Origin: Acetoanaerobium noterae
Lineage (GTDB): Bacteria; Bacillota; Clostridia; Peptostreptococcales; Filifactoraceae
Direction: 5' to 3'
DNA length: 64,000 nucleotides
Assembly: GCF_900168025.1 (NCBI RefSeq)
Contig: NZ_FUYN01000001.1
Coordinates: 310,001 to 374,000, forward strand
Made by a program: the position numbers and the translations under genes. Under the pieces are notes generated by a model. The model made no database searches, was not told the origin of the DNA, and saw nothing but the letters and a program-made list of their open reading frames with translations. Positions 1-64,000 of this stretch are shown here, piece after piece. Each line of letters opens with the position of its first letter. Within the stretch, counting starts at the first letter, position 1.

Positions 1-358
1 TGAGCATAGGATTTTCCCCTCTTTTATAGGGATATATCTCCAAGCTAAATCCATTTTTATAGTTATCAAGGGTGTAGGTCAGCTCTCTAGATTCTATGCT
101 GTATCCACTGTCACATAAGGTTAATCTTATAATCTGATTTTCTTTTAAATCTGAGCAGGTTTGCTTTAAATCATGTACTGCCTGCTTAGCAAAGCTTTTT
201 CCTATGTCAAGCTTTTCACTAGTAGCTAAGAGTCTCGAAATATGGTCTTCTAAAAAGTATACTTGCTTGTTTTTAATAAGAAGAGTTTCAAATATACCAA
301 GTCCAAACTTTAAAGCTTTATCATCCCAGTTTAAAACCCCTCTACTTAGAAGTATCAT
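1..358 (-). CDS. pabC: Aminodeoxychorismate lyase PabC, cut by window edge
   Basis: PLP enzyme of fold type IV that releases p-aminobenzoate and pyruvate from the product of PabA/PabB. I translated this frame by hand: an ATG lies inside the last codons of pabB (17-base overlap), and 119 residues are visible before the window ends. The segment FGLGIFETLL near residue 19 followed by KNKQVYFLEDHISRL matches the N-terminal strand and helix of the PabC/IlvE family. The catalytic lysine lies outside the window, so PabC rather than another class IV aminotransferase is inferred mainly from its place as third gene after pabA and pabB. Translation is probably coupled to pabB. Confidence 0.85.
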   Translation of the reverse strand, partial: MILLSRGVLNWDDKALKFGLGIFETLLIKNKQVYFLEDHISRLLATSEKLDIGKSFAKQAVHDLKQTCSDLKENQIIRLTLCDSGYSIESRELTYTLDNYKNGFSLEIYPYKRGENPML

Positions 359-1697
359 CTTGAATATATCCTCTTAAAGTTTTCATGATAGATTTAGCTT
401 TGTGAAGAGTCTCCATGTACTCATCCTCTGGATTTGAATCCCAAGTAATTCCACCGCCTACTTGAAAAGTAATTCTATCATCCTTTTTTACTATAGTTCT
501 TATAGCTATATTTAAGTCAGCTAAACCATCAAATCCTATATATCCAATCGAGCCAGTATATACATTTCTTCTAGTCGGCTCAAGCTCTTCTATGACCTCC
601 ATAGCTCTAATTTTTGGAGCCCCAGTTATAGAACCTCCTGGAAATGTTGCTTTGATAACCTCATAGATATCTTTGTCCTTGTCTATTTCTGATTCTATCG
701 TAGCGACTAAATGGTATACATTAGCATAGGCCTCTATTTTAAATAGCTCTGGAACCTTAACGCTTCCTATCTCTGATACTCTTCCTAAATCATTTCTCTC
801 AAGGTCTACTATCATAAGTAGTTCAGCCTTGTCCTTTTCACTATTTGAAAGTTCAGTTTTGAAAAATTCATCCTGCTCAGGGTTGTCTCCTCTTGGCCTA
901 GTTCCTTTAATAGGTCTAGTTTGGATTTTTCTATTTTCTACCTTAATAAACCTTTCAGGAGAATTCGAAATAACCTGCACATCTTCAAAATTCAGAAGTC
1001 CACCAAAAATAGTAGGTCCAACTTCTCTCAGCTCCGAATATATATCAAAAGCGCTTCTCTTTGTTTTACCTTCAAATCTTTGAGTTAAATTTGCTTGATA
1101 TATGTCTCCGCTTCTAATATATTGTCTTACCTTTTCTATGCTGTCTATATACTCCTGCTTAGTAAAATTTGATTTTAGCTGAACTTCTTCGTCTACTGAG
1201 CTTAGTTTTTCAGCAGGTGTATGATTTAGAATCAACTCTTCTTTTTGTATGATAAGCTTTTCTTCCCTATCCTTATCCAAATCTGCAGAGACTAAATACA
1301 GCTTTCTTTCTTTATGGTCAACTACATAGGCCCAGTCGTACAAGCCAAAATATAAATCCGGAACTTCCATATCAACTATAGTTTTATTTTCTATTTTTTC
1401 AATATATCTGCCTAAGTCATACGAAAGATAACCAACTGCACCTCCATTAAAAGGAAGTAAAGATTTCGTATCATTATTACTTGCAAAAGAATATTTATTC
1501 ATTATAGTTCTAAATTTATCTATACACTCAGGATCATTTGAGTACTTTACTACCTCAAATGGATTTGATGCTATTATGCTATATCTGCCATATTCATCGT
1601 GGTAAAGACTACTTTCAAGTATAAAGCTATGAGGTTCATCTTTTATTAGTTCAAAAATTTCAATAGGTTCAATGTATTTTTTTATCTCTTTTATCAT
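342..1697 (-). CDS. pabB: Aminodeoxychorismate synthase component I
   Basis: Converts chorismate plus ammonia delivered by PabA to 4-amino-4-deoxychorismate. The N-terminal third is the regulatory lobe; the chorismate-binding domain fills the C-terminal two thirds. PIKGTRPRG carries the lysine (about residue 264) typical of PabB, where anthranilate synthase TrpE has alanine (PIAGTRPRG), so PabB is favoured. FPGGSITGAPK and GGGITWDSNPEDEY are further family motifs. I place the start at the ATG that overlaps the pabA stop by one base (TAATG), with GAGG nine bases upstream; a GTG nine bases earlier is possible but has no good ribosome site. Length 451 residues is normal for the family. Confidence 0.93.
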   Translation of the reverse strand: MIKEIKKYIEPIEIFELIKDEPHSFILESSLYHDEYGRYSIIASNPFEVVKYSNDPECIDKFRTIMNKYSFASNNDTKSLLPFNGGAVGYLSYDLGRYIEKIENKTIVDMEVPDLYFGLYDWAYVVDHKERKLYLVSADLDKDREEKLIIQKEELILNHTPAEKLSSVDEEVQLKSNFTKQEYIDSIEKVRQYIRSGDIYQANLTQRFEGKTKRSAFDIYSELREVGPTIFGGLLNFEDVQVISNSPERFIKVENRKIQTRPIKGTRPRGDNPEQDEFFKTELSNSEKDKAELLMIVDLERNDLGRVSEIGSVKVPELFKIEAYANVYHLVATIESEIDKDKDIYEVIKATFPGGSITGAPKIRAMEVIEELEPTRRNVYTGSIGYIGFDGLADLNIAIRTIVKKDDRITFQVGGGITWDSNPEDEYMETLHKAKSIMKTLRGYIQDDTSK

Positions 1698-2275
1698 TAT
1701 TTGCACCCTCTTGCATTTTCTATGAAATTTCTAAATAAATCATGCCCGTGCTCTGTAAGTATAGCTTCAGGATGAAATTGAACACCTTCGATAGGATATC
1801 GCTTATGTCTTACCCCCATAATCTCTCCATCTATAGTCTGCGCTGATATTTCCAATTCACTTGGAAAATTTTGCTCATTTATTACTAGAGAGTGATATCT
1901 AGTAACTCCAAGGGGATTAGGTAAATTTTTAAACATTCCTTTTTCATCGTGCTTTATTCTATGTACATGACCGTGAATAGGTCTTTTAGCTTTTATTATT
2001 TCTCCTTTAAAAGCTTCTCCAATTGCTTGATGCCCTAAGCAAACTCCTAGAATAGGTAGCTTGTCTTTGAAATAATCAATTGCTTCTAAAGAAATCCCTG
2101 CTTCTTTAGGAGAGCATGGTCCTGGTGATATTAGTAAAATTTCAGGATTTTTTGCTAGTATTTGTTTGACTGAAATGCTGTCATTTCTAACTACTTCTAC
2201 ATCTTCACCTAACTCTCTTAGGTACTGATAGATGTTATAACAAAAAGAATCAAAATTATCAATCATCAAGATCAA
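1697..2275 (-). CDS. pabA: Glutamine amidotransferase PabA/TrpG
   Basis: Class I glutamine amidotransferase that feeds ammonia from glutamine to PabB. The catalytic triad is present: Cys79 in GVCLGHQAIG, and His168 and Glu170 in GVQFHPEAI. Length 192 residues is typical. It is the first gene of a pabA-pabB-pabC operon and follows a T-box-like leader. In Firmicutes with one such subunit the protein can also serve anthranilate synthase; no trp genes are in this window, so an amphibolic role stays open. That would fit a tryptophan-responsive leader. Confidence 0.92.
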   Translation of the reverse strand: MILMIDNFDSFCYNIYQYLRELGEDVEVVRNDSISVKQILAKNPEILLISPGPCSPKEAGISLEAIDYFKDKLPILGVCLGHQAIGEAFKGEIIKAKRPIHGHVHRIKHDEKGMFKNLPNPLGVTRYHSLVINEQNFPSELEISAQTIDGEIMGVRHKRYPIEGVQFHPEAILTEHGHDLFRNFIENARGCK

Positions 2276-2456
2276 GTTAATTCCCTCCCAAATTGTGTAC
2301 GCAAAAAATCACCTTCCCCACAGAAAAGGTGATTAGTCTTCGCTGTGCAGCGGATGCAATTTACAGTCGCGGTACTACCTTCGTTTAAAGGCGACTTCCC
2401 AGCCTTTAACACTTAACGCTGCAAATTTACTCTGCGTAAAGCTTTATGTATATATA
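2276..2456 (-). promoter_or_regulatory. Compact T-box-like leader of the pab operon
   Basis: On the minus strand the T-box sequence AAGGTAGTACCGCGA lies with its core at 2368-2379, and an intrinsic terminator (ATCACCTTTT, loop, GGGGAAGGTGAT, then six T) lies at 2303-2334. AAGG of the T-box can pair with CCTT of the terminator 5' arm, the usual antiterminator geometry. The transcribed leader is only about 180 bases, so Stem I is short. A strong hairpin, GTTAAAGGC with GCCTTTAAAC, has a loop starting TGG, which could be a Trp specifier. The bulge reads UAGU instead of UGGN. T-box class is well supported; amino acid is inference. Confidence 0.7.
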
Positions 2457-2462
2457 TTCATA

Positions 2463-2492
2463 ATTATAACCTTAGTGTTAATTTCTTGTCAA
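2463..2492 (-). promoter_or_regulatory. Sigma-A promoter of the pab operon
   Basis: TTGACA (2487-2492) and TATAAT (2463-2468) on the minus strand are both perfect consensus boxes with an 18-base spacer. This places the start of the T-box leader near 2456. Confidence 0.8.
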
Positions 2493-2518
2493 CCAAAAAA
2501 CGTTCATTTACATTTTAA

Positions 2519-2953
2519 TTATTCCATCGCTATAAGCTCTACTCTAACAACTCCGCTTATTCTTTTTAAAATAGTTAAAAATGCATCCATTTCAAGCTCC
2601 ATACTGGACATATCAAATGTGATTGATAAATTAGCTATTTTATTTATAGGGATGTCTTGACTTATTGTCAAAACATTGGCTTTATTTTCTGCTAATATTC
2701 TTAATATCGAGGACAGTACCCCAGGCTCATGGTTTAATAAAAATGACACAGTAGCCTTATTTCCTATCATACCTTCAGATACATTAAATACATGGTCTTT
2801 ATATTTATAAAAGGTACTTCTACTAATACCTAGTTTTTTTACTGCATCTGTTATTCCTTTTGCTTTGCCTGTTCTGAGCATCTCCTTAGCCTCAACTACC
2901 TTTTCATACACTGAAGGTAGAATTGTGCTATCTATAATGAGAAATTTCTTCAT
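2519..2953 (-). CDS. pheB: ACT-domain protein, PheB/UPF0735 family
   Basis: The 144-residue protein has an N-terminal helix-turn-helix-like segment (KAKGITDAVKKLGISRSTF, about residues 32-50) and a C-terminal ACT domain (LLNHEPGVLSSILRILAE, about 71-88), the layout of the UPF0735 family that includes Bacillus PheB. ACT domains usually bind an amino acid. The historical link of PheB to phenylalanine metabolism is weak, so the role is unproven. It lies upstream of the pab promoter on the same strand as a separate unit. Confidence 0.85.
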   Translation of the reverse strand: MKKFLIIDSTILPSVYEKVVEAKEMLRTGKAKGITDAVKKLGISRSTFYKYKDHVFNVSEGMIGNKATVSFLLNHEPGVLSSILRILAENKANVLTISQDIPINKIANLSITFDMSSMELEMDAFLTILKRISGVVRVELIAME

Positions 2954-3293
2954 TGTCTTGCCCCCTAATTACAGCTTTAGTTTGATTTTATATCTAAATT
3001 ATAATTCCTTGACATTTTAGACCATGCATAAAAAAATATAACTCAAAATTAGTATACATCTTAAAAATTATAGCATACCTTTATTCAAGATGTAAAGCAT
3101 GCATATTTATCTGAAATTAAGCATTTGTAATGTTTTAACGAATTATGAAATTTAATATTTATAAATTTCATTATTTCTAATAAATTATTATCATTAATTT
3201 AAAATTAAAAAGCCAGTTTAGATGAAGAACTTCGTCTATTCCAGCTTTTTAACTATAAAAATTCATATTATATTTTAATCTTTTATTGAGATA
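2954..3293. other. Intergenic region between pheB and tkt
   Basis: AT-rich, 340 bases. It contains the tkt terminator near its right end and presumably the pheB promoter near its left end. I see no reading frame with a ribosome site and no further structured element. Confidence 0.7.
3207..3250 (-). terminator. Intrinsic terminator after tkt
   Basis: AAAAAGC and GCTTTTT arms enclose a second inner stem (TAGATGAA with TTCGTCTA, loop GAAC). It lies 44 bases after the tkt stop, with a T-run on the minus strand. Confidence 0.8.
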
Positions 3294-5279
3294 CTATTTA
3301 ACTACCTCAAGAGTTTTATCTACTACATTGTCAACACTAAAACCAAAATGCTCCATTAATTTTTCTATTGGAGCAGAAGCACCAAAGGTATCTATTCCTA
3401 TTGCAGTTCCTTTATTTCCTAGGTATCTATACCACGGCATAGTAACTCCAGCTTCTACAGATACTCTAGCTTCTACATTGCTAGGAAGTACCTCTTCTTT
3501 ATATTCTTTAGATTGCATTTCAAACACATTCATATTTGGCATTGATACTATTCTTACATCCAGACCTTTTTCTTTTAATACTTTTTTAGCTTCTACTAGT
3601 AATGAAACCTCAGAGCCCGAGCCCATAAGAATTGCATCTGGAGTAGCTTTTTCTTCTTTAGATAGGATGTATCCACCCTTCTTAACATTTTCATTCACTC
3701 CATCTAGCTTTGGAAGGTTTTGTCTTGTTAGAACCATAACGCTTGGACCATCAGTTTTTTCAAATGCCGCAACATAAGAATAGCCTGTCTCCATATAGTC
3801 TGCAGGTCTCCACACGCTAAGTCCTGGCATCATTCTTAAGCTTGAAACGTGCTCTATAGGCTGATGAGTCGGTCCATCTTCTCCTACTCCTATTGAATCA
3901 TGAGTGAAAATAAACATAGCCGGTATATTCATAAGAGAAGCCAGTCTAATAGGCGTTCTCATATAATCAGAGAAAACAAGGAAAGTAGAACCATAAGCTC
4001 TTAGTCCTCCGTGAAGTACTATACCGTTAACTATAGCTCCCATGGCATGTTCTCTGATACCAAAGAATATATTTGCTCCCATATCATCTACTAAAAAATC
4101 ACCTTTTTCTTTAAGATAAGTCTTTGTAGATTCATTTAGGTCAGCTGATCCTCCAACTATATTTGGAACATATTTTGCGATTTTATTTAATATATCTCCA
4201 CCTGAAGCTCTAGTAGCCATACTGTCACTAGAAGTTTCAAATATAGATTTATCTTCATACAATTCCTTAGAAATCTCATTGCTGTGATATTTTTTCCACT
4301 CTCTATAAAGCTCTGGATTTTCCTTAGCATAATCCACAAGCTTTGACTGCCATTCTTTAAAAGTTTTTTCTTTTTTCTTGCTAAGTCTCATAAAGTGGTC
4401 TTTTACATCTTCAGGGATTTCAAATTCGCTATAATCACTCCATCCAAGAGCCTCTCTTGTTAGCATAGCTTCATCCTTGCCAAGTGGAGAGCCATGAACT
4501 TTAGAAGTACCTGCTTTATTAGGACTTCCAAAGCCTATTATGGTCTTAACCATAATAAGTGTAGGCTTGCCTTTTGACTTATGAGCTTTTATTATAGCTT
4601 TTCTTATAAGACCAGCATCATTACCGTCTTTAACTACGATAACATTCCAGTGCATTGCCTCAAATCTCTTTTTTACATCTTCGCTAAAAGAAATATCAGT
4701 ACTTCCATCTATAGTAATTTTATTATCATCATAAAGAGCAACTAGCTTATCTAGCTTAAGCGTTCCTGCAAGTGAAGCTGCTTCATATGTGATTCCTTCC
4801 ATCATATCGCCGTCTCCAGCAAGTACATAGGTATAGTGATCTACTATATCAAATTTAGATGTATTAAACTTTCCAGCTAAATGTCTTTCCGCTATAGCCA
4901 TACCCACTGCATTTGCAAAGCCTTGTCCTAGCGGTCCTGTAGTAGTTTCCACTCCTACGGTATGACCATATTCTGGATGACCTGGAGTCTTGCTGTCAAA
5001 TTGTCTAAAGTTTTTAAGCTCATCTAAAGGCAATCCATAGTTAAATAGATGAAGTAGTGAATAAAGAAGCATTGAGCCGTGCCCAGCCGATAGTACGAAT
5101 CTATCTCTATTTTCCCATGTAGGATTCTGAGGAGAAATTCTTAAAAATTTGCTCCATAATGTATATGCCATTGGTGCTGCACCCATTGGTAGTCCAGGGT
5201 GGCCAGAGTTAGCTTTATTGATGCTATCGATAGATAAAAATCTTATCGAATTTATAGCTCTTTCATCGATTTTTTTCAC
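3294..5279 (-). CDS. tkt: Transketolase
   Basis: Thiamine-diphosphate enzyme of the non-oxidative pentose phosphate pathway, moving two-carbon units between sugar phosphates. At 661 residues it is full length. Visible motifs are [15 protein letters not shown], the ThDP motif [13 protein letters not shown] (about residue 155), [11 protein letters not shown] and [10 protein letters not shown], which carries the catalytic glutamate of the Pyr domain. The start is GTG, with GGAGG ten bases upstream. It has its own terminator and is separated from ppdK by another, so it is probably monocistronic. Confidence 0.97.
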
Positions 5280-5365
5280 TTTAAAACCTCCAATTAAAAT
5301 TCGTTTTATTTACTTTATTATTTTACCATAATATATTCATTTTTGATAAAAAATCGCTTCAAAGA

Positions 5366-5398
5366 AAATACAATGAGATAAATATCCCATTGTATTTT
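5366..5398 (-). terminator. Intrinsic terminator after ppdK
   Basis: Near-perfect hairpin AAAATACAATG...CATTGTATTTT just after the ppdK stop; its symmetrical A/T tails allow action in either direction. Confidence 0.75.
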
Positions 5399-5407
5399 GA
5401 TTAACTG

Positions 5408-8053
5408 CTACTTATCTCTAGTTACATTTACACTTTCCTTTATAACTGCCTGAGCTGCTGCAAGTCTAGCTATTGGAACTCTATATGGCGAGCAAGAAAC
5501 ATAATCTAGACCTAATCTATGGCAGAACTCTACAGAAGATGGCTCCCCACCATGCTCTCCACAGATTCCAAGCTTAATATTTGCTCTAGTTTTCTTTCCT
5601 AAATCAACAGCTATTTCCATAAGCTTTCCTATACCCTTTTGATCTAGCACTTCAAATGGACTTTTTTCAAAAATACCTTTAGATTCATAATCAGATAAGA
5701 ATTTACCTGCATCATCTCTCGAGAAGCCATATCCCATTTGAGTAAGGTCATTAGTTCCGAAGCTAAAGAATTCCGCCTCAGTAGCTATTTCATCTGCTGT
5801 TATTGCTGCTCTAGGAACCTCTATCATAGTTCCTATTAGGTAGTTTACTTTATCATTTCTTTCTTCAAATACTAATTGAATTTCTTCTTCTATTTCTTTT
5901 TTAACATATTTAAGCTCAACAACGTCTCCTATAAGAGGTATCATTATTTCTGGAAGTATAGACTCCATTCCAGATTTTTTTATATCTAAAGCAGCTTCGA
6001 TTATCGCTCTTGTCTGCATTCTGTATATTTCTGGATAGGTAACAGCAAGTCTGCATCCTCTATGCCCAAGCATAGGGTTAAATTCAGCCAAATCTTCTAT
6101 TCTATCTTTTAAATCTTCAAAAGCTATATTCATAGACTCCGCTAAAGATTTAATGTCTTCATCACCATGTGGCAAGAATTCATGAAGTGGAGGATCTAAA
6201 AGTCTTACTGTAACAGGCCTTTCTCCCATAGCCTCATAGATTTCATAGAAATCCTTTCTTTGCATAGGAAGAAGTTCATCAAGAGCTTTTTTTCTTTCCT
6301 CTAAAGTAGTAGACACTATCATCCTTCTAACTGCAGGAATTCTTTTCTCATCAAAGAACATATGCTCAGTACGGCAAAGTCCAATTCCTTCTGCCCCAAA
6401 CACTACTGCTTGAGCTGCATCCTTAGGAGTGTCCGCATTGGTTCTAACTTTCAATCTTCTAAATTCATCTACCCAGGTCATGAATTTTTCAAAATTTCCA
6501 CTTAGCTCTGGCTGAATCTTAATAATTTCTCCTCTATATACTGTTCCAGCACTTCCATCAAGAGAAATAAATTCTCCCTCTTTTATAATTTCATTCTTAA
6601 CTTTAATAACTTTAGAAGCCTCATCAACTCTTATTTCACTACATCCAGCTACGCAGCATTTACCCATTCCTCTTGCAACAACTGCAGCATGAGATGTCAT
6701 TCCACCTCTAGCTGTAAGAATACCCTCTGCCGCTACCATTCCCTCTATATCCTCAGGAGATGTCTCTTGTCTTACTAGGATAGATTTTTCTCCTCTAGCT
6801 TTCGCTGCAACAACATCATCTGCATGGAAATAAATCTTTCCAGAAGCAGCACCAGGAGATGCTGGAAGTCCTTTTGCGATAATTTGAGCATCTGCTAAAG
6901 CTTTTGGCTCAAACATTGGATGCAGTAACTGGTCTAATTGATTAGGCTCTATTCTCATTATTGCTTCTTCTTTAGAAATAAGATTTTCATCTACTAAATC
7001 AACTGCAACATTGATTGCTGCATGAGCAGTTCTTTTTCCAGCTCTAGTTTGAAGTAAAAATAATCTCTCATTTTCTATAGTAAACTCAATATCTTGCATA
7101 TCCTTGTAATGGTGCTCTAGCTTTTTAGTTGCATCCACAAATTGACTGTAAACTTCTGGCATAATATCTTTTAGCTCAGAGATTTCATTTGGAGTACGTA
7201 TACCTGCAACTACATCTTCTCCTTGCGCATTTATCAAGAACTCTCCAAAGAGTTTATTTTCTCCATCCGCTGGATTTCTAGTAAATGCAACACCTGTTCC
7301 AGACTTATCACCCATATTTCCAAACACCATGGACTGTACATTTACTGCAGTTCCTAAATCGTGAGGAATATCATTAAGCTTTCTATATATCATAGCTCTA
7401 GGATTGTTCCAAGACTCAAATACAGCTTTAATTGCAAGCTCTAGCTGTTTCATTGGATCTTGTGGAAACTCTTCATGCTTTTCTTCGAAATATACTTTTT
7501 TGTACATTTCAACTAAAACCTTTAAATCCTCACTATCTAAATCTGTATCGTTGTGAACTCCTTTTTTCTCTTTCATTTCCTCAAGTAAGGATTCAAACCT
7601 AACCTTTGGAATTTCCATAGCTACGTCTGAAAACATCTGAATAAATCTTCTATAACTATCATAAGCAAAACGCTCATTGCCTGTAGATTTTGCAAGACCT
7701 TTTACTGCTTTGTCATTAAGTCCAAGGTTAAGTATAGTATCCATCATTCCAGGCATTGAAAAAACTGCTCCAGAACGAACAGAAACAAGAAGTGGATTTT
7801 CTTCGTCAGAGAACCTTTTATTTAATGTTTTTTCTACTTCAGCAAGATGAAGCTTAATTTCATCTATTAGTGATGGCCATAGAGTTTTTCCTTCATCGTA
7901 GAAATTAATACAAGCCTTCGTAGTTATAGTAAATCCTGGAGGAACAGGAAGCCCTATATTAGTCATTTCAGCTAAATTAGCACCCTTCCCACCAAGTAGT
8001 GATTTCATTTCTTTTGAACCTTCATGAAAACTATATACAAATTTATTATCCAT
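5408..8053 (-). CDS. ppdK: Pyruvate, phosphate dikinase
   Basis: Interconverts pyruvate, ATP and phosphate with PEP, AMP and diphosphate; in anaerobic clostridia it serves glycolysis or gluconeogenesis. The 881-residue protein has an N-terminal nucleotide-binding domain, a central swivel domain with GGMTSHAAVV (phosphohistidine about residue 455, regulatory threonine two residues before), and a C-terminal PEP/pyruvate barrel with GICGEHGGEP. The TSH motif is the target of the regulatory protein encoded just upstream (31-base gap). It is the last gene of ccpN-ppsR-ppdK, followed by a terminator. Confidence 0.97.
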   Translation of the reverse strand: MDNKFVYSFHEGSKEMKSLLGGKGANLAEMTNIGLPVPPGFTITTKACINFYDEGKTLWPSLIDEIKLHLAEVEKTLNKRFSDEENPLLVSVRSGAVFSMPGMMDTILNLGLNDKAVKGLAKSTGNERFAYDSYRRFIQMFSDVAMEIPKVRFESLLEEMKEKKGVHNDTDLDSEDLKVLVEMYKKVYFEEKHEEFPQDPMKQLELAIKAVFESWNNPRAMIYRKLNDIPHDLGTAVNVQSMVFGNMGDKSGTGVAFTRNPADGENKLFGEFLINAQGEDVVAGIRTPNEISELKDIMPEVYSQFVDATKKLEHHYKDMQDIEFTIENERLFLLQTRAGKRTAHAAINVAVDLVDENLISKEEAIMRIEPNQLDQLLHPMFEPKALADAQIIAKGLPASPGAASGKIYFHADDVVAAKARGEKSILVRQETSPEDIEGMVAAEGILTARGGMTSHAAVVARGMGKCCVAGCSEIRVDEASKVIKVKNEIIKEGEFISLDGSAGTVYRGEIIKIQPELSGNFEKFMTWVDEFRRLKVRTNADTPKDAAQAVVFGAEGIGLCRTEHMFFDEKRIPAVRRMIVSTTLEERKKALDELLPMQRKDFYEIYEAMGERPVTVRLLDPPLHEFLPHGDEDIKSLAESMNIAFEDLKDRIEDLAEFNPMLGHRGCRLAVTYPEIYRMQTRAIIEAALDIKKSGMESILPEIMIPLIGDVVELKYVKKEIEEEIQLVFEERNDKVNYLIGTMIEVPRAAITADEIATEAEFFSFGTNDLTQMGYGFSRDDAGKFLSDYESKGIFEKSPFEVLDQKGIGKLMEIAVDLGKKTRANIKLGICGEHGGEPSSVEFCHRLGLDYVSCSPYRVPIARLAAAQAVIKESVNVTRDK

Positions 8054-8084
8054 AATTAATTAACCTCCCATGAATATATCATAA

Positions 8085-8912
8085 TTAATCTTTAAAAACC
8101 TTTATTCCATTACGTTTTAAAATACTAATAATAAGCTCTGCTGTCTCTTCAATAGCTTTATTCGAAACGTCTATTATCGGACAGCCTATTTTTTTCATGA
8201 TTTTTTCTGCATAATCTATTTCATCTAATATCCTTTCCATACTCGCATAGCTAGAACCTTTAGGAAGTCCTAGAGCCTTTAATCTTTCTTCTCTTATCTC
8301 ATTTAGTTTTGTAGGAGAATTCGTAAGCCCTATAACTCTTTTAGCCGGAACCTCGTATATTTCTTTTGGTGGTACTGATTCTGGAACAAGAGGAACATTG
8401 GCAACCTTTATGTTTTTATTTGCCAGATACATAGAAAGAGGAGTTTTAGATGTACGAGATATACCAAGAATTACTACATCTGCCTTTGATAGACCTCTTG
8501 GATCCTTTCCATCGTCGTATTTAACTGCAAATTCTATTGCCTCAACTCTTTTAAAATAAGCTTCATCTAGCTTTCTTATAGTACCAGGCTCTCTTGCTGG
8601 TTCCAAATGAGTTGACTCTCTAATAGCAGCTATAAGCGGGCTTAACAAATCCACTGCAATAAGCCCAGATTCAGCAGTAAAATCTTTTATGTATTCTATG
8701 AACTCTTTATCAACCAGTGTGTAAAAAAGTACTGCATTAGATTCATTTGAAGCCTCTTTTAATATTTCACTTAGAAGCTTTAAGTTAAGAACATAAGGAA
8801 ATCTTTTTATCTCATAATCATCCAATTCAAATTGAGATATAGCTGCTTTTGCAACCTGTTCACCTGTTTCTCCTAGAGAATCAGATATTATATATACTGA
8901 TAATATGCTCAT
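8085..8912 (-). CDS. ppsR: PPDK regulatory protein (kinase/phosphotransferase)
   Basis: DUF299 family bifunctional enzyme: ADP-dependent phosphorylation that inactivates PPDK at the threonine next to its catalytic histidine, and phosphate-dependent removal. The family P-loop GISRTSKTPLS lies at about residues 150-160, and the N-terminus begins with the family signature (V)YIISDSLGETGEQVAKAA. I choose the ATG at 8912, with GGAGG seven to eight bases upstream; the in-frame ATG six bases earlier lies too close to that site. Adjacency to ppdK supports PPDK as the substrate rather than PEP synthase. B. subtilis YqfL is a homologue and is also next to ccpN. Confidence 0.95.
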   Translation of the reverse strand: MSILSVYIISDSLGETGEQVAKAAISQFELDDYEIKRFPYVLNLKLLSEILKEASNESNAVLFYTLVDKEFIEYIKDFTAESGLIAVDLLSPLIAAIRESTHLEPAREPGTIRKLDEAYFKRVEAIEFAVKYDDGKDPRGLSKADVVILGISRTSKTPLSMYLANKNIKVANVPLVPESVPPKEIYEVPAKRVIGLTNSPTKLNEIREERLKALGLPKGSSYASMERILDEIDYAEKIMKKIGCPIIDVSNKAIEETAELIISILKRNGIKVFKD

Positions 8913-8929
8913 TAGCATCCTCCGTTAGA

Positions 8930-9574
8930 TTAGTTTTGTAATATCTCCATAAATAATCTGGCTACCGTAGTTTTCGAAAATCTTCCAACAACAACATACT
9001 GCTCGTTATTTCCTTCTTTTTCAATTTGAACTACAGGCAGACTATCTACTTCATGCTCTATTAGCTTTCTAAGTGCATCTTCTACAGTCTCATTTTCCTT
9101 GACACAAATGATATTCGGCATTCTTGTCATTGCCATACTAACTGGTATAGAAGATATATCTCCATTTCCTATTGCGCTTTTTAATAAATCCTTTCTGGAT
9201 ACTACTCCACTAAGATATTTATTAGATGTGATAAATATCGAGCCTACGTCCTCTAGGAACATGGTTACTATTGCACTGTGAATAGATACATTTTCCTCTA
9301 TGATGATTGGTATACTCATTACATTTGCAACTTTTTTGTTGCTTATTTCTCTTATGCTATATGATTTAATTGCATTTTCTGTATAAAAATATCCTACCTT
9401 GGGACGTGCGTCTAAAAGTCCGCTCATTGTAAGTATGGATAAATCTGGTCTAAGAGTCGCTCTAGTAAGTCCTAGCTTACTAGCAATCTGCTCACTTGTA
9501 ATGGGCTGGTCAGCTTTTACAATATCAATGATTTTTTGCTGGCGTTCAGTAATTTGAATTTTCCTCACCTCCAT
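8930..9574 (-). CDS. ccpN: CcpN-family HTH/CBS transcription regulator
   Basis: Repressor with an N-terminal winged helix (ERQQKIIDIVKADQPITSEQ, then LGLTRATLRPDLSILTMSG) and two CBS domains (about residues 75-210), the domain order of Bacillus CcpN, which represses gluconeogenic genes when glycolytic flux is high. It heads ccpN-ppsR-ppdK; gap to ppsR 17 bases. Two sequences matching the CcpN box lie in its own promoter, so autoregulation is likely. The ATG at 9574 has no ribosome site before it; GGAGGTGAGG follows that ATG and is optimally placed for an in-frame ATT at 9559. The true start is uncertain by five codons. Confidence 0.9.
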   Translation of the reverse strand: MEVRKIQITERQQKIIDIVKADQPITSEQIASKLGLTRATLRPDLSILTMSGLLDARPKVGYFYTENAIKSYSIREISNKKVANVMSIPIIIEENVSIHSAIVTMFLEDVGSIFITSNKYLSGVVSRKDLLKSAIGNGDISSIPVSMAMTRMPNIICVKENETVEDALRKLIEHEVDSLPVVQIEKEGNNEQYVVVGRFSKTTVARLFMEILQN

Positions 9575-9606
9575 TGTGACATATTATATACATATAGTAT
9601 GTCATA
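9575..9606. promoter_or_regulatory. Two inverted CcpN-type operator boxes
   Basis: TGTGACATATT (plus strand, 9575-9585) and TATGACATACT (minus strand, 9596-9606) face each other across ten bases. Both fit the CcpN consensus I recall from B. subtilis, TRTGHYATAYW, at every position. They cover the -10 box and the region to the first possible ccpN start codon. Repression of the ccpN operon by its own product is inferred. Confidence 0.65.
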
Positions 9607-9622
9607 TTGTTCTTGGTGTCAA
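9594..9622 (-). promoter_or_regulatory. Promoter of ccpN-ppsR-ppdK
   Basis: TTGACA (9617-9622) and TACTAT (9594-9599) with a 17-base spacer. The transcript would start only about 14 bases before the annotated ATG, leaving no room for a ribosome site before it. Confidence 0.75.
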
Positions 9623-9780
9623 TATATTAAATGCTAGATTTTTGTCAAAAATTCCAGTTACTATTATTTACCCATAATTTTCTATACCTTATCTAAATAA
9701 TATAAATATCTTATAAAATAATAATTTCTTAAAATAATAAAATTCACTAATATAACAATTATTTTACTTTTTCTTGAAAT

Positions 9781-9820
9781 AAAAAAACACGACAGCCTCT
9801 GATAAGGTTGTCATGTTTTT
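9781..9820 (-). terminator. Intrinsic terminator after glyS
   Basis: AAACATGACAACCTTATC pairs imperfectly with GATAAGG..TGTCGTGTTT, followed on the minus strand by a run of T. It lies 21 bases after the glyS stop. Confidence 0.8.
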
Positions 9821-9841
9821 CTATATTATATATTGATTTTA

Positions 9842-11905
9842 TTATGCATTCACAATTTTAGATAAATCAGCAACAGATTCCATTGTAGTTCTTATATTTG
9901 AAAGCATAGCAAGTCTATTTGCTCTAATATCCATATTTTCGTCCATTATCATTACGCTGTCAAAGAATGCATCTACACTATCCTTAATAGAGATTAATAA
10001 CTCTAAAGCCTTAACATATTCTCTTCTTGCCAGCATAGCTTCAACCTCAGCTTTAATACTATTATATGCAGTATTTAGCTTTGCTTCACTATCATGAGCA
10101 AATAAAGCTTCATCTACCTTTCCAGCAATTGCTTCCTTGGAAATGTTTGATATACGGCTAAAAGTCTGAAGAGCCTCAGTTACGCTATTATTTTTAACCC
10201 AAGCATCTAAGTCCTTAGCTCTTATTAATAAATCAAATGGATTAGAATCCTCTATATTAATAATTGCATCAACTACATCGTAGCGTATACCCATATCAGT
10301 AAATAGATTCTTAAGTCTAAGCTCAAAGAATGACATAAGGTCAGATTTAACTGACTGCTTGTCCATATCTTCAAAATCAAAATTTTCTAGAGCTAAATCA
10401 AGTAGATCGAACAATCTCACATCTAGCTTCTTTTCCATCATAATATTAAGTATGCCAAGAGCCTGACGTCTAAGCGCATATGGATCCTGAGAACCTGTAG
10501 GCTGAATACCTATAGCAAAGAAGCCAGCTACTGAGTCCAATCTATCTGAAAGTGCCAGAATTATACCTTCATTTGTAGATGGAAGCTCATCTCCAGCAAA
10601 TCTAGGAAGATAATGCTCGTATATAGCCTCCGCTACTTCACTTGGCTCGTTTGAAAGATTCGCATAGTATCTTCCCATTATACCTTGTAGCTCTGTAAAT
10701 TCAAAAACCATAGCTGTTGTCAAATCTGCTTTTGAAAGGTAAGCCGCTCTATCTAGATTTGGCAAAGTTAAAGCTAGAGCTTTTGCAATTTTTTCTGATA
10801 GGTTTTGAATTCTCTTAGTTTTATCTAGTATAGTTCCTAGTTTTTGTTGGAACACTATAGTATCTAATCTTTCTACATAAGCCTCTAGAGGCTTTTTAGT
10901 ATCTTCATGATAGAAAAATAGTGCATCACTAAGTCTAGCATCCAGTACTTTTTCATTTCCTCTTTTAACATTGTCTATCGCATAGCTATCGCCATTTCTT
11001 ACAGTTATGAATTTATTTAGAAGCTTGCCATCTGCATCAAGTACAGGGAAATATCTCTGATGCTCTTTCATAGGAGTGATGATTGCTTCCTTTGGAAGCG
11101 ATAGATAGCTCTCGTCAAACTCTCCATAAAAAGCTGTAGGATACTCTACAATATAATTTACTTCCTCTAGTAAATCCTCATCCATCATAAGAGTTCCACC
11201 AAGAGAATCAGCTACAGCTTTACACTGCTCTAATATTAATGCTTTTCTTTGCTCATCATCTAGAATTACAAAGTTCTCTTTAAGCTTAGCTTCATATTCA
11301 TCAGGAGTATTAATTACTATTTCACTGCTGCCTAAGAATCTATGTCCTTTTGTAATATTGCCTGTTTTAATGCCTTCAATTTCAAAATCAATTACTTCTT
11401 CATCCATTAGGCATACGAAATATCTTATCGGTCTTACAAAACGGATATTTTTGCCACCCCATCTCATAGATTTAGGGAAGGTAGTTGATTTTATCATTCC
11501 TTCAAAAATATCTTTAAGCAGGCCTTTTACAGCTTGCCCTTCTTTTGTAAGCTTAATATGAGCGTATTCATCTTTGCCCACTGTTTTAAAGTATACTTCC
11601 TCTGGACTGATATCTTTGCCTTTTAGAAATCCAAGAAGAGCTTTGCTTGGGTTATTATTTTCATCAAAAGCAATTTTCTTAGCTGGACCTTTTAGTTCTT
11701 CTTCAACAGTAGCTTGATTTTCTGCCAGCTCATCTATAACTACCACAAATCTTCTAGGTGTGCATTTTAGTTCTATAGATTTATATTCAATATGAAGTTC
11801 TTTAAGTGTTTTTTCTAGATATCCCTTCATATCAGCTTTTGTTTTTGCAATAAATCTAGCTGGAATTTCCTCAGTTCCTATCTCAAATAATAGCTTTTTA
11901 TTCAT
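9842..11905 (-). CDS. glyS: Glycyl-tRNA synthetase beta subunit
   Basis: Beta subunit of the alpha2beta2 glycyl-tRNA synthetase, responsible for tRNA recognition. The N-terminus has the family signature [14 protein letters not shown], and the middle has [19 protein letters not shown], an HD-like motif of this family, followed by [17 protein letters not shown]. The C-terminal anticodon-binding region is present. I take the ATG at 11905, eight bases inside the end of glyQ, because AAAGGTGG lies about nine bases before it. Length 687 residues is normal. Confidence 0.96.
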
Positions 11906-12782
11906 TGATATCACCACCTTTTAGTAATGGGAATCCCATTTCTTCACGTTGCTTTACATATGCTGAAGCAATTTTTCTAGCCATATTTCTAACTCTTCCT
12001 ATATAAAGAGCTCTTTGACTTACTCCGATAGCTCCTCTTGCATCTAATAAATTAAAGGCGTGAGATGATTTAAGTACGTAGTCATAGGCAGGCATTACAA
12101 GGCTCTCATCAATAAGTCTAGTAGCTTCTTTTTCATAGGTATTGAACATATTAAGAAGCATATCCTTATCAGATAGCTCAAAACTGTATACAGAATGCTC
12201 GTACTCAGCTTTTTTGAATACTTCTCCATATTTAATTTCATCAGTGAAATCTATATCATACACGTTGTTTTTCTCTTGCAGATATAGAGCTATTCTTTCC
12301 AATCCATAGGTAAGCTCAGCAGACTCAAGTTCACAGTCAATAGAACCTACTTGCTGAAAATAAGTAAATTGAGTAATTTCCATTCCATCAAGCCAAACTT
12401 CCCAGCCTAGCCCCCATGCTCCAAAGGTAGGGTTTTCCCAGTTGTCTTCCACAAATCTAATATCATGCTCTTTAGGATTAATTCCTATAGCTTCAAGTGA
12501 TTTAAGATAAATATCTTGAATATTATCTGGTGATGGCTTCATTATTACTTGGAATTGATGATGCTGATATAGTCTATTCGGATTTTCGCCATATCTTGCA
12601 TCTGCTGGTCTTCTTGACGGCTCTGTATAGCATACTTTCCAAGGCTCTGGCCCAAGTGCTCTTAAAAAGGTTGCTGGATTCATAGTTCCTGCACCTTTTT
12701 CGCTATCATACGCTTGCATTATGATACAGCCTTGGTTTGACCAATATTCTTGAAGTTTCAATATCATTTGCTGAAAATTCAT
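11898..12782 (-). CDS. glyQ: Glycyl-tRNA synthetase alpha subunit
   Basis: Catalytic subunit that forms glycyl-adenylate. Typical motifs: [17 protein letters not shown] at the N-terminus, [19 protein letters not shown] and [17 protein letters not shown]. Start chosen at MNFQQMI (ATG 12782), with GGGGG nine bases upstream; an earlier in-frame ATG lacks a site. Together with glyS it forms a two-gene operon driven by a promoter at 12827-12856. I find no T-box in front of it, unlike many Firmicute glyQS operons. Confidence 0.96.
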
Positions 12783-12826
12783 TTTATATGCCCCCATTTG
12801 CATTAGTTTATAAGGTTAATATTATT

Positions 12827-12856
12827 AATATAGAACAAATCAGAGGCTCTAGTCAA
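12827..12856 (-). promoter_or_regulatory. Promoter of glyQS
   Basis: TTGACT (12851-12856), 18-base spacer, TATATT (12827-12832). The leader to glyQ is about 40 bases, too short for a T-box. Confidence 0.6.
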
Positions 12857-12867
12857 CCATTGCATGC

Positions 12868-12903
12868 AAAAAAGACCCTATCTCACTAGAATAAGGTCTT
12901 TTT
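12868..12903 (-). terminator. Intrinsic terminator after the DUF4342 gene
   Basis: AAAAAGACC...GGTCTTTTTT hairpin with a T-run on the minus strand, separating the recO-side operon from glyQS. Confidence 0.85.
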
Positions 12904-12924
12904 GCAAAGTATAAGATTATGAAA

Positions 12925-13431
12925 TTAAATTTCTTTATTTTCCTCTTCTTCTTTTATTACTTCTTCAGTCACATCAGCAGAATCTTTTTTACCCATTTTT
13001 TCATCTACCATTTTCTTTACTTCAGCAACTTTTTCTTCTGTCATTTTATTTACATCTATTTCTTCTCCGTCTTCCTTTACTATCTTAATAGTATATTTAG
13101 TTACAAAAGCTGCTCCTACTCCTATCATAGCAACAACCGGAGCCATAACAAGTCCAATAGCGCCTACAGTAACTGGAAGATTAAGTAAAACCTCTCCGTC
13201 TTTTTCCACTAGAACTCTTGTTACATTGCCTTTTTTAAGAAGGTCTTTTAGTGTGTCTGTAACTTCACTGCTTTTGATGTTGATATTTTCCATAAAACTG
13301 TGTTGGCTTTTTTCTAAATAGATGATAGCATCTATAACATCGCCTTCACAAGCATTAAGCGCATCTCTTGCCTGCTCATATGTCACACCTGTTCTGTCTA
13401 CAACTTGATCAATTTTTTCTAATGTTACCAT
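12925..13431 (-). CDS. UBA-like and DUF4342 domain protein
   Basis: The first 45 residues (TGVTYEQARDALNACEGDVI) resemble the UBA/TS-N fold found in EF-Ts. The middle (about 58-120) matches DUF4342: FLxxD-like GEVLLNLPVTVG followed by a glycine- and alanine-rich hydrophobic stretch, VMAPVVAMIGVGAAFV, that may lie in or on the membrane. The tail is a lysine/glutamate-rich charged region. Function is unknown. It lies 12 bases after recO in the same direction and is the last gene of that operon. Confidence 0.75.
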   Translation of the reverse strand: MVTLEKIDQVVDRTGVTYEQARDALNACEGDVIDAIIYLEKSQHSFMENINIKSSEVTDTLKDLLKKGNVTRVLVEKDGEVLLNLPVTVGAIGLVMAPVVAMIGVGAAFVTKYTIKIVKEDGEEIDVNKMTEEKVAEVKKMVDEKMGKKDSADVTEEVIKEEEENKEI

Positions 13432-13443
13432 TTTAAAACCTCC

Positions 13444-14190
13444 TTAATAATTATCAATAAAATTTATAGATTTTAAATTTAATGTCCCTAGATATTCTTC
13501 AATATAATGATGTAGCAGTCGTTTTAGTTCAGCGAGTATGATTTTTGACACCTTTGCATTTACAGCTAAGCTCATGTCATTAGAATATACATACTCTACA
13601 AATCTGATGGTTGTCTTATCAAACTCCATCAAAGGCTTTACTTTACTACTGCAATCCTTACAGATAATTCCACCTTCAATTATACTGAAATATCTAGAAC
13701 GCTCTAACTGTATGATACCACAATTTGCACACTTTAAAACTTCAGGTTTAAAACCTGAGCACTCTAAAATCTTTAATTCATAAATGATTCGCATAAGCTC
13801 TAGCTTTTGAGTATCTAGCTCCAGCAGTATATCTAGTGTATCTTTTAATAAATTAAATAATTTTATATTGGTTTGGTGTTCTATCATAAGTTTTTCAGAT
13901 AGTTCCATAAAATAAGAGGCATAAAAAAATTTATCTAAGTCAGTAGAAATTTTATAATAGTTTTTTATAAGTTCTACCCTTTGAAGTCTATATGAACCAG
14001 ATTGGTGAGTTAACACAAAATTTGAATATGCAAATATCTGAGAAGCTGACATAAGAGGGCTTTTCACTCTTTTCGAAGCTTTCGTAAACACTGTAATTTT
14101 GCCTAGCTTCTGGCTCACTATAGTGAGTATTGTATCTGCCTCGCCATATTTAACCGTTTTTACTACTATACCTTCTGTTTCTATTTGCAT
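13444..14190 (-). CDS. recO: DNA repair protein RecO
   Basis: Mediator that helps RecA load on SSB-coated DNA. It has an N-terminal OB fold (EGIVVKTVKYGEADTILTI) and a central helical domain with a four-cysteine zinc site, CANCG and CKDC, at about residues 151-180. At 248 residues it is typical. It follows era by eight bases, the usual Firmicute order. Confidence 0.95.
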   Translation of the reverse strand: MQIETEGIVVKTVKYGEADTILTIVSQKLGKITVFTKASKRVKSPLMSASQIFAYSNFVLTHQSGSYRLQRVELIKNYYKISTDLDKFFYASYFMELSEKLMIEHQTNIKLFNLLKDTLDILLELDTQKLELMRIIYELKILECSGFKPEVLKCANCGIIQLERSRYFSIIEGGIICKDCSSKVKPLMEFDKTTIRFVEYVYSNDMSLAVNAKVSKIILAELKRLLHHYIEEYLGTLNLKSINFIDNY

Positions 14191-14198
14191 GATTTTTC

Positions 14199-15116
14199 CT
14201 ACTTATCTTCGTATCCAAATGAGCGAATATAGTTTTCTCTATCTCTCCAGTTTTCTTTAACTTTAACCCAAAGCTCTAAAAATATTTTACTCCCAAGAAT
14301 CATCTCTAATTCTTCTCTTGCAGCCTTGCCTATTCCTTTAATTTTTCTTCCCTGACTTCCAATTATTATTTTCTTATGAGATTCTCTTTCGCAATAAATC
14401 ACAGCAGAAATATCAATTATATCCTTATCCTTACGCTTTTTCATCGCTTCTATATCAACTGCTATTCCATGAGGAATTTCTTGATCAGTATACATAAGCA
14501 GCTTTTCTCTTATTATTTCTGAAACTAGAACCTTCTCAGGCTGGTCAGTAATCATATCTACTGGAAAATAAAGAGGTCCAGCTTCCATATACTTTGCAAG
14601 CACTTTTATTAAGGTGTCGTTATTAGTTCCCTTAAGAGCAGATACTGGTACTATCTCATCAAATATGCCTATTTTTGAATACATGTTGATAAGGACCATC
14701 AGTTCTTCCTTTGAAAGCTTATCTATTTTATTTATAGCTAGTATTTTTTTTGATTTGTTTGTTTTTAAGGTTTCAATTATATCTGAATCTTTTTTGCCTA
14801 TAGATTTTGAATCATCCACCACAAATAATATTACATCAGTATCTCTCATAGATGAATGTGAGACCTTGAGCATATAATCGCCTAGTCTGTTTTGGGGCTT
14901 TTGGATTCCTGGTGTATCCATAAATACTATCTGCATTTCATCATCGTTATAAATAGCCCTGATTTGATTTCTAGTAGTTTGAGGTTTATCGCTCATGATA
15001 GCAATTTTTTCTCCGACTAGAGAGTTCATCAATGTAGATTTCCCTACATTAGGCCTTCCTATAATACTTACAAATCCAGATTTAAAATTCTTTTTACTTG
15101 AGTTATTTTTCATCAT
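14199..15116 (-). CDS. era: GTPase Era
   Basis: Ribosome-assembly GTPase that binds the 3' end of 16S rRNA. The G1 motif GRPNVGKST (about 20-28), G3 DTPGI and G4 NKID are visible, and the C-terminal KH domain includes IIGSQGRKIKGIGKAAREEL. At 305 residues it is full length. There are two adjacent ATG codons at the start (MMKNN) after AAAGGATGGT. It lies between cdd and recO with gaps near ten bases. Confidence 0.96.
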   Translation of the reverse strand: MMKNNSSKKNFKSGFVSIIGRPNVGKSTLMNSLVGEKIAIMSDKPQTTRNQIRAIYNDDEMQIVFMDTPGIQKPQNRLGDYMLKVSHSSMRDTDVILFVVDDSKSIGKKDSDIIETLKTNKSKKILAINKIDKLSKEELMVLINMYSKIGIFDEIVPVSALKGTNNDTLIKVLAKYMEAGPLYFPVDMITDQPEKVLVSEIIREKLLMYTDQEIPHGIAVDIEAMKKRKDKDIIDISAVIYCERESHKKIIIGSQGRKIKGIGKAAREELEMILGSKIFLELWVKVKENWRDRENYIRSFGYEDK

Positions 15117-15127
15117 ACCATCCTTTT

Positions 15128-15520
15128 TTATAAATCATCACTTGTAAATGAATGCGGTAGCAAATCATCTATAGTGTATTCTTTTATTATATTTTTACTT
15201 GTGCTTCCTAGTATTATTTTTAAATCCTTGCTAAACTCCACTATAACCTGTCTGCAAATACCACAAGGAAAAGTTTCATCATCATTTGAAGAAGCCACTG
15301 CTATTTTTTCAAACTCAGTTTCCCCTTCAGATATAGCTTTAAATATAGCAGTTCTTTCAGCACAATTTGTTGCTCCAAAAGATGCTACCTCAACATTACA
15401 GCCAGTATAGACCTTGCCACTTTTTGTAAGAAGAGCTGCCCCTACCTTGAATTTTGAATATGGAACATAGGCATTTTCTTTTGCCTGCTCTGCAAGTTCA
15501 AGTAATTTAAAATTATCCAT
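15128..15520 (-). CDS. cdd: Cytidine deaminase
   Basis: Tetrameric zinc enzyme deaminating cytidine and deoxycytidine. The active-site motif ATNCAERTA (Cys ligand and catalytic Glu) and PCGICRQV (two Cys ligands) are intact, giving the three-cysteine form common in Firmicutes. It has 130 residues and sits upstream of era, a standard position. Confidence 0.95.
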   Translation of the reverse strand: MDNFKLLELAEQAKENAYVPYSKFKVGAALLTKSGKVYTGCNVEVASFGATNCAERTAIFKAISEGETEFEKIAVASSNDDETFPCGICRQVIVEFSKDLKIILGSTSKNIIKEYTIDDLLPHSFTSDDL

Positions 15521-15548
15521 ATTTATATCATCTCCTAGTTACTTTTGA

Positions 15549-16250
15549 TTAAAAAACTACCTTAAACAATAGTGTTATAACAAGGATTCCTAAAATTCCT
15601 CCATAAATCACTTCTCTTAAGGTGTGAATTCTCCCTTCTATTCTGCTCTGAGCTACTAATAAAGCTAGCATAAACGAAAGAGTTGCTACTAACGCATTTT
15701 CAGAAATATATCCTATTGATGTGGCTAGTGCAAAAGATAATGCTGCATGACCACTTACTACTCCACCTTGTACATGGCTTCCCTTAGGTGAAAGTGTTTT
15801 TCCTGCCACGACAAAAAGCAGAGTAATAATTATACCTATAATAGTCACATGGACATCTTGATTTTTTATCTTGATTAATAAAGATAAGGTAGAGGGATTT
15901 AATCTGTCAAAGAATACTAAATACGCTACCATAATAGAGTTAAGTGCAGAAACAAGTACAGCTCCAGCGGCTACATCCTTTGCTATTTTAGCAAGGGGAC
16001 TGTATTCTGTCGTTACTAAATCCACAGTTTTTTCTATGGCAGTGTTGAACATTTCGGACAAGATGACAAGTGAAATAGAAAAAAACACTGCTATAATTTC
16101 TATTCGGCTCAAGTTCAAAAAAAGCGTAAGAAATAACACCAATATTGCTATTGCATAGTGAATCTTCATATTTCTTTGGCTTTTTAGAGTATATATTATA
16201 CCATCAATAGCATAGTTAAATGTTTTTATGAGGTTTGTGTTTTTTTCCAA
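15549..16250 (-). CDS. dgkA: Undecaprenol/diacylglycerol kinase fused to PAP2 phosphatase
   Basis: Residues 1-125 are a DgkA-type lipid kinase (the EMFNTAIEKTVDL segment and KIAKDVAAGAVLVSAL are typical), with three membrane helices. Residues 130-233 are a PAP2-type membrane phosphatase: KGSHVQGGVVSGHAALSF contains the SGH core and SRIEGRIHTLREVIYG the terminal histidine motif. Such a fusion would put a lipid kinase and a lipid phosphatase on one chain; in Gram-positive bacteria DgkA acts mainly on undecaprenol. Located between ybeY and cdd. Confidence 0.9.
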   Translation of the reverse strand: MEKNTNLIKTFNYAIDGIIYTLKSQRNMKIHYAIAILVLFLTLFLNLSRIEIIAVFFSISLVILSEMFNTAIEKTVDLVTTEYSPLAKIAKDVAAGAVLVSALNSIMVAYLVFFDRLNPSTLSLLIKIKNQDVHVTIIGIIITLLFVVAGKTLSPKGSHVQGGVVSGHAALSFALATSIGYISENALVATLSFMLALLVAQSRIEGRIHTLREVIYGGILGILVITLLFKVVF

Positions 16251-16265
16251 GACATCTCCTCCTTA

Positions 16266-16739
16266 CTATCTATTAATGCCCAGAGCTTCTAGTACCTTAT
16301 TTTGTTTTTCCATCATCAAGCTTTCTTCTTGTTTGGTCATATGGTCATAGCCTAAAAGATGAAACATGGAATGACAAACCAAAAATGCCATTTCCCTTTC
16401 AAATGAATGTCCATATTCCTCTGCTTGTGAAAATGCTCTTTCTACTGATACCACAATATCCCCTAGTGCAACAGGAAAATTAGAAATGCTTGTGTTAATG
16501 TCAGAAAGCTCTTGCTTTTCATACATTGGAAATGAAAGCACATCTGTGGCTTTATCCATATTTCTATGTTTGCTATTTATCTCTTTAATAAGCTCATCAG
16601 TAGTGAAGGTAAGCGAAATCTCTACTTCCTTGGTAAATCCCTCAAGCTCTAGAGATTTTAGCATAACGCTCTCGAGCATTTTTATTAAATCATTTGCTGG
16701 AATATAATTTGAATCATTTTCAAATAAAAGCTGAAGCAT
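16266..16739 (-). CDS. ybeY: Endoribonuclease YbeY
   Basis: Metal-dependent RNase of 16S rRNA maturation and ribosome quality control. The zinc motif HSMFHLLGYDH (HxxxHxxGxxH) sits near residue 125. At 157 residues it is normal. Its ATG starts directly after the phoH stop with no gap, and phoH-ybeY is a conserved pair. Confidence 0.95.
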   Translation of the reverse strand: MLQLLFENDSNYIPANDLIKMLESVMLKSLELEGFTKEVEISLTFTTDELIKEINSKHRNMDKATDVLSFPMYEKQELSDINTSISNFPVALGDIVVSVERAFSQAEEYGHSFEREMAFLVCHSMFHLLGYDHMTKQEESLMMEKQNKVLEALGINR

Positions 16740-17765
16740 TTACTGTCCCCCTCGCTTATTTTTGAAAGTATTTGATTTGTTTGCTTGTTTTTCTTGCTCT
16801 TTAAAGGCCACCTTTTTTTCATACTTTTCATAAGCTTTGATGATTCTTTGTACTAATTCATGTCTTACAACGTCTTTTTCATTAAGCGCTGAAATGCCTA
16901 TTCCTTTTACATCTTTTAGCACCTCTGTTGCATGAATTAAACCACTTTTCTTTACACCCGGCAAATCTATTTGGGTAATATCTCCTGTAACAACAGCTTT
17001 AGAGCCAAAGCCAAGTCTTGTAAGGAACATCTTCATCTGCTCCTGAGTTGTATTTTGCGCCTCATCTAAAATTATAAAAGAGTTGTCTAAGGTTCTTCCT
17101 CTCATATAGGCAAGTGGAGCAACCTCAATCATACCTCTTTCCATGTATTTTGCAAATTTGTCAGCTCCCATTATATCAAAAAGAGCATCGTACAAAGGTC
17201 TAAGGTATGGATCTACCTTGTCCTTTAAATCTCCTGGTAAAAAGCCTAAGCTCTCTCCTGCTTCTACTGCTGGCCTTGTAAGTATTATTCTGCTTATTTC
17301 TTCTCTTTTAAAAGCCATTACTGCCATAGCCACAGCTAGATATGTTTTTCCAGTCCCAGCTGGTCCAATACATACTGTAATATCATTATTTCTTATATTA
17401 GAGATATATTCCTTTTGACCTAAAGTTTTAGGTTTTATAGGATTTCCTTTTGCAGAAAGCACTATTACATCATCGGACAAATCCGATAGCTTTTCTTCAG
17501 ATTTAGTGGACACCAAATCCATAGAATAATATATAGTTTGAGGACTAAGTTTTTCACCTTTTTGAACTAACTTAAACAAATCATGCATCAATCTTTCTGC
17601 ATTTTCAACTTGAGTTTTATCACCTATAAGAACAACATTGCCATCTCTAAGCACAACATGAATGCCAAATTGCTCTTCTATCATCTTTATATTTTTATCA
17701 AAATTTCCGAATAGCTCTCTTTGAAAAGCTTCATCGTGAAGTTCGAGTTTTTTTTGTTCCAACAA
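16740..17765 (-). CDS. phoH: PhoH family ATPase
   Basis: P-loop ATPase, probably an RNA-linked helicase-like protein of ribosome or RNA quality control. The N-terminal KH-like region (about 1-75) is followed by Walker A GPAGTGKTYLAVA (about 134-146) and Walker B FIILDEAQNTT. At 341 residues it is the YlaK/PhoH type. The start is TTG with GGAGG eight bases upstream; no ATG fits. First gene of the run to recO. Confidence 0.93.
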   Translation of the reverse strand: MLEQKKLELHDEAFQRELFGNFDKNIKMIEEQFGIHVVLRDGNVVLIGDKTQVENAERLMHDLFKLVQKGEKLSPQTIYYSMDLVSTKSEEKLSDLSDDVIVLSAKGNPIKPKTLGQKEYISNIRNNDITVCIGPAGTGKTYLAVAMAVMAFKREEISRIILTRPAVEAGESLGFLPGDLKDKVDPYLRPLYDALFDIMGADKFAKYMERGMIEVAPLAYMRGRTLDNSFIILDEAQNTTQEQMKMFLTRLGFGSKAVVTGDITQIDLPGVKKSGLIHATEVLKDVKGIGISALNEKDVVRHELVQRIIKAYEKYEKKVAFKEQEKQANKSNTFKNKRGGQ

Positions 17766-18071
17766 ACAATTTTCCTCCTTGGTAAGTTGTATTATATTAG
17801 CAAAACAATCAATTTTACAATTTTAGCCTATTTTTTATTATACCATTTTAAAGAACTTATTAACATAGCTAAGCAGTGCAAAGTATTTATTTACTTAAGC
17901 TTTACACTTGCCTTTTTATTTTTTTAATACCCTAGAATTCTTTCTTAATGTTTAGAAGTCTTTTTCATAGGGTAGGAATATACACGAATGCAGTAAGCTT
18001 ATGTATCCTTAAAGGAAAACCCAAAGCTTTACTTACTGTTAATCACAATTTTAAATTTAGGGGGTAATATA
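17766..18071. other. Divergent intergenic region phoH / superoxide reductase
   Basis: 306 bases. The left part holds the phoH promoter (TTGTAA, 18-base spacer, TATAAT on the minus strand). The right part would be the leader of the superoxide reductase gene; it can form a long stem from TACCCTA (17928-17934) to TAGGGTA (17968-17974) and another from CAGTAAG (17991-17997) to CTTACTG (18032-18038), the latter enclosing TCCTTAAAGGA. I do not recognise it as a known riboswitch. Confidence 0.4.
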
Positions 18072-18446
18072 ATGTCTATATTAGCAAACTACTTACAAAC
18101 TGGTGATTGGAAAGGCGAAAAACACGTTCCTGTTATTCATGCACCAGAATCTATTTCAGCAAATGTTTTGACTGAAATTAAATTATCAATCGGGGATGCA
18201 ATAGCACATCCAAACACTTTAGAGCATCATATTTCATGGTTTAAGCTTTTCTTCCTAGCCGAAGGAGCTAAATTCCCAGTTGAGCTTGGAACTTACAATT
18301 TTATGGCTCATGGAGAAGGCGAAATGTTTACTGAGCCAGTAGCTATTGCAAAGGTTAAGCTTCCTTCTTCTGGAAAGCTAATAGCTATTAGCTACTGCAA
18401 TATCCACGGATTATGGGAAAATTCAGCTGATGTAACTGTAATATAA
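18072..18446 (+). CDS. Superoxide reductase (neelaredoxin type)
   Basis: Reduces superoxide to hydrogen peroxide without making oxygen, a typical defence of anaerobes. It is a class II enzyme lacking the N-terminal desulforedoxin domain: 124 residues, one iron site. Ligands are all present: Glu16 and His18 in GEKHVP with catalytic Lys17, His46, His52, Cys109 and His112 (CNIHGLW). GGGGG lies about six bases before ATG. Monocistronic, ended by the palindrome at 18527-18554. No rubredoxin or rubrerythrin gene is next to it. Confidence 0.95.
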   Translation: MSILANYLQTGDWKGEKHVPVIHAPESISANVLTEIKLSIGDAIAHPNTLEHHISWFKLFFLAEGAKFPVELGTYNFMAHGEGEMFTEPVAIAKVKLPSSGKLIAISYCNIHGLWENSADVTVI

Positions 18447-18526
18447 TCTAGCTAAATTTATATTTATATAGAAATTTACAGCTTCGATAAATGCATGAAT
18501 TAAGTAAGTTTTATTTTAATTTTAAC

Positions 18527-18554
18527 AAAAAGCAGGATTATAATCCTGCTTTTT
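18527..18554 (+). terminator. Perfect palindromic terminator
   Basis: AAAAAGCAGGATTA followed at once by its exact reverse complement, giving a 28-base palindrome with T5. It ends the superoxide reductase transcript. Confidence 0.85.
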
Positions 18555-18614
18555 GTGTTTTTTAGAGTTAATTTATGCTATAATTATACTATCATTAATT
18601 ATAGGAGTGTGTTT

Positions 18615-19049
18615 ATGTCAAATAATTTAGAAGTTGGTATGATAGTTGAAGGTAAAGTGGTTCAATTAAAACCATTTGGAGCTTTTATTTCTCTTGCAGA
18701 CAATAAAAGAGGTCTAGTACATATTTCTCAGATTTCTCATGACTACATCAAAGAAGTAAGTGATGCTTTATCTGAAGGAGACACTGTCAAAGTTAAAATC
18801 ATATCGATTGAGCCTGATTCTGGCAAGATTTCTCTATCTATTAAAGATGCAAATCCAAAACCAGTAGCAGATAAAGAGCCAAGATTTTCTAGAGATAACA
18901 GAGAAAAATCCGATCGTTTCGAAAGAAATGATAAGCCTTCATTCAAAAAAGAGCCAGAAAAATCATTAAACCTTGAAGATATGCTTAAAGAATGGACTAA
19001 ACAGTCTAACGACAGACAAACAGATATAAATAGAAGATTAAAGAGATAA
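18615..19049 (+). CDS. S1-domain RNA-binding protein (GSP13/CvfD-like)
   Basis: Residues 1-75 are one S1/OB domain (VGMIVEGKVVQLKPFGAFIS and RGLVHISQISHDYIKEV). The tail is hydrophilic and rich in Lys, Arg, Asp and Glu. This is the layout of Bacillus YugI/GSP13, a ribosome-associated general stress protein. The ATG at 18615 follows GGAGTG by five to six bases; an earlier in-frame ATG has no site. Function in this organism is inferred from family only. Confidence 0.88.
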   Translation: MSNNLEVGMIVEGKVVQLKPFGAFISLADNKRGLVHISQISHDYIKEVSDALSEGDTVKVKIISIEPDSGKISLSIKDANPKPVADKEPRFSRDNREKSDRFERNDKPSFKKEPEKSLNLEDMLKEWTKQSNDRQTDINRRLKR

Positions 19050-19054
19050 AAAAC

Positions 19055-19080
19055 AAAGGAATCTAATTTAGATTCCTTTT
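19055..19080. terminator. Shared bidirectional terminator
   Basis: Perfect inverted repeat AAAGGAATCTAA / TTAGATTCCTTT between the convergent S1 gene and MBL gene; it overlaps the last bases of the MBL gene. Confidence 0.8.
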
Positions 19081-19795
19081 AATCTTTATATATAATCTCT
19101 CCACGCTCATGGATAGTCAAAATTTCTATGCCTGTTTTATTGCTCATATGTTTTTTAAACTTATCTGTAACATCATATACATCTTGGAAATGCATAGGGA
19201 TGAATATCTTTGGCTTGATTTTTTCAATAAAGTATTCTCCACCCATGTAATATGCATGCTCCAATCTAGGATCTACTGGAAAAAAAGCAATATCTATATT
19301 ATTTTCAGTTATTTTTTCTATTTCAGATAAAAAAGCTTTTTTTGCATATTCCTTTTCATCTGACGTTTCACCTTCCCAATGCCACCAGTTTAAATCTCCT
19401 GCATGAAATATAGTCTTCGATTCTGCCGATATCAAAAATGATATCCCTTCATCTGTAGAGCCATAAGTCTTTATATTAATATCATCAATAATCAAAGTTT
19501 CATAAGGATTCATATAATAAATATTGTCTTGTTCATTTTTTACTCTTATTTCTTTATAAAAAATATAATTTACATTATCTGCATTAAAGGTAAGAATTTC
19601 TTTATCGTAATGGTCATAATGTCCATGAGATACAAAGATATACACATTTTTATCTTTTGGCATATCTTCAGGTTTTAGCTGACCACAATCTCTATATCTG
19701 TTTTTCTTACAGTTATCTTTAAAATAGTCGAAAATAAATAGATTGTTATCAAGTTCAACCATAAAGCCACTGTGAAACAAATACGTTATTTTCAA
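19079..19795 (-). CDS. MBL-fold metallo-hydrolase, UlaG-like
   Basis: A 238-residue beta-lactamase-fold protein. FVSHGHYDHYDKE carries the metal-binding HxHxDH signature near residue 55, TIFHAGDLNWW the next ligand region, and PMHFQDVYDV the C-terminal histidine. The family includes UlaG and many uncharacterised hydrolases; the substrate cannot be named. The start is TTG after AGGAGGGG. It lies 16 bases after the hypothetical gene at 19812 and may share its transcript. Confidence 0.85.
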   Translation of the reverse strand: MKITYLFHSGFMVELDNNLFIFDYFKDNCKKNRYRDCGQLKPEDMPKDKNVYIFVSHGHYDHYDKEILTFNADNVNYIFYKEIRVKNEQDNIYYMNPYETLIIDDINIKTYGSTDEGISFLISAESKTIFHAGDLNWWHWEGETSDEKEYAKKAFLSEIEKITENNIDIAFFPVDPRLEHAYYMGGEYFIEKIKPKIFIPMHFQDVYDVTDKFKKHMSNKTGIEILTIHERGEIIYKD

Positions 19796-19811
19796 TCATA
19801 CCCCTCCTAAT

Positions 19812-20348
19812 TTAAAATTTCCTAAGATTTCTCACACTAAGTGGTCTGTCGATAATTTCTTTCATAATTACTGCCCTTTTTAAATCATCTTGATTTCTAA
19901 ATAAATCTTTTTTTCGCTTATGCTTAGCTGTTTCAGAAGATGATAAAGAGCTACTATCGCTTCTTAAAACATAGTCAGAATTTAAAGATTTACCTTCATT
20001 GCTTTCAACAGAAATATCGTAATTTACATTATCTTTTTTGTATAAAGTCTGAGTGTTTGACTTATTTTTTTTACTCTCAAAGCTTTTTTTCTCAGCTTCA
20101 ATAGATTTGTTTTTTAATGATTTGGCTTTTTTAGCAAGGCTTTCAACTTTGTCCATAGATATTAAGTCTTTAGCTGGTCCTGTTTTCATTTCATTCCAAA
20201 TATCTTCCATCCGCTGAGAGTTATTTGAGGCTGTTTCATTCATATTTTGATTATTTTTCTGTTTAATTGACTTCTTTTTTTCATTTTTTTTCCCTGAAAA
20301 AATCGAAGAAATTATAAAAAAAATAATCAAACTTATCAAACCATCCAT
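19812..20348 (-). CDS. Hypothetical membrane-anchored, highly charged protein
   Basis: 178 residues of no family I recognise. The N-terminus has one hydrophobic helix (LISLIIFFIISSIF, about 4-17), followed by a long hydrophilic region rich in Lys, Ser, Asn and Glu with probable coiled-coil or disordered character. The last 25 residues (DLKRAVIMKEIIDRPLSVRN) form a more ordered-looking segment, resembling the end of Firmicute proteins found near flotillin or metallo-hydrolase genes, but I cannot assign it. GAGAGGTG precedes the ATG. It follows the floA terminator. Confidence 0.65.
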   Translation of the reverse strand: MDGLISLIIFFIISSIFSGKKNEKKKSIKQKNNQNMNETASNNSQRMEDIWNEMKTGPAKDLISMDKVESLAKKAKSLKNKSIEAEKKSFESKKNKSNTQTLYKKDNVNYDISVESNEGKSLNSDYVLRSDSSSLSSSETAKHKRKKDLFRNQDDLKRAVIMKEIIDRPLSVRNLRKF

Positions 20349-20388
20349 TTTGTCACCTCTCTTGATTAAAGCTTAATTCACAATAGAG

Positions 20389-20424
20389 AATATACTTGCC
20401 ACATAATCATGCAGCAAGTATATT
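20389..20424 (-). terminator. Intrinsic terminator after floA
   Basis: AATATACTTGC with GCAAGTATATT around a 14-base loop, immediately after the floA stop. Confidence 0.75.
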
Positions 20425-20429
20425 TATTA

Positions 20430-21440
20430 TTACTTTTTATGTTTATCAGACTCAGCGTGCTCTTGGTCTCTTTCTTCACTGTTTGCTATGGATTCCCTCA
20501 TTTGAGTATCTGCCATAATATTTTTCATATTATAATAATCCATTATGCCTAATTTTCCATTTTTGAACGCTTCAGCAATAGCTAGCGGAACTTCTGACTC
20601 CGATTCAACTAGCTTAGCTTGCATTTGAACCACAGTAGCTTTCATTTCTTGTTCTTGAGCTATAGCCATAGCTCTTCTTTCCTCTGCTTTTGCCTGAGCT
20701 ATTTTCTTATCAGCTTCAGCCTGATCAGTTTGAAGTTGAGCTCCTATATTTCTTCCGATATCTATATCTGCAATATCTATAGACAAAATTTCAAATGCCG
20801 TTCCTGAATCAAGTCCTTTATCAAGAACTGTTTTGGATATTTTATCTGGATTTTCTAATACCTCTTTATGATTTGTAGAGCTACCTACTGTAGTAACTAC
20901 ACCTTCGCCAACTCTGGCAATTATAGTTTCTTCACCAGCTCCACCAACAAGTCTTTCTATATTAGCCCTTACAGTAACTCTAGCCTTAACTTTCACCTCA
21001 ATACCATCTTTTGCAACAGCTGAAATAATAGGTGTCTCTATCACCTTTGGATTAACAGAAACCTGAACAGCTTCAAGAACATCTCTTCCTGCTAAGTCAA
21101 TAGCCGCAGCCTGCTCAAATTCTAAGTTTATATTTGCTCTTTGAGCTGCTATAAGTGCATCTACTACTGAATTTACATCTCCTCCAGCAAGATAGTGAGC
21201 CTCTAGCTTATCAATAGATAGATTTAATCCAGCCTTAGTTGCTTTAATCATAGGATTTACTATCTTAATAGGTTGAACTCTTCTAAATCTCATCCCTACA
21301 AGAGTCATAATTGATACCTTTACTCCAGAAAATAGAGCTGTAACCCATAGTCCTAGGGGAACAAAGCTTAAAAACATAGATAGTAAGAAAATTATTAATA
21401 CAAAAATTACTACAATTGAAATCAATGGTGCTAAATCCAT
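20430..21440 (-). CDS. floA: Flotillin-like protein FloA
   Basis: Scaffold of membrane microdomains. One N-terminal hydrophobic hairpin ([20 protein letters not shown]), a PHB/SPFH domain (about 40-210), then an alanine- and glutamate-rich coiled coil ([19 protein letters not shown]). Start chosen at the ATG at 21440 (GGAAGGTG upstream), one base after the nfeD stop; the earlier GTG is inside the ribosome site. About 336 residues, as for Bacillus YqfA. The floA-nfeD pair is conserved in Firmicutes. Confidence 0.95.
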
Positions 21441-21441
21441 G

Positions 21442-22725
21442 TTATTCACCTTCCTTTTCTTTTACTTTAAGTCTACTGCCTTCTACACTTAATACTACCA
21501 CAATTTTATCTTTTTCTATATACCTGCCTTCAGAAATAGCATCTAACATTTTTCCATCTATGTCAATTTTTCCCGAAGGTCTTAAATAGGTTAGAGTTTT
21601 TGCAGTCATACCAATATAAGAGGTATCTTCTTTCGATGAAACAAAGCCATTTTCTTTATCTAAATTAGTACCAAGGAATAAGGTTTTTGATAAATTCCTT
21701 TTAGGAAGATACTTTATAATCAAAGCTACTATTATAGTTGTGATAAGAAGTGATATCCCAATTGACATAATTGCTTGATTAACTGAGGTAGATGCCATTA
21801 CAATACTTCCTAATATACCAGCTATCCCTGCTATTCCAAATATTCCAAATCCAGGCATGAATATTTCAACAAGCAGAAGAATTATTCCCAGTAAAAATAC
21901 TATTATTGCAAATGAGGTTGTGCTTCCAGAAATAATAGACCCTGCAAAAAATAATGAGAATCCAACAATTGAAAGAAATCCTCCAAATCCAAAGCCCGGT
22001 GTTATAACTTCAACTACGAGCCCTACAAATCCTAAAGTTAATAAAAGCTGACTAATTAACGATGATGATATAAATCCGATAATATTATCAGAAAGTTTCC
22101 TCATTGTAATAATTTCATTAACAGCGCTTAATCCTAAATCTTCATAGATTTCTTGTCTTGAGTTCATAGTTCCATCAGAAAAATTAAGCTCTTTTGCTTT
22201 ATTTGTCGTAAGATTTAACAGTTTATCTTTTCCTACTAAATTATCTATTTCTATAGAAGAATCTGCCATCGCTGCTACTAGTTTAGGATCCCTTCCTCTT
22301 TTTTCTGCTGTGGTTTCAAGAAGCGATTTCCAGTAGGATAAAGTTTTTTCAGTATTCGGTATTGGTTCAGCCGAGCCTATAGTAGAAGCCGGTGCCATAT
22401 AAAGCGAATTGGCTGAAATGCTAATCAAAACTCCTGCTGATTCTGCTTTAGTGTTTACATATGAAGCTGTTTTCACTTTCGATTTTAATATTTCTTGGCT
22501 AATTTTCTCTGCAGAATCAATTCTACCTCCTAATGTATCCACCTCAAATAAAATCAAGTCTGCATTTTTATTATTTGCATCTTCAATATTTTCTCTTACA
22601 TAGTTGAGCATTCCAGGATTGACTTCCCCGCTTATTTCTATAACGTACACATTGTCAGAAGCCCCAAAGCTTAAGCTAGGAATAATAGATAACATAAGAG
22701 CAAATATTAATAAAATACGTTTCAT
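21442..22725 (-). CDS. NfeD family membrane serine protease
   Basis: Partner of flotillin. The signal peptide ([20 protein letters not shown]) is followed by a ClpP-like protease domain with the catalytic serine in ESAGVLISI and lysine in the [12 protein letters not shown] segment, then four to five membrane helices (about 225-340) and a C-terminal OB-fold NfeD domain ([19 protein letters not shown]). Start placed at ATG 22725, directly after GGGGAGGTG; an earlier ATG would include that site. Upstream of floA in one operon. Confidence 0.92.
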
Positions 22726-22831
22726 GATACACCTCCCCTTCATTATGCTTTGAGCGTTTTGTTTTATATTAAGTATATACCATTTAAACTGTTAATTTAT
22801 TACAATCTAAATACAATAAACAAAAAATATA

Positions 22832-22868
22832 AGACCGGTTAAAGTAAATTATCTACTATAACCGGTCT
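22832..22868 (-). terminator. Orphan intrinsic terminator upstream of nfeD
   Basis: AGACCGGTTA and TAACCGGTCT arms around a loop; on the minus strand it is followed by TTATATTTTTT. No protein gene ends here, so it would end a non-coding minus-strand transcript crossing 22870-23430. Confidence 0.65.
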
Positions 22869-22874
22869 CATTTT

Positions 22875-23432
22875 GAAACTTTAGTTCCATCCGTATTGTT
22901 TAGAAAACTTTGATCCATTAACTACCTCTTAAATTTTATTCATTTGGGTGAAAAACATTTCTAAAATGGTTCTCAAGCAAAACTTCTAAAATTCTTTCTT
23001 TTAAACTTTTTGTTACTAAGGTTTTTTAAATCTTTGAAACTTTGAAACTTTGAAACTTTGAATCATCGAAACTTTTTGAAACACTCTTAAAACTTAAAAC
23101 TAAATTTGAAACTCAACTTTTAAATCTTGCTTCTTAAATTTGTTTCATTGGTTCTTCTTTGTTTCTCTTTGTTTCATTTGAAACTCTTAAAGCTTGTTTC
23201 AATTTAAAAATTTGTTGCTTTGAAACTTTCTTACTCTTACATTTTGTTTCTAAAAAATTGATTTAAATCTTTCAAAATCCTAAATTCTCAATACTCACAC
23301 TTCAAACCTAAAACCATACTTTAAAGATTTAAATCTTTTTCTATTTATATGATTATCTTAAAAATTAAAAAGATAAATCATATATTTAGAAATTGTGAAA
23401 CTGTTGTAAACAATACGGTGTAATAAAGTTTC
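22875..23432. repeat. 558-base element with inverted ends and GAAAC/GTTTC repeats
   Basis: The left end (22875-22902, GAAACTTTAGTTCC..CCGTATTGTTTA) is nearly the reverse complement of the right end (23407-23432, TAAACAATACGG..AAAGTTTC). The interior has no coding frame but ten GAAAC and about six GTTTC words, including the tandem octamer TTTGAAAC at 23033-23060 and the perfect hairpin GTTTCATTTGAAAC (23171-23184). It could be a MITE-like relic or a large structured RNA closed by the end pairing. No target-site duplication is obvious. Confidence 0.5.
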
Positions 23433-23589
23433 TGTATTTAAAGAAGGACTTTCATCCTTCTTATTTTATATTTACCATTTAAATATTATTTTAAACATTA
23501 ATTTATAAAAAATTTGTAATTTTTTTTAAACTAATCATTGTTATAATAGAAATAGATAAGTAAAACTAGTAAAACTGGAGGCTACTCAA

Positions 23590-23925
23590 ATGAAATCTTT
23601 TTCTAAAATATCAGGATTACTGCTGATTACGTTAGGTATATTATTATTTTTGAACAGCTTAGGTTATATTTCTCATACTCCCTGGCAGCTCGTTAGAATT
23701 TACTGGCCGCTTATAATCATTTACCTAGGCATAGACGGCCTTCTGAGACCTAGTGGATCAAAAAATATAATCTTCAATTCCCTAGTTTGTTTATCCGGAC
23801 TCGTTCTTTTAGGGGATAACCTAAACCTATTTCACTTTAACTTGTTTTTGTTCATTGATAAATTCTGGCCAATTCTACTTATAATTCTAGGAATTAGCTT
23901 GATTGTCAAATCTGACAAAAAGTGA
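23590..23925 (+). CDS. Small membrane protein, LiaI/LiaF TM-region-like
   Basis: 111 residues with about four hydrophobic helices (ISGLLLITLGILLFL, IYWPLIIIYLGI, IIFNSLVCLSGLVLL, FWPILLIILGISLIV). The repeated W-P-x-x-x-I-x-L-G pattern matches the LiaI-LiaF-like transmembrane region (DUF5668). GGAGG lies eight bases before ATG and TTATAAT about 45 bases upstream. Role unknown; relatives are linked to envelope-stress systems, but no two-component genes are adjacent. Its last 39 bases overlap the convergent MFS gene. Confidence 0.75.
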   Translation: MKSFSKISGLLLITLGILLFLNSLGYISHTPWQLVRIYWPLIIIYLGIDGLLRPSGSKNIIFNSLVCLSGLVLLGDNLNLFHFNLFLFIDKFWPILLIILGISLIVKSDKK

Positions 23926-25161
23926 AACTATAAATGCCCCTGCAGAAAATACAAGTATTATTAAGAATGCTTTTTCTGTAGGGACGCCTCTTTGTAGATT
24001 AAGCGCGATTAAAAAATTTATAATTCCGCTTCCTATAAATTCCATGGTGTTTACTACAGAAGTAGCAACTCCTGCATTTTCAATTTTATTTGCATCCTTT
24101 GAAGCTGTAAATGCTAAAATATGAACCATAACTGCAATTCCCATCAAGAAAAATATAACTGGTATTTGATTTACAGGAGGCTTTCCTGCTTTTATTATTA
24201 AAAAATAAAACCACAGTAAAAAATATGTTCCTGTAAAAAACAATAAGCTTTTCTTATAATTGCCTTTTAACAGCCTATCTGATAGTGACATTACAGGCGA
24301 GCCTGCAATAAATCCAAATGTAAAGAAAACAACATAGCCTGAAGCTGCTATCTTACTCATATCATATACGCTTGTAAGATAGTTGACTGCCCAAAGTCCC
24401 ATCATAGATGTCATAGTAGATATGAAAAAAAAGATTATTAACATCGATGGATAGGTTCCCCTAGTTGTCAAAACCTCTTTTATCGCTTGAGAAAAACCTC
24501 TAGCCTTATGTATATTACTCACATCAAGCTCTTCATTTTTTTCTTTTTTTTCTCTTACAAAAAATAAAACTAAAATAAGTCCTAATAAGCTAAGTATCGA
24601 AATTATGTACAGAGTAGTTTGAGCTCCTGTAAATTTTATTAATACAGCCAAAGGTAAAGTCCCTGCAAACATTCCTAAATTAGAAATCAGTGCCATAAGT
24701 GCCGAAAGCTGAGAAAAATAAATTGGCTTAAACCACAATGCCTGAACCTTCATAATAGATATTATTACAACAGAGGTTCCTGCACCTATAAAAAATCTCG
24801 CTATCCATGCCAAATAATAACTATTGGTTAGACTAAATAATATGGATCCCAGAAGAGTCAACAACCCTCCCCAAATATTCAAGGTTCTAACTCCTACTTT
24901 ATCAATTAATATACCAGATGGAATCTGAAATACAGCATATCCATAAAATGCTGCCGATGTCAAAAATGAGAGCTGACTTATATCCATGTTAAGCCTTTGC
25001 ATTAAATAATCAGGCATAACCCCTATATATAATCTTTGTATAAATACCAAAATCATATTAATTACAAGAGCTCCCCAAACTATTATCCCTTCTTTATTAG
25101 CTATTATTCTTTGTTTTATAGATTGCTTAGATTTATTATCGATTATACTGCTTTGTTCCAT
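23887..25161 (-). CDS. MFS transporter
   Basis: A 424-residue major facilitator with twelve predicted helices. The motif-A-like loop GILIDKVGVRTLNIWGG lies between helices 2 and 3, and a central cytoplasmic loop (REKKEKNEELDVSNIHKA) at about 200-220. This is the anion/cation symporter-like branch; substrate unknown. The 3' end runs 39 bases into the convergent gene at 23590, so either the overlap is genuine or one stop was lost. Upstream neighbour yqeY is separated by its own terminator. Confidence 0.85.
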   Translation of the reverse strand: MEQSSIIDNKSKQSIKQRIIANKEGIIVWGALVINMILVFIQRLYIGVMPDYLMQRLNMDISQLSFLTSAAFYGYAVFQIPSGILIDKVGVRTLNIWGGLLTLLGSILFSLTNSYYLAWIARFFIGAGTSVVIISIMKVQALWFKPIYFSQLSALMALISNLGMFAGTLPLAVLIKFTGAQTTLYIISILSLLGLILVLFFVREKKEKNEELDVSNIHKARGFSQAIKEVLTTRGTYPSMLIIFFFISTMTSMMGLWAVNYLTSVYDMSKIAASGYVVFFTFGFIAGSPVMSLSDRLLKGNYKKSLLFFTGTYFLLWFYFLIIKAGKPPVNQIPVIFFLMGIAVMVHILAFTASKDANKIENAGVATSVVNTMEFIGSGIINFLIALNLQRGVPTEKAFLIILVFSAGAFIVSLFVRFDNQANS

Positions 25162-25283
25162 AGCCTTTTCACCTTCTATGCTCAGAAATTAAAAAGCGAT
25201 AATAATAACTCTACCCATTAAATCAATAGACTTGCTCATGGCTTCTAAAAAACTTACTATATTCACAATATTGTTATATAAAA

Positions 25284-25302
25284 AAGAGGCCAAAGGCCTC
25301 TT
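25284..25302 (-). terminator. Intrinsic terminator after yqeY
   Basis: AAGAGGCC, loop TTT, GGCCTCTT then T6 on the minus strand, just after the yqeY stop. Confidence 0.9.
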
Positions 25303-25310
25303 AGTATGCG

Positions 25311-25754
25311 TTAATTAAGGAATTTCTTAGCTATTTCGTTGATTCTTTTTCCATCAGCTCTGCCTTGCACTTTTGGCGTAGCCAAGCCCATGATTTTGCC
25401 CATATCTTTCATTGTTGATGCGCCAATTTGATTGATTATTTCTTGAATAATAGACTCCAGCTCATCATCTGTAAGCTGTTTTGGAAGATACTGCGTAAGA
25501 ATGTCTATCTCTTGCTCTGTCTGCAGGATTAAATCTTCTCTTTGCGCTTTTTTAAATTCTTCAAGTGCATCTTTTCTCTGCTTAACTTGTTTGGCTATAA
25601 TTGCTAAAACATCTTCATCAGAGAGTTCGACTCTTTCATCCACTTCCTTTTGTTTTACAGCAGAACGAATAAGGGTAACCACTGACTTTCTTACTTGTTC
25701 TTTATTTTTCATGGATTCTTTAAGGTCATCCATAAGTTTGTCCTTAAGAGTCAT
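25311..25754 (-). CDS. yqeY: GatB/YqeY domain protein
   Basis: About 147 residues consisting of the YqeY domain related to the tail of the amidotransferase subunit GatB. KSVVTLIRSAVKQKEVDER and the C-terminal MGKIMGLATPKVQGRADGKR are family hallmarks. The exact function is unknown, perhaps tRNA-linked. Start set at ATG 25754 (AGAGGTGA eight bases upstream); an ATG nine bases earlier sits too close to that site. It follows rpsU, as in most Firmicutes. Confidence 0.93.
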   Translation of the reverse strand: MTLKDKLMDDLKESMKNKEQVRKSVVTLIRSAVKQKEVDERVELSDEDVLAIIAKQVKQRKDALEEFKKAQREDLILQTEQEIDILTQYLPKQLTDDELESIIQEIINQIGASTMKDMGKIMGLATPKVQGRADGKRINEIAKKFLN

Positions 25755-25769
25755 AACATTCACCTCTAT

Positions 25770-25946
25770 TTATCTTTTCTTTTTCCTCGCTGCCTCAGCT
25801 TTTTTCTTTCTCTTAACACTCGGCTTGTCGTAATGCTCTCTCTTTCTAACTTCAGACATTACACCTGAAAGAGCGCATTGACGCTTAAATCTCTTAAGAG
25901 CGCTGTCTAATGATTCATTCTCTTTAACTTTTACTTCTGTTGCCAT
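25770..25946 (-). CDS. rpsU: 30S ribosomal protein S21
   Basis: 58 residues, basic: the N-terminus [20 protein letters not shown] is the S21 signature and the tail is Lys/Arg-rich ([14 protein letters not shown]). The ATG at 25946 follows GGAGGG by eight bases; an earlier in-frame ATG lies upstream of that site. Second-last gene of the rsmE-mtaB-hit-rpsU-yqeY series. Confidence 0.97.
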
Positions 25947-26069
25947 TTCCTTATCCCTCCCCTCCATTACTAACACTGTTACGATAATATGGAGTTGTCA
26001 ATCTATTTATTGGCTGGGCATTGATACTAAATCATTATAAACTGAAATCACTATTATTTCAAGAGTTTT

Positions 26070-26411
26070 TTAACCTGGAGGCCACTTAAGATTTCTTCCC
26101 CCTAATAAATGAAAATGTAAATGGAAAACTGTCTGCCCTCCATCAGCATTACAATTGTTTACAATCCTAAATCCTGACTCAGCAATTCCCTCATCTTTGG
26201 CGATTTTTGATGCTACCTTTAGCATCTTTTGTCCTAAATCACTTGACTCATCCAAATCTAAAATATTAGCCACGTGCAATTTTGGAACTATAACAATATG
26301 TACGGGAGCTTCAGGAGCTATGTCTCTGAACGCTAATATTTCATCATCTTCATAAACTTTATTTGATGGGATATCGCCATTTACTATAGAGCAAAAAATA
26401 CAATCTGACAT
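26070..26411 (-). CDS. hinT: Histidine triad (HIT/HinT) hydrolase
   Basis: Nucleotide phosphoramidase. The triad HLHFHLLGG is present near residue 99, and the start CIFCSIVNGDIPS is typical. 113 residues. It lies between mtaB and rpsU. The cellular substrate is not known for most bacterial members. Confidence 0.93.
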   Translation of the reverse strand: MSDCIFCSIVNGDIPSNKVYEDDEILAFRDIAPEAPVHIVIVPKLHVANILDLDESSDLGQKMLKVASKIAKDEGIAESGFRIVNNCNADGGQTVFHLHFHLLGGRNLKWPPG

Positions 26412-26482
26412 TATAACACCCCCTAGCTAATCTATGTATATATCTACACTATTATACCTCATTAATTAGAATTTTCATAATA

Positions 26483-27847
26483 TTAAATCTCATTTTGTAT
26501 TATTTTTCCATATATTTTTTTATTCTCTAGTCTATCAATATTTACTCGAGCTATCTCGCCAATTAAATCCATGTCTGATTGCACATGAACTTTTACGTAA
26601 TTCATTGTATGTCCTTCATAGATACCATTTTCAGATGACTCAAAAAGTACTTCAACCTCTTTGCCAACTAGCTTTTCTTCAAACTCGAGCTTATTTTTTT
26701 CTGCAAGCTCAATAAGCACTTCGCTTCTATGATTTTTAATCTCTGGCTTAACTTGATTGTCCATAGCTGCAGCTTTAGTTCCTTCTCTAGGTGAGAATTT
26801 GAATATATGCATCTCATAAAGATTTATATCCTCTAAGTATGCTCTTGTTTCTTCAAACTCAGCATCACTTTCTCCTGGAAATCCAACTATTATATCTGTA
26901 GTAATCGCAGCATCAGGATAAATTTTTCTAATTTTATCGACAGCCGATTTATACTCTGCTTTATCATAGCGTCTGTTCATTCTCTCAAGCACACTATCGC
27001 TTCCACTTTGAAGAGATAAATGAAAATGCGGACAGAATTTATCAACTTCTTTAAGCTCACTTAAAAAATCATCCGTTATAATAAGAGGCTCCACTGAGCT
27101 AGTTCTTATTCTATGTATCCCATCTATATCATTAATTGCTTTTATTACATCTATTAGCCTTATATCACCCAAATCCTTGCCATAAGAAGCTACATGGATT
27201 CCTGTTAATACAACTTCCTTATATCCATTTTTCGCAAGAGATTTCACCTCAGAAATTATATCGTTAATCGGCCTACTTCTTACTGGTCCTCTTGTATATG
27301 GAATAATACAATAACTACAAAATCTATCACAGCCCTCTTGAATTTTCAAAAATGCTCTAGTCTTTCCATAAGTCTCTTCTATAGAAAGAGCTTCAAATAC
27401 TCTTTGCTTCATTATATCTTCTACTTCAATAACATGATCCTTCACATCTAGCTTCTCTACTTCTGTAACTATCTTGTTTCTATCGCTAGTTCCCATGACA
27501 AGATTAACGCCCTCGATAGCGATTACTTCATCCGGTGATTTTTGAGAATAACACCCTACAACGGCAATTATTGCATTTTCATTATGTTTTTTTGCTCTTC
27601 TAATCATTTGTCTTGATTTTTTATCAGACATAGAGGTTACTGTACAAGTATTAATCACATATACATCTGCAAAGCTTTCAAAATCCGTTACTTCATATCC
27701 TGCATCTCTAAAAAGATGCTCCATAGCATCTGTCTCATATTGATTAACTTTACAGCCAAGTGTAAAAAATGCTACTTGCTTATGTCTTTGATATCTATTA
27801 TAAAAATCCTCTGCCAATAAGGACAACTGCACTTTAGGTTTTAACAT
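26483..27847 (-). CDS. mtaB: tRNA t6A37 methylthiotransferase MtaB
   Basis: Radical-SAM enzyme adding a methylthio group to t6A at position 37 of ANN-decoding tRNAs. It has an N-terminal UPF0004 domain (FFTLGCKVNQYETDAMEHLF, extra cluster cysteines), the radical SAM motif CDRFCSYC (about 173-180) and a C-terminal TRAM domain. AGGAGG seven bases before ATG fixes the start, giving about 22 extra residues before the usual family N-terminus. In order with rsmE and prmA. Confidence 0.94.
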   Translation of the reverse strand: MLKPKVQLSLLAEDFYNRYQRHKQVAFFTLGCKVNQYETDAMEHLFRDAGYEVTDFESFADVYVINTCTVTSMSDKKSRQMIRRAKKHNENAIIAVVGCYSQKSPDEVIAIEGVNLVMGTSDRNKIVTEVEKLDVKDHVIEVEDIMKQRVFEALSIEETYGKTRAFLKIQEGCDRFCSYCIIPYTRGPVRSRPINDIISEVKSLAKNGYKEVVLTGIHVASYGKDLGDIRLIDVIKAINDIDGIHRIRTSSVEPLIITDDFLSELKEVDKFCPHFHLSLQSGSDSVLERMNRRYDKAEYKSAVDKIRKIYPDAAITTDIIVGFPGESDAEFEETRAYLEDINLYEMHIFKFSPREGTKAAAMDNQVKPEIKNHRSEVLIELAEKNKLEFEEKLVGKEVEVLFESSENGIYEGHTMNYVKVHVQSDMDLIGEIARVNIDRLENKKIYGKIIQNEI

Positions 27848-27935
27848 AATCTTCCTCCTATTAATAATTCAAGAAAAGATTCTATCATAAAAAACAAGAT
27901 AAAAAAAGTATATTATAGAAATTTAAAAAGCAAAA

Positions 27936-27988
27936 ATGCTTTTAAAGCCTAAGGTCTAATCAAGCTAGACTACGAACTTTAAAAGCAT
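27936..27988 (-). terminator. Intrinsic terminator between rsmE and mtaB
   Basis: ATGCTTTTAAAG pairs with CTTTAAAAGCAT, with an inner GGTCTA/TAGACT stem, and a T-rich tail on the minus strand. Confidence 0.7.
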
Positions 27989-28074
27989 CATTGATTTTAC
28001 AAAATTATTGTGAATATAACTAGGTTTCCTATTTCCATTAGCAATCTCACTTTTTATAACCAGTTAGATTCTTA

Positions 28075-28821
28075 CTATGTTTGTATATTTTCAGCTTCAT
28101 ATGCTATTATAGCACTAGCAACCACTGCTGCTGTTTCTGTTCTAAGTATTCTAGCACCTAAAGTCAGCACCTTACATCCATTTGATTCTAGTAATTCTAT
28201 TTCCTCAGGAGTTATTCCACCTTCAGGGCCTACTATTACTCCAATACTTTCTATGTCTGATAAAGCTAGTGAAGCAAAGTAAGATTTTAAATTATTTTCT
28301 TCTTCACACTCATAGAAAACAATATTTATGGTATTGCTTTTTAATTCTTTGACGAGTTCTTTAAAAGTCATCGGACTTTCTATCTTAGGTATGTGATTTC
28401 TTTTGCTTTGCTTGGCGGCCTCATAAATAATTCTTTGAAGCCTTGCAATTTTTTTATCTTCTTTTTCTTCTTTTATGGAGCTAACGCAGCGCTTAAATTC
28501 AACAGGGGTAATAGAATATACTCCTATTTCCGTTAGCTTTTGAGCGATTAAATCCAGTTTTTGACCCTTAGGAACTCCTTGATATACTTTAATCTGAACT
28601 CCTAGTTCTCTTTTTATTGCCACTTCTTCAATCACCTTATACTCAACACTGTCTTTTGAAATGGCAATAATTTCGCATAGATATTCCTTTTCGTTAGAAT
28701 CTACAACCTCTATTTTGTCATTTACTCTAAGCCTTAATACTTTCGATATATGCTTTACATCCTCTTGATTCTCTATGAAAGTTGATTGGGATATTTCCTG
28801 TCTTATAAAAAATCTATCCAT
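28075..28821 (-). CDS. rsmE: 16S rRNA m3U1498 methyltransferase
   Basis: SPOUT-class methyltransferase with an N-terminal PUA-like domain and a C-terminal trefoil knot: VIVGPEGGITPEEIELLES and LGARILRTETAAVVAS are the SAM-binding motifs. 248 residues. It starts ten bases after prmA, forming dnaJ-prmA-rsmE. Confidence 0.95.
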   Translation of the reverse strand: MDRFFIRQEISQSTFIENQEDVKHISKVLRLRVNDKIEVVDSNEKEYLCEIIAISKDSVEYKVIEEVAIKRELGVQIKVYQGVPKGQKLDLIAQKLTEIGVYSITPVEFKRCVSSIKEEKEDKKIARLQRIIYEAAKQSKRNHIPKIESPMTFKELVKELKSNTINIVFYECEEENNLKSYFASLALSDIESIGVIVGPEGGITPEEIELLESNGCKVLTLGARILRTETAAVVASAIIAYEAENIQT

Positions 28822-28831
28822 TTTAAATCAC

Positions 28832-29770
28832 CTATAAAGTCTTAGCTGTGATGCATGCCCACTCGCCTTGAGTATTAACTTCCAATATTTCAAAGCCTTT
28901 ATCCTCTATTGCTTTTTTAACTTCTTCGAGTCTTGGCATTATTATCCCTGATGAAATAAAAAGTCCATCTTCCTTCATGTAGTTAGCAACCTCATCAGCA
29001 AGCTTAATAACTATATCAGCAATTATATTTGCAACTACGATATCTGCTTTTTCAGTTACAACGTCCATAAGATTTCCATGTCTTATTTCTACAAAGCCAA
29101 GTAGATTATTCTGCTCTATATTTTCTTTTGACACCTTTACAGCTACTGGATCTAAATCTACGCCTAAGACTCTGTCTGCTCCGAGTTTAGCTGCAGCTAT
29201 AGATAAAATTCCACTTCCGCAGCCTATATCTAGCACGCTACAATTTGAATCTATATGTCTTTCTAAAGCCTGGATGCACATATTCGTTGTTTCATGTGTA
29301 CCTGTTCCAAAAGCCATTCCTGGATCAAGCTCAATAACTAACTCATTTAGCTTTGCATTGTATTCTTCCCATGTAGGCTTAATTACTATCTTATCCGATA
29401 CCTTGACAGGCTTATAATATTGTTTCCAAGCATTTTCCCAGTCCTGCTGATTCACTTCTTCAAGCTCAACAATTCCATCGCCTATATTTATCCCAAAGCT
29501 AGGAAGATTATTAACGCTCTCTCTAATTGATTCTATTTTTGCCAGAACATTTTCTTCTTCAGAAAGATAAGCCTTAACTATAGCTCCTTCATAACCATTA
29601 AAAAATACTTCTTCTTCAATATAGTCCCAAGAAAGCTCATCTTTTTGCTGATATAAAAAATCATTAGGATCTTCTATTACAACACCTTGTGCGCCTATTT
29701 CATAAAAAATATTTGCAACTGCTTCAACAGCTTCTGTTGTAGTTTTTACTTTTATTTCAGTCCATTTCAT
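28832..29770 (-). CDS. prmA: Ribosomal protein L11 methyltransferase
   Basis: Trimethylates L11. The N-terminal recognition domain (1-100) precedes a class I methyltransferase fold with VLDIGCGSGILSIAAAKLGA (about 181-200) and DPGMAFGTGTHETT, a PrmA hallmark; the NIIADIV motif follows. 312 residues. Between dnaJ and rsmE, the common Firmicute order. Confidence 0.96.
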   Translation of the reverse strand: MKWTEIKVKTTTEAVEAVANIFYEIGAQGVVIEDPNDFLYQQKDELSWDYIEEEVFFNGYEGAIVKAYLSEEENVLAKIESIRESVNNLPSFGINIGDGIVELEEVNQQDWENAWKQYYKPVKVSDKIVIKPTWEEYNAKLNELVIELDPGMAFGTGTHETTNMCIQALERHIDSNCSVLDIGCGSGILSIAAAKLGADRVLGVDLDPVAVKVSKENIEQNNLLGFVEIRHGNLMDVVTEKADIVVANIIADIVIKLADEVANYMKEDGLFISSGIIMPRLEEVKKAIEDKGFEILEVNTQGEWACITAKTL

Positions 29771-29809
29771 TGTTTTCCTCCTGAGAAAAGTCTGGCATAA
29801 TTAAAAAAA

Positions 29810-30958
29810 TTACTTAAAAATATCTCTCACTTTATCAAAAAAATTTCTGCTTTGCTCATTAACCTCTGTTCCAGTTTCTTTAGCAAAGTCTCTCAGTAAA
29901 TCTTTTTGTTTTTCTGATAATTTCTTAGGAACTTCAACAGATACCTTAACTAGCTGGTCTCCTCTTTGAGTGCTTCTTAGATGTGGGATCCCCTTGCCTC
30001 TAAGCCTAAATACCGTTCCTGACTGAGTTCCTTCAGGTATTTTATATTTTACTTTGCCATCTAAAGTCGGTACTTCTACTTCATCGCCTAGTGCTGCCTG
30101 CACAAATGTTATCGGCATTTCAAGATAAACATTGTAGCCGTCTCTTTCAAAAAGCTTATGAGGGATTACATTTATGATTATATATAAATCTCCCCTAGGA
30201 CCACCCTTGTAGCCTAGTTGTCCCTCTCCAGACATTTTAATAGTTGCACCATCATCTACACCTGCTGGAATTTTAACATTGATTTTCTTAGCTTTTTTGA
30301 CTCTTCCTTGACCGTAGCAGGTTTCACATTTATGTTCTATAATGGTACCTGCTCCTTGACAGTTAGGACATGGAGCTACGTTAATCATATTGCCAAAAGG
30401 AGTTCTTGTAGTTTGTCTTACCTCTCCTGTTCCATTACAAGTAGGACAAGTAGTAGTACTCGTTCCTGGCTTTGCTCCACTTCCATGACAGGTGTCACAC
30501 TCTTCTTCTCTTTGAAGTGATATTTCTCTTTCTATTCCAAATGCAGCTTCCTCAAACTTTAGCTCCATTCTTAGTCTCATATCAGCGCCTTTTCTTGGTC
30601 CTGTCTTTCTAGAGCTTCTTCCTGCACCACCAAAGCCTCCACCAAACATGTCTCCAAAAATATCTCCAAAAATATCTTCAAAGCCACCAAAGCCTTGTCC
30701 ACCTGAGAAGCCTCCCTGTCCAAAGCCTCCACCTGAGAAGCCAGCATGACCAAATTGGTCATAAGTTCTTCTTTTTTGAGGGTCTGAAAGAACTTCGTAT
30801 GCCTCATTTACTTCTTTAAAATGCTCTTCTGAATCTTTATCCCCTTGGTTCTTATCAGGGTGATATTTCATTGCCATTTTTCTATATGCTTTTTTTATTT
30901 CTTGTTCTGAAGCATCTTTTGAGATACCAAGCACCTCATAATAATCACGCTTTTCCAC
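29810..30958 (-). CDS. dnaJ: Chaperone DnaJ
   Basis: Hsp40 partner of DnaK. J domain with HPDKN at about residue 34, a Gly/Phe-rich linker (about 75-115), four zinc motifs [24 protein letters not shown] and CETCYGQG, and a C-terminal substrate domain. 382 residues. The 34-base palindrome between dnaK and dnaJ may lower its expression relative to dnaK. Confidence 0.97.
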
Positions 30959-31023
30959 ACTTTCACCGCCTATTAATCACTGATTTATAGTTATAGTTTC
31001 GACTATTTTATATTTAAGCTACA

Positions 31024-31057
31024 AAATTATAGCTTGCAATATTGCAAGCTATAATTT
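31024..31057. terminator. Perfect 34-base palindrome between dnaK and dnaJ
   Basis: AAATTATAGCTTGCAAT followed at once by its exact complement. On the minus strand it is the first structure after the dnaK stop and is followed by a short T-rich stretch. It may be a leaky terminator or a processing and stability element inside the heat-shock operon. Confidence 0.65.
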
Positions 31058-31085
31058 CTTTTGTCTGCTATTTAGTCTAATCTTT

Positions 31086-32957
<1,872 letters not shown>

Positions 32958-32997
32958 TTATCGCTATTACTGATTTAACAAAGTATTTTTATAGCTT

Positions 32998-33597
32998 CTA
33001 TTTACTAACCTTTACCATTGATGGTCTTATTACCTTATCCTTTAGCTTATATCCTTTTTGAAGCACATCGATTACCTTGTCAGGTTCATCTGCTTCTTCC
33101 TGGATTACTGCATGATGGAAATTAGGATCAAAATCTTGGTTCAAAGCATCAATCTCTTCTAAACCAAATTTATAAAGAGTATCCATAAGCTGCTTTAGTA
33201 TTAATTCTACACCTTTAAAAAAAGCTGTTTCTGAATTTTCTTTTTCACTTTGTAAAGCACGCTCGAAATTATCTACAATTGTAAGCATCTCAGTTACTAT
33301 TTTTTCATTTGCAAATACTGTTAGCTCACTTTTTTCTTTTTCAACTCTTTTTTTGTAGTTCATAAAATCTGCCTGAGTTCTTTGGGCAAGTGCTTTCATT
33401 TCTTCAATTTCTTGCTGAAGTTTTTCTATTTGAGCTGTTTCAGCCGATTCTTCTTCATTTATCAAGTCTTCTTGTTCATCAACCTCTCTGATATCATCCT
33501 GAGTCATTTCCTGCTCCTTTTGCATTGTATTTGTATTTTCTTGTCCTTCCTCTATGGTGTCTTTATCTTCTTTTAAGACTTCGTCATTAAGTGACAA
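32998..33597 (-). CDS. grpE: Nucleotide exchange factor GrpE
   Basis: DnaK co-chaperone: an acidic N-terminal 50 residues, a long dimerising helix (about 55-110) and the beta domain with DFDPNFHHAVIQEE and DVLQKGYKLKDKVIRPSMV, the GrpE signature. 199 residues. The start codon is TTG, with AGGAGG seven bases upstream; no ATG is available. Confidence 0.96.
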   Translation of the reverse strand: MSLNDEVLKEDKDTIEEGQENTNTMQKEQEMTQDDIREVDEQEDLINEEESAETAQIEKLQQEIEEMKALAQRTQADFMNYKKRVEKEKSELTVFANEKIVTEMLTIVDNFERALQSEKENSETAFFKGVELILKQLMDTLYKFGLEEIDALNQDFDPNFHHAVIQEEADEPDKVIDVLQKGYKLKDKVIRPSMVKVSK

Positions 33598-33632
33598 TTC
33601 AAATCCTCCTTTCTTATAACCTCTATCTATAT

Positions 33633-34679
33633 TTAAGTATTGTTCATAAGTTTATTAAGGCGTTTAGTAATATAATTCATGACAGAATAAGCTCTGTCAT
33701 AATCCATCCTCTTTGGTCCGATTATTCCAAGCTTCCCGATTGTTTTTCCTTTGTATTCATACTCTGTTGTGATAATCGAGCAGCTTCCCAGTACATCATC
33801 AATCGAGTCATCGCCTATTATTATATTTACATTGCCTTTTCGTATTCCCTTTTCTTCTAGCAGGCTAGCTACTTCGTTTTTCTGCTCTAAAAGATTTAAA
33901 AAAGATTTTGCTTTGCCTATATCACTAAATTCAGGGAAATTAAAAATATTAGTAGCTCCATTTAGTAGTACATTAAAAGAAAGATTTTTATCCATGTTCG
34001 ATTTCATAACCGTAAACATATCGTCAAAAATCTTATTGTACTCCTTGATTTGATGCTTAATATAATTAATAAAATTCATATCAAAGTCTTCAATTATTTT
34101 GCCTCTTATATTGTCATTTAATGTCCTTGATATGAGCTCAAGCTTCTCTTCAGAAACTGGAACACTTAATTTAAACTTGCTATTTCTCACAGTCCCATCT
34201 TCCATAACCATTATTAAAACAGCAGTCATAGAATCGATATGAACTAAATTTAATTGCTTTATCTTTTTAGATTTTTCTACTTTTTGTGAGATAGCTACAG
34301 ATGTATAGTTTGTTATCTGGGTCAGCAGAGCTAAGGAATCCTCAAGTAGTTCTTGTATCTGCTCTATATTCCCAACAAGTGCTCCTTCGATTTCATCCTT
34401 TTCTTTTTTATTAAGTCCAATAACACCCATTAACTTGTCTACATACAGTCTATAAGCATCATGGGAAGGAATTCTTCCAGCTGAAGTATGAGGCTGTAAT
34501 AATAATCCCATTTCTTCAAGGTCTGCCATTTCATTTCTTATAGTAGCAGCACTTACGCCTAATGTTTTATTTTTTGAAATAGTCCTAGAGCCTACGGGTT
34601 CAGCCGTCTCTATATATTCTTGAATTATAAACTGTAATATTCTAAGCTTTCTATCGCTCAACTCTAAGTTTGACGCCAT
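33633..34679 (-). CDS. hrcA: Heat-inducible transcription repressor HrcA
   Basis: Repressor of the class I heat-shock genes. The winged helix at the N-terminus includes YIETAEPVGSRTISK and VSAATIRNEMADLEEMGLL, and the GAF-like and dimerisation domains follow (ends near GIIGPKRMDYDRAYSVM). Start set at ATG 34679 with CGAGGTG seven bases upstream; an in-frame TTG 21 bases earlier is inside the leader. First gene of the operon controlled by the CIRCE at 34739. Confidence 0.96.
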   Translation of the reverse strand: MASNLELSDRKLRILQFIIQEYIETAEPVGSRTISKNKTLGVSAATIRNEMADLEEMGLLLQPHTSAGRIPSHDAYRLYVDKLMGVIGLNKKEKDEIEGALVGNIEQIQELLEDSLALLTQITNYTSVAISQKVEKSKKIKQLNLVHIDSMTAVLIMVMEDGTVRNSKFKLSVPVSEEKLELISRTLNDNIRGKIIEDFDMNFINYIKHQIKEYNKIFDDMFTVMKSNMDKNLSFNVLLNGATNIFNFPEFSDIGKAKSFLNLLEQKNEVASLLEEKGIRKGNVNIIIGDDSIDDVLGSCSIITTEYEYKGKTIGKLGIIGPKRMDYDRAYSVMNYITKRLNKLMNNT

Positions 34680-34738
34680 ACTGTCACCTCGTTTTATCAA
34701 ACAAATACATCTATATTAAATAATTATTGGTTTATTTG

Positions 34739-34765
34739 TTAGCACTCATTATGTTCGAGTGCTAA
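34739..34765. promoter_or_regulatory. CIRCE operator
   Basis: TTAGCACTC, nine bases, GAGTGCTAA: the exact CIRCE inverted repeat bound by HrcA. It lies just after the -10 box of the hrcA promoter, so HrcA blocks its own operon. Confidence 0.98.
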
Positions 34766-34775
34766 CTCTAAATAT

Positions 34776-34804
34776 ATAATAACTATTCTGTTTTGAGTTG
34801 TCAA
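34776..34804 (-). promoter_or_regulatory. Promoter of hrcA-grpE-dnaK-dnaJ
   Basis: TTGACA (34799-34804), 17-base spacer, TATTAT (34776-34781) on the minus strand, directly upstream of CIRCE. Confidence 0.85.
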
Positions 34805-34910
34805 CATCTTAATATTTATTTTTCTAATATTTATTTTATTTTTTATTTGGATACTGTAGAGTATAATATATCAAGTTAAAATAAGCTTTACCAAAGAGGA
34901 GTAATAAATT

Positions 34911-36071
34911 ATGAATTATCCAGAAAAAGAAAAATTAAGTCTATATTTTCATATTCCATTTTGTCTTAGCAAATGCTCTTATTGTGATTTTGTTTCCTTC
35001 GCAAATTCCACTGCTTTTCATGAGCCCTATATAAATGCTTTATTAAAAGAGCTACTATTGTATAAATCTACAATTGATAAAAATCAAATCTCAACTATAT
35101 TCATAGGCGGTGGCACACCCACTAGCTTAAGCGACAATTTATTTGAACTTCTGATTAAAAGCATAGATGAAATACTACAGCTAAATTGCAATTCAAATAA
35201 TATAGAATATACTATAGAAGCAAATCCTAAAACTATTACTTCAAAAAAAGCTATCGCCATGAAGCAATATGGTATCAATAGAGTTAGCCTTGGACTTCAG
35301 TCAGCAAATGAAATAGAGCTTAAGGTACTAAACCGAATTCATAGCTTCAAAGATCTTGAAGAATCTATAGATATTCTCAAAGCCCACGGAATTAGTAATA
35401 TTAACATAGATTTGATGTATGCCATTGCAAATCAAACTATTGAATCCTTTAAAACCTCCATTCAAAAAGTATTAGCTTTAAAGCCAGATCATATATCCTG
35501 CTACTCTCTTATATTAGAAGAAGGTACTGCGCTATATAAGCTTCATAAGGAAAACAAGATAACCTTTCCAACCGAGGATGAGGATATAAACATGTATGAG
35601 TTAGCCGTAAATATGCTTACATCAGCTGGCTATGAGCATTATGAAATATCCAATTTTGCTCTTGCGGGCAGAAAGTGTAGCCACAATATAACTTACTGGA
35701 AAGTCAAGCCTTATTTGGGTTTTGGAGTTTCTTCACATTCTTTTTTCGATAACAGCAGATATTCTAATACCAGTAGCATAGAAGAATACATCGATTTACT
35801 ATCAAAAAATAGTTTGCCAATAGAAAGCACAGAGCTCATTGATGATACTATGGCCTTTGAAGAATGGATATTTTTAAGGCTCCGAATGAAGGAAGGCATT
35901 AATTTTGAAGATATAAATTCAAGATTTAGCATAAATTTTTTAGCAAGTTACAAGCCCAAATTAGATAAACTCTTAAATGAAGGTCTTTTAATTTATGATG
36001 CTTCCAAAGTAAGTCTTACATTAAAAGGCTTTGAGCTTAGTAATTATGCTTTTTTAACATTATTATCTTAA
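34911..36071 (+). CDS. hemW: Radical SAM protein HemW
   Basis: Heme chaperone formerly annotated as oxygen-independent coproporphyrinogen oxidase. The CxxxCxxC cluster motif is Cys18, Cys22 and Cys25 (FCLSKCSYCDF), as in HemW; the N-terminal extension of HemN is missing. IFIGGGTPTSL and SLGLQSANEIELKVLNR are further family motifs. 386 residues. It diverges from hrcA; many Firmicutes have hemW just upstream of hrcA on the same strand, so the orientation differs here. Confidence 0.92.
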   Translation: MNYPEKEKLSLYFHIPFCLSKCSYCDFVSFANSTAFHEPYINALLKELLLYKSTIDKNQISTIFIGGGTPTSLSDNLFELLIKSIDEILQLNCNSNNIEYTIEANPKTITSKKAIAMKQYGINRVSLGLQSANEIELKVLNRIHSFKDLEESIDILKAHGISNINIDLMYAIANQTIESFKTSIQKVLALKPDHISCYSLILEEGTALYKLHKENKITFPTEDEDINMYELAVNMLTSAGYEHYEISNFALAGRKCSHNITYWKVKPYLGFGVSSHSFFDNSRYSNTSSIEEYIDLLSKNSLPIESTELIDDTMAFEEWIFLRLRMKEGINFEDINSRFSINFLASYKPKLDKLLNEGLLIYDASKVSLTLKGFELSNYAFLTLLS

Positions 36072-36088
36072 ACTAAAATTTTTATATT

Positions 36089-36142
36089 AAACAAAAAAGG
36101 AAGTGCTTTTGTAGTAACTGAGAGCAACTTCCTTTTTGTTTA
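36089..36142 (+). terminator. Intrinsic terminator after hemW
   Basis: AACAAAAAAGGAAGT pairs with ACTTCCTTTTTGTT around a long loop, shortly after the hemW stop. Confidence 0.75.
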
Positions 36143-36213
36143 ATACAATACATCTTATAGTATAAAAATGAAATTATTGACTGCTATTTATCTATAGTCA
36201 TATACTTAATTAA

Positions 36214-36912
36214 CTATACTGCTAGGTAAAACACATATAATCCAGCAAATAATATAAAAACAGCCAAAATATTTTTTAAATTGTTCGCAAGCTTTATATA
36301 TTTGGGCTGTGTAACAAGGCTATTTAAAGTAGATACCGAAACTCCAGCAAGAATCACAAGTATACTATTTCCTATGCTGTAAGCCATCAGCATAAAAACT
36401 CCTAGCACTGGATTTCCTCTGCTTGCTACAAAAGAAAGAATAGCTGCAAGTACAGGAGTAGCACAAGGCGAAGCTGCAAATCCACCAAATAAACCTAAGG
36501 TAAATATGCCAAACAAGCCTTTTCTCACAGGCTTTTCTTCTATACTACAAGCATTTTCCTGTTTTTTGAAATTTATAATCCCAAGTATATTCAAACTACT
36601 TCCTATCATAATAAAGGCTAGCACTAGATATATAAGCTTCCCATATCCAGAAAAAATCATTCCTACATAAGCTGTCAAAAATCCTAATGCAATAAATGTG
36701 ATACTTAAACCTAAAGTAAATACCAGAGAATATAATAGCCCTTTTTTTCTATCCGATATTTTACTATTACCCATATATCCTATAACCAAAGGAATTGTTG
36801 TGAGTACACACGGACTAAAAGCTGATATGACACCCGCTAAAAAAGCTATCGGAACAGCCATATAGATATGCTCTAGCATAAATGCAGAAAACATTTGAAG
36901 TACAGCATCCAT
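36214..36912 (-). CDS. CcdA/DsbD-type membrane thiol-redox protein
   Basis: 232 residues with six membrane helices. The conserved cysteines are in SAFSPCVLTTIPL (helix 1) and GFAASPCATPVLAAIL (helix 4), the pair that passes reducing equivalents from cytoplasmic thioredoxin outward. It overlaps the upstream thioredoxin-like gene by one base (TAATG), so the two are coupled. No cytochrome maturation genes are nearby, so supply of reductant to the extracellular partner is the likely role. Confidence 0.9.
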   Translation of the reverse strand: MDAVLQMFSAFMLEHIYMAVPIAFLAGVISAFSPCVLTTIPLVIGYMGNSKISDRKKGLLYSLVFTLGLSITFIALGFLTAYVGMIFSGYGKLIYLVLAFIMIGSSLNILGIINFKKQENACSIEEKPVRKGLFGIFTLGLFGGFAASPCATPVLAAILSFVASRGNPVLGVFMLMAYSIGNSILVILAGVSVSTLNSLVTQPKYIKLANNLKNILAVFILFAGLYVFYLAV

Positions 36913-37382
36913 TACTGCATACCTGCTTCTTTAAGCATTTTTTCTATATCATCAAGTGTAGTTACACCTTCAGTTCTCGATTTAATTACTGCATCATTAT
37001 CTAAAAACACTAAGGTAGGAACTACTCTTACATTATACGCCATCGCCAAATGAGCATTTTCCTGAAGATCTAAATTTACAACAACTACGTTTGCTTTCCC
37101 TTTAAATTTTATCTTGGCTTCTTCTATTGTAGGCTCCATATACTTACAGGCTGGGCAAGTTGAAGTTGTAAATTCTAAAAATGTAGGGTAACCATTTTCT
37201 ATTGCTAAATCATAGTATTCATTTGTTGTCGTTTCATAGCTTTCCTCAGTTTGTGTAGCATTTATCTCAGATTTATCTGTTTGAGTATTTCCACTTGAAT
37301 CTGAGAGATTTTTATTGAAATAAATAGCTGCCAACGCTCCTATTACAAGGACTATTACCAAAATCTTAATATTTTTGTTCAT
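36912..37382 (-). CDS. Membrane-anchored thioredoxin-like protein
   Basis: An N-terminal helix (IKILVIVLVIGALAAIYF) anchors a Thr/Ser/Glu-rich linker and a thioredoxin fold with active site Cys76-Pro-Ala-Cys79 (TSTCPACKYM) and cis-proline in VVPTLVF. The motif resembles extracytoplasmic TlpA/ResA-like reductases rather than DsbA. Its partner CcdA-like protein follows directly and would keep it reduced. 156 residues. Confidence 0.88.
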   Translation of the reverse strand: MNKNIKILVIVLVIGALAAIYFNKNLSDSSGNTQTDKSEINATQTEESYETTTNEYYDLAIENGYPTFLEFTTSTCPACKYMEPTIEEAKIKFKGKANVVVVNLDLQENAHLAMAYNVRVVPTLVFLDNDAVIKSRTEGVTTLDDIEKMLKEAGMQ

Positions 37383-37549
37383 AGCTCACCTCTTATATCG
37401 TTTTTTTAGAATATATAGATATTACATTTAATTGTACCAAAAAAGTCTAAATTTGAAAAGAAGAAAGTAATTAAGTTTAAAATGAAGCTTATGAATCTAG
37501 TGTTATTATTTTACATAAAAAGTAGTAAATTAGAAAGTTTAATTAAAAA

Positions 37550-37609
37550 AAGTCCAGTTTAAGCTAAAATGTAAGAATTAATTTGTACATTTTAGCTTAA
37601 ACTGGACTT
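37550..37609 (-). terminator. Long perfect-stem terminator after nadC
   Basis: 24 bases (AAGTCCAGTTTAAGC...) are followed, after a 12-base loop, by their exact complement, with T8 on the minus strand. An unusually long uninterrupted stem. Confidence 0.9.
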
Positions 37610-37618
37610 ATAATTTTT

Positions 37619-38449
37619 CTATATTAATTTCATCGATATATCAAGCGCTTTGACTGAATGAGTCAGCTCCCCCATCGATATATAATCAAGGCCTATGTCT
37701 TTAATTTCGTCTAGGCGCTCTAAGGTCATATTTCCTGAAGCTTCAAGCGGCACTAAACCATTGCATAAGTTTACGCACTCTCTAAGCTGATTATCATTCA
37801 TATTATCAAGTAGTATTAAGTTTGGCTTAAGCATAATAGCTTCTTTTAGCTCTTCAATATTTTTAACCTCTATTTCTATAGCTGTCATTGGTCCTGACTT
37901 AGATTTTACTTTATCATAGGCATTTGTTATGCCTCCAGATGCCTTTATATGATTATCCTTAATCATTACAGCTTGCGAAAGATTGTATCTGTGGTTTACT
38001 CCACCACCAGTCCTAACAGCATATTTTTCGAGTATTCTAAGCCCTGGCGTTGTTTTTCTCGTATCTAAAAGCTTTGTATTTCCTCTAGAAAGCACGCTTA
38101 CTGCCTTATTTGTTTTAGTTGAAATCCCACTAAGATGAGACAAGATATTAAGAGCAACTCTTTCGCCCATCAAAAGAGATTTTGTCCGGCCATAAAGCTC
38201 AGCTATGCATTCACCCTTTAGAACGCTTGCCCCATCTGATTTTAAAACCTTCAGCTCACCTTCATACTTAAGAAGCTCAAAAACTCTTCTTACTATATCC
38301 CACCCGCAAATTACTCCATCTTCCTTAGCCATAAACTTACCCTTACTTTTATGCTCCTCATCAAAAATCACACTACTAGCAAGGTCAATATTATTAATAT
38401 CTTCCTCTAGCCACATTTTAACCAGTTGATCAATTTGAAACTCTAGCAT
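37619..38449 (-). CDS. nadC: Nicotinate-nucleotide pyrophosphorylase (quinolinate PRTase)
   Basis: Converts quinolinate and PRPP to nicotinate mononucleotide. LLDTRKTTPGLRILEKYAVR and GGGVNHRYNLSQAVMIKDNH are the substrate-binding signatures; EIEVKNIEE and LLDNM follow in the barrel. 276 residues. Its start is 20 bases inside the end of nadB, with GGAG ten bases upstream. Last gene of nadABC. Confidence 0.96.
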   Translation of the reverse strand: MLEFQIDQLVKMWLEEDINNIDLASSVIFDEEHKSKGKFMAKEDGVICGWDIVRRVFELLKYEGELKVLKSDGASVLKGECIAELYGRTKSLLMGERVALNILSHLSGISTKTNKAVSVLSRGNTKLLDTRKTTPGLRILEKYAVRTGGGVNHRYNLSQAVMIKDNHIKASGGITNAYDKVKSKSGPMTAIEIEVKNIEELKEAIMLKPNLILLDNMNDNQLRECVNLCNGLVPLEASGNMTLERLDEIKDIGLDYISMGELTHSVKALDISMKLI

Positions 38450-39941
38450 TTTTTAATTTCTCCTTTAAAATAATATTGGATACTTCTGCTAATGATACAA
38501 GCTCATAGAAATTTTTATTATTATTTTTATATAAATTTAATTCAAACTTAAGCTCATTAATAGCTTCAATATTTTTTTCCGCATAATCAATATTAAAATT
38601 TACAAAAAAGCTATTTTGCATTATCTCTCGAACTTTATTTTTTAAGCTTTCTATTTCACTTAATTCTAAATGTTTTTTTTCATTATAGCTTAAGCCTTGT
38701 AAACCATAATTATCATGAATCCTAGCCTCTACTTTAATATTAGATTTTATGTCTGTATTTTCTAATCTGCTGTACTTGCCTTCAATAGATTTAGCCACTC
38801 TTTTTGAAAATACTAAGGCTTCTAATAACGAATTACTTGCTAATCTATTATTGCCATGAACTTCAGTACAAGCACATTCTCCAGTCGCATACAGGTTATC
38901 TACAGTTGTACTTCCAAATTCATCTACTTCAATCCCTCCCATAAAGTAATGCTGGCAGGGACTTACTGGAATAAAATCCTTTTCCATGCTTAGCTTTCTG
39001 TTTTTACAGCTTTTATATATATGTGGAAATCTATTTTCTAGGTACTCTTTAGGCTTTGCTGTTACATCTAAATATAAATAGTTTGAATTAGAATTTTTCA
39101 TTTCCTTAAGCATTGATTTTGATACTACATCTCTAGGAGCTAGATCAGCCATTTCATGATATAAATGCATAAAGGCTTCTTTTTTGTTATTTCTTAAGAT
39201 TCCCCCTTCTCCTCTAACCGATTCAGAAATAAGAAATCTATCCCCGCTGTTTTCATATAGTCCTGTAGGATGAAATTGAATCAAATCCATATGCTTTAGC
39301 TTTGCTCCGGCTTTACTAGCTAGAGTTATTCCATCTCCACTAGCGATAGATGCATTCGTAGTATATTTATAGAGCCTTCCTATGCCTCCAGAGGCAATCA
39401 CAGTAAAATCTGATTCTATGTACATAGGCTCCTCATTTTCATCTAAAACAGTGGTTAAAAAGCCATTCCTGGATTTGGCAATATCCACTGCCATAGTTCT
39501 TTCATTAATTTCTATATTATTTTTCTTAAAAGCATTTTGAGCCAACACTTCAATAACTCTTTTTCCAGTAGTGTCCTTATAGTGCAGTATCCTTCTTTTT
39601 GTATGTCCTCCTTCTAACGTCAGATCATACCCTCTTTCGTTTTTATCAAAATCCACACCATAATCAATTAAGTTCTGGATATTTTCCGGTCCTTCACTAA
39701 CCATAATTTCTAGCATTTTTTTATTATTTTTTCCATTTCCAGCCTTAAGACTATCTTCCATATGGATTTCAAAATCATCATCTTCATCCCAAACGCAAGC
39801 TATACCACCTTGCGCTCTATAAGTGTTACAATTATTTATCTCATCCTTTGATAGGACTAGCACTTTTAGGTTTGAAGGAAGTGACAAAGCTGTATAAAGT
39901 CCTGCTATTCCAGCTCCAATAATCAAAACATCGTATTTCAT
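38430..39941 (-). CDS. nadB: L-aspartate oxidase
   Basis: FAD enzyme oxidising L-aspartate to iminoaspartate; in anaerobes fumarate is the likely acceptor. N-terminal dinucleotide motif VLIIGAGIAGLYTAL; CNTYRAQGGIACVW, SVRGEGGIL and the active-site MDLIQFHPTGLY with HPTG motif are intact. C-terminal helical domain is shorter than in E. coli (503 residues in all). ATGA overlap with nadA. Confidence 0.95.
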   Translation of the reverse strand: MKYDVLIIGAGIAGLYTALSLPSNLKVLVLSKDEINNCNTYRAQGGIACVWDEDDDFEIHMEDSLKAGNGKNNKKMLEIMVSEGPENIQNLIDYGVDFDKNERGYDLTLEGGHTKRRILHYKDTTGKRVIEVLAQNAFKKNNIEINERTMAVDIAKSRNGFLTTVLDENEEPMYIESDFTVIASGGIGRLYKYTTNASIASGDGITLASKAGAKLKHMDLIQFHPTGLYENSGDRFLISESVRGEGGILRNNKKEAFMHLYHEMADLAPRDVVSKSMLKEMKNSNSNYLYLDVTAKPKEYLENRFPHIYKSCKNRKLSMEKDFIPVSPCQHYFMGGIEVDEFGSTTVDNLYATGECACTEVHGNNRLASNSLLEALVFSKRVAKSIEGKYSRLENTDIKSNIKVEARIHDNYGLQGLSYNEKKHLELSEIESLKNKVREIMQNSFFVNFNIDYAEKNIEAINELKFELNLYKNNNKNFYELVSLAEVSNIILKEKLKNARVSN

Positions 39942-40855
39942 TTCGAACTCCTTTTAATCATTTCATAAAGACTTTTAGAAGCTTTCACCATAACATCTTC
40001 ATCTAGCTTTATTGCTTCTCCACCTTTTCCTTGCATAGCATTAAGTAAATCTTGAGCAGTTGTTTTTTTCATATTTTTACATACAAATTCATCGTATAAC
40101 AAGAAAAATTCTTTTTCAGGATGCTGCTTCTGTAAAGACTCAAGCACACCTAGCTCCGTGCCTATAATAAATTTTGATTTGTCAGATTTACTTACAAAAT
40201 CCATAATTTCAGTTGTGGAACCTACGAAATCTGCTTGCTCCACCAGCTCCCATTTGCATTCTGGATGAATAAGCACCACAGCATCGGGCTGCTTAGATTT
40301 TAAAGCATTCATATCCTCTAGCTCTGCTCTTTCATGAATTGGACAAAAGCCCTCCCAAAGAGTAACATTTTCATTTTTAGTCTTCTCCTTGATATATCTC
40401 CCTAAATTTCTATCTGGCAAAAATAAAATTTCTTTATCCTTTACAGTGTTCATTATATTAAGAGCTACGGAAGATGTAACACAAATATCGCTTTGAGCTT
40501 TTATATCAGCACTTGTATTTACATAGGAAACAATAAGATGGTTGGGATTATTTTCCTTAAACTCAATCAAGTCATCAAGTGAAACCATATCGGCCATAGG
40601 ACAACCAGCATCAGGATTAGCAAGTATTACTGTTTTATCTGGCGATAATATTTTAGCTGTTTCAGCCATAAATCTAACTCCGCAGAAATAAATCTTAGGT
40701 GTTTTAAGCTTACTTATCAAAGCACTCAAATAATATGAATCTCCTATGTAATCAGCTACCTGCTTGATTTCAGGCATTTGATAATGATGCGCCAAAATTA
40801 CACAATCCTCTTCAAGCTTCTGTTTTTTTATTAGCTCAAGTATGTTTTCTTTCAT
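39938..40855 (-). CDS. nadA: Quinolinate synthase A
   Basis: Iron-sulfur enzyme condensing iminoaspartate and dihydroxyacetone phosphate to quinolinate. Three cluster cysteines are in FCGVRFMAET, HPECKWELV and VCKNMKKTTAQDL. AHHYQMPEI is the N-terminal substrate motif. I start at ATG 40855 (AAGGAAGG seven bases upstream), giving 305 residues; the open frame before it has no site and no homology. First gene of nadA-nadB-nadC. Confidence 0.95.
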   Translation of the reverse strand: MKENILELIKKQKLEEDCVILAHHYQMPEIKQVADYIGDSYYLSALISKLKTPKIYFCGVRFMAETAKILSPDKTVILANPDAGCPMADMVSLDDLIEFKENNPNHLIVSYVNTSADIKAQSDICVTSSVALNIMNTVKDKEILFLPDRNLGRYIKEKTKNENVTLWEGFCPIHERAELEDMNALKSKQPDAVVLIHPECKWELVEQADFVGSTTEIMDFVSKSDKSKFIIGTELGVLESLQKQHPEKEFFLLYDEFVCKNMKKTTAQDLLNAMQGKGGEAIKLDEDVMVKASKSLYEMIKRSSK

Positions 40856-41024
40856 GGTTCGCCTTCCTTTTATAAATTTGATATTTAAAATATGCCAGTG
40901 ACTTTCCTGCTGTCTTGTCATCTGTAAACAATATATCACTATAGTCTTTATTTTTCAATATTATAAAAAGAGCAATGCCTTACTATGAATCTACTAGAAT
41001 TCATAAACACTAAATTATTAGACG

Positions 41025-41056
41025 AAAAAAAACGCTCCCTTTATCAGAAGCGCTTT
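41025..41056 (-). terminator. Intrinsic terminator after lepA
   Basis: AAAGCGCT with AGCGTTTTTTTT on the minus strand, 24 bases after the lepA stop. Confidence 0.8.
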
Positions 41057-41079
41057 CCACTAAAAAATAATTATTGAAT

Positions 41080-42882
41080 TTATTTATCTAGCTTAAGAAC
41101 TGACATAAATGCCTTTTGAGGAACCTCTACATTCCCAATTTGTCTCATTCTTTTCTTACCCTCTTTTTGTTTTTCAAGTAGCTTACGCTTACGGCTTATA
41201 TCTCCACCGTAGCATTTCGCAAGTACGTCTTTTCTATATGCACTTATCGTTTCTCTTGCTACTACCTTAGTTCCTATTGCTGCTTGTATAGGCACTGGGA
41301 ACTGATGCTTTGGAATCTCGTCCTTTAGCTTTTCACACATTACTCTTCCTCTAGTTTGGGCAGTACTTTCGTGAACTATAAATGAAAGTGCATCCACTTG
41401 CTCTCTGTTGATTAGAATATCAAGCTTAACTAATTTTGCTTCTTTATACTCTTTAAATTCATAATCTAATGAGCCATAACCCTTTGTTCTTGATTTTAAT
41501 GAATCGAAGAAGTCATATACAACTTCGTTTAATGGAATCTCATAGTGAAGTGTAACTCTTTTGGTGTCTAGATACTCCATATTGAGCATATTGCCTCTTC
41601 TTTCCTGAGCAAGCTCCATTACAGGTCCAACATAATCCGTAGGTACAATTATATTCGCCTTTACTATAGGCTCTTCTATATGGTCAATCTCCTGAACTGG
41701 AGGGAGATTAGTAGGATTTTGTATCATGAGTACTTCCCCATCAGTTTTTATTACTCTAAATAATACAGATGGAGCCGTAGTAATCATATTTAAGTCAAAT
41801 TCTCTTTCTAATCTTTCTTGAATTATTTCCATATGAAGAAGGCCAAGGAATCCACATCTAAATCCAAAACCTAAAGCTGCAGAGGTTTCTGCTTCAAATT
41901 CTAGAGCTGCATCATTTACTTGAAGCTTTTCTAATGCATCTCTTACATTTTCATATTTTTCCCCTTCAGCAGGGTAAATCCCACAATAAACCATAGGGGT
42001 AGCTTTTTTATATCCTGGAAGAGGATGCTCTGTTGGGTTATCAGCCAAGGTGATAGTATCTCCAACCCTAGAGCTTCTGATATCCTTAACAGAAGCTGCT
42101 ATATATCCTACATCTCCAGCTACTAAATCCTCTACTGGAATATGAGTAGGAGAAACAACTCCAACTTCTGTAACCTCGAATACCTTTTTTGTATTCATCA
42201 TCTTTATTCTATCGCCTTTTTTCACTTTGCCTTCAAATACTCTTACGTAAGAAATTACTCCTTTGTATGAATCGTAATACGAGTCGAATATAAGAGCCTT
42301 AAGTGGTGCATCAATATCGCCTTTTGGTGCTGGTACCTTATGTACTATCGCCTCTAGAACCTGATCTATATTAGTCCCGTCTTTTGCTGAAATAAGAGGA
42401 GCCTCAGATGCATCTAGTCCTATAATATCCTCTATTTCCGTCTTAATTTCCTCAGGTCTAGCACTAGGAAGGTCTATCTTATTGATTACAGGTACTATTT
42501 CCAAATCTTGGTCAAGTGCCAAGTAGACATTAGCTAGGGTTTGGGCTTCAACTCCCTGAGCTGCATCAACTATAAGGAGAGCACCTTCACAGGCAGCAAG
42601 GGATCTAGATACTTCGTAGTTAAAGTCTACGTGACCTGGAGTATCAATTAAATTAAAAAAGTATTCCTCTCCATCCTTTGCTTTGTAAACTAGTCTAATC
42701 GACTGCAGTTTAATCGTTATTCCTCTTTCTCTTTCCAAATCCATATTGTCCAGAAGCTGTGCCTTCATATCTCTTGATTGTACTAATCCTGTATCTTCAA
42801 TCAATCTATCAGCTAGTGTTGATTTTCCATGGTCGATATGAGCAATGATACTAAAATTTCTTGTGCGGCTTTGTCTATCCAA
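41080..42882 (-). CDS. lepA: Elongation factor 4 (LepA)
   Basis: Ribosomal back-translocase-like GTPase. G1 [14 protein letters not shown], switch RGITIKLQ, G3 DTPGHVDF and G4 NKIDLP are intact. EF-G-like domains follow, and the LepA-specific C-terminal domain includes [20 protein letters not shown]. 600 residues, full length. Divergent from rpsT, which is a frequent neighbour. Confidence 0.97.
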
Positions 42883-43198
42883 CTACTTCTTCCTCCTTAA
42901 AAATAATTTTCTTATTTAAATGTTAATTTTATGTTACAAATCTCTCTTTTCGTTATATAATATATAAAGATGAGTAAATAAATTTTTAGGATATGCTTTA
43001 TCTTATCAGAAACGCCTTTATAATTGAAGTGGAATTATAATGATTTTTAACATTTATCTCATAAAGCTTTCTGAAACTACTTAAATTAATAATTTTTTTA
43101 CGTTATAAAGCTTTTTGTCCTTTACTTTTGCTCGCTTATTTGGTACAATCTTTTTTGTTGACCAATTGGAAGAATCCAAAAAACAGGAGGTGAATATA
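42883..43198. other. Divergent intergenic region lepA / rpsT
   Basis: 316 bases. The right end has the rpsT promoter. A small hairpin, TTATAATT / AATTATAA with a seven-base loop followed by TGATTTTT, lies near 43018-43040 and could end a short plus-strand RNA, but I see nothing else to support one. Confidence 0.5.
43121..43149 (+). promoter_or_regulatory. Promoter of rpsT
   Basis: TTTACT (43121-43126), 17-base spacer, TACAAT (43144-43149), giving a leader of about 45 bases. Confidence 0.65.
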
Positions 43199-43468
43199 TT
43201 GGCAAATATTAAGTCTGCTAAGAAAAGAATTTCTGTTACTGCTAAGAAAACTCTTATTAACAGAATGAGAAAATCTCAAATAAAAACAGCAATCAAAAGA
43301 TTTGAGGCTGCTCTAGCTGAAGGTAATATGGAAGCTGCTACTGAAAACTTCAAGTACGCTCAAAAGAAAATCCATCAAATCGCAGCTAAAGGAACTCTTC
43401 ATAAAAATGCTGCTGCTAGAAAAGTATCAAAATTAGCTTCTAGATTAAACGCTGCTAAAGCTAACTAA
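43199..43468 (+). CDS. rpsT: 30S ribosomal protein S20
   Basis: 89-residue primary 16S rRNA-binding protein: NIKSAKKRISVTAKKTLINR at the N-terminus and HKNAAARKVSKLASRLN near the end. The start codon is TTG, with AGGAGGTG six bases upstream. E. coli S20 also begins with UUG, where it is linked to autogenous control. The open frame continues upstream but without a site or homology. Confidence 0.96.
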   Translation: MANIKSAKKRISVTAKKTLINRMRKSQIKTAIKRFEAALAEGNMEAATENFKYAQKKIHQIAAKGTLHKNAAARKVSKLASRLNAAKAN

Positions 43469-43533
43469 TTCAGAGGACAGCTTTAGTTCGTTAACATAGT
43501 AAAGCTTACTAAGGTATTTGCTTACCATAAATA

Positions 43534-43558
43534 AAAACCCCATATACCTTGGGGTTTT
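43534..43558 (+). terminator. Intrinsic terminator after rpsT
   Basis: AAAACCCC, nine-base loop, GGGGTTTT, 65 bases after the rpsT stop. Confidence 0.85.
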
Positions 43559-43608
43559 AATAGTTTACATAAAGGATGACTGAGGTCTTCCTTTTTTTGT
43601 TGATTTTT

Positions 43609-44670
43609 TTAAGCAAAGACCTTAGATGGTTTTTCTGTCTTAATGCGCTGACATATTTTCGTAAGAATAAGCTCTACACCTATTCTCTCATTAATTTGAC
43701 CATTTTTAATCCTGTAATCTGTATCAAGGCAAAGGTTTAATAGCACCAAGGCTTCCTTGTACTTTAATTTTTGAGAGTGTATACCCGCCTTTTTAAGAGC
43801 ATATGGATGAACTGATAGCTTCTGAGCTATCAAAGCTTCATTGTATCCCTTGGCCTTTAATATATGGTATTTCGTTATCATAGAGAGTTGTTTTCCAAAC
43901 ATAGTTAAAATCATAAGAGCAGATTCTCCAGAGTCAATTATATGATTGAATTCAATCAAAGCCTTTTTAAAATCTCCGCTAAAGGTATCTTCAATCAATC
44001 TAAATACATTATTCTCGAAATTTTGAAGAATTACTAAATCTATATCTTGAATTGTAATTTTCCCTTGCTTTTGATATAAAGCTGAAATTTTTACTAGCTC
44101 ATTTTCTAAATCTCTTAAACTTTTCCCAGACTCTTTATAATAATAACCAGTTTTTTCAATAAAGCTTTCCAATTCCAAATCGCTAATAATGGTATTAGAT
44201 TTCTTTAAAACGGCTTTGCACCATAATTTAAGTTCATTCATCTCAAGCTTGTTTGCTTCAAAAATACAGTGATTTTTTTTAAGCAGCTTAAATAAACTAG
44301 ATCTTTTATCTACCTCTGGCGGGCAAAATAAAACTATAGTCGTTTCCGCTGGATTTTCAAGATAGGCTAGTAGTTTTTTTTCATCTTCTTTAGCCAGCCC
44401 CTTAGTCCCAGTTTTGAAGAACTCACTACTTTTTATCACTACTATTCTATTTTTATCCATAAAAGGCACTGATTCAAAGTTTTCTATTATCCTATCAATA
44501 TCTATAACCTTGTCATCAATAACAGTTAGATTAAAATCTCTAAATGCTGGCTCTAGCTTATTCTTAAAACAATCTAATATAGAATCTATACGATAAGCCT
44601 CTTCTCCATAGATGAGATAGACCTTATCCTTTTCATTGTCAATATTTTTCAGCAAATCCTTGTAATTCAT
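43609..44670 (-). CDS. holA: DNA polymerase III delta subunit
   Basis: Clamp-loader subunit that opens the beta clamp. VYLIYGEEAYRIDSILDCF at the N-terminus, followed by NRIVVIKSSEFF and KLYxxW-like segments, is the HolA/YqeN pattern; no Walker A is expected. 353 residues. The first 32 bases overlap the end of the ComEC-like gene. The order comEC-holA is a standard Firmicute arrangement. Confidence 0.93.
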   Translation of the reverse strand: MNYKDLLKNIDNEKDKVYLIYGEEAYRIDSILDCFKNKLEPAFRDFNLTVIDDKVIDIDRIIENFESVPFMDKNRIVVIKSSEFFKTGTKGLAKEDEKKLLAYLENPAETTIVLFCPPEVDKRSSLFKLLKKNHCIFEANKLEMNELKLWCKAVLKKSNTIISDLELESFIEKTGYYYKESGKSLRDLENELVKISALYQKQGKITIQDIDLVILQNFENNVFRLIEDTFSGDFKKALIEFNHIIDSGESALMILTMFGKQLSMITKYHILKAKGYNEALIAQKLSVHPYALKKAGIHSQKLKYKEALVLLNLCLDTDYRIKNGQINERIGVELILTKICQRIKTEKPSKVFA

Positions 44671-45943
44671 TTTTGTTCTCCTTTAAGGTATAGATAGCAA
44701 AGATAAAGTAGAATGTAAATATTAGAACATAGGCAACTATTGTAGTATAAATATTTGATGCCTCAAAGTCAATATAAGACAAAGAAAACGCTGATATCTT
44801 TTGATTGAAATAATACAAAATAAATTTCAGGCTTTTAACCATGCTCATAAGTAGATTCCCTAAAAACGGTATCTTATAAAGCACTAAAGACGATAACATA
44901 AAGGGATAGGTTAAAGTAACTAGTGGTACGCTTATTAAATTAGAAAAAATTGATATAATTGATATTCTCTGAAAATAAAAATATGTAAGGGGTAGAGTTA
45001 AAACTTGAGCGGATATTGTCATGCTAGTAAGGTTAGCTATGTATTTATGCAGTATCTTTGTCTTTTCAAAAGTAGCATTAATACTTTGGTAAAACATACC
45101 TATTGAAATAACAGCCATAAAGGACAATGTAAAGCCAGCATCGTATAAAATATATGGATTCAAAGCTATTAGCACGCTTGAAAGTAAAAACGCACTGCTA
45201 ATAACATCATATCTCTTGCAATAAAAAATGCTAGCTATATACATCAAATAGAAAATCCCAGCTCTTATGGCAGAGGGTCTTGCTCCAGTAATTATGACAT
45301 ATATAAAAATAAAACCCAAAACTATAAAATATCTAATATTACTTGGTAACTTTTTAAGCAGAATCAATGCCATAGAAGCTAGAAGTCCAATGTGAAAACC
45401 AGATATTGCCAAGAGATGAGAAATTCCAGTTTTAGAAAATAGCTCTGTATCATTTTCATTCATCTCTGCTCTATCTCCATAAACCAAAGCTTTTACAAAA
45501 GGGCTATCTACTCTGTAAATCGAGTCTATATATTTTCCTAAATACTCTCTTATTTCGTATATGAGTGTTCTAAAATTTGATTTATGGCTTACTATATCAT
45601 CAATGTTTCCATTTATCAAATAATTGTATCCTCTTGACCTTAAATAGTTTGCATATCCTCTTTGAGGATGTCCTTTTAGTGCAGTTACTTTTCCTTCAAC
45701 TGCAATTACGCTACCTGGCAGGATATTATCAGTATAATCTAAGCTAGAATATTCATACTGAATTATGGCTGAATCCCCTGAGTAAAGCATAGTGTAATTT
45801 GGTCTTTTTTCTACTTGGTCTATTTGATATTCCCGATAAACCTCAATTGGTTCTGACTCTATAAAGCTTCGCTCTTGGTATACCAAGGTAAACACTGCTG
45901 AAATAAAAATACAAATGAATATAACAAAAGAGTATCTTCTCAT
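44639..45943 (-). CDS. ComEC/Rec2 channel domain, without MBL domain
   Basis: DNA-uptake channel type membrane protein of about 434 residues. The N-terminal OB region (about 30-125) is followed by the competence domain: HLLAISGFHIGLLASMAL and ITGARPSAIRAGIFYLMYI, with eight or so helices. Full ComEC has a C-terminal beta-lactamase domain and about 700-800 residues; here the chain stops after the helices. A separate ComEC-like MBL lipoprotein is encoded at 48946. Start ATG 45943. Confidence 0.88.
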   Translation of the reverse strand: MRRYSFVIFICIFISAVFTLVYQERSFIESEPIEVYREYQIDQVEKRPNYTMLYSGDSAIIQYEYSSLDYTDNILPGSVIAVEGKVTALKGHPQRGYANYLRSRGYNYLINGNIDDIVSHKSNFRTLIYEIREYLGKYIDSIYRVDSPFVKALVYGDRAEMNENDTELFSKTGISHLLAISGFHIGLLASMALILLKKLPSNIRYFIVLGFIFIYVIITGARPSAIRAGIFYLMYIASIFYCKRYDVISSAFLLSSVLIALNPYILYDAGFTLSFMAVISIGMFYQSINATFEKTKILHKYIANLTSMTISAQVLTLPLTYFYFQRISIISIFSNLISVPLVTLTYPFMLSSLVLYKIPFLGNLLMSMVKSLKFILYYFNQKISAFSLSYIDFEASNIYTTIVAYVLIFTFYFIFAIYTLKENKNELQGFAEKY

Positions 45944-46016
45944 AGTCACTCATCCATTCTTTTTCTATATCTAATATGATGAAGTATTTTTTATATTCAG
46001 TCAATTATTTTATTCA

Positions 46017-46048
46017 CAAAAAACCACATCTCCAAAAGGATAATGTGG
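46017..46048 (-). terminator. Intrinsic terminator after the ECF S component
   Basis: ACCACAT with ATGTGGT arms and TTTTTT on the minus strand. Confidence 0.8.
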
Positions 46049-46097
46049 TCGTTAATAGCTATATTTAATATTAAAATTAATTATTTAGTAGCTGTGA

Positions 46098-46601
46098 TTA
46101 TACATTGAATTTAAGTCTTACATTTTTAGATATATAGGAAAATACTGGATACCCTATAATAAATGAAGCCAACGCTTGGACTCCGTTAAATGCAATACTC
46201 TGAAGTGCAACTTTATAGCTTGAATACATAACTGTTTCAACCATAAAATAACCTAATACCATAAATGCAACACCTGCTAACGAGCTGTACATTCCAGCTA
46301 GCTTAGTTCCTCCAAATTTAACGAATAACCAACCTATGATATATCCTTCTATACCTTTTACTATAAGTGTAAATACAGCAAAATGTGCATATCCAGATAA
46401 TAAATCCGCCATCGCAGAGCCTATGCCACCTGCAATCATTCCTGCTACAGGTCCAAACATAAGTGAAGAAATAATAATAAATGCATCCCCTATATTAACA
46501 TAACCGTTGGTTGCAGGTACGTGTATTTTGATAAACATTGTACCCACACAAACAAGTGCTATAAGTAAGCTATAGGTAACTAATTTATGAGTTTTATTCA
46601 T
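46098..46601 (-). CDS. ECF transporter S component
   Basis: Substrate-binding membrane subunit for a vitamin-type uptake system; 167 residues with five or six helices. VNIGDAFIIISSLMFGPVAG and AGGIGSAMADLLSGYA match the S-component family PF07155. No A, A' or T genes are adjacent, so it would share a common ECF module encoded elsewhere (group II). The ligand cannot be told from sequence; no riboswitch is seen upstream. Confidence 0.88.
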   Translation of the reverse strand: MNKTHKLVTYSLLIALVCVGTMFIKIHVPATNGYVNIGDAFIIISSLMFGPVAGMIAGGIGSAMADLLSGYAHFAVFTLIVKGIEGYIIGWLFVKFGGTKLAGMYSSLAGVAFMVLGYFMVETVMYSSYKVALQSIAFNGVQALASFIIGYPVFSYISKNVRLKFNV

Positions 46602-46673
46602 AAGTTTCCCCTCCTTACTTATATTCTACATAAATCTTAATTCAGTATCAATAAATAGTGTATCGTTACAAAA

Positions 46674-47837
46674 TTAGATATATTCATTCACATATGAAAT
46701 TTTATAAGAAAATAGTCTATTAAGTTGAGCCAAATTAATATTTTCAGCTTCAATTTTTCCTAAATCATAAGCTGCCGAAACTGATACAGTTCCCATATAA
46801 AGTTGAGTTAGGGTTCCTATATCCATTATTGCATCAGCTTTATTATCAGAAATTGCTACTGAGCCATTTTTAATATGAAATACCTGATTGTTTTGACTCA
46901 AAATACCGTCATTAATCCTTATGCTTAAATCTAAAATCATATCTTTAGCTAATTTTTCAAGTACGTATTTTACATCTACTATCCTAGCCATCATAAAAGG
47001 CTTTAGACTTACAGATATTTTATTGTTAAATCCGAAATAATACATAAGCTGAGAATCTATAGGTTGCTGTATAGTAACACTATCAAGCTGAGTCTTGTGA
47101 CTAGCCATAAGCGTCATAAATGAATCCAAAGCACTAGAATCCAGGTAAAACAGTTCTCTTACATAACCCTTAGATGGTTCCATTTTTGGATAAAAAACCA
47201 TATACCCTATAGGCTCATTAGCATTATTTTTTGCTAAAAAAATCTCTCCTGCTTCAACTTTAATTTCTTCAAAGTAAGTGTAATAATGATTTCTATCTCT
47301 TTCCAAATAAATATCCCAATTTTTTGCCTTCTCTAGATAAATTTCTATAAGCAAGTCCGCAAGCTCATCTGTCATCTTTGTGATTCTTTCAAGATTTACA
47401 GATTTGTTATTTTTATACTCAATATCAGATAGATTAACCTCAAAGCTATATAAACTAAAGCAGTTTTCATAGCCATATCGTCTATAAATAGCAGTATCTA
47501 TAGGCATCAATAGTGATATCTTCTCTCCTAGGTTATAGGCCTCCTCCAAAGCTTTATTTAAAAGCTTTGTTGTTAGTTTTTTGCCCCTATGTTCTGGATA
47601 TACACTTATCCCTACCACATAGGCCGTATTTTGGGAATCCTTACTAATATTTATTTTATATGGATTTCTTTGAAGAGATGCAAGTAATTCAGTTTCCTTA
47701 GCAATCAAATTACACCCTGGATTGTATCTTTTATCAAAGTAATAATTTACAAAGCTCTCCTCATCTGAAAATGAATATTCCCATAAATTTCTTATTTCTT
47801 TAAGATCGTCATACAAAGCATATCTTATTTCTGACAT
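46674..47837 (-). CDS. GNAT acetyltransferase, Eis-like
   Basis: 387 residues: an N-terminal GNAT domain with the acetyl-CoA loop VGISVYPEHRGKKLTTKLLN (about 71-90), a second degenerate GNAT-like domain, and a C-terminal SCP2-like sterol-carrier fold (about 285-385). This is the three-part layout of Eis-type enzymes, some of which acetylate aminoglycosides or protein lysines. The substrate here is unknown. Downstream of the DUF2156 gene by nine bases. Confidence 0.85.
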   Translation of the reverse strand: MSEIRYALYDDLKEIRNLWEYSFSDEESFVNYYFDKRYNPGCNLIAKETELLASLQRNPYKINISKDSQNTAYVVGISVYPEHRGKKLTTKLLNKALEEAYNLGEKISLLMPIDTAIYRRYGYENCFSLYSFEVNLSDIEYKNNKSVNLERITKMTDELADLLIEIYLEKAKNWDIYLERDRNHYYTYFEEIKVEAGEIFLAKNNANEPIGYMVFYPKMEPSKGYVRELFYLDSSALDSFMTLMASHKTQLDSVTIQQPIDSQLMYYFGFNNKISVSLKPFMMARIVDVKYVLEKLAKDMILDLSIRINDGILSQNNQVFHIKNGSVAISDNKADAIMDIGTLTQLYMGTVSVSAAYDLGKIEAENINLAQLNRLFSYKISYVNEYI

Positions 47838-47846
47838 AAAGCCCTC

Positions 47847-48749
47847 CTATTTTTCAATCAGAGTGTACTTTTCCACTAGCTTAATAGGCTTGTAGGATAA
47901 TTTGGCTTGTCTCAAGCCCTCTAAGCCTAAATCCTCTTCACGGTTCACAAATTCAACATCTGGAAATTCATTTTCTAAAAACAATTTATTGATAGCAGTA
48001 TAAAGTCCTCTTATTTCAGGATTAGCTTTTTCTACATGCACAACAACAGTATCAGGGTTAAGTAATTCGCCAAAAGTAAAAGCCTCTAAATTATTATCTA
48101 TATAAATTCCACCGACTTTGGTTTCTGTAAGCTTAGGATAATTTTTAAATACCTTTTCTACTGCAAGTCTTTCCCCAACTAAGTGCTGGTCCTTTTCCTT
48201 ATCCTCAGCCCATCTTTCCATCAAAGCAATTGCTTCTGGAAAGTCCTTGCAGCCTAATCTTCTATACTCAAATCTATCTCCATATTCCTTTAAAAAACTA
48301 TTGTAGTGATTTTTCTTAGAGTGATATTTTCTTCCTGATAATGTCCTTAATTTTTCTGCTTCATAAAAATAATCATGAGAATCTCTCTCCTCAATTATCT
48401 CAAATCTATCAGGATATTTTTGAGATAAATATTCAACCCATGGCTTAGTAACAGCTCTAAGAATTAATTTTTGTTCCAATCCATTAAAGCAGCCTTCTAT
48501 AGCCTCAAAGGCTTTTTGATAATTTTCAGGCTCAGTTATAGGCTGGATAGCAAAATAACTGTCATTTACTCGTCCAAATATATTAAGATAGCCATCTTCT
48601 ATCATATAGCTCGTATTAAATACATGCTGCCACATATAAATAGTCATGAAGCTATATTCACAGGCTTCATATCTCACCTTATTAAAATACTCTTCAAGCT
48701 CGTCCTTAGAATTTATTCCTATGGGCTTAAGTTTACATTCATCTTCCAA
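47847..48749 (-). CDS. DUF2156 (LPG-synthase C-like) acyltransferase-fold protein
   Basis: 300 residues resembling the C-terminal domain of lysyl-phosphatidylglycerol synthase (PF09924): GRKYHSKKNHYNSFLKEYG and VVHVEKANPEIRGLYTAIN are characteristic. No membrane helices, so it is the soluble stand-alone form found in many Firmicutes; function unproven. The annotated start is TTG about 15 bases after GAGGAGGAG; an ATC at 48758 has better spacing. Likely operon with the Eis-like gene. Confidence 0.85.
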   Translation of the reverse strand: MEDECKLKPIGINSKDELEEYFNKVRYEACEYSFMTIYMWQHVFNTSYMIEDGYLNIFGRVNDSYFAIQPITEPENYQKAFEAIEGCFNGLEQKLILRAVTKPWVEYLSQKYPDRFEIIEERDSHDYFYEAEKLRTLSGRKYHSKKNHYNSFLKEYGDRFEYRRLGCKDFPEAIALMERWAEDKEKDQHLVGERLAVEKVFKNYPKLTETKVGGIYIDNNLEAFTFGELLNPDTVVVHVEKANPEIRGLYTAINKLFLENEFPDVEFVNREEDLGLEGLRQAKLSYKPIKLVEKYTLIEK

Positions 48750-48945
48750 TTTATTGATTGTAATCTCCTCCTCAAAAAACTTTAATCATAATATTATATT
48801 ATAACATACCATTTCAGTATGTAACCGATGTAACACTCCCTAAGAAAAATTATACACCAATAACCTTCTTTCTAATCAAATACCTTCCTTATGGATTATG
48901 TTATAATTAAAATTATAATAATTAGTTAAATCAAAGGAGACATAA

Positions 48946-49851
48946 ATGAATTTCAATAAAAATAAACTTAAAAAATTTTCTCTAAATGTGTTATTAATAT
49001 TTGCCCTGATGGCTTCTTCTATTATTTTCTCAGCTTGTGATATTTTAGAAAAGGATACAAGACTTCAAGTTCATTTTATAGATGTAGACCAAGGTGATAG
49101 TACCTTGATAATTTCTCCAAATGGTAGGACTATGCTCATCGATGCCGGAGACAACAGCAAAGGAAGTGAAGTCATCTCGTACTTAAAAAGAAAAGGCATA
49201 TCCAAAATTGACATACTAATCGGTACTCATCCAGATGCTGACCACATAGGTGGTCTAGATGATGTGATAGAGGCTTTTGAAATAGGAGAATTTTATCTTC
49301 CAAGAAAAAGCCATACCACAAATACATTTGAATCTGTTTTGCTTGCTGCTAAGTCAAAAAATTTATCCATAAAAGAAGGTTATGCTGATAGAGAGCTAGA
49401 TTATGATGAAAATATAAAGCTTAAAATTTTATCTCCTATAAAATCAAAGGATTATGGAAGTGATAACAATCTCTATTCCATAGTAGTAAAACTCGACTAT
49501 AATCAAGCATCTTTTTTATTTATGGGTGATGCCGAATATAAAAACGAATATGATATGCTAGCATCTGACTACAGTCTTAAGTCAGATGTTGTAAAGCTTG
49601 GACACCATGGAAGTCATTCATCTACAAGTCCCGAATTATTAAACGCTGTTATGCCCTCTGCCGCTATAGTATCTTGTGGATATAAAAATAAATACTCTCA
49701 TCCTCACAAGGAAGTCCTAGACTTACTTGAAACAAGCAGTATCCCTTTATACAGAACGGATGAACAAGGAGATATTATTTTTAGGACAGATGGAAAAACA
49801 ATAACTGCAAATACAGAGCCAGGGTCTTACACTTATAGAAAATATAAATAG
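48946..49851 (+). CDS. ComEC-like MBL-fold lipoprotein
   Basis: Signal peptide with lipobox IIFSAC (Cys31), then a beta-lactamase fold: LIGTHPDADHIGGLDDV is the HxxxDH metal motif, FLFMGDAEYKNE and KLGHHGSHSSTSPELL supply the other ligands. The pattern is the one found in the C-terminal domain of ComEC and in free clostridial ComEC/Rec2-like hydrolases. 301 residues. GGAG seven bases before ATG. It would act outside the cell; DNA or nucleotide cleavage is inferred. Confidence 0.9.
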   Translation: MNFNKNKLKKFSLNVLLIFALMASSIIFSACDILEKDTRLQVHFIDVDQGDSTLIISPNGRTMLIDAGDNSKGSEVISYLKRKGISKIDILIGTHPDADHIGGLDDVIEAFEIGEFYLPRKSHTTNTFESVLLAAKSKNLSIKEGYADRELDYDENIKLKILSPIKSKDYGSDNNLYSIVVKLDYNQASFLFMGDAEYKNEYDMLASDYSLKSDVVKLGHHGSHSSTSPELLNAVMPSAAIVSCGYKNKYSHPHKEVLDLLETSSIPLYRTDEQGDIIFRTDGKTITANTEPGSYTYRKYK

Positions 49852-49861
49852 GAGGCTGATT

Positions 49862-50074
49862 ATGAAAGGAATAATAGATAGATTTGAAGGAGATATTGCC
49901 GTTATAGAGCTTGAAAACAATGAGTTTATAGATATAAATATCAGTGACTTGCCAAAAAATATCTCTACTGGTGATGTAATAGAACTACTAGATGACAAAA
50001 TAAATCTATGCATAGAAGAAACTAAAAATAAAAAACAAGCAATCGAAGATTTGATGGATGAGCTATTTGAATAA
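49862..50074 (+). CDS. DUF3006 domain protein
   Basis: 70 residues: KGIIDRFEGDIAVIELENN and GDVIELLDDKI match DUF3006, a small beta domain often encoded right after ComEC-type MBL proteins. It is ten bases downstream of the lipoprotein gene, so the two are one operon. Function unknown. Confidence 0.85.
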   Translation: MKGIIDRFEGDIAVIELENNEFIDINISDLPKNISTGDVIELLDDKINLCIEETKNKKQAIEDLMDELFE

Positions 50075-50182
50075 TAGTCCAATCAGCTCACTGAGATAAG
50101 CAAAACAGATTTATCAAGTGCTAACTCGAACCATGTAGTGCTCGCAATAAAATAATTTTTATAAAAATATAAAATTATTTTA

Positions 50183-50211
50183 TTGACTTATTATTTTATT
50201 ACATGTACAAT
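50183..50211 (+). promoter_or_regulatory. Promoter of the T-box serine operon
   Basis: TTGACT (50183-50188), 17-base spacer, TACAAT (50206-50211). Transcription would start near 50218. Confidence 0.75.
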
Positions 50212-50217
50212 CTGACA

Positions 50218-50467
50218 TTAAATAAACAAGAAAAGCTATGAAGAAAAATAGTACATTATAATTTCTGTTCAGAGAGCTGATGTTTGGTGCGAATCAGTGA
50301 GAAATTTTATGGAATCCATTTCTGAGCTGTTCTGAGGAAATCCAAGTAATCAGAACCGTAAGCCTGCGTTAAAGGTGTCAAAGTGAACAGCTATCAATGA
50401 TAGCGGTTAATTTGGGTGGCAACGCGGAGTTTAGACTTCGTCCCTTTTGTGGGACGGAGTCTTTTTT
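50218..50467 (+). promoter_or_regulatory. T-box riboswitch, serine type
   Basis: Full-length T-box: AGAGAG at 50271, Stem I with the GTTTGGTGCGAATCAG distal region, T-box GGGTGGCAACGCGG at 50414-50427, and terminator AGACTTCGTCCC / GGGACGGAGTCT plus T6 at 50434-50467. The specifier is probably TCT (50331-50333, followed by a purine), a serine codon. The bulge UGGC ends in C, complementary to discriminator G73 of tRNA-Ser. The downstream genes make serine, which agrees. Confidence 0.92.
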
Positions 50468-50552
50468 AATATCCAAAATCCAGATTGTAAAATTAGCTTA
50501 GTTATAATAAGTATTTTAATTAGCGTTAATGAATTTATTAAGGAGGTAGAGC

Positions 50553-51614
50553 ATGAGGTTATTTATTCCAGGACCAGTAAATGTAGAAGAAGATGTATTA
50601 AAAGTTATGTCCAGCCCAATGATAAGTCACAGGAGTAAATCAGCCTCCTGTCTCCAACAATCTATATCAGAAAATATGCAGATTCTGTGGAATACAAAAA
50701 ACTCTATACTGCTGTCCACATCTTCAGGGAGTGGACTTATGGAGGCAGCTGTAAAAAGTCTTATACTAAAAAAAGGAGTGTTCTTTTCCTTAGGAGCTTT
50801 TGGAAAAAGATGGTATGAAATGGCAATAGCTAACGGAAAAGAAGCTGATATTTACGAAGTAGAAGAAGGGTATAGCAACAAAGCAGAGTTTATTGACAGC
50901 ATACTAAAAAAGGGCTGTTATGATTTTGCTGCTATAACTCACAACGAAACTTCTACCGGTGTAGAAAATCCACTTATTGATATCTCCAATGTCATGAAAA
51001 AATATAGCGATATAATCTTTGCTGTAGATACAGTTAGCTCAACTGGTGGAGTAGATATAGACGTAGATTCTTGTAAAATAGATTTTTGCGTCACCTCTAC
51101 ACAAAAATGCCTCGGGCTTCCTCCGGGACTTTCTATCTGCAGTCTATCAGATAAAGCAATAAACCGTACTAAGTATGTTGAAAACAGAGGATATTATCTC
51201 GATTTGCTCACTTTGTATGAGTATACAATAAACAAGGACTACCAATATCCAGCTACGCCTTCACTATCACATATGTATGCCTTGGATTATAAATTAAACA
51301 AAATAATTAACATAGAGAAAAAAGAAAATAGATTTCAAAGACATAAGCTACTAGCTGATATTACCAGAGACTGGGCAAGAGATAGATATAAGCTCCTTGT
51401 AAATGACAATAACTATTCCGATACAGTGACAGCAGTGGTGAATTCTAGAGAAACTGATTTAAAAATGCTATCTTCAAAACTAAAAGATCAAGGCTACGTA
51501 TTTTCAAATGGATACGGCAAGCTAAAGGATAAGACTTTTAGAATCGCACATATGGCAGATACCACTATAGAAGAACTAAAGGCTTATTTAGAAACCATTG
51601 ATAAATTAATTTAA
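50553..51614 (+). CDS. Class V aminotransferase (phosphoserine/serine type)
   Basis: PLP enzyme of 353 residues. The N-terminus LFIPGPVNVEEDV and MISHRSK match the SerC/serine-glyoxylate aminotransferase group; the cofactor lysine is Lys185 in TSTQKCLGLPPG. In many Clostridia an enzyme of this type replaces SerC. The serine-type T-box upstream and the downstream dehydrogenase make phosphohydroxypyruvate the likely substrate; alanine-glyoxylate activity is possible. 25 bases before the serA-like gene. Confidence 0.85.
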   Translation: MRLFIPGPVNVEEDVLKVMSSPMISHRSKSASCLQQSISENMQILWNTKNSILLSTSSGSGLMEAAVKSLILKKGVFFSLGAFGKRWYEMAIANGKEADIYEVEEGYSNKAEFIDSILKKGCYDFAAITHNETSTGVENPLIDISNVMKKYSDIIFAVDTVSSTGGVDIDVDSCKIDFCVTSTQKCLGLPPGLSICSLSDKAINRTKYVENRGYYLDLLTLYEYTINKDYQYPATPSLSHMYALDYKLNKIINIEKKENRFQRHKLLADITRDWARDRYKLLVNDNNYSDTVTAVVNSRETDLKMLSSKLKDQGYVFSNGYGKLKDKTFRIAHMADTTIEELKAYLETIDKLI

Positions 51615-51639
51615 TTGATATATACAGGAGGAAAATAAA

Positions 51640-52551
51640 ATGAGAATATTAATAAATGAAGGTCTTCAAGCAGATGCTATAGATATACTTAAGGGTTTTG
51701 GTTATGAAATTATAAATCAGAAATACGATTACGATGCACTTATGGATATAATTCAAACTATAGACGTTTTGATTGTAAAATCTCATACAAGAGTTGATAG
51801 AAAACTACTCGCAAAGGGCCATAACGGACTTCTTAAAATGGTTGTTCGAGCAGGAGTAGGAACAGATAATATAGATATGGATTATGCAAATCAGCTCAGG
51901 ATTGAGGTTTATAACACTCCTAATGCCAGCACTGACTCTGTGGCAGAATTAGCCCTTGGACATCTTCTAGTCCTTGCTAGAAATATTAATAAATCAATTG
52001 TAAGCCTTAGAAATGGACAGTGGAATAAGGCAGCATATTTGGGAACTGAAATTAAAGGTAAAACTCTTGGCATAATAGGATTTGGAAGAATTGGTAAATG
52101 CCTAGCAAAAAAAGCTGATGCTCTTGGAATGAATATTATCTACAACGATTTATATGATTTTGGAAATATCGATGTGCCTGGAACCTATCATGATTTAAAA
52201 GACTTGCTTCCAAAAGCTGACTTTATTTCTATACACACACCATATTTACCTGAGCCTCTTATAAAAGAGGAAGAATTTATTTTGATGAAGCCAAGTGCTT
52301 ATATCATAAATGCAGCTAGAGGAGGAGTAATCGATGAAAATGCTCTTCTTACAGCTTTAGATAACGATTATATCAAAGGAGCTGCTATTGACGTATTTCT
52401 AAACGAACCACATCCTAATGAAAGAATCTGCAATCATCCTAATGTTTCTGTAACTCCTCATTTAGGTGGCTCTACTCATGAAGCTTTTTATAGAATAGGC
52501 ATGGAAATAACCCAAATCCTACAGCCTATCCAAAGAAAGAACGTAATATAA
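51640..52551 (+). CDS. serA: D-3-phosphoglycerate dehydrogenase-like, short form
   Basis: D-2-hydroxyacid dehydrogenase of 303 residues. NAD motif GIIGFGRIGKCLAKKA (about 144-159), catalytic Arg227 in NAARGGVIDE, and His274 in TPHLGGSTHEA with GxxT typical of SerA. The C-terminal ACT and intervening domains of larger SerA proteins are absent, so feedback by serine would not use an ACT domain. With the aminotransferase it provides two of three steps to serine; serB is not in the window. Confidence 0.9.
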   Translation: MRILINEGLQADAIDILKGFGYEIINQKYDYDALMDIIQTIDVLIVKSHTRVDRKLLAKGHNGLLKMVVRAGVGTDNIDMDYANQLRIEVYNTPNASTDSVAELALGHLLVLARNINKSIVSLRNGQWNKAAYLGTEIKGKTLGIIGFGRIGKCLAKKADALGMNIIYNDLYDFGNIDVPGTYHDLKDLLPKADFISIHTPYLPEPLIKEEEFILMKPSAYIINAARGGVIDENALLTALDNDYIKGAAIDVFLNEPHPNERICNHPNVSVTPHLGGSTHEAFYRIGMEITQILQPIQRKNVI

Positions 52552-52631
52552 TAGGGACTCGAGCAAAAAATATATAGGCATATATTTTTCAAACTAAAAG
52601 CGAAAGCAACTGCACAGTTATTCTCGTTAAC

Positions 52632-52692
52632 AAAAAAAGGACTGTAAAAAAATAGTACAGATAAGTACTAAATTTTTCACAGTCCCTTTTTT
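52632..52692. terminator. Convergent terminator between serA and cinA
   Basis: AAAAAAGGACTGT and ACAGTCC(C)TTTTTT arms around a loop of about 33 bases; usable from both sides, four bases from the cinA stop. Confidence 0.8.
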
Positions 52693-52695
52693 AAT

Positions 52696-53940
52696 TTATT
52701 TTGAAGCTCTAATTTGTAGCTCTCTTCTTAGCATATCTAGTGCCTGAGAAACTGCTCTTCTTCTAACATTATCTCTAGAGCCCCAAGAGTCCATCTTCAT
52801 CACCTTAACTTCTCCAAGCAAGTACAGGCCTATATAAACAAGCCCTACTGGTTTTTCATCTGTCCCTCCATCTGGACCAGCTATTCCAGTAATAGATAAA
52901 GCAACATCACTCTTTGCTCTATCTGCAGCACCCTTTGCCATTTGCTTTGCAACTTCTTCGCTTACAGCTCCATATTTGGATAAAATTTTATAATCAACAC
53001 CCAAGGTATTTATTTTCGATTCATTTGAGTAAGTTATAAAGCCTTCTTTAAATACTTTGGATATTCCAGGATAATTTATAAGTCTTCCTGCAAGCAGACC
53101 TCCACTACAAGATTCAGCTACTGATATAGATAAATTTTGCTCTATTAATAAAGATGCTACAACTGCTTCCAAAGTCGTATCTCCAATAGCGTATACATCC
53201 ATACCCAGTCTATCGCATATTTTCTTTACTACAGGCTCTAGCAATGATTTCGCTTCCTGCTCAGTTCTGGCACTAGCTGTAACTCTAAGTGTAAGTCCGT
53301 GCTCTTTTGCATATGGAGCCACAGTTGGATTTTCCTGGGCTTCTATGATATCCATAATTTTTTCTTCCATATGCCCTTCGCCTATACCTGAAATATTAAT
53401 GATATCCGAAATAAATACTTTGCCAGTTCTTTTTTCTAGATATGGAATAATATATTTTTCCATCAAAGGTATTACTTCTCTTGGTGGACCAGGTAGTATG
53501 ACTAGAACCTTTTCATCAAATTCTATAATGCAAGCTGGAGCTGTTCCATTTTCATTTGGAATTATCTTAGCTCCTTCTGGAAAATAAGCCTGTCTTTTGT
53601 TGCCTTCATTTAAAGGAAGCCCTCTTGAGCCAAAAAAATCCTCAAGATGCTTTATTGACGCTTCATCAAGTATCATATCTCTTTTTAAAAAATGAGCTGC
53701 TGCTTCCTTTGTAAGATCATCTCTTGTAGGTCCAAGCCCTCCTGTAGTTATAACTAAATCAGCTCTTTCAAAAGCTGTCTCAAGTTCTTTTGATACTCTG
53801 TTTAGATTGTCCCCTACAACAGATTGATGATAGACATCTATCCCTAAATTATATAGCTCTCTTGCAATATCCCTAGAATTGCTATTTAAAATTTCTCCCA
53901 TTAAAAGCTCTGTACCTACAGCAATTATTTCTGCTTTCAT
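52696..53940 (-). CDS. cinA: CinA, competence/damage-inducible protein
   Basis: 414 residues with both domains: N-terminal MoCF-like domain (GTELLMGEILNSNSRDIA and TTGGLGPTRDDLT) with ADP-ribose pyrophosphatase-type role, and C-terminal CinA/PncC nicotinamide-nucleotide amidase domain (SVAESCSGGLLAGRLINYPG, SITGIAGPDGGTDEKPVG). NMN recycling to nicotinate mononucleotide would feed the same pool as nadC. Monocistronic on the minus strand. Confidence 0.95.
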   Translation of the reverse strand: MKAEIIAVGTELLMGEILNSNSRDIARELYNLGIDVYHQSVVGDNLNRVSKELETAFERADLVITTGGLGPTRDDLTKEAAAHFLKRDMILDEASIKHLEDFFGSRGLPLNEGNKRQAYFPEGAKIIPNENGTAPACIIEFDEKVLVILPGPPREVIPLMEKYIIPYLEKRTGKVFISDIINISGIGEGHMEEKIMDIIEAQENPTVAPYAKEHGLTLRVTASARTEQEAKSLLEPVVKKICDRLGMDVYAIGDTTLEAVVASLLIEQNLSISVAESCSGGLLAGRLINYPGISKVFKEGFITYSNESKINTLGVDYKILSKYGAVSEEVAKQMAKGAADRAKSDVALSITGIAGPDGGTDEKPVGLVYIGLYLLGEVKVMKMDSWGSRDNVRRRAVSQALDMLRRELQIRASK

Positions 53941-54048
53941 AAGTTATATCCTCCTGAGTATCTATATTAAAAAGAACATAATACTAAAATATCATTTTAA
54001 GAATACATCAATGAATTAAACTTATCAAGACAGAAGAGTAATTACTCT

Positions 54049-55125
54049 CTATAAATAACTGTTTGCTTCCTCGCAAAGCTCATTTATCAAATCCTTGACT
54101 GTAGTTATTTTATCTATTTTATAAGCATTCGTCCCCGCAAAAACAAGTCCATTTTCCATATCGCCTGTCACTGATTGGATAAGAGCTTGAGAAATGCAGT
54201 ATGGAGTAGTAGCTGGGTTACAAGGGATAAGGCAATCATAGCAACGCTTTACAGGAATATTGCCTTTGTCTAGCTTTTTAGTAAACTCATTATCTACAGC
54301 TCTTCCTGGCATCCCTACAGGGCTTTGTACCAATCTTATATCTTCTTTTTTTGCATCTACATATGAATTTTTAAAATTTATATGAGCATCACATTCTTCA
54401 GTTGCAACAAATCTAGTTGCCATTTGAACACCGCTCGCTCCTAGCTTAATAAACTTTGCAATGTCCTCTCCTGAGTATATTCCACCAGCAGCAATCACTG
54501 GAACCTGAATTTTATATTTTTCTTCAAATGGTTTCATCGCTTCTATTACTTCAGTCACTAGCTCTTCAAGCGGTTTAAATTCATTTTTTGCCAGTTCTTC
54601 CTTCGAAAAGCCTAAATGCCCCCCAGCTTCTGGTCCTTCAACTATAACCATATCAGGTATTCTTTTATATTTTTTGTCCCATACCTTAGATATAAGAGCT
54701 GCTGCTTTTCCTGATGACACTATCGGTACAATTTTTGTCTGTGAGCCTTCTACTAAAGCAGGTAAATCTAATGGAAGTCCAGCTCCTGAAATTATTAAAT
54801 CTATTTTCATTTCTACTGCAGCCGCAACCATTTCTTTATAGTTTTTCATTGCTGTTAATAGATTTACTCCTAGTATTCCATCGCCACAAAGCTCTTTAGC
54901 TCTTTTTATATGCTTCTTTAAAGCTCTTACATTTGCTTCATTGTTATTTGATAAAAAATCTGGCTCATCATAGCCTATCTGAACTCCTGAAATAACTCCT
55001 ATAGCACCTTCACGTGCTACTGCTGATGCAAGTGAAGATAGTGACACTCCAACACCCATTGCTCCTTGTATTATTGGAAGCTTTGCTATGCGGTCACCTA
55101 ATTTTATCGGCTTTAAACTATTAAT
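54049..55125 (-). CDS. NAD(P)H-dependent flavin oxidoreductase (FabK/nitronate monooxygenase superfamily)
   Basis: FMN barrel of about 358 residues. QGAMGVGVSLSSLASAVARE, GPEAGGHLG, VIAAGGIYSGEDIAKFIKLG and GVQMATRFVATEE are superfamily motifs. The tail has four cysteines (CYDCLIPC, YCISQAL) absent from FabK, pointing to the 2-nitropropane dioxygenase-like branch. An ATG at 55059 would remove the first strand, KLPIIQGAMG; the frame is open upstream, and AAAGGAGAG points to an ATT at 55125. Two FabT-like palindromes lie in its promoter. Confidence 0.82.
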   Translation of the reverse strand: MNSLKPIKLGDRIAKLPIIQGAMGVGVSLSSLASAVAREGAIGVISGVQIGYDEPDFLSNNNEANVRALKKHIKRAKELCGDGILGVNLLTAMKNYKEMVAAAVEMKIDLIISGAGLPLDLPALVEGSQTKIVPIVSSGKAAALISKVWDKKYKRIPDMVIVEGPEAGGHLGFSKEELAKNEFKPLEELVTEVIEAMKPFEEKYKIQVPVIAAGGIYSGEDIAKFIKLGASGVQMATRFVATEECDAHINFKNSYVDAKKEDIRLVQSPVGMPGRAVDNEFTKKLDKGNIPVKRCYDCLIPCNPATTPYCISQALIQSVTGDMENGLVFAGTNAYKIDKITTVKDLINELCEEANSYL

Positions 55126-55148
55126 GGTAATCTCTCCTTTTAAAATAT

Positions 55149-55203
55149 TTTGATAATCAAAGTATACATATTTATTTTAAACTATTTTAGTTTGATAATC
55201 AAA
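55149..55203. promoter_or_regulatory. Two FabT-like palindromic operators with promoter
   Basis: TTTGATAATCAAA occurs exactly at 55149-55161 and 55191-55203, 42 bases apart (four helical turns). It resembles the FabT (MarR family) operator of streptococcal fatty-acid genes. A minus-strand promoter, TTGATT (55197-55202), 17 bases, TAAAAT (55174-55179), has its -35 inside the second palindrome and the first one near the transcript start, so binding should repress. Confidence 0.7.
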
Positions 55204-55314
55204 GTATTTTTTTATTTTTGCAATTTAACCATTAATGTTTAAGCAAAAAGCATATTTATAATTAATTTTCTGGTATAATTTTAATTAATACTGTTAAATG
55301 AAAGGATGGTTTAA

Positions 55315-55656
55315 ATGAACGAAAACAATAACTTGTCTTCTAAAAAATGTGAAGCTTGCAGTACTGGCACTATACCTCTTCACGGAAATGAATTATTTGA
55401 ATTAATGAAGGCTATCCATCCTGACTGGAGTCTTGATAACAATACAAAGATTATTAGAACATTTAGATTCAAGGATTTTATGTCTGCCCTTAATTTTGTA
55501 AATAAGGTTGGAGAAGTTGCTGAAGCTGAAGGGCATCATCCTGATATAGAGCTAAGCTGGGGCAAAGTGAAGGTAATACTTCTGACTCACAAAATCCACG
55601 GTCTTAGTATAAACGACTTTATTATGGCCGCTAAAATCGATGATTTAGCTATTTAG
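55315..55656 (+). CDS. Pterin-4a-carbinolamine dehydratase
   Basis: 113 residues; AEAEGHHPDIELSWGKVKV carries the family histidines, and the end HGLSINDFIMAAKIDDL is typical. The enzyme dehydrates 4a-hydroxy-tetrahydrobiopterin, though no aromatic amino acid hydroxylase is visible here; stand-alone bacterial members may act on molybdopterin or other pterins. The extra N-terminal CEACSTGTIPLHGNE is also seen in relatives. Confidence 0.9.
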   Translation: MNENNNLSSKKCEACSTGTIPLHGNELFELMKAIHPDWSLDNNTKIIRTFRFKDFMSALNFVNKVGEVAEAEGHHPDIELSWGKVKVILLTHKIHGLSINDFIMAAKIDDLAI

Positions 55657-55696
55657 TCCTTCTTTAATCTTTGTAGTATTTTGTAATACACACATA

Positions 55697-55724
55697 AAAC
55701 TTAGCCTCTCTAGGGGCTAAGTTT
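55697..55724 (+). terminator. Intrinsic terminator after the pterin dehydratase
   Basis: AAACTTAGCC(TC) with GGGGCTAAGTTTTT, 40 bases after the stop. Confidence 0.85.
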
Positions 55725-55748
55725 TTATAATTAATAGTGGAGGCAAAA

Positions 55749-56804
55749 ATGAAAAGTATTTCGAATATTTTAGGATTTAATAAAGAAGCAATGCTTCTTG
55801 ATTCTAAACTCTATATTGTAAAGTCTATGGTTGCAATTGCCACTGGGTATATCATAGGCTCAAAAATGCCTATAGCAAATCTGGATATGATATCCGTTCT
55901 TTTAGGAGTTATGTACAATCTCGAGCCTGTTAATGTATCTGGAATAAAAGGGGGAATTAATCAGCTTTTAGCTTCTACTTTAGGAGCAGCTTGCACTGGA
56001 ATATTGATTTTGCTATTTGGTATCAATGTATACACTATAGCTCTAGGAATGGCACTTACATTATATGTATCTCTTAAAATAAACTGGAGAATGGTTTCTC
56101 CCGTAGCTATATTCACTTGTATTTATATGACTCAGTTTGTACAGCTAAATGCAGCTGCAGAGCCTAGCATCTGGCTCACCTTTAGATTGAGAATCGCAGC
56201 CCTTAGCTTAGGTGTAGCAATAGCAATATTTTATAATTATTTATTTTCATTTTTTTATTACAAAAAAATTGGTCACAAGCGATTGGAATTTGTTAAGCTT
56301 CAAACCTTAAAAGGCCTTACTCATATAAAAAATCAACTTTTATGCACAGATATTTCTAATGAAAATTCAAATATCTTGTATCAAAGCATTTTTAATGATG
56401 TGGAATTAGTGAATTCAAACATCAAAACTATGCTTAGTGAATCAGCACTTCCCTACAAAGCCGTCCAAAAAGATGAGCTTATTACTATTTCAACAATAAT
56501 TGATGACTTAAAAAAGATAAACCATTTATCCTACGATATTTATTTTGCCTATAAAGAGGATCCTTTCCTCGATATTCACAGTGAAAAAATATTAAGCTCT
56601 ATAGATAACGTAATAGTAAGTCTAAGCACCATTGATTTTAATAATTTGAATTTAGAAAACAAAAACTTCCAGAATAACCATATTGATTATTCTGGAAGCG
56701 AAAGTAATCGTTTAATTTGGAATCTTAAAACTATAGAAAAATCAGTAGAAAATATTTACTCATCTGCTAAAATATTATCCCTAAAAAACATTATTATGCC
56801 GTAA
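55749..56804 (+). CDS. Aromatic acid exporter family membrane protein
   Basis: 351 residues with about six helices in the N-terminal half (MVAIATGYIIGSKMP, GILILLFGINVYTIALGMAL, LGVAIAIFYNYLF) and a helical cytoplasmic half, the layout of ArAE/FUSC proteins (DUF939). Substrate unknown. ATG 55749 is preceded by GTGGAGG; an in-frame GTG is part of that site. The 3' end overlaps the convergent small gene by 49 bases. Confidence 0.78.
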   Translation: MKSISNILGFNKEAMLLDSKLYIVKSMVAIATGYIIGSKMPIANLDMISVLLGVMYNLEPVNVSGIKGGINQLLASTLGAACTGILILLFGINVYTIALGMALTLYVSLKINWRMVSPVAIFTCIYMTQFVQLNAAAEPSIWLTFRLRIAALSLGVAIAIFYNYLFSFFYYKKIGHKRLEFVKLQTLKGLTHIKNQLLCTDISNENSNILYQSIFNDVELVNSNIKTMLSESALPYKAVQKDELITISTIIDDLKKINHLSYDIYFAYKEDPFLDIHSEKILSSIDNVIVSLSTIDFNNLNLENKNFQNNHIDYSGSESNRLIWNLKTIEKSVENIYSSAKILSLKNIIMP

Positions 56805-57061
56805 GCAGCCATAACAGCCATGTATTGATCTGACAATGATGATTCTATCCCTTCTATATTGGCATTGTCCCTATATAGTTGTTCATTTCGTTCCACCTCG
56901 GAATCGAAGAACTCATCAAACTCCTCGATTGATTTCATGGCTGAAATTTTGTCTGCATACCTATCATATTCTTCTCCTAGATGCTGCAGAAAAAATTTAT
57001 CCAGTGCAGGATACCTTGACTTATAAAGTGATAATACTTGATCTTTTGTCTTAATTTTCAT
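56756..57061 (-). CDS. Hypothetical 101-residue helical protein
   Basis: No family recognised. Acidic and mostly helical by composition (SIEEFDEFFDSEVERNEQLY), ending in a hydrophobic helix (YMAVMAAYGIIMFFRDNIL). GGAGG eight bases before ATG makes it a believable gene. It follows the 86-residue gene by 16 bases and overlaps the convergent exporter-like gene at its end. Confidence 0.6.
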   Translation of the reverse strand: MKIKTKDQVLSLYKSRYPALDKFFLQHLGEEYDRYADKISAMKSIEEFDEFFDSEVERNEQLYRDNANIEGIESSLSDQYMAVMAAYGIIMFFRDNILADE

Positions 57062-57077
57062 ATGAATTCCTCCAGTC

Positions 57078-57338
57078 TTATTCTCCTAATTGTGATTCTA
57101 AATTTGCTATTTCTGCTTTTAGTATATCAATTTCATTTATATAAGCCTGAACCTGCTCGTCAACTGTTTTATTTTCTTTTAATGCTGTATAAACAAGCTC
57201 TCCAAGTAGTTTATACTTTTCGTCAACATTGGATTTAACCTTTGCAATATCCATTTTTGTTTTTGTAGTGTTTGCAACTTCCGATGTTTTTTCCCCAACC
57301 TTGTTAAGCGTCTGAGCCATTTTATCCATAAAACTCAT
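57078..57338 (-). CDS. Small coiled-coil protein
   Basis: 86 residues. An amphipathic start (MDKMAQTLNKVGEKTSEVAN), a central helix (KYKLLGELVYTALKENK), and a C-terminal coiled coil (INEIDILKAEIANLESQL). Similar segments occur ahead of zinc ribbons in Firmicute proteins, but no cysteines are present here. AGGGAGGG about seven bases before ATG. Operon with the next small gene. Function unknown. Confidence 0.7.
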   Translation of the reverse strand: MSFMDKMAQTLNKVGEKTSEVANTTKTKMDIAKVKSNVDEKYKLLGELVYTALKENKTVDEQVQAYINEIDILKAEIANLESQLGE

Positions 57339-57393
57339 AAAATTCCCTCCCTGTATTATTTTGTATAATAATACCCAAAAATTGGTTAAACTA

Positions 57394-58008
57394 TCAGGTT
57401 GTACTAATACTACAAAGTAAAATTTCTGCTACTTCTTCACAGTTAATTTCAATATCTAAGCTTGCATTTGGTTTATTTGCATTTACAAGTAACAAATCCA
57501 TTTTTGATAAAGTTATATCTCTATCCTCTAGCTTAATATTTAAATCATGAAATGGAGATATTAATATTTCAAACCTATTTTCAAATCCAGCTTCCAAGGT
57601 CTCCTTAAATAAAGTCATAGTATACACTTTGTCTATTTTTACTGATTTAAGATTCCCTGAAGCTTTTTCACTTAGCATAAGGTTAAAATCCTTGGCTTTT
57701 CCATAGCTTGTAGTAGGAATAGCTCCAGAGAAATTATAAACCTCAAAAGGCTGCAAATCTATAAAATCTTTATTATTATGTGTAAGCCTTAGAATATTAT
57801 CTAGTGGAGTTATATACCTATTAATCCCTTTAAGCTCTGTGAATTCTGATTTATCTAAATCCACAGTAGCTGAGCTAATTCTAAATGCAAAATCTCTCAC
57901 AGCGTAGCTAGAATGCTCGGGAAAAATCAACATTTGCGTAGTAGTTCCTCCTAACCAAGAGGATGTCTGATATTCTTCTTTATGAATTATTTTTAGGTTG
58001 TAGTTCAT
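57394..58008 (-). CDS. HutD/Ves family protein
   Basis: 204 residues of cupin-like fold: SSWLGGTTTQMLIFPEHS and FRISSATVDLDKSEFTELKG with INRYITPLDN fit the HutD pattern (W-x-G-G, RxSxAxV, F-x-G-x-xR). Relatives lie in histidine-use operons, yet no hut gene is here; Ves is a cold-linked homologue. It is coupled to the barstar gene by a one-base overlap (TAATG), so it belongs to the ribonuclease operon; why is unknown. Confidence 0.8.
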   Translation of the reverse strand: MNYNLKIIHKEEYQTSSWLGGTTTQMLIFPEHSSYAVRDFAFRISSATVDLDKSEFTELKGINRYITPLDNILRLTHNNKDFIDLQPFEVYNFSGAIPTTSYGKAKDFNLMLSEKASGNLKSVKIDKVYTMTLFKETLEAGFENRFEILISPFHDLNIKLEDRDITLSKMDLLLVNANKPNASLDIEINCEEVAEILLCSISTT

Positions 58009-58298
58009 TATAGCTTCTCCTCACGAGTGTTATGAATTTCAAATATAACATTCTTATTTTCTTTTGATGCATCTTCAAACACATCTATAAGAGCATGTCC
58101 ATAGTCTTCTAAATTAGCTATCAGGCTTTCCTTATTAATGAGCCTAATTTCAATCTTTGAACTATAGCTCATAAGAACATCCCAAAGAGCATCTAAATTA
58201 TTTCCATAGTATTCGTTGTTATCCAATTGATGCTTTATATAAAGATGTACATAGTCTTTATTTTTCATATCTTTTCCATCTAAAACTACTTTTATCAT
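58008..58298 (-). CDS. Barstar-type ribonuclease inhibitor
   Basis: About 96 residues. VVLDGKDMKNKDYVHLYIKH, then YYGNNLDALWDVLMS, is the barstar signature (loop plus NLDALWD); barnase-binding acidic residues are in the following helix region (ANLEDYGHALIDVFEDA). The ATG at 58298 follows AGAGGAG by seven bases and lies two bases after the stop of the barnase gene. It would protect the cytoplasm from the ribonuclease before export. Confidence 0.93.
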   Translation of the reverse strand: MIKVVLDGKDMKNKDYVHLYIKHQLDNNEYYGNNLDALWDVLMSYSSKIEIRLINKESLIANLEDYGHALIDVFEDASKENKNVIFEIHNTREEKL

Positions 58299-58300
58299 AA

Positions 58301-58852
58301 TCACTCCTCTTTGTAAAGCAATTCAAAGCTATCATAATGATCCTTTGTGTAATATATTAACCCATCATTTGAATATACTAATCTTTCTGGTCCTCTAAAT
58401 CCCCCTTTATAATTTATATCACATTCAAAGTACTCCCTGCCTGATTTTTTAGGTAGCTTACCTTCTCTATTTCCAAATCTATCTCCTCCAATGCTCATTT
58501 TATCTGTCACATCCCATAGATTCCCTTCACTGGCTTCCCATCCCATGCTAACTGCATCTTTTTTAGTTATATAATTTCTTGGAAGCTTATTGTAAGTATG
58601 AATAAATAGTGCAACCTCAGCTTTACTTGTGTAATAACCCTGTTCATCTATCTCGGCATTAGATGAATTTGAAGTTTCATATACTTCATTTGATTGATTT
58701 TCTAAATCATCTAAGCTTTCTTCACTTTCGTTTATTTGTGGGATATCTGAATCTTTATATTCTTCTGTTTGAAATGGGCTACAAGCTACAAAGGAAAAAA
58801 TGTATACAATCATCATAACTACGGATAATACTTTTTTTATATTAAAATTCAC
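58301..58852 (-). CDS. Barnase-family ribonuclease with lipoprotein signal
   Basis: Extracellular guanyl-specific RNase. Start is GTG 58852 with AGGAGG seven bases upstream; 183 residues. Signal peptide and lipobox SFVAC (Cys24), an acidic linker to about residue 70, then the barnase domain: HTYNKLPRNYITKKDA, GGDRFGNREGKLP and ECDINYKGGFRGPERLVYS. Catalytic Glu143, Arg153, Arg157 and His172 (KDHYDSF) match Glu73, Arg83, Arg87 and His102 of barnase. The lipobox suggests membrane anchoring, unlike secreted barnase. Confidence 0.93.
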   Translation of the reverse strand: MNFNIKKVLSVVMMIVYIFSFVACSPFQTEEYKDSDIPQINESEESLDDLENQSNEVYETSNSSNAEIDEQGYYTSKAEVALFIHTYNKLPRNYITKKDAVSMGWEASEGNLWDVTDKMSIGGDRFGNREGKLPKKSGREYFECDINYKGGFRGPERLVYSNDGLIYYTKDHYDSFELLYKEE

Positions 58853-59032
58853 ATCTAAACCTCCTAAAATTAACAATTTCTATAGCAATATTATATAATA
58901 CTTCTAGAAATAATTTGCAATTTTTCTATAATATTTCAAAATCAAGGAAAATGTTTTCATAAATATGATAAAAACCGTTATAATGTATTTAGTGTGTTAA
59001 ACTTTTAGATTTATACCACAGGAGGAGACAAT

Positions 59033-59950
59033 ATGCAAAAGATACTTCAAGAGGCTATTGACAATAACAGACATTGGACTGCCCATGGCGCTGTCGCTTC
59101 ATACATACCTGAGCTTGCTAAAGAAAATCCGGATGCTTTAGGTGTCTGTATTTACAATATTGACAATACAACGCTTTGTGCTGGAGATTCACATACTAAA
59201 TTCACTATCCAAAGTGTTTCTAAAGTAGTGACCTTAATTTGTGCTCTCATAGATAAAGGAAAAGAAACTGTTTTTTCTAGTGTTGGAATGGAGCCATCAG
59301 CAGATCCGTTTAACTCTATGGTAAAATTAGAAACTAGAGAATCTCATAAACCACTTAATCCTTTTATAAATGCTGGTGCTATTGTATGTACCTCGATGGT
59401 TCAGGGGGATAACGGCATTGAGAAATTTAATAGAATCCACAACATGATTAAAATTATGGCAGACAACCCAGCTATAGATATAAATCAATCCGTATATCGG
59501 TCAGAAAAGCTAACAGGAAATACCAATAGAGCCATAGCCTATTACTTAAAAGGTGCTGGTCTGATTGAAAAGGATGTTGAGGATGTCCTAGATACATATT
59601 TTAAGCTTTGTTCTATTGAAGTAACTGCCCTAGACGTTGCAAAAATGGCTAGCGTGGTAGCAAATAACGGCATCACTCCATGGTCAAACGAAAGATTGAT
59701 GAGCATAGAAATATGCAGAATAGTAAAAGCCATAATGACTACCTGCGGACTTTACGATTCCTCGGGACAATTTTCTGTTGAGGTTGGACTTCCTTCAAAA
59801 AGTGGTGTAGGTGGATGCATAATGGCAGTGGCTCCTCAAAACATGGGCATAGCTGTTATAGGTCCAGCCCTAGATTCTCACGGAAACAGCATGGCAGGAA
59901 AAAAAGTTTTAGAATATCTTTCCAATGAACTAAATCTAAGTATTTTTTAA
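59033..59950 (+). CDS. glsA: Glutaminase A
   Basis: Hydrolyses glutamine to glutamate and ammonia. Beta-lactamase-like fold with the Ser-x-x-Lys pair Ser61/Lys64 in TIQSVSKVVTL; NPFINAGAIV and GNTNRAIAYYLKG (Tyr pair) and SKSGVGGGI-like PSKSGVGGCIMAVAP are conserved. 305 residues. GGAGGAG before ATG. Monocistronic, sharing a terminator with the convergent pseudouridine synthase gene. Confidence 0.96.
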   Translation: MQKILQEAIDNNRHWTAHGAVASYIPELAKENPDALGVCIYNIDNTTLCAGDSHTKFTIQSVSKVVTLICALIDKGKETVFSSVGMEPSADPFNSMVKLETRESHKPLNPFINAGAIVCTSMVQGDNGIEKFNRIHNMIKIMADNPAIDINQSVYRSEKLTGNTNRAIAYYLKGAGLIEKDVEDVLDTYFKLCSIEVTALDVAKMASVVANNGITPWSNERLMSIEICRIVKAIMTTCGLYDSSGQFSVEVGLPSKSGVGGCIMAVAPQNMGIAVIGPALDSHGNSMAGKKVLEYLSNELNLSIF

Positions 59951-59956
59951 AAAAAT

Positions 59957-60007
59957 AAAACAGATATTTAACTCCGTCTATGCAACTGGAGCTAGATATC
60001 TGTTTTT
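59957..60007. terminator. Shared convergent terminator
   Basis: AAAACAGATAT and ATATCTGTTTTT arms with an inner CTCC/GGAG stem; it overlaps the last codons of the pseudouridine synthase gene. Confidence 0.8.
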
Positions 60008-60702
60008 GTCTTTAAGCTAGCCACTTCTGCTTGAGTTAAAAATCTCCACTTCCCATAGGATAATCCATCAAGAGTGATATTTAATATTCTCACACGCTTT
60101 AGCTTTCTAACCTTATAGCCAAAATGCTGACACATACGCCTTATTTGTCTATTTAAGCCCTGTGATAAAACTATTTTAAAGCTTTTTTCACTTATCTTAT
60201 GGATTTTACATGGTTTAGTAGTTGTATAAGTGTTTTTTACAGGATTATATATTCTTACTCCTTGGCTCATTTGTTTTAAAGTCTTGCTATCTAAAGGCTT
60301 ATCTACTGTTACTATATATTCTTTTTCATGATGATTTTCTTCTCTTAATATACGATTAACTATATCTCCATCATTAGTTAAAAGAATAAGTCCCTCGGAA
60401 TCCTTATCAAGTCTTCCTATTGGAAAAATTCTCTCTTTATAATTCACATAGTCGACAATATTACCTTCAATATGTCCTTCTGTAGTACAGGTAATACCTA
60501 CTGGTTTATATAGTGCAATATAAACCTTATCCTCTTTAGGTTTAATTATGGTCCCGTCCACCTCAACTATATCACCTTCACTGACCTGATATCCTAAATC
60601 AGCGATTTTCGAATTTACTTTTACTTTATTATTTTTAATTAGTTCATCTGCCTTTCTTCTAGAGCAAAGTCCTGAAGAGCTTATATAATTATTTAATCGC
60701 AT
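59992..60702 (-). CDS. rluF: RluF/RsuA-type rRNA pseudouridine synthase
   Basis: 236 residues: N-terminal S4 domain (MRLNNYISSSGLCSRRKADE) and catalytic domain with IFPIGRLDKDSEGLILLTND, containing the active aspartate, and GLNRQIRRMCQHFGY. KPVGITCTTEGHIEGNIVDY is closer to RluF (23S U2604) than to RluB or RsuA, but the exact target is inferred. 12 bases downstream of the ATPase gene of the btu operon. Confidence 0.88.
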   Translation of the reverse strand: MRLNNYISSSGLCSRRKADELIKNNKVKVNSKIADLGYQVSEGDIVEVDGTIIKPKEDKVYIALYKPVGITCTTEGHIEGNIVDYVNYKERIFPIGRLDKDSEGLILLTNDGDIVNRILREENHHEKEYIVTVDKPLDSKTLKQMSQGVRIYNPVKNTYTTTKPCKIHKISEKSFKIVLSQGLNRQIRRMCQHFGYKVRKLKRVRILNITLDGLSYGKWRFLTQAEVASLKTKTDI

Positions 60703-60714
60703 ACTTACCCTTTC

Positions 60715-61530
60715 TTAGCTTCCTGTTTTTTGAAGCTCATTAAATACTGGTATAATATATGGTTTTCCTGTGCTAGGATGAACCACCATATCTACTTCTA
60801 TATTATACACCTCATCTATTATTTCCTTTGTCAAAACAGCTTGTGGATTACCATGAGTTACCAGCTTTCCATCCGACAAAAGGAAAATCTCATCACTATA
60901 CTGCACAGCAAGGTTTAAATCATGAAGTATAGTAATTATTGTTGTATTTTTTTCTTTATTTAATTTTTTCAAAACTTCAAGAAGCTGAATTTGGTGATGA
61001 ATATCTATATTTGAAATAGGTTCATCGAGGATTAAAACTTCAGTATCTTGAGTAATCGCCCTTGCAATAATAACTCTCTGTCTTTCTCCACCACTTATCT
61101 GATCGATTTTCTTATCTCTTAGATGCCATGTATTTGTCTTTAGCATTGCATCCTTAGCTAGTTCAAAATCTAGGCTAGATTCAGACTGAAATCTTCTAAG
61201 ATAAGGAGCTCTTCCCATAAGCACAATATCCATAACAGAAAAATCAAAATCTATAATTGTATTTTGAGGTACAGTTGCAATTTTACGAGCAGTTTGCTTA
61301 TTTGTCAATTTTGTAATGTCTTCACTTAATAAAAAAACCTTATTTTTCGGAGTATCCATAGTTTTAGTTATTATTTTTGCTAAGGTTGTTTTCCCTGAGC
61401 CATTGGGCCCTAATATGGTATAAAACTTCCCTTTTTCAATATTAACACTCACATCAGTTAGAACTACTTGAGCTCCGTAGCTCCAATCTAAGTTTTTTAC
61501 CTTTATATGACTTTCAAATTTAATAGACAT
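60715..61530 (-). CDS. btuD: ABC transporter ATPase, cobalamin type
   Basis: Cytoplasmic ATPase of a FecCD/BtuCD importer: Walker A GPNGSGKTTLAK, signature ISGGERQRVIIARA, Walker B VLILDEPISNIDIHHQ, and H-loop ILHDLNLA. Start at ATG 61530, four bases after the permease stop; the frame before it has no site. 271 residues. Substrate is taken as cobalamin from the riboswitch in front of the operon. Confidence 0.92.
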   Translation of the reverse strand: MSIKFESHIKVKNLDWSYGAQVVLTDVSVNIEKGKFYTILGPNGSGKTTLAKIITKTMDTPKNKVFLLSEDITKLTNKQTARKIATVPQNTIIDFDFSVMDIVLMGRAPYLRRFQSESSLDFELAKDAMLKTNTWHLRDKKIDQISGGERQRVIIARAITQDTEVLILDEPISNIDIHHQIQLLEVLKKLNKEKNTTIITILHDLNLAVQYSDEIFLLSDGKLVTHGNPQAVLTKEIIDEVYNIEVDMVVHPSTGKPYIIPVFNELQKTGS

Positions 61531-61534
61531 ATGG

Positions 61535-62587
61535 TCATGCCACCTTCTTTTTTGTTTTAACAAGTAAATAAATAAAATACGGCGCTCCGAACAACGAAGT
61601 GATTGATCCTACTGGAAGCTCTGTAGGTGGTATTGCAACTCTAGCCATGGTATCTGCTAATATCATAAAAATCGCTCCTCCAATAGCTGAAAAGGGTATG
61701 AGTACTCTATTATCTGGGCCTATAAGCAATCTTATAGTGTGAGGAACAATAAGACCCACAAACCCAATTATACCACTTACTGAAACTGCCGAAGCAACTA
61801 TCATAGATGATATAAAAAGCAAAATTTTTTTTACTCTTTCAACCTCTACTCCCAAGCTATTTGCTGAGTCTTCTCCAAGTAACATTATATTTAAATCTCT
61901 TGAAAAAATACCTATTCCTATAGTTCCTAAAACGACAATGGGAACTAAGATGTAAACTTGATTCCAGCTTGCTGCAGAAACACTTCCCATAAGCCAGAAT
62001 ACTATTTTTTCAATCTGCGCATGATTGAAGAGCATCAAAAGCGATATTGCTGCTGAAAATAAGTAATTTATTGATATACCTGCAAGAAGCAAGGTACTTG
62101 CAGGTATTTTCGTTCCAGTTTTTGCAATCAGATATACAAGGCTTACTGTAAGAATAGCTCCTATAAACGCAAAGAGAGTAACACCTCCTATGCCTATAGC
62201 CCCTACTCCTAAACCAAATATCATTGCAATAGCAGCTCCTAGCGCTGCTCCAGATGATATCCCCAGCACATATGGGTCTGCCATTGGATTTTTGAACATA
62301 CCCTGAAATGCTGCTCCTGATACCGACAGCCCCATTCCCACAAAAGCTGCTAGGATTATTCTAGGAAGTCTTATCTGCCAAATAATAGTTATTTGATTTC
62401 TTTTAATATCATCAAGCGAGATTAAATCATCTACAAGAGGTAGCTTTGACAATAGAATTCTCACTGCTTTATCTATAGAAATATCTGCTACTCCAGTCAT
62501 ACTAGATATCACTATCCCTAACATCAACATTATTGTCAAAATTATAAACATTAATTTGTAGAATGATTTTTTCTCTGTAAAGCTCAT
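61535..62587 (-). CDS. btuC: ABC transporter permease, FecCD/BtuC family
   Basis: About 350 residues with ten helices. RLPRIILAAFVGMGLSVSG, FQGMFKNPMADPYVLGISSG and GFVGLIVPHTIRLLIGPDN are BtuC-family signatures. Start at ATG 62587 downstream of GAGGAAGG. It follows the binding-protein gene by about 22 bases and precedes the ATPase. Confidence 0.92.
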   Translation of the reverse strand: MSFTEKKSFYKLMFIILTIMLMLGIVISSMTGVADISIDKAVRILLSKLPLVDDLISLDDIKRNQITIIWQIRLPRIILAAFVGMGLSVSGAAFQGMFKNPMADPYVLGISSGAALGAAIAMIFGLGVGAIGIGGVTLFAFIGAILTVSLVYLIAKTGTKIPASTLLLAGISINYLFSAAISLLMLFNHAQIEKIVFWLMGSVSAASWNQVYILVPIVVLGTIGIGIFSRDLNIMLLGEDSANSLGVEVERVKKILLFISSMIVASAVSVSGIIGFVGLIVPHTIRLLIGPDNRVLIPFSAIGGAIFMILADTMARVAIPPTELPVGSITSLFGAPYFIYLLVKTKKKVA

Positions 62588-62609
62588 AGCCTTCCTCATT
62601 TCGTCATTA

Positions 62610-63557
62610 TTAGAATTTGTCAGGATGAAGTATCTTTGCTAATTCCTCTAATCCATCAGCAAGTCTAGGTCCTTGTCTATCTAGCATATTATTATCAATT
62701 TCAAATAACCTGCCCTCTTTAACTGCTGTTAGCTCATTATATCCATTTGCTGATTTTATTCCTGCTTTTGCTTCAAAGTATTTTGAACAAATCACTATAT
62801 CTGGATCTTTTTCTACGAGTGCCTCGAGATTATATTTCCATCCTGTGGCATCATTTGCTATGTTTTCTCCACCAGCCATATCAATAATCTGAGAAATAAA
62901 AGTCTCACCTGTTGCTGTATAGTCTCCACCTTCGCCATAAGAAACTACGTAATATGCCTTTGGTTTAGGCTGATTTTCAACTGCCTCCTTAACTTTCTTT
63001 ACCTTTGCTTGCATATCCGCTACTACGGCATTTGCATTTTCATCTGCATTTAATAGCCTTCCTGTTTTTAAAATTGTGTCATATACCCCTTCAAAGCTCT
63101 CTTCTCCATATAGAACTGCTACCGTAAGTCCTGAATCTTCTAATTTTTTTAAGACATCTGGATCAAAATGAGTAGATGCAATTATTAAATCAGGGTCAAG
63201 CTCCAATATTTTTTCTATGTTAGGCTCTCTCAGGCTCCCTATTGATTCCTTTTCTAAAACCTGCTCAGGGTAATCACAATAATCCGTCCTGGCTACTAAC
63301 TTAGCTTCCATACCAAGCGCATAAATAGTCTCTGTGATATTTGGTGCTATGGATATTATCCTTTGAGGTTCATTTTCTATAGTAACTTTTCTTCCCATAG
63401 AATCAGTAATTTCAAGTGGATAGAGCTTAGACGCTGTATTCGTTTGTATATTTTCCTCCTCTTCAGTCTGGGCTGGTGCCTGACAACCCGTAAAGCTTAA
63501 CAAAGCTATCATAAATAAAATCAATGTCCTTACTAAGGTTTTTTTATTAAATGTCAT
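62610..63557 (-). CDS. btuF: Cobalamin-type ABC substrate-binding lipoprotein
   Basis: 315 residues: signal peptide with lipobox SFTGC (about Cys24), then two lobes: GRKVTIENEPQRIISIAPNI and ETIYALGMEAKLVARTDYCD, and FISQIIDMAGGENIA, typical of BtuF. Start at ATG 63557, with AAGGGG nine bases upstream; the longer open frame runs into the riboswitch and cannot be coding. First gene of the operon. Confidence 0.92.
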   Translation of the reverse strand: MTFNKKTLVRTLILFMIALLSFTGCQAPAQTEEEENIQTNTASKLYPLEITDSMGRKVTIENEPQRIISIAPNITETIYALGMEAKLVARTDYCDYPEQVLEKESIGSLREPNIEKILELDPDLIIASTHFDPDVLKKLEDSGLTVAVLYGEESFEGVYDTILKTGRLLNADENANAVVADMQAKVKKVKEAVENQPKPKAYYVVSYGEGGDYTATGETFISQIIDMAGGENIANDATGWKYNLEALVEKDPDIVICSKYFEAKAGIKSANGYNELTAVKEGRLFEIDNNMLDRQGPRLADGLEELAKILHPDKF

Positions 63558-63609
63558 TTTTATATCCCCTTCGTAAATATAATTATTAAATCTGCTTGTA
63601 TCCTTGCAT

Positions 63610-63640
63610 AAAAATACACTTACCCTTAAAGGAAAGTGTC
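63610..63640 (-). terminator. Riboswitch-controlled terminator
   Basis: ACACTTTCCTT with AAGGGTAAGTGT then ATTTTT on the minus strand, between the aptamer and btuF. This is the likely expression platform: cobalamin binding ends transcription. Confidence 0.7.
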
Positions 63641-63689
63641 GACATAAATACTTCAATCCTCCCTCCGAAGATAGTAATAATAATAAGAT

Positions 63690-63836
63690 AAGGCAGGTTT
63701 CCTGGCTCATGGTTCATCCTAATCTTCGGCCTTCTCAGTTTCCCAATGGCTTAATCGAATTTCGTTCCCATATACAGTAGCGGGGGCTGCAGTGGAATTT
63801 AACCACTTTCCCTTTTAACCCATCAAGGGCACCATA
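63690..63836 (-). promoter_or_regulatory. Adenosylcobalamin riboswitch
   Basis: Minus strand shows GGTGCC and GATGGGTTAAAAGGGAA at the 5' side, TTCCACTGCAGCCCCCGCTA and ACTGT in the core, AAGCCA with GAGAAGGCCG, and the B12 box GCCAGGAAACCTGCC at 63692-63706. All are hallmarks of the cobalamin aptamer. It precedes btuFCD, explaining the substrate. Right of 63897 to the window end I see only AT-rich sequence. Confidence 0.97.
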
Positions 63837-63868
63837 TCTTTTATAATTTTTTTAAACTTATAATTTTT

Positions 63869-63897
63869 ATTATATCAGTTTTATTCAAAAACAACAA
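63869..63897 (-). promoter_or_regulatory. Promoter of the cobalamin riboswitch operon
   Basis: TTGTTG (63892-63897), 17-base spacer, TATAAT (63869-63874), giving a transcript start about 25 bases before the aptamer. Confidence 0.65.
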
Positions 63898-64000
63898 ATT
63901 TGCTTTAAAGCAAATTAAGAACAGTTCCAACTTAATACAATCAAAGATTTTTAATTGACACCTAGAAACCCTATTGTATTCATAATAAAAATCCTGATTT

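What the first reader, a model, noticed from the sequence alone, without database searches (positions are those of the whole stretch)
57394..58852. Barnase, barstar and HutD in one operon, with the ribonuclease made as a lipoprotein
Seen: a complete barnase domain (Glu143, Arg153, Arg157, His172) behind a lipobox and an acidic linker; barstar starts two bases after its stop; HutD overlaps barstar by one base. Known: in Bacillus amyloliquefaciens barnase and barstar genes are not adjacent and barnase is freely secreted. Inference: a surface-tethered RNase with built-in immunity, used for nutrition or against neighbours, with a HutD/Ves protein of unknown role in the unit.
Basis: partly seen in the sequence, partly recalled or inferred. 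Interest (0 to 1): 0.75.

Follow-up and report, generated by a model that had tools for sequence, protein, structure and literature searches.

The report
Membrane-tethered barnase with barstar, HutD passenger
A clostridial bacterium (Acetoanaerobium) carries a barnase-like RNA-cutting enzyme that appears to be anchored to its cell surface by a lipid and is made together with its inhibitor barstar; anchored barnase with barstar is common in related clostridia, while the third gene, HutD, looks like a local neighbour only.

Summary
On the minus strand, a complete barnase domain (58301-58852) follows a lipobox (Cys24) and an acidic linker; barstar (ATG at 58298) starts two bases after its stop; HutD overlaps barstar by one base. 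The genome is Acetoanaerobium: A. noterae DSL2 has the same 12.7 kb at 98.2% identity.
Two of the three parts generalise. Of 118 clostridial barnase loci examined, 108 have barstar within 400 bases behind. 91 are export-type proteins by pattern and hydropathy: 49 with a lipobox, 42 with another N-terminal hydrophobic segment. The two types are intermixed on the tree, so tethering itself seems to be what is kept (inference).
HutD does not generalise. It is adjacent in 1 of 59 barnase genomes of the order, although 25 of them have a HutD; 0 of 55 further barnase genomes in the class have one. In one family member HutD sits with hut genes.
Best reading: a surface-tethered RNase degrading RNA at the envelope, with cytoplasmic barstar guarding the cell before export; HutD is a lineage-specific, translationally coupled passenger. 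Use against neighbours is not excluded but lacks delivery-module evidence. Nothing was tested in the laboratory.

The parts
58301..58852 (-). barnase-family ribonuclease precursor, 183 aa, predicted lipoprotein (Cys24), acidic linker about residues 25-79, RNase domain about residues 80-178
   Evidence: PF00545 6.4e-20; phmmer to barnase 4.7e-35; model matches barnase; lipobox pattern
58008..58298 (-). barstar-family inhibitor, 96 aa from ATG 58298 (the longer GTG ORF opens at 58304)
   Evidence: PF01337 3.7e-16; phmmer to barstar 1.4e-7, EYYGNNLDALWD segment aligned; GAGGAG inside the barnase 3' end
57394..58008 (-). HutD/Ves-family protein, 204 aa, start overlapping the barstar stop (TAATG)
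   Evidence: PF05962 6.1e-24; model mean pLDDT 95, best matches 1yll (PA5104) and HutD of P. fluorescens 5fcc/5v00
58853..59032 (.). intergenic region between the divergent glutaminase gene (59033-59950, +) and the operon; only a weak minus-strand promoter-like site at 58939-58910 (9 of 12 matches)
57078..57338 (-). 86-aa ORF 55 bases behind HutD, no credible family match; may or may not share the transcript
56756..57061 (-). 101-aa ORF without family match, 16 bases behind the 86-aa ORF
56665..56699 (-). only terminator-like site found in 56600-59200 (16 pairs, then a T-rich tail), behind the 101-aa ORF
   Evidence: 1 found; shuffles mean 0.7

Best explanation
The gene makes an RNase precursor that is exported by Sec, lipidated at Cys24 and trimmed by signal peptidase II, so that the barnase domain hangs outside the membrane on a flexible acidic linker and cuts RNA at the cell surface. 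Barstar, translated from the same mRNA by coupling and without a signal-like N-terminus, stays in the cytoplasm and blocks any RNase that folds before export. The pair is a self-contained cassette found in many clostridia with changing neighbours; here it stands between glutaminase and hutD, and hutD has become coupled to it without a conserved functional link. Shown by sequence: domains, catalytic residues, lipobox, coupling arrangement, recurrence of pair and anchor, non-recurrence of HutD. Inferred: one transcript, lipidation, outward topology, RNase activity, cytoplasmic protection, and the nutritional or housekeeping use of RNA cleavage at the surface.
For: Catalytic residues intact and fold predicted. 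Barstar within 400 bases downstream on the same strand in 56 of 59 order loci and 52 of 59 class loci; 2 of the 10 misses end with the contig. Lipobox in 49 and another N-terminal hydrophobic segment in 42 of 118 loci, against 2.5% lipobox matches in shuffled N-termini. On a barnase-domain tree the lipobox label, against all other rows, needs 26 changes (shuffled mean 38), and starred branches force at least 5, so the two export types replace each other. Linker net acidic in 47 of 49 lipobox forms, median 51 residues. Two signal peptidase II matches in the genome. No third gene family recurs beside the pair: apart from the barnase and barstar clusters, the largest neighbour cluster spans 9 of 59 loci (ABC ATPase-like, at scattered positions) and the next 5. 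HutD adjacent in 1 of 59, and 0 of 55 class barnase genomes carry HutD. HutD lies among hut genes in the family member G004; the own genome has hutH-hutU elsewhere without HutD.
Against: No experiment. Topology and lipidation rest on a recalled pattern and hydropathy; no trained signal-peptide predictor was available. Of the 42 export forms without lipobox, 9 show a strict AxA in the region tested and 33 do not, but the test is crude: G004 (same family) is among the 33 and still looks freely secreted, so tethering is not universal. Eight export-type loci had no adjacent barstar where sequence was available. The Arg129 place (barnase Arg59) is Arg in only 36 of the 91 export forms. No nucleotide- or phosphate-scavenging gene was noticed beside it. 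HutD lies within about 5 kb of barnase in two more genomes (G260, G281, one genus), more than my rough hand estimate of about 0.1 among the 25 genomes that have both.
Confidence: 0.6

Rival explanations
1. A contact weapon: the surface-bound RNase enters or is shed into competing cells and cuts their RNA, and barstar is immunity against siblings as well as self.
For: Toxin-then-immunity gene order, which PMC3482391 reads as an 'incipient TI gene order' for simple barnase-barstar pairs. Barnase domains with delivery-type modules occur in the same class: MuF-type N-terminus in 20 of 118 loci by motif (2 of 2 tested match Pfam Phage_Mu_F), an Rhs-like N-terminus in G090 (by eye).
Against: The window protein has no Pfam domain besides the RNase. 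Of the 91 export forms, judged by eye only, three (G289, G417, G566) have an additional large region. More than one barstar behind the gene was seen in 4 of 20 MuF-type loci and 0 of 91 export-type loci (Fisher p 0.0008, rows not phylogenetically independent).
Confidence: 0.2
2. The RNase is released: signal peptidase I or later proteolysis in the linker frees it, as in Bacillus barnase and binase.
For: Low-complexity linkers are protease-prone (general knowledge); some relatives have AxA motifs (9 of 42) and G004 looks secreted.
Against: Lipobox in the window protein and in 49 of 118 loci.
Confidence: 0.13
3. Barnase, barstar and HutD form a functional three-gene unit, HutD tuning or sensing the products (for example in glutamate/histidine breakdown next to glutaminase).
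For: TAATG coupling; triplet kept in A. noterae DSL2; HutD within about 5 kb in G260 and G281.
Against: 1 of 59 adjacency in the order; 0 of 55 class barnase genomes with HutD. A. noterae DSL2 is too close (98.2%) to show constraint. In G260 and G281 HutD belongs to a YgiQ-methyltransferase-HutD block, with the barnase pair on different sides of HutD.
Confidence: 0.07

Closest known systems
Barnase/barstar of Bacillus amyloliquefaciens; binase of B. pumilus
   Same: RNase fold, catalytic residues, barstar as partner
   Different: Those are freely secreted (recalled) and barnase/binase are not in an operon with the inhibitor (PMC5021464 passages); here a lipobox and linker, adjacent barstar, and Cys instead of Ala after the catalytic Glu
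Balifase of B. licheniformis (PMC5021464; abstract and passages seen)
   Same: RNase and barstar orthologue in one operon
   Different: Secreted RNase, synthesis induced by phosphate starvation; the word lipoprotein does not occur in that paper's main text
Barnase-type polymorphic toxins with Imm-Barstar (PMC3482391; passages seen) and the MuF-barnase loci found here
   Same: Barnase domain followed by barstar
   Different: N-terminal delivery-type module instead of a membrane anchor; four loci here have two or three barstars
HutD of Pseudomonas (5fcc, 5v00, 1yll)
   Same: Fold of the third protein
   Different: Not in a hut operon here; 17-18% identity

Membership tests
Barnase/binase (N1/T1 microbial RNase) family | PF00545 domain above the curated cut-off | tested here: met
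   71.9 bits, cut-off 24
Barnase/binase (N1/T1 microbial RNase) family | Catalytic Glu, Arg, His and supporting Lys/Arg in place | tested here: met
   K97, R129, E143, R153, R157, H172
Barnase/binase (N1/T1 microbial RNase) family | Guanyl-preferring RNase activity | not testable with these tools
   needs an enzyme assay
Barstar family | PF01337 above cut-off; barnase-contacting helix (Tyr, Asp, Trp-Asp) kept | tested here: met
   59.3 bits, cut-off 23.4; EYYGNNLDALWD aligned to barstar; contact role recalled
Bacterial lipoprotein | Basic n-region, h-region and lipobox with Cys at position 15-35 (pattern recalled) | tested here: met
   Cys24
Bacterial lipoprotein | Lipidation and signal peptidase II processing | not testable with these tools
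   two PF01252 matches in the genome; processing itself needs an experiment
HutD/Ves family | PF05962 and HutD fold | tested here: met
Polymorphic toxin system | N-terminal trafficking/delivery module; variable toxin tips or immunity arrays | tested here: not met
   no Pfam domain besides the RNase; one barstar match in the genome
Conserved barnase-barstar-HutD operon | Triplet recurs in relatives | tested here: not met
   adjacent in 1 of 59 order barnase genomes, 0 of 55 class barnase genomes have HutD; A. noterae DSL2 shares it at 98.2% identity

The most novel reading that the evidence does not exclude
Clostridia have a large, so far undescribed clade of membrane-tethered barnases in which lipid anchors and other N-terminal membrane anchors have replaced each other repeatedly and a cysteine next to the catalytic glutamate is nearly fixed (90 of 90 aligned export-type loci; Ala or Val in 20 of 20 MuF-type loci; two exceptions outside the sample), so that cutting RNA at the cell surface is a conserved envelope function with dedicated cytoplasmic immunity.
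Probability: 0.45. Interest if true: 0.5.

Novelty: new variant of a known kind. Interest (0 to 1): 0.36.

Why it matters
Barnase-barstar is a textbook pair known from free secretion. If most clostridial barnases are held on the membrane, their natural job is local RNA cleavage at the envelope (scavenging, surface defence or contact killing), and the question why a cell takes the risk of such an RNase becomes testable in a simple two-gene system. The HutD part matters mainly as a warning: tight gene coupling in one genus is not by itself a functional unit.

Tried and rejected
HutD as a conserved third member: rejected by two surveys. An ancestral glutaminase-HutD pair: tblastn with the window's glutaminase found nothing in 35 HutD loci, 30 of which hold only about 1.5 kb on each side. 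PADLOC gave no credible match; two weak hits on the 86-aa ORF (E 0.0017 and 0.005) I take as chance. Phage collection: no match to the barnase protein. Plasmid collection: 4 records; the Acetoanaerobium (2.6 Mb) and the two Proteus (4.1 Mb) records are of chromosome size, the fourth is an Aerococcus tenax replicon of 592 kb. A Pho-type promoter was only looked for by eye; nothing clear. The cysteine next to the catalytic Glu: I first took it as universal, but L013 (a lipobox form) and L016 (Aerococcus) have Ala.

Limits. The first look of the genome search may miss weak copies. Start codons were chosen by a simple score; anchor types by hydropathy and a recalled pattern; MuF type by a motif of mine (2 of 20 checked with Pfam). 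The AxA test misses sites such as the one of G004 and also fires inside some hydrophobic segments, so its 9 of 42 is only a rough figure; G002, G022 and G281 of the 42 have near-lipobox cysteines. Fragmentary rows (G164, G377, G662, and G753 cut by the contig end) were kept in the 118. The class sample (391 genomes) shares G000 and G021 with the order sample; its 59 loci leave those two out. The eight export-type loci without adjacent barstar were judged from the barstar search and from ATG-started ORFs of 55 or more residues in the next 900 bases. The statement on the literature rests in an open-access library; of the listed papers I saw passages only of PMC5021464 and PMC3482391. HutD papers were seen as listings only; one search returned none.

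Full report
WHAT IS THERE. The finding lies on the minus strand. The RNase ORF runs from a GTG at 58852, behind AGGAGG, to a TGA at 58303-58301. Its 183-aa product has a basic N-terminus, a hydrophobic helix (residues 5-19 in the model), the lipobox ending at Cys24, an acidic stretch of low model confidence and a barnase domain with block means of pLDDT 96-98 from residue 71 to 180. The domain aligns without gaps to solved barnase over 98 residues, and the model superposes on barnase at about 0.7 A with 54-56% identity in the best rows. Lys97, Arg129, Glu143, Arg153, Arg157 and His172 stand at the places of the known active-site residues (letters checked; roles recalled). Barstar (PF01337) begins at ATG 58298: its GAGGAG ribosome site is made by the last two codons of the RNase gene. 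HutD (PF05962) begins at the last base of the barstar stop codon. At E 0.001 the genome gives one match each for HutD, barnase and barstar.

WHOSE IT IS. tblastn found a 97.3% identical protein in Acetoanaerobium noterae DSL2 (a 2.6 Mb record filed among plasmids). The window's last 12.7 kb is collinear with it at 98.2% identity, with the same gene order and the same three products in frame. Between the two, the RNase gene has 4 nonsynonymous and 2 synonymous codon differences of 184, barstar 1 and 2 of 97, HutD 4 and 4 of 205: too few to measure selection. The genus belongs to the Filifactoraceae. The one other genome of the genus that the searches returned (G001) has HutD but neither barnase nor barstar.

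HOW FAR IT GENERALISES. In the order, 59 of 393 genomes have a barnase; in the class sample 57 of 391 genomes, two of them already in the order set, which leaves 59 further loci in 55 genomes. Barstar follows on the same strand within 400 bases in 56 of 59 and 52 of 59 loci (median 30 and 31 bases between domain matches). Two of the ten misses end with the contig (G139, G516); in the other eight, all export-type, no adjacent barstar was seen. The neighbours change: apart from the barnase and barstar clusters, the largest cluster of neighbouring ORFs in the order set spans 9 of 59 loci (ABC ATPases at scattered positions), the next 5. The 118 loci split into 49 with a lipobox, 42 with another N-terminal hydrophobic segment, 20 of MuF type and 7 others (two MuF-type proteins were given to Pfam and both match Phage_Mu_F). 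Shuffled N-termini match the lipobox pattern in 2.5% of cases. Of the 42, 33 show no strict AxA motif in the region tested, so an uncleaved anchor is likely for many; but G004, one of the 33, looks secreted, and G002, G022 and G281 have near-lipobox cysteines. On the tree of the 118 domains (quick method, 109 columns, 57 of 115 inner branches under 80% support) the lipobox label against all other rows needs 26 changes, 38 in shuffles, and at least 5 are forced by starred branches. The window's nearest rows are G148 (lipobox, 72% identity) and G157 (lipobox). I read this as tethering kept by exchangeable anchors, which is an inference.

HUTD. Of the 59 order genomes with barnase, 25 have a HutD (counted by hand). 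Only in the window's genome are they adjacent. In G260 HutD lies about 1.7 kb behind the pair, with a DNA-methyltransferase-like gene between; in G281 it lies over 4 kb before it. Both are of one genus and share a YgiQ-methyltransferase-HutD block (names by my reading of the sequences), with the barnase pair on different sides of HutD. By a rough hand estimate about 0.1 such proximities would be expected among 25 genomes, so some regional tendency is not excluded. None of the 55 other barnase genomes of the class has HutD. In family member G004 HutD stands among urocanase-, imidazolonepropionase- and histidine-ammonia-lyase-like genes (names by my reading of the sequences). The window's genome has urocanase on another contig (Pfam) with a hutH-like gene beside it, and no second HutD. 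The simplest account is that the barnase-barstar cassette and hutD came together in Acetoanaerobium.

A CYSTEINE BY THE CATALYTIC GLUTAMATE. At the place of barnase Ala74, in the alignment, 48 lipobox forms and 42 other export forms carry Cys and none another residue (one lipobox row, a fragment, has a gap there); MuF-type forms carry Ala (18) or Val (2). A cruder motif search in the same call found Glu-Cys in 87 of the 91 export rows. Outside this sample L013 and L016 have Ala. In the window protein it is the only cysteine besides the one of the lipobox. From recall of the barnase structure this side chain faces the core, so core packing is as likely as a redox role. By contrast the place of barnase Arg59 is not kept: Arg in 19 of 49 lipobox and 17 of 42 other export forms.

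HOW IT LIKELY WORKS. Export and lipid anchoring of the RNase outside the membrane; cytoplasmic barstar, made from the same message, as protection before export. The use outside is the open step. Nutrition or envelope clean-up needs no further part; an attack on neighbours would need delivery, and the delivery-type barnases of the same class are built differently, with MuF N-termini and, in 4 of 20 loci, two or three barstars in a row, against 0 of 91 in the export type.

WHAT IS KNOWN. Balifase and its barstar share an operon in B. licheniformis (PMC5021464, abstract and passages). PMC3482391 (passages) speaks of widely distributed simple barnase-barstar pairs and of Imm-Barstar as specifically associated with barnase-like toxins. 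I noticed no paper on a lipoprotein barnase in the listings; the library is open access only, and of those listed papers I looked inside PMC3482391 alone. Hence a variant of a known kind, of moderate interest.

Noticed in passing
window 58421-58423 (codon 144 of the RNase, minus strand) and the 118-row alignment: Cys instead of Ala next to the catalytic Glu in 90 of 90 aligned export-type clostridial barnases, Ala/Val in 20 of 20 MuF-type ones; exceptions outside the sample: L013 and L016.
   Followed up: partly
L175, L188, L192, L193: MuF-type barnase genes followed by two or three barstar genes in a row, an immunity-array pattern not seen behind the export-type forms.
   Followed up: partly
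L146, L147 (G417, G566): Barnase domain behind an N-terminal hydrophobic segment and an alpha/beta-hydrolase-like region in one open frame of 370-386 codons (by eye).
   Followed up: no
L118 (G289): 661-codon open frame with an N-terminal hydrophobic segment, a long middle region and a C-terminal barnase domain.
   Followed up: no
G296:C134:770-1018, G262:C138:3460-3708: Barstar domain inside open frames of about 300 codons, on another contig than the barnase gene of the same genome.
   Followed up: no
L043, L048, L050 and others: Many HutD hits of family f10 lie in open frames of about 360-440 codons, about twice the usual HutD length; in G260 and G281 hydrophobic segments follow the HutD part (by eye).
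   Followed up: no
L199 3001-3806: Aerococcus tenax 592-kb replicon: annotated ribonuclease domain protein followed by an annotated barstar family protein, so the pair also occurs outside Clostridia.
   Followed up: no
window 63675-63851 (-): Cobalamin riboswitch (Rfam) ahead of binding-protein and ABC transporter genes.
   Followed up: no
window 50229-50448 (+): T-box leader (Rfam) in the region before a phosphoglycerate-dehydrogenase-like gene.
   Followed up: no
window 2346-2436 (-): Tetrahydrofolate riboswitch (Rfam).
   Followed up: no
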